From a virus, in the IMG/VR virus record IMGVR_UViG_3300010211_000007, positions 1 to 20,234 of that record: a stretch of DNA of 20,234 nt; one strand, written 5' to 3'. Below, in pieces: positions 1-20,234 of the stretch. Both the position numbers and the translations under genes were made by a program. The stretch's first letter is position 1. Each line of letters begins with the position of its first letter. The notes under the pieces were generated by a model. It saw nothing but the letters and a program-made list of their open reading frames with translations. It was not told the origin of the DNA and searched no databases.

Positions 1-2
1 TC

Positions 3-503
3 TGCAAGCATCCTTCAAGGGATCACATTGAACGGCTAAGCGCAGCCGGACGGTCACTACGAGAAATTGCTGATTTATTTGATGACGTCAACTACAGGAC
101 ACTGAGCCGTCACTTGAAGGAGTGCCTTGGCGGGCAGATCGTACCCCAAAATAGAATAGAAAATAACCTATTTTTTAACGGTAAAAATGCGTCATACAAA
201 TCAATGCTTGAACGAGTAGATTCCGGTACAGTGTCGATAGACTCGATCTGTGACACTTTGGACGACATAGATCTCGATGCAAAAGAGCTGTTTTTATTGG
301 CAAAAAAGGCAAAAAATTACGATGAAGCAGACAGCCGTTTACACACACGCATGCAAATTCAAAAAATCAAAATAGAATTGGCTGAAATAACCATGAAAAA
401 ACGCCCCTTGAAAAACGTAACACCTGAAGGCAGGGAGGATGGAGGAGGGGATGAAGGAACTGTTGAAGATATACCACCAGAAGTTGAGGAGCTGATAAAT
501 TGA
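3..503 (+). CDS. Probable terminase small subunit (5' end missing), HTH protein
   Basis: The reading frame is open to the left edge of the window, so the gene begins upstream; the TTG at 114 is only an internal codon. The first visible residues are CKHPSRDHIERL, followed by a helix-turn-helix-like stretch (SLREIADLFDDVNYRTLSRH). This CxHP...I..L...G.S...IA..F......L.RH pattern is common in small DNA-binding proteins encoded next to phage large terminases. The C-terminal half is acidic and charged (EDGGGDEGTVEDIPPEVEEL). The stop codon overlaps the next gene's start by 4 bases (TTGA), which implies translational coupling to the large terminase. Small terminases recognise the packaging site on phage DNA and load the motor. 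The role is inferred from position and HTH character; a transcription regulator is the alternative. Confidence 0.6.
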   Translation, partial: CKHPSRDHIERLSAAGRSLREIADLFDDVNYRTLSRHLKECLGGQIVPQNRIENNLFFNGKNASYKSMLERVDSGTVSIDSICDTLDDIDLDAKELFLLAKKAKNYDEADSRLHTRMQIQKIKIELAEITMKKRPLKNVTPEGREDGGGDEGTVEDIPPEVEELIN

Positions 504-2080
504 CAAACCAGGAGTACCTGCAGCAGGACGAGAGCGATAAAGCAGAGTGGGAAGCTGCTGAAGAGAGGTACGAACAAATCCTCCAACTGGCAAAAAAGGC
601 ACGAGCATTGAAACCCACTATGAGGAAACTGGCACAGACAGATCTCTTCTTCCTCATGACCCGGATACTGAAGCTCCAGTTCATCTACAACACGGAGAAA
701 CCCTGGTGGATATTTAAACGCTGCCAGATGGTTCAGGAGAACACATACGGTTATCTTGATATCTGGGCCAGAGAGCATTTCAAATCAACCATCATCACCT
801 TCAGTCAAACCATCCAGGAGATTATTGCGGATCCTGAAGTCACAATCTGCATTTTCTCTTTCAACCGACCGATTGCAAAAAAATTCCTAATCCAAATTAA
901 AAGAGAGCTTGAAACGAATGAAACTCTCAAATGGCTATTCCCCGACATCCTCTGGAAAGATCCGAAGAAACAGTACAAGAAAGAGGGGTTTAAATGGACT
1001 GAGAACGAAGGGATCACAGTCAAGCGGAAAGGTAATCCGAAAGAAGCGACCGTTGAGGCATGGGGACTTGTTGACGGCCAGCCAACCAGTAAACATTTTA
1101 AGCGGCGGAAGTATGACGACGTTATCACCCGGGATTCCGTCACATCCCCTGAAGTTATCAAGAAAGTTACAGGGGCCTGGGAATTGTCTCTCAACCTCGG
1201 ACAGGAGGGCGGTACCGAGCAGTATATCGGGACATTCTACCATTATGCCGACACCTATCGAACCATGATTGACCGCGGCGCTGTAAGGCTCCGGAAGTTC
1301 CCTTGTTTTCATAACGGCAAGGAAGATGGGGTAAATGTTCTCCAGACGAATGAGTACCTCCGGGATAAACGGAAGAAGTCTGGCAGCAAGAAATTCGCGG
1401 AGCAGATGCTTTGTGATCCGAAAGAAGAAGGATCAATGGGTTTCAAACGGGAGTGGTTGAAGTTCTGGCCCGCTCAGAAATGGAATAACATGAATACTAT
1501 GATCCTGGTGGACCCTGCCAGCAAGAAAAAGAAATCCAGCGACTACACCACATTTTGGGTCATTGGGCTCGGATCGGACAGGAATTTCTATGCCATCGAT
1601 GTTGTGAGAGATAAGCTCAATCTGACAGAAAGAGCTCGTGTACTCTTCAAACTCCACCGGGAATACAGGCCGGTTTATGTCTACTATGAGGAGTACGGTA
1701 TCCAGGCTGACCGGGAGCATTTTGAGTTTGTCATGAACATAGAAAACTACCGGTTCCAGATAACACCTATTGGTGGCCGGATCAGCAAAGAGGACAGAAT
1801 TCAGGCACTGGTCCCGATCTTTGAGACTGGTCGCTTTTACCTGATGGAAACCTGCGTCAAAGTCAACTATGAAAAGGATGCTGTTGACTTGGTGAAAGTG
1901 TTCATAGATGAGGAATATCTGGCGTTTCCTTTCGGTGGTCATGACGACATGATAGATGATCTTGCCAGGATTACAGATGAGAATGTTGACCTCCCATGGC
2001 CTGAGCAAATCAACTACGGGGACACATTGATTCCTGATGATTCAGGAGACGATTACGATCCTTTGACCTACGGTTTATAG
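500..2080 (+). CDS. terL: Terminase large subunit (packaging ATPase-nuclease)
   Basis: This 526-residue protein should power DNA translocation into the prohead and cut concatemers at the portal. The N-terminal ATPase half carries a Walker A-like AREHFKST at residues 90-97, in the R-x-H-x-K-S form common in podophage terminases, and a Walker B-like YDDVITRD at 205-212. The nuclease half has acidic residues in the expected RNase H-like order: VDPAS with D338 and D348, YYEE with E397/E398, and GGHDDMIDDL with D482/D483 and D486/D487. Length is normal for the family. The start is TTG at 500, overlapping the upstream stop, and a GAGGAG ribosome binding site (486-491) sits 8 bases before it. The portal gene follows after a 123-base gap. 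Recognition as TerL is firm; the subfamily is not assigned. Confidence 0.93.
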   Translation: MTNQEYLQQDESDKAEWEAAEERYEQILQLAKKARALKPTMRKLAQTDLFFLMTRILKLQFIYNTEKPWWIFKRCQMVQENTYGYLDIWAREHFKSTIITFSQTIQEIIADPEVTICIFSFNRPIAKKFLIQIKRELETNETLKWLFPDILWKDPKKQYKKEGFKWTENEGITVKRKGNPKEATVEAWGLVDGQPTSKHFKRRKYDDVITRDSVTSPEVIKKVTGAWELSLNLGQEGGTEQYIGTFYHYADTYRTMIDRGAVRLRKFPCFHNGKEDGVNVLQTNEYLRDKRKKSGSKKFAEQMLCDPKEEGSMGFKREWLKFWPAQKWNNMNTMILVDPASKKKKSSDYTTFWVIGLGSDRNFYAIDVVRDKLNLTERARVLFKLHREYRPVYVYYEEYGIQADREHFEFVMNIENYRFQITPIGGRISKEDRIQALVPIFETGRFYLMETCVKVNYEKDAVDLVKVFIDEEYLAFPFGGHDDMIDDLARITDENVDLPWPEQINYGDTLIPDDSGDDYDPLTYGL

Positions 2081-2100
2081 AGAAAAAGTAAAAAAATATT

Positions 2101-2140
2101 AAAAAAACGCCTGATTTTACAGATTAGGGTTATTTTTTTT
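2101..2140 (+). terminator. Possible weak terminator after terL
   Basis: An A7 run (2101-2107) precedes a 6-pair stem, CCTGAT (2110-2115, one G-U pair) with ATTAGG (2123-2128), around a 7-base loop; a T8 run follows at 2133-2140. The A and T runs can extend the pairing. The T run starts 5 bases after the stem, so termination may be weak. It lies 20 bases past the terL stop and upstream of the portal leader, a sensible place to partly separate packaging from head expression. No convincing sigma70 promoter is seen in the gap: TATAGT at 2155-2160 has no matching -35. Confidence 0.35.
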
Positions 2141-2161
2141 CAAACTACCGGGTTTATAGTC

Positions 2162-2195
2162 GGCTCCATTCAAGGGAATTACCTTGAAAGGAGCT
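2162..2195 (+). promoter_or_regulatory. Leader hairpin enclosing the portal Shine-Dalgarno
   Basis: The two arms are GGCTCC-A-TTCAAGG (2162-2175) and CCTTGAA-A-GGAGCT (2182-2195) around a 6-base loop GAATTA. They form 12 Watson-Crick pairs plus a terminal G-U, interrupted only by one A-A mismatch. The AAGGAG ribosome binding site for the portal GTG at 2204 (2188-2193, 10-base spacing) lies entirely inside the 3' arm. Folded mRNA would therefore hide the ribosome binding site. Possible roles are translational control of the portal, an RNase III processing site as in T7 late mRNAs, or both. There is no T run after it, so it is not a terminator. Confidence 0.55.
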
Positions 2196-2203
2196 AATCT
2201 CTG

Positions 2204-3883
2204 GTGAACATCGAGAAACTGGACGAGAAAGAGAAAGTCTCAAAGCTGCGTGGACGGCTGGAATCCCTCCGAACCGAAAGAGGTGCTTGGGAAGACCAGT
2301 GGAAGAAAGCTGCTATCTATTTCAATCCTCGCCGGGAATTCTTGGACGACATTGACAACACACAGGTGGAAGTCGGGAAAGAAAGATTCACTGATGAACC
2401 TGTCTACTACAACCAGATGCACGCTAATGGAATGCAGGGGAACCTGATTGGATCATCAATCAAATGGTTCATGCTTGCCTTCCGTAATAAGCAGTTCGAC
2501 GCGGTACCGTATGCTAAAGACTGGCTTGAGGAATGCGAGGACACTCTGTATGGCGTTTTCCATGCTAGTTCATTCTATTCATCAACAGCTGAGTTCCTCC
2601 TGGATGGAGGATCAATCTGTACCTCTTGCCTTTACAGCGAGTGGAATCCCGTAAAGGACAATATCGTCTTCAAGGCTATTAACCCAGGACAGCTTTTTAT
2701 TGCGGAGGATGCAGATGGGATTGTAAACACTGTTTTCCGTGAGTTCAGAATGACTGGTTCCCAGCTGCAGGAGAAGTTCGGAGAAAAAGCAATTACCGAC
2801 GATATCCGCAAAGAGCTGGAAGACTACAAGCCAGATGAGAAACACAGAATAATCCATGCAGTTTTCCCCAGGAGATCAAGCGATAAGGCCAAGAAGGATT
2901 CAAAGAGTATGCCTTTCGCTTCAATCTATTTCCTCCCCGATGAAGAAAAGATCATATTCGAGGGCGGATATCATGAGATGCCCTACCTGGTTTGGAGATA
3001 CCGGAAGAACGCTGGTGAAGTCTACGGCAGAGGCCCCGGTTTGGACTTTCTGAGAACTGCAATCAGGCTAAACAAATTCGCTGCAGGGAAAATGAAGATT
3101 GCCGATATTGCAACAGATCCTCCACTTATTGCCAATGGGAACATGAAAGGACGTATCAGGTATAACCCGGGTGGAATCACATATGTAACGAATATGGATT
3201 CAATCCCCAAAAAATGGGATCTCAAAGGTGATTATCCAATCTCAAAGGACGAAGTCGCTGATCTCAAACAGGAACTAAAAGAGGGTTTTCTAGTTGACTA
3301 CTTCCTCATGTTGAATCAATCAGAGCGGCAGATGACGGCTTATGAAGTGAGCGAGAAGCAGGGCGAGAAAGCAACAATCCTCGGGTCTGTTGTTGGTAGG
3401 CTGAATCAAGAATTCGCTCATCCCCTGGTTGCCAGGGTCTTCGGCATTTTATTCCGGAACGGAAAACTGCCTCATCCGCCTGCCGAGCTTATGCAGATGG
3501 GTTTTAAGCTTGATGTTCATATGATTGGACCCCTCGCTATGAGTCAGAAATTCTATGCCAGATCCCAGGGAATTAACAGAGGTCTTCAATCACTTTCACA
3601 GATCTCTCAGCTTTATCCAGAAGTACTGGACATCGTTGACGGCGATACAATGGCACGAGAATCCTTGGATGCCACCGGTATGCCCCAGAAAATCATCAGG
3701 GAAAACATCGACATCGAACAGATCCGGGCGAGCAGGGCGAAGCAGCAAGAAGCGCAGCAACAATTGGCAATGGCTGGCCAAATGGCCGATATGGCACCAA
3801 AGCTGAACCAGAAGGTACAGCCGGGCAGTACTTTGGAAGAGGTAAACGAGCAACTTAAAAACGCAGGAGTAGGTAAACAGTGA
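2204..3883 (+). CDS. Portal / head-tail connector protein
   Basis: This 559-residue protein matches the podophage head-to-tail connecting family (T7 gp8 type, about 536 residues in T7). Diagnostic is the N-terminal stretch near residues 23-45 with R..W...W...A.YF.PRR, followed by MHANGMQGNLIGSSIKWF. Portals form the dodecameric ring at one capsid vertex through which DNA is packaged and ejected. The C-terminus is rich in Gln and Ala (AKQQEAQQQLAMAGQMADM), typical of the crown and barrel helices. It starts at GTG 2204 behind an AAGGAG site held in a hairpin (2162-2195), so its translation may be restrained; only about 12 copies are needed per virion. The stop overlaps the following gene by 4 bases (GTGA). 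Confidence 0.9.
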   Translation: MNIEKLDEKEKVSKLRGRLESLRTERGAWEDQWKKAAIYFNPRREFLDDIDNTQVEVGKERFTDEPVYYNQMHANGMQGNLIGSSIKWFMLAFRNKQFDAVPYAKDWLEECEDTLYGVFHASSFYSSTAEFLLDGGSICTSCLYSEWNPVKDNIVFKAINPGQLFIAEDADGIVNTVFREFRMTGSQLQEKFGEKAITDDIRKELEDYKPDEKHRIIHAVFPRRSSDKAKKDSKSMPFASIYFLPDEEKIIFEGGYHEMPYLVWRYRKNAGEVYGRGPGLDFLRTAIRLNKFAAGKMKIADIATDPPLIANGNMKGRIRYNPGGITYVTNMDSIPKKWDLKGDYPISKDEVADLKQELKEGFLVDYFLMLNQSERQMTAYEVSEKQGEKATILGSVVGRLNQEFAHPLVARVFGILFRNGKLPHPPAELMQMGFKLDVHMIGPLAMSQKFYARSQGINRGLQSLSQISQLYPEVLDIVDGDTMARESLDATGMPQKIIRENIDIEQIRASRAKQQEAQQQLAMAGQMADMAPKLNQKVQPGSTLEEVNEQLKNAGVGKQ

Positions 3884-4185
3884 TTCGGTTCGGAGAGAAG
3901 GAACATGAGATTGATCTGGAAGAAAGAATGCGGTTCCGCAGGGTTTTTAATAACCCTGATGGCAAAAAAGTCTTTTCCATAATCCTCTCTGACCTTCAGC
4001 ACTTTGAGGTTGTACAGCCTGACGATGTAGCTGCCAATGCTCTAAAGGATTATGCCGTGACTTTGCTTGAGAGGATTGGAGCATTTCACGAAGACAATCT
4101 GGAAAGTCTCACAGAGGCCTATTTCCAGGTCAATACTTATCATCCCCCGGAAAACCGGGATGAAAATAAAGATTGGGAGGACTGA
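3880..4185 (+). CDS. Bbp19-like small head-module protein
   Basis: This 101-residue protein carries the pattern FRRVFNNPDGKKVFSIILSDL (residues about 19-39), then a short helical segment ending in the region of ALKDYAVTLLERIG. This resembles the small Bbp19-type family of Bordetella phage BPP-1, which is encoded between portal and scaffold in many podophages. The biochemical role of that family is not established as far as I know; a head-assembly function is inferred from the invariant position. It starts at GTG 3880, overlapping the portal stop, with an AGGAG site at 3865-3869. The C-terminal tail is acidic and low complexity (PPENRDENKDWED). A short imperfect hairpin (4141-4162) lies in its last codons. 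Confidence 0.65.
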   Translation: MIRFGEKEHEIDLEERMRFRRVFNNPDGKKVFSIILSDLQHFEVVQPDDVAANALKDYAVTLLERIGAFHEDNLESLTEAYFQVNTYHPPENRDENKDWED

Positions 4186-4190
4186 AAACC

Positions 4191-5015
4191 GTGGAAGTAG
4201 ATGCAGGAGCAGTTGAAGGGGCTGCAGCAGGAACGGGTATCAGCCAGGATAATCCGGACCTGCTCACAGAGGGAGGCAATCCGGACGGTGCGGGAGCTGA
4301 CCCGGGGAAAGCAGGACAGGGGACAGATACAGGCACAGACCAGGGAGAAGGGGAGAAAACCTTTCCCACCTGGATGGGTCAGTTAACAGGCGACCTTCAG
4401 AAATCTGAAAGTCTAACCAAATTCAAGAATATTTCTGAACTTGGAAAGGCTTACGGAGAGCTTGAGGGAAGACTGGGTAAATCCATTACCATCCCTGGTG
4501 AAGATTCAACAGATGAAGAAAGGGCGAATTTCTTTGCCAAACTCGGAAGACCTGAGAATGCAGATGGATATGAACTTCAATTCGGGGAAAATATACCTGA
4601 ATACATGAAGAAAGCTTTCCAGGCTGATGAAAAGGAATTCCGGGAACTGATGTTCAAGTCCGGTTTCTCTGGAGATCAGGCTAAAGCAATGCACGGATAT
4701 ATCCAGGATAAGCTCCTGGACGGTCAGAAACTTGAAGCCATGTTCCGACAGAAGCAGTATAACGACGGTACGACAGCCCTGAAAGAGAGCTGGGGTGCTG
4801 ATTTCGGTAAGAACTTGAATATCAGCCAGATGGCCCTTCAGAGATTCGCGGACATTGAATCCATCCAGTTCCTCAAAGAGTCAGGTCTGGGTAATCATCC
4901 TGGTGTTATCAAGATGATGTACAAGATCGGCCAGGCTATAAGTGAGGACACGTTTGTGGATGGCGGTGAAGCCGGGGGAAAGTTTGATCCGGATAACCAT
5001 GTTTTATTCACATAG
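4191..5015 (+). CDS. Capsid scaffolding protein
   Basis: From the GTG at 4191 the product is 274 residues. GGGAGG (4175-4180) is 10 bases upstream; an in-frame TTG at 4173 would give a longer form but has no ribosome binding site. Residues 1 to about 60 are Gly/Ala/Asp/Glu-rich and probably disordered. Then come the signatures of podophage scaffolds: a Trp followed by Leu..Asp-Leu, SLTKFKNISELGKAYGELE, an IPGEDST segment, FFAKLGRPENADGYEL, and a charged helical C-terminus. Scaffolds template the capsid shell inside the prohead and leave on maturation. The location directly upstream of the major capsid gene fits. Assignment is firm for the role, from domain architecture and position. Confidence 0.82.
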   Translation: MEVDAGAVEGAAAGTGISQDNPDLLTEGGNPDGAGADPGKAGQGTDTGTDQGEGEKTFPTWMGQLTGDLQKSESLTKFKNISELGKAYGELEGRLGKSITIPGEDSTDEERANFFAKLGRPENADGYELQFGENIPEYMKKAFQADEKEFRELMFKSGFSGDQAKAMHGYIQDKLLDGQKLEAMFRQKQYNDGTTALKESWGADFGKNLNISQMALQRFADIESIQFLKESGLGNHPGVIKMMYKIGQAISEDTFVDGGEAGGKFDPDNHVLFT

Positions 5016-5025
5016 GAGATAGGCT

Positions 5026-5985
5026 ATGCCCGTAATTGTAACAATGCAGGATCTGTCAAAGCAGATTCACAACAAAGAGATCCAGGCGATTTCAGAACGT
5101 CTGGATAAGATCAATCACATCATCAAAGATGCTCACTGGGAAGAGGCCAACGACGTCACTTCCCATGTATTCACTTTCAGAACAGCACTGGCTAAGGGAA
5201 CCTGGAGACTCTTCAATAAAGGTACTCCGGTAACTTCTGGCAAGACTGCCCAGGGCCGGGCCTATATGGGCATGTATGAAGACAGAGTAAGAGTCGACAA
5301 GGATCTGGTGAACATTGCCCCCAATCCTGACAGATTCTTCTCCAATGAAGTCTATGCCCACTCAGAGGGAGCATCCCAGTTTCTCGCTGAAGCAATCATC
5401 TACGGAAACCATGACATCAATGCAGCCGCATTCCATGGTCTTGCTCCCCAGATGGACTCTCTTGCCATGGCCAATGTCTACGGGGCAGGCGGAGTTACAT
5501 CAAACGCGATGACCTCTCTTTACGGTATTGAGTGGGGTCCCGGCAAGGTTTATATGGTTTACCCCAAAGGAGCAAAGCATCCCATGGAGATTTCTTCTAA
5601 ACAGGAAGGAATCGCCTATGACGATGACGGGAATGAGTACGATGTGGTCAGAGTCACAATCAAGTTCAAATGTGCCCTTGTCGTGGAAGATCCCAGATAT
5701 CTGTTCAGAGTCTGTAATCTTGATCCCACCAAAATGGGTGTAGAAACTGCTGGCTACTTCAATGAAAACCTGCTGATTAAGGCATTGAACAAGTCTAAGA
5801 ACGGTGGAACCGGAATCAAACTGTACGGGAATGAAGATCTTCAGACCCTGGTTGATGTCCGGGCAAAGGATAAGGCCAGTTTCTTCAAACCCATGGATTT
5901 TGGAGGCGAAGATATCACAGCCTTCAAGCGCCGTCCTATGAGACGGTGCGAGAGTATTCTAAGTACCGAAGCGGTCGTGGCATAA
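5026..5985 (+). CDS. Major capsid protein, Bbp17/Gp7-like HK97 fold
   Basis: This 319-residue protein forms the icosahedral shell. It resembles the Bbp17 (BPP-1) capsid type: an N-terminal helix (MQDLSKQIHNKEIQAISERLD), a segment in the GTPVTSGKTAQGR region that would correspond to the loop preceding the core, EDRVRVDKDLV, and the characteristic FLAEAIIYGNHDINAAAFHG, equivalent to the 'I.GD...NP..F.GL' stretch of relatives. If homology to BPP-1 holds, the fold is the permuted HK97 topology described for that phage. The start ATG at 5026 has GGAGATAGG upstream. Scaffold lies upstream and a cement protein downstream. It contains three cysteines (in FKCAL, RVCNL, RRCES), unlike the ejection proteins further on. 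Confidence 0.88.
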   Translation: MPVIVTMQDLSKQIHNKEIQAISERLDKINHIIKDAHWEEANDVTSHVFTFRTALAKGTWRLFNKGTPVTSGKTAQGRAYMGMYEDRVRVDKDLVNIAPNPDRFFSNEVYAHSEGASQFLAEAIIYGNHDINAAAFHGLAPQMDSLAMANVYGAGGVTSNAMTSLYGIEWGPGKVYMVYPKGAKHPMEISSKQEGIAYDDDGNEYDVVRVTIKFKCALVVEDPRYLFRVCNLDPTKMGVETAGYFNENLLIKALNKSKNGGTGIKLYGNEDLQTLVDVRAKDKASFFKPMDFGGEDITAFKRRPMRRCESILSTEAVVA

Positions 5986-5999
5986 GGAGGGCTGCCATT

Positions 6000-6395
6000 A
6001 TGATGATAGATAATAAACTGAAGTATTTCTTCAACAAGGATCTGGCCGGTCAGGCCATTGGGAATCTGGCCTCTGAGGTTATTGATCATGGAGACCTCAA
6101 CGGAGCCGATCTGTCTCAGGGAAACCCCATGTTTCTCCATATCCAGATTGAAGGTGATGTGGAATCTGCTGGCGCTGCCACCGTGGCCATGAAGCTACAG
6201 CACTCTGATGACGGAGTTACTTTCTCGGACACTCCGGTTTCATATGACGCAATTGCAAAAGCTGAGCTCGTTGCCGGTTGGGAACGGATGGTTTCAATGC
6301 CTTCCGGCCTTAAACGGTACACAAGACTGCTTCTGACTGTCGCAACAGCCGCACTCACAGCCGGACAGATTTCTGCTTTTCCGGGCAACGAATAA
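6000..6395 (+). CDS. Bbp16-like capsid cement (decoration) protein
   Basis: I choose ATG 6000 (131 residues) because a perfect AAGGAGG (5984-5990) lies 9 bases before it; the longer frame from 5946 overlaps the capsid gene and lacks a ribosome binding site. The sequence follows the cement-protein pattern of BPP-1 relatives: VIDHGDLNG near residue 26, NPMFLHIQIEGDVESAGAATV, LQHSDDGVTFSD, a 'A..VAGWERM...PSGLKRYTRL' stretch, and a final TAGQISAF. In BPP-1 this jelly-roll protein locks capsid subunits from outside. It stops 12 bases before the next gene. Family recognition is confident; stoichiometry cannot be seen. Confidence 0.8.
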   Translation: MMIDNKLKYFFNKDLAGQAIGNLASEVIDHGDLNGADLSQGNPMFLHIQIEGDVESAGAATVAMKLQHSDDGVTFSDTPVSYDAIAKAELVAGWERMVSMPSGLKRYTRLLLTVATAALTAGQISAFPGNE

Positions 6396-6407
6396 AGGGG
6401 GGATGTA

Positions 6408-6689
6408 GTGGTTAAAGCAAAATGCGAGAAAACCTGTTTTGTTAAGGGAAAAATCTGGAATCCCGGTGATATAAGGTTTTTTAACAGCAAGGCAGATGTT
6501 GAAAATTGCTTCAAGTACGTTGAGGACGTCAAGGAAGACCCCTCAGATGATTCTGATGCAAAACCCTTTTCTCAGTGGACAAAAGACCAGTATCTGGAGA
6601 AAGCAAAAGAGAAAAAGATTGAAATCCCTGAAGATGTGAAAACCCGGGATCAGATCCGCGATTTTCTCAAGGACAAAATTGATCAGTAA
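6408..6689 (+). CDS. Small phage protein with C-terminal HeH/LEM-like domain
   Basis: The 93-residue product starts at GTG 6408 behind a G-rich AAGGGGGG site. Residues 1-40 (KAKCEKTCFVKGKIWNPGDIRFF...) look like the short beta unit common in small head-tail-region phage proteins, a basic strand followed by a 'G..Y/W..GD' turn. A flexible acidic linker (EDPSDDSDAK) leads to residues about 57-91, WTKDQYLEKAKEKKIEIPEDVKTRDQIRDFL, which fits the 'L...A.E..I.IP.....++.I...L' pattern of HeH/LEM/Rho-N-like helix-extended-helix domains. Those domains often bind DNA or RNA or act as adaptors. It is the last gene before a strong terminator. Specific function is unknown. Confidence 0.6.
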   Translation: MVKAKCEKTCFVKGKIWNPGDIRFFNSKADVENCFKYVEDVKEDPSDDSDAKPFSQWTKDQYLEKAKEKKIEIPEDVKTRDQIRDFLKDKIDQ

Positions 6690-6696
6690 TTACTCT

Positions 6697-6721
6697 GGGA
6701 GAGCTTCGGCTCTCCCTTTTT
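6697..6721 (+). terminator. Strong rho-independent terminator between head and tail genes
   Basis: GGGAGAGC (6697-6704) and GCTCTCCC (6709-6716) form a perfect 8-pair GC-rich stem closed by a C(TTCG)G tetraloop, followed by TTTTT (6717-6721). This is a textbook intrinsic terminator on the + strand. It begins 7 bases after the HeH-protein stop, and the ribosome binding site of the next gene (GAAGGTGAG, from 6722) follows at once. There is no space for a promoter between, so the tail genes depend on read-through or on an anti-terminated or phage-specific polymerase. Confidence 0.92.
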
Positions 6722-6732
6722 GAAGGTGAGTT

Positions 6733-7356
6733 ATGGCAGATACAGAACTTGAAGTGGTTAACCTGGCATTGAACAGAATCGGGCATAAATCAATCGAGAA
6801 TCTAGAAGATGGGACAAATCAGACCGCAGTTCTCATGAAATCCTTTTACAACGGTACAGTCAATGAAATGCTCTCTGTATTCCCATGGAATTGTGCAGTC
6901 ACTCGGGCTGAACTTTCCCTTACTTCTGAGGTGAATCTGACCCAATATAACAACGGTTATGATCTTCCAGAAGGAGTACTCAGAGTCCTTGATATCGATG
7001 GGGATAAAAAGAAGACCTACCGCATAGAAGGTAAACAGATTTTCACCGATGAAGGGAACAGTGACCCTTTAACTATCAGAATCCGTTACATACAAAAGCT
7101 TTCCGATGTCACCGCCTGGGATGAATTCCTTGAAGAAGCGATAGCTCTTCGTTTAGCTGAAAAAGCTTGTATGAAGATAACAAAGAATCTGACTTTAACA
7201 TCCTACCTGCAACAACAGGTTATAACTGCACTGAATATTGCCCAGCAATCTGCTAATGCAGAAGACCGCGAGGATCTGAGTAATATTATTGCCAGCATCA
7301 ATAATTCCAAAATGGCCGACATCATGATGTCAAAAAATAATTACGCACAGGGGTAA
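6733..7356 (+). CDS. Tail tubular protein A-like adaptor (T7 gp11 type)
   Basis: The 207-residue product shows the signature of the podophage adaptor, or gatekeeper, family: an N-terminal 'VVNLALNRIGHKSI' helix, 'MKSFYNGTVNEML' and the conserved 'FPWNCAVTRAEL'. These proteins form a ring between the portal and the tail nozzle. The C-terminal half has 'EEAIALRLAEKACMKIT' followed by a Gln/Ala-rich helix, also normal. It starts at ATG 6733 right after the terminator and is followed 3 bases later by a second protein of the same family. The first gene after a terminator being the gp11-like gene matches the T7 gene 10/11 junction. Confidence 0.82.
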   Translation: MADTELEVVNLALNRIGHKSIENLEDGTNQTAVLMKSFYNGTVNEMLSVFPWNCAVTRAELSLTSEVNLTQYNNGYDLPEGVLRVLDIDGDKKKTYRIEGKQIFTDEGNSDPLTIRIRYIQKLSDVTAWDEFLEEAIALRLAEKACMKITKNLTLTSYLQQQVITALNIAQQSANAEDREDLSNIIASINNSKMADIMMSKNNYAQG

Positions 7357-7359
7357 TGG

Positions 7360-7935
7360 ATGACTAAGGTTGAATTATTCAATACGGCGCTCTCTACTTT
7401 GGGAGTTGAATTGTTATCAAAGGAAACAGATAAAAGCCGGAATGGTGAATACTGCCGGTCATTCTATCCTATGGCTGCCCGAGCTGTTCTTACCTCTTTC
7501 GACTGGAACTGTGCCAGGAGAAGGATTCTATTGAACGCAATTGACGTGAATGCCCAAGGATATAATGCTGATCTGACTGACTTTGAGTATCAATATGTAT
7601 TGCCTTCTGATTGGCTTAAAATGGTTTCAATCAATGACTCCCCTGAAACAAAAAGGCTCATTGAGGCTGGATATCTGTATTGTGATTCTAACGATATCAA
7701 ACTGGTTTACACATCGAGGGAGATTGAGCCTGAAGTGGCCGGTGATGAACTCCCATTTACAGAGTCTATGTGTAATGCAATTGGACTCTATATCGCTTAC
7801 CGCTTATCTCTATCGATAGTCAAAAACTCCCCAGCACAACTCCTCTACCAGGAATACACACAAGCACTATTGGATGCACAGGGGCAGGATGCCATGGATA
7901 AGGAGCAAGATCAGATTGGGGGATGGATTGAATGA
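7360..7935 (+). CDS. Second tail tubular A-like protein (paralogue of 6733-7356)
   Basis: The 191-residue protein repeats the pattern of its upstream neighbour: 'ELFNTALSTLGVELL' near the N-terminus, 'RSFYPMAARAVL' and 'FDWNCARRR', then a helical C-terminal half (GLYIAYRLSLSIVKNSPAQLLYQEYTQ). The shared core is N.AL...G, SFY and F.WNCA.R, at similar spacing. It therefore looks like a diverged tandem copy, or a functionally split adaptor, where one protein meets the portal and the other the nozzle. Start ATG 7360 follows AGGGG (7349-7352). The stop overlaps the nozzle gene by 4 bases (ATGA). Family membership is supported by motif alignment by eye only. Confidence 0.68.
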   Translation: MTKVELFNTALSTLGVELLSKETDKSRNGEYCRSFYPMAARAVLTSFDWNCARRRILLNAIDVNAQGYNADLTDFEYQYVLPSDWLKMVSINDSPETKRLIEAGYLYCDSNDIKLVYTSREIEPEVAGDELPFTESMCNAIGLYIAYRLSLSIVKNSPAQLLYQEYTQALLDAQGQDAMDKEQDQIGGWIE

Positions 7936-9659
7936 GTAAGTCCTCACCGATACTGACTGATTTCACCGCAGGTGAACTTTCTAGGAAATATGCCTCAAGG
8001 GTTGATGATCCTATCTATTCAAAGGGAGCAAGGCGCATGGAGAACATGCGTCCGTTAGCTCAGGGAGGTTTTAGAAGCACTGGCGGAAGCTGGTTCGAGA
8101 TGGGATTAACATCTGGAGTGTCTTACAGGCTGATTCCTTTCATGGTTTCAGAATCTGTCCGGTTTCTTATAGTTCTCAGCCCTGGAAACCTCATAATCAA
8201 TAAAGTTAATGATGATGGGTCATTGGATTTAAATACCACTATTGCTGCCGGCACGACCTACAGTCCTGCTCAATTAGGTGAAGTTAAGTTTTGTCAGAAT
8301 GCTAATGAAATGTATTTCACCCACAGAAATCATACTCCCCGGGTTCTAACCTATACAGGTACCGGACTTGAATACTCCGACATGGAGTTTACAACCAATA
8401 CAGGTGAGGATATTCCTTTCCAGAAGAGTACAGATTATCCAGCAAACTGCACATTCTTCAGTGGAAGACTGTTCTTCTCAAATACTATTTCAAAGCCTCA
8501 AGGGATATGGGCTTCTATTCCTTATGAGTCCGGGAATTTCACAAAGTTCGAATTAGTTGAAACTACAGTTACCCAGATTAAAGATAAATCAGAATGGGAA
8601 GATCCTGAAGAACCAGAAACAGAGGAAGTCTCAACAACCAAGACTGTGATCGGAGACGGCAATTCCTTCAATTTTGAGATTGCGTCTGAACAAAACGATA
8701 CCATTGTCTGGATGGCTCCTGCTGAGGATCTTCTTATAGGAACTTTGTCATCAGAGTGGACTTGCCCGAAGGAAATCACCGCCAATGATTTATCAGCAGA
8801 TTTAATCTCAAGAATTGGGACTGCCAATATACAGGCGAAACTAGTGGGAGGTTATATTATCCTGATTCAGCGGGGAGGCCGAAAGGTATGGCAGTATGAC
8901 GGGAAGAACTCGACCGATCTGACGTTTAATAATGATCAGATGGCAGAATCACCCATCATCGGCTTTGATGCCCAGAAAATCCATGACCAAATTATATTCT
9001 TTGTCCGCGAAGATGGACAAATCGCTGTTCTCATGTATTCACCGGCTCATGATATCCAGGGATGGTATCGGCTAAAAGATGACAATTTCTCCTACCTCTC
9101 AGTAGCTGTTGTTCCCACAGAAAAGGCAGATCATGTTTATGTTATTATCCGGGATACTGACGGTGCTCAACGCATTGAGAGACTTGATGAAGATTGCTTC
9201 ACAAGGGCATCAGAAAGAGTTGTTATCGCTGGTGGTGTCGGGGCTGTTACGAATCTCGCCGGAGATATTCAGGTATGGAAATCTGGCTCATTTGAGCAGG
9301 TTTCTGCCGTTAATGGTTCATTCAATACGACCTTACCAGACGGCGAGTATTATGTTGGGTACGGCTTCTCTTCTATTCTTGAAACAATGAGCGTTGAAGT
9401 TCAATCCGAGATAGGCCCCGGGCAGTTCAAGGAGAAATCAGCCTCAAACATCTATATCCAGGTGAACAAAGGAGGAGAATTCGGAGTCGGATATTCTTCT
9501 GATCCTGCTTCTTTGAAAACGGTAAATGGCACAGGCCTCGTAACCTCTGATTTCCACGGTGGGTATGAACAGGATCTATCAATCATGGTTTTACAGGAGA
9601 AAGCCTATCCCCTTGAGATCACTGTCCTCATGCCTGAGATTGAAATGGAGACCATATGA
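7932..9659 (+). CDS. Tail tubular protein B-like nozzle protein (T7 gp12 type)
   Basis: The 575-residue protein opens with the hallmark of podophage tail-nozzle proteins, 'FTAGELSRKYASRVDDPIYSKGARRMENMRPLAQGG...STGG' (residues about 11-53), followed by a mostly beta-rich body with WD/propeller-like features such as 'GWYRLKDDN' and 'VYVIIRDTDGAQRIERLD'. In T7, gp12 (794 residues) forms the hexameric nozzle that the tail fibres and DNA pass through. This version is shorter. The C-terminal part has a small beta region (SSILETMSVEVQSEIGP). It starts at ATG 7932 with GGGGGATGG upstream and overlaps the previous stop. The next gene overlaps its end by 4 bases. Confidence 0.8.
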   Translation: MSKSSPILTDFTAGELSRKYASRVDDPIYSKGARRMENMRPLAQGGFRSTGGSWFEMGLTSGVSYRLIPFMVSESVRFLIVLSPGNLIINKVNDDGSLDLNTTIAAGTTYSPAQLGEVKFCQNANEMYFTHRNHTPRVLTYTGTGLEYSDMEFTTNTGEDIPFQKSTDYPANCTFFSGRLFFSNTISKPQGIWASIPYESGNFTKFELVETTVTQIKDKSEWEDPEEPETEEVSTTKTVIGDGNSFNFEIASEQNDTIVWMAPAEDLLIGTLSSEWTCPKEITANDLSADLISRIGTANIQAKLVGGYIILIQRGGRKVWQYDGKNSTDLTFNNDQMAESPIIGFDAQKIHDQIIFFVREDGQIAVLMYSPAHDIQGWYRLKDDNFSYLSVAVVPTEKADHVYVIIRDTDGAQRIERLDEDCFTRASERVVIAGGVGAVTNLAGDIQVWKSGSFEQVSAVNGSFNTTLPDGEYYVGYGFSSILETMSVEVQSEIGPGQFKEKSASNIYIQVNKGGEFGVGYSSDPASLKTVNGTGLVTSDFHGGYEQDLSIMVLQEKAYPLEITVLMPEIEMETI

Positions 9660-10054
9660 CCCGGATTGAACTTGAACGGATTAACATCAACCGGCTGTTT
9701 AAAGAGTCATCCTTACCGGTGGTGACACTGGATTCGATGGCTTCCTGTGGGAAGCATATGCATATCATCGGTGGTTATATCGAAGGTAAGACAATATTCC
9801 ATACCGGGATTATTGATTATGGCCCCCAGTGTGGAGAAGTCTGGAGCCGGATAGAGGATATGAAGTATCGAATGTCCGCTGCCTCGAACATCCGGGATCT
9901 CATTGACCATATCGCATGCCATGACGGGTACAGGGAAATCGTTTCTTCAGTGCAGAAAGGCAATACTCAACTTAACAGGTGGTCCGAATGGCTCGGTATG
10001 GAGTACATAGGTTCAACCGAGTTTCACGATCATTTCAAATGGAGGGGTATCTAA
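9656..10054 (+). CDS. GNAT-like phage protein (gp13-position)
   Basis: The 132-residue protein sits between the nozzle and the gp14-like gene, the place of T7 gp13. It matches the general shape of GNAT-like phage proteins: 'GEVWSRIEDMKYRMSAASNIRDLIDHIACHDGY' and a final 'NRWSEWLGMEYIGSTEFHDHF', which is the 'RWaerlGFe.eG' ending of that fold. The acetyl-CoA loop (RxxGxG/A) is not visible, so it may be a degenerate fold with a structural role rather than an active acetyltransferase. It starts at ATG 9656 (overlapping TGA), with TGGAGA upstream, and its TAA shares a base with the next ATG. Function is inferred from position and fold resemblance. Confidence 0.55.
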   Translation: MTRIELERININRLFKESSLPVVTLDSMASCGKHMHIIGGYIEGKTIFHTGIIDYGPQCGEVWSRIEDMKYRMSAASNIRDLIDHIACHDGYREIVSSVQKGNTQLNRWSEWLGMEYIGSTEFHDHFKWRGI

Positions 10055-10938
10055 TGGGTGTAACAGCCGCAATTATAGGAGCCGCATCATTTGCTCTCAG
10101 TGTTTATGGGACCATTGAAGAACAAAAAAGGCAAGAACGCCAGAGTGAGTTCAACGAGCAGATGAATGAGTTGAACTATAAGGAAGGGATACAGAATATC
10201 ACGAATGCCCGGACATCCTTGGACACAAACTACACCCAAACCAAGGACACGATGGCGGAGCAGCTTACTCAAGCTCAGGAATCAACCGCCAGAAAAACAT
10301 CTCAGATTGAAACAGCAGCAGATAATCAAAGGCAATCCACTTCGGATGCGTATGCACTGCAGGTGGATCAGACTACACAGAATGCAGCCTATGCGAAAGA
10401 CACTATTGTTGATCACTCAAAAGCTGCCGCCCTAGCGGCGTCTCAGAAAAAAGGTGCTTCCGCTTCTTCCGGTGTGAAGGGCGGGACTGTCAACGATACC
10501 CAGGCTCTCCTGGAGCAGGACAATCAGAATTACCTTGATCAGTCCAGCCAGAAACTGAGTGATAACATTAAGAATTTCCAGACTCAATCTGATCTGTACT
10601 TCAACGATGCAGACGAGCAGAAGAGACTGGCTTATCAGACTGCTCAAGAAGCAAGGGAAGAGCTCTCTGATTATACCGAAAGATACGACACTCAGTTGAA
10701 GCAAATGGACGAGTCCTATAATCAGAAAACTGAGGAACTTAACCAAGCTGAAACCATTCTCACTGAGAAATACAAAGCTCAAGCAGCTTATGAAAGTGAC
10801 ATGTATTCCTATATGACTTCCGGTACCTGGCTCGATATCGTCGGGGCCGGACTCTCATCTTTCAGTTCCGGAATCTCAATGTACAACGCCACGAAGGACA
10901 TTGATACCAGTAATTGGTTCAAATGGGGTGGATCGTGA
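10054..10938 (+). CDS. Internal virion (ejection) protein, T7 gp14-like
   Basis: I place the start at ATG 10054 (294 residues), with GGAGGGG (10041-10047) 6 bases before it; the frame extends back to 9979 but no ribosome binding site serves that start. The N-terminus is a hydrophobic segment (VTAAIIGAASFALSVYGTI, residues 3-21), followed by a long Gln/Ala/Glu-rich coiled coil, a Gly/Ser patch (GASASSGVKGG) and a second glycine-rich hydrophobic segment near residues 257-279 (GTWLDIVGAGLSSFSSGISM). T7 gp14 inserts in the outer membrane during DNA ejection; two amphipathic or hydrophobic ends with a helical middle fit. There is no cysteine. Role inferred from architecture and gene order (nozzle, GNAT-like, this, two large core proteins). 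Confidence 0.65.
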   Translation: MGVTAAIIGAASFALSVYGTIEEQKRQERQSEFNEQMNELNYKEGIQNITNARTSLDTNYTQTKDTMAEQLTQAQESTARKTSQIETAADNQRQSTSDAYALQVDQTTQNAAYAKDTIVDHSKAAALAASQKKGASASSGVKGGTVNDTQALLEQDNQNYLDQSSQKLSDNIKNFQTQSDLYFNDADEQKRLAYQTAQEAREELSDYTERYDTQLKQMDESYNQKTEELNQAETILTEKYKAQAAYESDMYSYMTSGTWLDIVGAGLSSFSSGISMYNATKDIDTSNWFKWGGS

Positions 10939-10984
10939 TTGATTCACCATATTCAGACTCAATAAAACTAAACTGAGGAAAATA

Positions 10985-12784
10985 ATGGCTGGAGATAATG
11001 CCTACACCAGATTTGCTAATACTCTGAACTCAACGTCCAACAACATTGCCCGTAATATAGCCCAGATAAACTATGAGAAACAGGAGCTCGCAGCGACTTC
11101 CCAGCTCACGAAAAATAAGGAGCAGTTTGACAGTCTCCTTCTGGATATGGAACAGAATCCAGGGGATTATACGACAATCCAGGAGCGATTTAACGCCAAG
11201 GCAAAGCAGATTCAGAGCGAGGGAGGATCTGCTTTAACCGGACCTCTCGCTCTGAGGATGTACCAACAGGCAACAGAGAAACAGATGGCAGATTACTCCG
11301 TGAGAGCCAGAAGCCTTGCGGATCAGCTTGATATGAACAACGCCAAGCAGAATATGGCAAATAACCTGGACTACATGATCAATAACATTCGTTTTGATTC
11401 ATCTGGATTCCAGGAAGACACTGGGAAAATCGCCACTCTGATAGGTGGATCATCCCTCCTCCTGTCGGCAGAAAAGGAAGCAATGATCATGAAGTATCAG
11501 GATGCTGCTATGAGCAAAGCCGCGAATGCTGGAGCACGGGCAATTTTCGATTCTACTCAGGGCGGGTATTCACAGAAAGGAGAAGCAGCCAGAGCCTGGT
11601 TGTCATCTCCTGAAGGCGCTCAGAGTTTAAGAGATGGAGGGTTGTCAACTGATCAATTTGAAAAAGTAAATTCAATGATCAACTCCTGGGAAAGTGAAGC
11701 ATATATCAGGCAGAACCGAATACATGATGAAACTGACATGAGACTAGATGAGAACATCTGGAAATCAATTAAGAGTGGCAGTATTTCGGATGCAAAGGCT
11801 CTCTGGCTTGGAAGCAACTTCTTCAGTGAAGAGAAGAATAAATACTGGGATTCATTCTTCAGAGCAAGGGAAAATGAAGCTAAAACAATCGATAAGTCCA
11901 AAGGTCCAGAACAAAAGGCTATTGCTGAGGCAATGGTGGATGATTTGAAAGAACAAGTCAGCTCAGGGGAAATGAGTATGACCGATGCAATAAATATATC
12001 CGAGTCATGGGAAAGTGATTATGGAAACAATCCATATATGGGCGGAGTTTTCAGAGAATCAAACGACTATTTCAAAAACCCAGAGTTATCTGGAAATGAA
12101 GCATTTAAGACCGGACTTGATTACTTTAAAAATACAGCAGCAACTATGAAGCTGAAGGAAGAAAATCCAAAACTATATGCATTCATTGAAACACATCTTA
12201 AAGACTATGCCATGGACCCTAAGAATTCCGATCTGAAAGACCCACAGAAATACAGACAACTCGTTGATGATCTGATCAGAGAACCAATCATCAGAAAGTT
12301 GAATGAAAGCGACACTATCCGTACAGGAGAAAAGGGTTTGGGAGTTGATGCGTGGGGTATCAATTCCTCCGAAAAAATCACACAGGAATTTCAGGATGGA
12401 AACTTCCGATCTCTTATGAAGCTGGACAGTAATGGTGATGTTGATACTGCTTATTACGAGCAGTGGATTAAGGCTTGGGGATTTGAAGGTAAGAAGAATG
12501 GGGAGTATATGGATGTCGGGAAAGTCCTTGATACCTATATGAACGATTTCCATTCCGCTGCACAGCGTGATTTCAAAGATCATTTCTATGTCCACATGGA
12601 TGATAACTCTGGTAGACCGATTATAGAGAAAAATGGGGAGAAGTATGTCCTTCAGATTGTGAATAACCAAGAACAAAAAAGGCTTAAAGAGCTTGGTATT
12701 GTTGCTCGGAAAAACAATGAATCCTGGTATAGATGGAATCCATCAAAAGGCATTTATGAGTTCTACAAAGAGGTAGGTGAATAG
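10985..12784 (+). CDS. Internal virion (ejection) core protein, T7 gp15-position
   Basis: The 599-residue, mostly helical, charged protein lacks signal peptide, transmembrane helices and cysteines. The N-terminus is rich in Asn/Ala/Gln (FANTLNSTSNNIARNIAQINYEKQELAATSQ), typical of phage core proteins that form helical tubes. No enzyme motif is visible. The order gp14-like, this, giant protein corresponds to T7 gp14-gp15-gp16, so I read it as the gp15 equivalent, part of the periplasmic channel. It starts at ATG 10985 behind GAGGA (10975-10979). Its TAG abuts the next ATG directly. The second half of the gene is AT-rich (about 32% GC in bases 12121-12180 by hand count). Homology to gp15 is an inference from position; sequence similarity could not be tested. 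Confidence 0.55.
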   Translation: MAGDNAYTRFANTLNSTSNNIARNIAQINYEKQELAATSQLTKNKEQFDSLLLDMEQNPGDYTTIQERFNAKAKQIQSEGGSALTGPLALRMYQQATEKQMADYSVRARSLADQLDMNNAKQNMANNLDYMINNIRFDSSGFQEDTGKIATLIGGSSLLLSAEKEAMIMKYQDAAMSKAANAGARAIFDSTQGGYSQKGEAARAWLSSPEGAQSLRDGGLSTDQFEKVNSMINSWESEAYIRQNRIHDETDMRLDENIWKSIKSGSISDAKALWLGSNFFSEEKNKYWDSFFRARENEAKTIDKSKGPEQKAIAEAMVDDLKEQVSSGEMSMTDAINISESWESDYGNNPYMGGVFRESNDYFKNPELSGNEAFKTGLDYFKNTAATMKLKEENPKLYAFIETHLKDYAMDPKNSDLKDPQKYRQLVDDLIREPIIRKLNESDTIRTGEKGLGVDAWGINSSEKITQEFQDGNFRSLMKLDSNGDVDTAYYEQWIKAWGFEGKKNGEYMDVGKVLDTYMNDFHSAAQRDFKDHFYVHMDDNSGRPIIEKNGEKYVLQIVNNQEQKRLKELGIVARKNNESWYRWNPSKGIYEFYKEVGE

Positions 12785-15700
12785 ATGGATGTCCCAGGTG
12801 TAAGTACTTCGGATGATAACAAGAATAGTGTAACTGATGAGTTTAAGAACTGGTTTGAAATTGTACCTTCAATAGAGGAACAGAAAACCCCTAACTATAA
12901 TCCCCCTTATGCAGATCAGATGCCGCCAAAATCTCCGGTCCAGGCATCCCCTGATATGCCATGGTACAAGATGGCTCCTTCTACAGATCAGGTCAAAAGG
13001 GAGGAAAGTGAAAACCTCCGAAATTGGGTGATTCAACATTCCCAGAATCCAGAAGAAGAGCTTGCGAAGCTCCGATCCGCTCAGTACCTTGCTGCCAAAG
13101 CTGATATTGACCCCACATACGTATATAACAATTTCGAAGCCGTGACGAAGGATTATTACGGCCAGCCTATGTCAGGGATGAGCACCTTCCAGGCAATTAA
13201 CAACTCCTGGAAAACGGGCAAAATATACAGCCAACTTGGGGACCTCTATTATCAGCAGATCAACGGTGACAGCACAGAAGAAACACAGGCGAAGATTGAT
13301 AAACTTAAAAGCAGTCTTCCTCCCGTTGATCAGCAGAAAAGATGGATTCCAACTCAAGCTTTAAAAGCTGCAGCTGAAATGATCCCTATGTCCATAGACG
13401 GAGCAAAAGAGGCAACAGGCCAAGGACTTGTTTATGGCTTGGGGGGTGCGACAACTGCGGCTATTGGCGGCCAAGCGGGTCCTCAAGTTGCTTTCCCTGA
13501 AGAAATCGTCACCATTCCATCTGCATTTGCATCAATGTACCTAGTTGGACAGCTATCTGGTATGGCTGAATCTACATTCAAAAAAGAGTCGGGTCTGGCA
13601 TATATGGATATGCTTGAATATCAGGATACTGATGGAGCCAGGATTGATCCTGAAATAGCCAAGATGGCTTCAATTGGGATTGGTGCTCTTAATGCTGTAG
13701 TTGAGACAACTCAGTTCACAACGCTCCCCGGTGTTGACAATATTGTCAAGAAAGCCACAAGTCAAGCTGTCAAAAAGATAATTCAATCTGGCACTCTCCG
13801 GAAAGTAGCCTGGGAATTCTCAAAGGAGTATGGCGGATCTATTGCTTCAGAAACAGCGCAAGAGATGCTTCAGGAGATTTTCAGCATCACTGGAGAGGAG
13901 ATCTCAAAAGGATTATCTGGAGTAAGAGGAAGCAATACACAGGAAATTGTTGAACGGCTTATGGAAACTGCAAAACAGTCAGCTTTGGCGTTCTCAGTTA
14001 TGGGGCTCCCTGGATCTGTTATGAATGCGAATGTATCAAGCGCTGTCCGGCAGATGAGAAGTCCTGTCGGGATTATTAAAGTTGATGATACAACTGTTAT
14101 TCCCGGCCCCGATTCAAAACTTTTTAGAACCAGCACAACAAGTACTGCCGCGTCGATCCAGAGCATAGAGATTGCAGGGAACACTTCCAATGAAGGAATC
14201 AAACTCGCCCAGCAGCAATATGAAGCAGCCAAAGACGGTAAGGGGACGATACCTCCGGTAAAAGTCATCATGGGAGAAGATGGCACCTATCAGGCTGTAG
14301 ATAACGATATGCTGCAGGTGCTCTTGGAGAACGGTGAACAAGCTCTGGAAGTGGAGATTGTTGAACCGATACAGAATACTAAGATCACTGAATCTCTTTC
14401 GAAACCTAATTGGATGAAGAATTCCCAGGATTTTAATGAATGGAAATCCAGTTTCACCCAGAGAGAAGCCCAATTCAAAGAGGCCCAGACGATTGAAGAC
14501 TTCGAATACAACGTCAGAACTGCTTTCCCGGACATAGCCGACAGCGAAAGACAAGCTGTAGTTGCCATGGTTGAAGCCAGGGCGGCTGTAAATGGCATGG
14601 ATGTATCTGAGTATATTCAGAATACCTTTGACACCAAGGTGTTCACTACAGAGAAGATTCCGGGGCAGTCCTATAAAGCGGCTGCTGAATTCAAGGAATC
14701 CGGGAAAGCTTTGATCCACCTGACTGAGCTGTCTGACTTTTCATCATGGGTACATGAATACGGCCATATCATCAGGAAAGAGCTGCCCCAGTCAGATCTG
14801 CAGATCCTTCAGGATCATTATGGTGATCAGGACTGGACGACAGAATCAGAGGAATCATTTGTCAGAGACTTTGAGGACTATCTGCATAAAGGGAAAGCTC
14901 CCAGCGAAGAGCTGAGGACTCTATTTCAGAAAATAGCGGCAGGCCTGAAGAAAGTGTTTGACCGTATTGGCAGGACTCTGGATGAAACCAGGAAACTGTC
15001 AGCAGAAGTGACCGATGTTTTTGACCGTATTTTCACTCCCCAGGGTGATGTCAAAGCTGATTTATCACAAAAAATTCAGCAAGAGCAGCAAAATTGGTTT
15101 GTGGCACAGCCCACAGACCAATGGTTTGAGAAAACAGAGAACAGCCGTTCTATCCCTCTTGAGCAGATAGAGAGAAGAGAGGAGATTCAGGATACTGCTA
15201 AACTACAAAGAGCACAGGAGAACATTCATCAGGCCGAAGCTGGAACCGGCCCGAAGAGAGCTCCCGTAAAGGTTTTGGAAATTTCCAAAGGGAAATACAG
15301 GATTGTTGACGGAAATACAACCTGGCATGTTCTGAAAGATAAAAATGCCGCTGCTCTGGAAGCTGAAATTGTTGAGATGAAACAGCCGACTAGAGATCTT
15401 TCTGAGTTATATTCACTGGTAGAAGAATCCCTAGAAGATCTTGATTCGTTTACGGCTTTTTTTGCTGACAAGTTTAAAGGCTCTGTACTGCAAAGACCTG
15501 TTAACAAAGAAAGCGGGAAACGATTGAAAGCCAGGGACCGGGCTGCGAGGAAACTGGAAGAGGTTATTGGAGCTGAAAGGATTTTTGATCTTGCCGGTTC
15601 GACAGTTGTTTTCAAAGATATCACTACAATAAAAGAGGCTGTGAAGACAGCCCTGGAAGACCCCAGGGTGATCAGGTTGAAAGACCGTTATGATAAGCCC

Positions 15701-18700
15701 GCTCCCGGCGGATACATGGATGTTCTGATGAATATCAGGGCTAAGAACGGAGCTGTCATCGAAGTGCAGTTCAATACTCTGCAAATGGTGGATGCCAAGA
15801 AAAAAGCAGGGCATACACTGTATGAAGTTATAGATCAAACTGAAACGGCATTTAAGGAAGGGAAAATAAGTGATTCTGAAAAAGTAGCTGCTATAAAAGC
15901 AGCCGTTGATGCGAGTGAGAAGATCTATTCAGCAGCCAAGGCTGCCATTTTGGAAGACAACATTTTTTCAATGTCTTCTTTTGATATTTCTGAAGAGTTG
16001 GTCATTATCTCGGACAATTTGACAAGGTCACCAGCCGGAGAGAGTGTTCTATCCGGTAAAACTTTAAATAAGTTGAAAGAACTATCGATGGCGATAGGGA
16101 AGTCTTCCCAGTCTGCGAATTTTAATCCTTCTGAATCGATGGTCATGGGCTCTGACATAAATAAATCCTCCGACCATTTAAGTATACTTGATCAAGCAGA
16201 TGGGAGCAATATCATAGATCTGAAGGATCTGTTATTTCAGGGCATAGAACTATATGAAGACTCTGATGGTGTAATGTATAATAAACATGAGAAGGGTTTT
16301 AATTATGAAAGCAAAGAACTGTCCCGACAATTCCAGAAAACCTCAGAAGAACTTGGACTCCTCGAAGAGGGAGGAATCTTTTCTGATGACGGAGGAGATG
16401 AAGGACTGGGCGAAAAACGGCTATCCGGACGACCAACCGACAATTCCTTACTCCAGCAATGGAAAAAGCAAAAAAGAATAGATTTCACAAATCAAATATA
16501 TGAAGATACAACAACGCTGGCTGAAATGTTTTCAGTTTATAGAAACCCATTGAATGAGTATTTTCATATAATTTACACAAACGATAATAATCAGATCCTG
16601 GCACATAATGTCATGTCCTCTGGTATACCCGGGCGGACAATTGCTGTCGATTCTTCCAATCCATCCAAAAGCATGTTTAACCTAGAAGAAAGAATGAAGC
16701 GACTTAATGCCACAGGGTACTATTTACTTCATAACCATCCTTCAGGAAATGTCTCAGAATCTAATGAAGACTTGAGACTGACAGCAAACTATGCTCAGAA
16801 CGTCAAAGGGTTCATTGGTCATATCATTCTGAATCATGATCAGTTTGGATTTATTGGGAGAGGACTCCATGGTACTCAGCATAAATACAGCCCCAAAGTG
16901 GAGTATATTTCTCGGAATTTAACTGACAAGGGATTCACAAGCCCTCAAATGATAGCAGATTACACCAAGTCCATGATGCCTGATGATGGTAGAGAATTAC
17001 TTCTCTATCTGGATAATCAGAACAGAGTTGTCCTTGCTGAACCAGTAAAAAAAATAAATCACCAAACCGCATACCAAAAAATGAGGGAGATTGGCGCTTC
17101 AAATATGGCATTTGCGACCAGTTCAAGAGAATCATATGATTCTCTCTGGAAAGCTGATGTTGAACTCCAGAATTCTTCTGAACTCTCCATTAAACACTAT
17201 GATGTTTTTCTCGACATTCTGCTGATGGAATTTAATGATCAGGGTGAATTTACAAATGTTGAATCAGCTGTGGAATGGACCCAGAAGAGGCCCTCTGGTT
17301 GGCAGTCAGCTTTAATGTCACGGCGAAAAAGAAGAGGATATGTTTGGGAAGATGAAATTCTCTATCAAAACACAGAACATGAAGAAATAATTCGTAAGGC
17401 TATTGAGGAGTTTAAGCCGGTTCCTCAGGATGTCCTGGACGAATACGGAGATAGGGACTGGGCCATACGCGAGAACCGAAGAAGGGAAACTTTGAAGAAG
17501 TACTCCTGGCTGGTTGATATGGCTTTTGGAATGGACTCTCCTGATGAGTTCAAAGATTTTATACTGAGAATCGGATCAGCGGAAGAGATTGATGCTGCCC
17601 GGAAACTCGGCGGCGAAGGGGAAGAGAGGTTTTACAAAGAGATCTGGTCAAGGGCCAATCTCAAAACCAGAGAACAGGCAAATAACGAGTTTATCAAACG
17701 GTATGCCAATGAAACTGCCGTGACCGCCCTGGCCATCGAGGTGACGGCTAATCCGGGAGTATGGAAGGGGAAGGGGATTCCAGGGTCTATCTGGATGCTG
17801 GGGAACAGCTTCAAAGGGAGTACTAAGCAAAATGCCAGGGAACGTTTTGTCCAGGCTGCAATCACTTCGGTCAAGAATAATCCTCTTGCAATCCGCCAGG
17901 CGTTTGCCTCACAGAGCGGGGATCAAACAGATATTACTCAGCTGCAGTATGAAGAAGAAATTGAAAATGCTACTCCAGAAGAGGTTGTCATCGGCAGACT
18001 ATCAACAGAAGACCGACTGAAGGAAGCCGCCAAGGCAGACGATCCAAAGATCCGAGCCATGCTGCTTTCAGGAATTGGTACAGATTCGGAATCCCTTGTC
18101 CAGTTTGATCGGGAGATGCACCAGAGGATGGGTGTGTTGAAGTCTCAACACACTAAAGAGGTTGAGAAGCTGAAGAATCTTTTGAAAGCCAGTGACTCAA
18201 AGTTAGACGACTTTATCAGCAGCAGGGAAAGACTCTCTGATGCGTTGAAGAACGCTAAATCAGAGGCTGAAAAAGAAGCATATAAGAAGATCCAGGAATT
18301 CAAGGCTGAAATGATTGCCAAGCAGAAGCAGCAGAAAGAGGTCCAGGAAATCAAGGACAGGATGAGAAAGCTGGCAAAGAATATCCTCCGGAAACCTGCA
18401 GAGGATTGTCATTACTCATTTAAAGAAGAAATCAGGGAGATTCAGGACGGACTGGACGGAAGATTCAGAAGGCAGAAAACAGCCGAGGCCCTGAAGAAAC
18501 GCCGGGAATTTTACGAAGCAAACCCGGAAGTTAAAAAGTTGATTGATCCAGAAATCCTCAAAGTGATCAATCAGAAGCCTTTGAACGAATGGACTCTGAT
18601 TGAACTGGAGAATCTGAATAACAAGGTCAATAGGCTCCGCCAGATGGGAAAGGAGAAACAGCAGCGGATAGTTGAAGATCGCAAACAGAAGGTTCTGGAA

Positions 18701-20221
18701 CTGGCTTCAAAGATGGCTCTTGAAATTGGTAATGGAAAAATTGCCACAGTCCCCAAATATGCCACCAACACTGATGATTACAAGGAATGGAAGAAAACCG
18801 GAAAGGTCGACGCTGTTATGCTCAATACGCTCAGGCCGTCAAGAATCCTGAAGGATCTGGCCGGTGAAAATTCCGAGTTGGTAAAGTTCTTCTGGGAAAA
18901 GATGAATCAGCATACTGATGAATCAATACGCAGGAAACTGGAACGGATTGAAGCCGGGAAAAGGAAAATGGCTGAACTTGGTATTACTAAAAAGGAACTG
19001 GCCCAGAAAATCCTTATCCCTGGAGCAGAGGAAGACCCACAGTCTGTCAATGACGTTATCCATATGTATATCACCCGGAAGAATGAGAAGAACTGGAGAG
19101 CCATTGTTCATGGAGTCGGAGTCAAGAATCCCGGGAAATACATTCAGCATCTTACAGCCGAACAGATGGCTCTTGGTGACTTTATTGCCGCTGATTTTGA
19201 AGCACATCATGAAAGATATGCTGAAGCCTATGCCGTGGACAAGAATGATATCCTGGGGAAAGTTCCAGGGTATTTCCCAATGAAAAGGCAGTCTCTTTTG
19301 AATGAAGCCAGAAATGATGAGGTCATGAGGGACATGGGAACCTCCGCCGGTGTTATGGATGGTTATGCAAGTCGGAACAGTACTAAGAAGAGAATAGATA
19401 TCGGAGATGAGCACCAGGCGCCGATCCGTATGGGAGCATGGGATCTTTGGATGGAAGAAGTAGAAAAGCAGGAGCACTATATTGCCTCTGCCAGGTATAT
19501 CAAGGAGATGCACGGCATTTTAAAGAATCCAGCGTTTCAGGCGGCTCTTGTTGAAAAACATGGGCATGGAATAATTCAATGGTTTGAGAAGTACATCAAC
19601 GAATTCGCAAATCCGAATCTGTATAAATACTATGATGCAGTATCCAAGGTCTCCAGAGTGCTCAGGAACAATACGGCTCTGGCTTATCTTGCCTATAATA
19701 CTTTGACCATTGCCAAACAGGCTCCTTCCCTTGCTCTTTTTATGGGTAGAGTCGGGCCTCACAGATTGATGGCTGCCTCAGGGAAATTTATGAGCAACCC
19801 GGTGAAATGGTTGGATTTTGTGAATGAGCGAGATCCTCAGATGAAAGAAAGATCCATGGACCGGCTATTGGAGGAATTAAAGCTGGAACAGGAACACCCT
19901 GTTCAGAAAGCAATCAGTCAATTGGGCCAGATTGGAATGAAGCCTATTATGATGGTAGACAAGATGGCCACAACTATAGGATGGCTAGCTGTTTATGATG
20001 CCCATATTCTACAGGGTGAGGATGTTGCCATCAAGAAAGCCCAGGAGTCGATCCTTGAAACTCAGCCTGCAGCAAGAGCCAAGGATCTGGCCATGCTATA
20101 CAAATCAAACGAGGGATTCAACTGGTTCTTGATGTTTACCAACCAGATTAACCAGCAGTGGAACATTATGACCAGCGATATTCCCCGGGCAGTCCGTCAG
20201 GCACAGGTTAACCACATATAA
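12785..20221 (+). CDS. Giant ejected polyvalent protein (gp16 position) with peptidase, RelA/SpoT-like and JAB modules
   Basis: The frame encodes 2478 residues, nearly twice T7 gp16 (1318), and follows the gp15-like stop without a gap. N-terminal Gly/Ala-rich hydrophobic stretches (about 210-265) could touch membranes. A ParB-like 'PVKV...G.Y..VD' module is at 491-527, an HEYGH metallopeptidase motif at H657-H661 with downstream acidic ESEESF, and a second ParB-like copy at 827-864. A RelA/SpoT-like segment spans about 900-1020 (D935, GGYMDVLMNIR, E993 in VIEVQFNT). A RadC/JAB segment has HNHPSG with H1316, H1318, S1326 and D1329 in exact JAMM spacing. Long charged helices follow (about 1778-1890), then a C-terminal region like those of large phage polyvalent proteins. 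No transglycosylase motif is visible. It is probably ejected with DNA. Only one Cys (1875) is present. The end at 20221 may be premature. Module calls are motif-based; enzyme activity is unproven. Confidence 0.75.
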   Translation: MDVPGVSTSDDNKNSVTDEFKNWFEIVPSIEEQKTPNYNPPYADQMPPKSPVQASPDMPWYKMAPSTDQVKREESENLRNWVIQHSQNPEEELAKLRSAQYLAAKADIDPTYVYNNFEAVTKDYYGQPMSGMSTFQAINNSWKTGKIYSQLGDLYYQQINGDSTEETQAKIDKLKSSLPPVDQQKRWIPTQALKAAAEMIPMSIDGAKEATGQGLVYGLGGATTAAIGGQAGPQVAFPEEIVTIPSAFASMYLVGQLSGMAESTFKKESGLAYMDMLEYQDTDGARIDPEIAKMASIGIGALNAVVETTQFTTLPGVDNIVKKATSQAVKKIIQSGTLRKVAWEFSKEYGGSIASETAQEMLQEIFSITGEEISKGLSGVRGSNTQEIVERLMETAKQSALAFSVMGLPGSVMNANVSSAVRQMRSPVGIIKVDDTTVIPGPDSKLFRTSTTSTAASIQSIEIAGNTSNEGIKLAQQQYEAAKDGKGTIPPVKVIMGEDGTYQAVDNDMLQVLLENGEQALEVEIVEPIQNTKITESLSKPNWMKNSQDFNEWKSSFTQREAQFKEAQTIEDFEYNVRTAFPDIADSERQAVVAMVEARAAVNGMDVSEYIQNTFDTKVFTTEKIPGQSYKAAAEFKESGKALIHLTELSDFSSWVHEYGHIIRKELPQSDLQILQDHYGDQDWTTESEESFVRDFEDYLHKGKAPSEELRTLFQKIAAGLKKVFDRIGRTLDETRKLSAEVTDVFDRIFTPQGDVKADLSQKIQQEQQNWFVAQPTDQWFEKTENSRSIPLEQIERREEIQDTAKLQRAQENIHQAEAGTGPKRAPVKVLEISKGKYRIVDGNTTWHVLKDKNAAALEAEIVEMKQPTRDLSELYSLVEESLEDLDSFTAFFADKFKGSVLQRPVNKESGKRLKARDRAARKLEEVIGAERIFDLAGSTVVFKDITTIKEAVKTALEDPRVIRLKDRYDKPAPGGYMDVLMNIRAKNGAVIEVQFNTLQMVDAKKKAGHTLYEVIDQTETAFKEGKISDSEKVAAIKAAVDASEKIYSAAKAAILEDNIFSMSSFDISEELVIISDNLTRSPAGESVLSGKTLNKLKELSMAIGKSSQSANFNPSESMVMGSDINKSSDHLSILDQADGSNIIDLKDLLFQGIELYEDSDGVMYNKHEKGFNYESKELSRQFQKTSEELGLLEEGGIFSDDGGDEGLGEKRLSGRPTDNSLLQQWKKQKRIDFTNQIYEDTTTLAEMFSVYRNPLNEYFHIIYTNDNNQILAHNVMSSGIPGRTIAVDSSNPSKSMFNLEERMKRLNATGYYLLHNHPSGNVSESNEDLRLTANYAQNVKGFIGHIILNHDQFGFIGRGLHGTQHKYSPKVEYISRNLTDKGFTSPQMIADYTKSMMPDDGRELLLYLDNQNRVVLAEPVKKINHQTAYQKMREIGASNMAFATSSRESYDSLWKADVELQNSSELSIKHYDVFLDILLMEFNDQGEFTNVESAVEWTQKRPSGWQSALMSRRKRRGYVWEDEILYQNTEHEEIIRKAIEEFKPVPQDVLDEYGDRDWAIRENRRRETLKKYSWLVDMAFGMDSPDEFKDFILRIGSAEEIDAARKLGGEGEERFYKEIWSRANLKTREQANNEFIKRYANETAVTALAIEVTANPGVWKGKGIPGSIWMLGNSFKGSTKQNARERFVQAAITSVKNNPLAIRQAFASQSGDQTDITQLQYEEEIENATPEEVVIGRLSTEDRLKEAAKADDPKIRAMLLSGIGTDSESLVQFDREMHQRMGVLKSQHTKEVEKLKNLLKASDSKLDDFISSRERLSDALKNAKSEAEKEAYKKIQEFKAEMIAKQKQQKEVQEIKDRMRKLAKNILRKPAEDCHYSFKEEIREIQDGLDGRFRRQKTAEALKKRREFYEANPEVKKLIDPEILKVINQKPLNEWTLIELENLNNKVNRLRQMGKEKQQRIVEDRKQKVLELASKMALEIGNGKIATVPKYATNTDDYKEWKKTGKVDAVMLNTLRPSRILKDLAGENSELVKFFWEKMNQHTDESIRRKLERIEAGKRKMAELGITKKELAQKILIPGAEEDPQSVNDVIHMYITRKNEKNWRAIVHGVGVKNPGKYIQHLTAEQMALGDFIAADFEAHHERYAEAYAVDKNDILGKVPGYFPMKRQSLLNEARNDEVMRDMGTSAGVMDGYASRNSTKKRIDIGDEHQAPIRMGAWDLWMEEVEKQEHYIASARYIKEMHGILKNPAFQAALVEKHGHGIIQWFEKYINEFANPNLYKYYDAVSKVSRVLRNNTALAYLAYNTLTIAKQAPSLALFMGRVGPHRLMAASGKFMSNPVKWLDFVNERDPQMKERSMDRLLEELKLEQEHPVQKAISQLGQIGMKPIMMVDKMATTIGWLAVYDAHILQGEDVAIKKAQESILETQPAARAKDLAMLYKSNEGFNWFLMFTNQINQQWNIMTSDIPRAVRQAQVNHI

Positions 20222-20234
20222 GCCCCTAGGCAGT

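Follow-up and report, generated by a model that had tools for sequence, protein, structure and literature searches.

A RelA/SpoT-type SYNTH domain inside a predicted ejection protein of a short-tailed phage

RelA/SpoT domains in phage polyvalent proteins have already been published (Iyer et al. 2017, PMC5512222, Fig. 5C), and the Apk2 MuF toxins of temperate phages make (p)ppApp (PMC12226406). Proteins of the RelV/VpEAS type synthesize (p)ppGpp and are toxic in the cytoplasm (PMC12691689). Cargo of this type is thus known from both polyvalent and MuF proteins of phages, and the domain described here is a further member. It lies in the window, by which we mean the whole 20,234-nt stretch of IMG/VR record IMGVR_UViG_3300010211_000007, within a 2478-aa ORF that is the last gene of the fragment (Table 1).

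Two large multi-domain proteins of uncultured Caudovirales (A0A6J5KIV2 and A0A6J5Q8J2, BFVD) carry a RelA/SpoT-type domain of the same fold with 27% identity. Unlike the polyvalent phage proteins of Iyer et al., the present protein occupies a podoviral gp16-like position and its SYNTH domain lacks the Arg three residues after the catalytic Asp (D+3); RadC, which they listed only in polyvalent proteins from conjugative elements, here stands alongside SYNTH in a phage protein. As in Apk2, SYNTH is carried by a (here predicted) phage virion protein, whereas in Apk1/Tas1 it is part of a secreted effector. In contrast to both, it is internal rather than C-terminal, Pfam found neither MuF nor PAAR nor any further secretion domain in the 2478-aa protein, no immunity genes were recognized in the fragment, and the Apk RYT motif at D+3 to D+5 is replaced by GST. 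The exported synthetases and RelV (SaEAS 8vx3, VpEAS and VcRelV; PMC12691689) are the closest sequence group outside phages and share the E-x-Q motif, and their Vibrionaceae members also share the GY-x-D loop; the phage domain differs from them in having no signal peptide, in being internal to a 2478-aa protein, and in having Gly for the D+3 Arg. An Arg two residues before the conserved Lys (K-2) is common to the phage domain and SaEAS but not to RelV-type sequences. The long RSH enzymes (RelA, SpoT and RelSeq) share the SYNTH fold and the Mg2+ pair (D264/E323 in RelSeq), but their hydrolase, TGS and ACT domains are absent here.

Table 1. Coordinates of the features in the window, with predicted roles and the evidence for each
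Feature	Position (nt)	Strand	Evidence or remark
T7 gp14-like internal virion protein gene	9979..10938	+	PF24072 T7_gp14, E 0.0011 (below the Pfam cut-off); phrog_805 (internal virion protein), E 7e-4
ORF, 2478 aa, predicted internal virion/ejection 'polyvalent' protein	12785..20221	+	last gene of fragment
HEYGH zincin metallopeptidase motif, residues 657-661	14753..14767	+	same protein, upstream of SYNTH; region conserved in other phages
Module common to L048, residues 776-1049: small region with ParB-like DGN motif, then SYNTH	15110..15931	+	32% identity over 289 columns, E 2e-34
RelA/SpoT-type SYNTH domain, residues ~862-1058	15368..15958	+	profiles, AlphaFold2 model, fold matches
R913-L914-K915: K915 invariant; R913 at the adenine-stacking position of RelP R78/RelSeq R241	15521..15529	+	alignments
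K923, invariant; equivalent of RelP K88	15551..15553	+	alignment
D935, predicted Mg2+ ligand (RelP D107, RelSeq D264, SaEAS D121)	15587..15589	+	invariant in family alignment; profile alignments
G938 (D+3), Arg in 31 of 32 relatives (SaEAS R124, Apk1 R330)	15596..15598	+	alignment
G976-Y977-M978-D979, acceptor-loop motif; G, Y and D invariant, M978 unique	15710..15721	+	alignment
E993-V994-Q995: predicted second Mg2+ ligand E993 (codon 15761-15763) and invariant Gln (RelP E174, RelSeq E323, SaEAS E182/Q184)	15761..15769	+	
RadC/JAB domain, residues 1253-1341, HNH..D motif at 1316	16541..16807	+	PF04002

The original prediction placed a RelA/SpoT-like segment at 15482-15844. All the peptides it quoted are in frame in the ORF with the residue numbering it gave, and the domain is indeed present there, but its true span is wider in both directions. 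A family profile built without the window scored 102 bits at residues 863-1057, and one built without the nearest relative as well still gave 97 bits. Because the best of 1000 shuffles of the same residues reached only 7.9 bits, chance resemblance was rejected. Pfam evidence alone is marginal: PF04607 (RelA_SpoT) was found when the segment was scanned by itself (E 7e-7; score 30 bits, cut-off 27 bits) but was not reported in a scan of the whole 2478-aa protein, and a family search over all six frames of the record did not report RelA/SpoT either. Homology to the family is nevertheless demonstrated by the profile scores.

The AlphaFold2 model of the domain (pLDDT 93.4, pTM 0.88) gave top fold matches that were all alarmone synthetases, including BsRelP (Z 16.4), Tas1 (15.8), SaEAS (12.8) and RelSeq (8.7); CapRel (12.9) and FaRel2 (7.3) were also matched. 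The best PDB profile match was Tas1 (6ox6, E 7e-22). Profile and fold comparisons, a kind of check that the original prediction had set for its RelA/SpoT-type claim, thus returned the SYNTH fold of alarmone synthetases, and sequence profiles and model together indicate a complete SYNTH domain of the RelA/SpoT superfamily inside the ORF. DNA polymerase mu/TdT appeared low in the fold list at a Z of about 7 and was rejected against 16.4 for RelP. Although this match and the silence of the full-length Pfam scan are what an accidental likeness or another Pol-beta-type nucleotidyltransferase might produce, the leave-one-out score, the ranking of the fold matches and ten conserved invariant residues make either explanation highly improbable.

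In the tree, the domain grouped with RelV/exported synthetases and with MuF- or portal-fused phage relatives rather than with long RelA/SpoT proteins, and its split from long RSH and SAS was supported at 100/98. RelV/VpEAS-type proteins from Vibrionaceae are among its nearest relatives in sequence. The branch is long (2.56), and the tree does not fix its position inside the EAS/RelV group. Searches for close relatives of the window in phages gave no match or weak matches only; none was found by viral-contig scan or near DNA search, and no viral contig matched a DNA pattern for EVQ...M..AK...GH..YE.

The family alignment comprised 33 sequences, the phage domain and 32 relatives, and all ten of its invariant columns are kept in the phage domain. 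The catalytic residues are retained: D935 and E993 are invariant in all 33 sequences and, as alignment columns rather than atomic distances, fall on the Asp/Glu profile columns of Tas1, YwaC/RelP and RelSeq, in agreement with their original designation as the catalytic pair. K915, K923, Y977, Q995 and H1010 are kept as well. RelP R78 and RelSeq R241 stack on adenine (PMC5794853, PMC7983052), RelP K88 contacts phosphate (PMC5794853), and the D+3 Arg contacts ATP in SaEAS and Apk1 (PMC12691689). The original prediction regarded GYMDVL as an altered GYRSVH. Every member of the subgroup has the Asp that follows GY-x, which is no sign of decay; what is unusual is the replacement of Arg by Met at position 978, where all 32 relatives have Arg and Tas1, SaEAS and RelSeq have S, K and Q, respectively. 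A more serious change, which had been missed, is the absence of Arg at both D+3 (G938) and D+5 (T940, the position of RelP R112 and RelSeq R269). Consequently, of the adenine-stacking pair (R78 and R112 in RelP, R241 and R269 in RelSeq) only R913 is present. Because the alignments of Tas1 and RelV-type sequences also show a single such Arg, two are not strictly defining. In RelV, K107, D129, R132 and E188 are reportedly essential, as judged from point mutants.

Because one ATP-gripping residue is missing, the activity of the domain is unproven. The domain may have kept the SYNTH fold while catalysis was lost or became very weak, and may serve to bind nucleotides or act as a spacer within the ejection protein. 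The long branch and the loss of Arg at D+3 and 978, which nearly all or all relatives have, point in this direction, as does a related polyvalent protein (L048) with Ala at D+3 and no Arg at the position of residue 913. A decaying site would, however, not be expected to keep both Mg2+ ligands and the other invariant residues; R913 occupies the alternative adenine-stacking position, and the zincin and RadC motifs of the same protein are intact. We consider such a loss of catalysis rather unlikely.

The acceptor loop bears on what an active enzyme would modify. GYMD, with no His or Asn four residues past the Tyr, matches neither the canonical GYxSxH nor the GxN motif in Apk2 (PMC12226406). This difference and the fold matches to CapRel and FaRel2 would suit a pyrophosphokinase that uses another acceptor, such as the tRNA 3′-CCA end, as those two enzymes do, or another nucleotide, and would block translation rather than raise alarmones. 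We regard this as distinctly unlikely, given that the GY-x-D loop is common to RelV/VpEAS-type proteins that make (p)ppGpp (PMC12691689) and that RelP and Tas1 were the higher fold matches. Also unlikely is an active SYNTH domain in which R913 replaces the D+3 Arg and the altered acceptor loop changes the specificity; delivered by the virion, it would remodel host nucleotide signaling or tRNA at the onset of infection.

Genes for portal, capsid and tail and the gp14-like gene precede the 2478-aa ORF, and the order of the gp14-like gene, a 599-aa gene and the ORF resembles T7 gp14-15-16 and is comparable to that in vir555 and phage LS06. Its backbone is common to other ejection proteins: giant proteins at the equal gene position in other podoviruses matched residues 27-424 (N-terminal), 586-819 (zincin) and 1626-2461 (C-terminal). 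The zincin HEYGH motif, SYNTH and RadC (PF04002, E 3.7e-11 in the whole-protein scan and 5.9e-13 with the fragment) are combined in one ORF among late virion genes, and the product is probably a polyvalent ejection protein of a short-tailed phage in a T7-gp16-like position. We infer its delivery with the DNA from synteny with ejection-protein genes only. Because the comparable giant proteins of other phages have no SYNTH domain, the domain is swappable cargo.

The explanation we favor, with moderate confidence, is that this interchangeable cargo works as an alarmone-type pyrophosphokinase after injection. On this view the protein passes into the cell along with the phage DNA, and cleavage by its own zincin releases the SYNTH domain. 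D935 and E993 would hold Mg2+, K915, K923 and R913 the ATP, and Y977 with the GY-x-D loop the acceptor nucleotide. Pyrophosphate would then pass from ATP to the 3′-OH of a purine nucleotide to give (p)ppGpp or (p)ppApp, and the released domain would slow transcription or translation in the host, or deplete its ATP/GTP, in the early phase of infection. The profile score, the model with its fold matches, the ten invariant columns, the active RelV/VpEAS and Apk2 relatives and the T7-like gene order favor this explanation. It is also favored by three related phage loci (L044, L045 and Bordetella phage PHB04), where an HD-type alarmone-hydrolase gene comes after the SYNTH gene, just as toxin genes are arranged with those of their immunity enzymes. 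It is weakened by Gly at D+3 and Thr at D+5, which leave one of the two adenine-stacking arginines missing, by the unique M978, by the long branch, and because neither an HD hydrolase gene nor any other gene for immunity was recognized in the window, which ends (20234) 13 bases after the ORF. If the domain is active, the ejection apparatus of a podovirus, and not a temperate-phage MuF toxin, would be the vehicle of an alarmone-type enzyme, and one could ask directly whether host (p)ppGpp/(p)ppApp levels are set by phages ahead of all phage gene expression.

The SYNTH domain is also part of a two-part module shared with L048/L049 (IMG/VR 3300017989_000161 and 3300029267_001809), a 3891-aa phage protein that likewise lacks the D+3 Arg. 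The ParB-like label of residues ~776-870 was assigned by eye only; Pfam was negative for ParB, the region did not resemble the true ddrB-ParB in L052, and a two-row AlphaFold model of it was poor (pLDDT 52). L048/L049 were the only further members found, and matches in 398 Pseudomonadota genomes were to the SYNTH half only, not the two-part module. The rest of the L048/L049 protein is unrelated, with an InPase by Pfam and helicase- and methylase-like parts by eye. Even if inactive, the SYNTH module thus moves between unrelated giant phage proteins and provides natural variants of the ATP site.

A RelA/SpoT-like segment had been predicted inside the 2478-aa protein, and the peptides and residue numbers quoted for it were all correct. 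A Pfam scan of the whole protein returned only RadC and a weak DUF6586 match; the segment alone scored 30 bits against RelA_SpoT (cut-off 27, E 7e-7). Because this score was marginal, a family profile was built. Starting from a Photobacterium protein that matched the segment in tblastn (E 4e-4), we iterated through genome and viral collections, which yielded 33 loci from Vibrionaceae or cyanobacteria and, in addition, a group from phages. A profile of 32 aligned relatives, with the window left out, matched residues 863-1057 of the window protein with 102 bits versus a maximum of 7.9 bits in 1000 shuffled controls, indicating that the synthetase (SYNTH) domain is genuine and covers residues ~862-1058. 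The AlphaFold2 model from a 33-row alignment (pLDDT 93.4, pTM 0.88) had alarmone synthetases as its best fold matches throughout: BsRelP 6fgk (Z 16.4), RelQ 5ded (16.2), Tas1 6ox6 (15.8), CapRel (12.9), SaEAS 8vx3 (12.8) and Rel/RelA (8-11). Unrelated long-helix structures appeared from Z about 8.5 down and covered only ~65 residues. Profile and fold thus both bore out the original prediction.

All ten invariant columns of the family alignment are kept in the window (K915, K923, D935, G976, Y977, D979, E993, Q995, Y1013 and Y1048), as is H1010. The proposed catalytic pair, D935 and E993, fell on the Mg2+-ligand columns in profile alignment to Tas1, YwaC/RelP, SaEAS and RelSeq; these ligands are D107/E174 in RelP and D264/E323 in RelSeq, where the ATP adenine stacks between R78 and R112 or R241 and R269, the second Arg being the fifth residue after the Asp (D+5) (PMC5794853, PMC7983052). 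In SaEAS (R124) and Apk1 (R330), the ATP-site Arg is at D+3 (PMC12691689). The window has T940 at D+5 and G938 at D+3, where 31 of the 32 relatives have Arg. R913, two residues before K915, occupies the R78/R241 position, and only the window has Arg there among 33 sequences. Judged from the alignment, R913 with G938 could mean that one stacking Arg has replaced another or, alternatively, that there has been partial decay. The lost D+3 Arg speaks for a pseudo-enzyme and the kept invariant residues against it; we consider this main rival reading rather unlikely. The supposed change of GYRSVH to GYMDVL is better read as the subgroup-normal GY-R-D with R978M.

These analyses demonstrate the homology, fold and catalytic residues of the domain. 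On balance, we lean towards an alarmone-type pyrophosphokinase that would be delivered into the host from the virion, freed by the protein's own zincin and, soon after infection begins, disturb translation/transcription or the nucleotide pools of the host.

The window, a linear IMG/VR virus fragment of 20,234 bases, has a gene content of the podovirus type. Giant podovirus proteins (vir555, ctEw122 and LS06) match the carrier at 27-424 (N-terminus), 586-819 (zincin) and 1626-2461 (C-terminus), and in vir555 and LS06 the giant gene comes directly after one for an internal virion protein and one of ~600 aa. The SYNTH profile had no significant match in these three proteins. Because the ends and zincin part are shared and SYNTH is absent there, the interior (SYNTH and RadC) is cargo that varies while the frame of this predicted ejection protein stays conserved. 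The host of vir555, whose giant gene has the same position, is given as Methanomicrobiales, archaeal methanogens.

Features of the window and of loci carrying related domains
Feature	Locus	Position	Match or remark
Large terminase	window		phrog_38
Portal	window		Head-tail_con PF12236
Protease-like gene	window		phrog_458
Capsid protein, GP7-type	window		PF20911
Small ORF, capsid/tail genes on either side	window	6408-6689	endonuclease VII (phrog_3281, E 2e-6)
Tail proteins	window		phrog_394 (x2), phrog_376
Two genes after tail genes	window		weak internal-virion-protein matches; one T7 gp14-like
599-aa gene	window		between that pair and the 2478-aa gene
2478-aa gene, last	window	12785-20221 (+)	SYNTH inside
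RadC/JAB domain	window	16541-16807	HNH..D motif; phage-type polyvalent protein
SYNTH gene near/after portal gene, then HD-type alarmone hydrolase gene	L081	4089-6354	Bordetella phage PHB04
Same	L045	9023-11458
Same	L044	878 onward
SYNTH C-terminal to Phage_portal_3	L053	2491-4866
Same	L055	3417-5792
Same	L040	2438-6967
Tandem RelV-like genes	L012	4895, 5758	Photobacterium
Small solo SYNTH-like ORF	L004	3384-4632	Deinococcus sp. QL22 plasmid

Phage polyvalent proteins with a RelA/SpoT domain are an already known type: Iyer et al. 2017 described such domains there and in MuF fusions (PMC5512222, Fig. 5C), the Apk2 phage toxins have been assayed (PMC12226406), and BFVD includes uncultured-phage proteins annotated RelA/SpoT, DdrB-like and ART-PolyVal that match the model (E about 1e-8 to 1e-11). 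What is new here is small: the podoviral ejection-protein setting, the arginine change and the pairing with RadC, which that survey lists only for conjugative elements (PMC5512222). A phage protein of 3891 aa, unrelated in its other parts, shares residues 776-1049 of the cargo (32% identity, E 2e-34), which suggests a module that travels as one unit. The first part of this module contains KYRIVDGNTT, ParB-like by eye only; Pfam, a separate two-row AlphaFold model (pLDDT 52) and comparison with the ddrB-ParB domain accompanying SYNTH in L052 did not confirm this label.

In a maximum-likelihood tree, long RSH and SAS split from RelV/EAS-, MuF-, portal- and polyvalent-borne domains (support 100/98); the window, a long branch, is placed only as far as the latter side. 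The Vibrionaceae relatives resemble RelV/VpEAS-type proteins in taxon, size, motif and an N-terminal hydrophobic stretch, cytoplasmic forms of RelV/VpEAS-type proteins having stopped growth and made (p)ppGpp (PMC12691689); that the window domain uses another acceptor, such as tRNA, the second main rival reading, seems improbable. The carrier of SYNTH in the phage relatives is a MuF-like protein (L042) or, distinct from MuF, a portal protein of the Phage_portal_3 family to which it is fused (L053-L055, L040). In L044, L045 and PHB04 the SYNTH gene is followed by one for an HD-type hydrolase, annotated '(p)ppGpp synthetase/hydrolase' in the last. These look like toxin/immunity pairs, in the same arrangement as Apk2/Aph1 (PMC12226406); no such hydrolase gene was seen within the window. 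Two tandem paralogous RelV-like synthetase genes adjoin in several Photobacterium genomes (L007-L020). The Deinococcus ORF, beside a helix-turn-helix gene, has DLLGGT and ELK in place of DLxR and EVQ and is possibly part of a toxin-antitoxin pair or a decayed copy.
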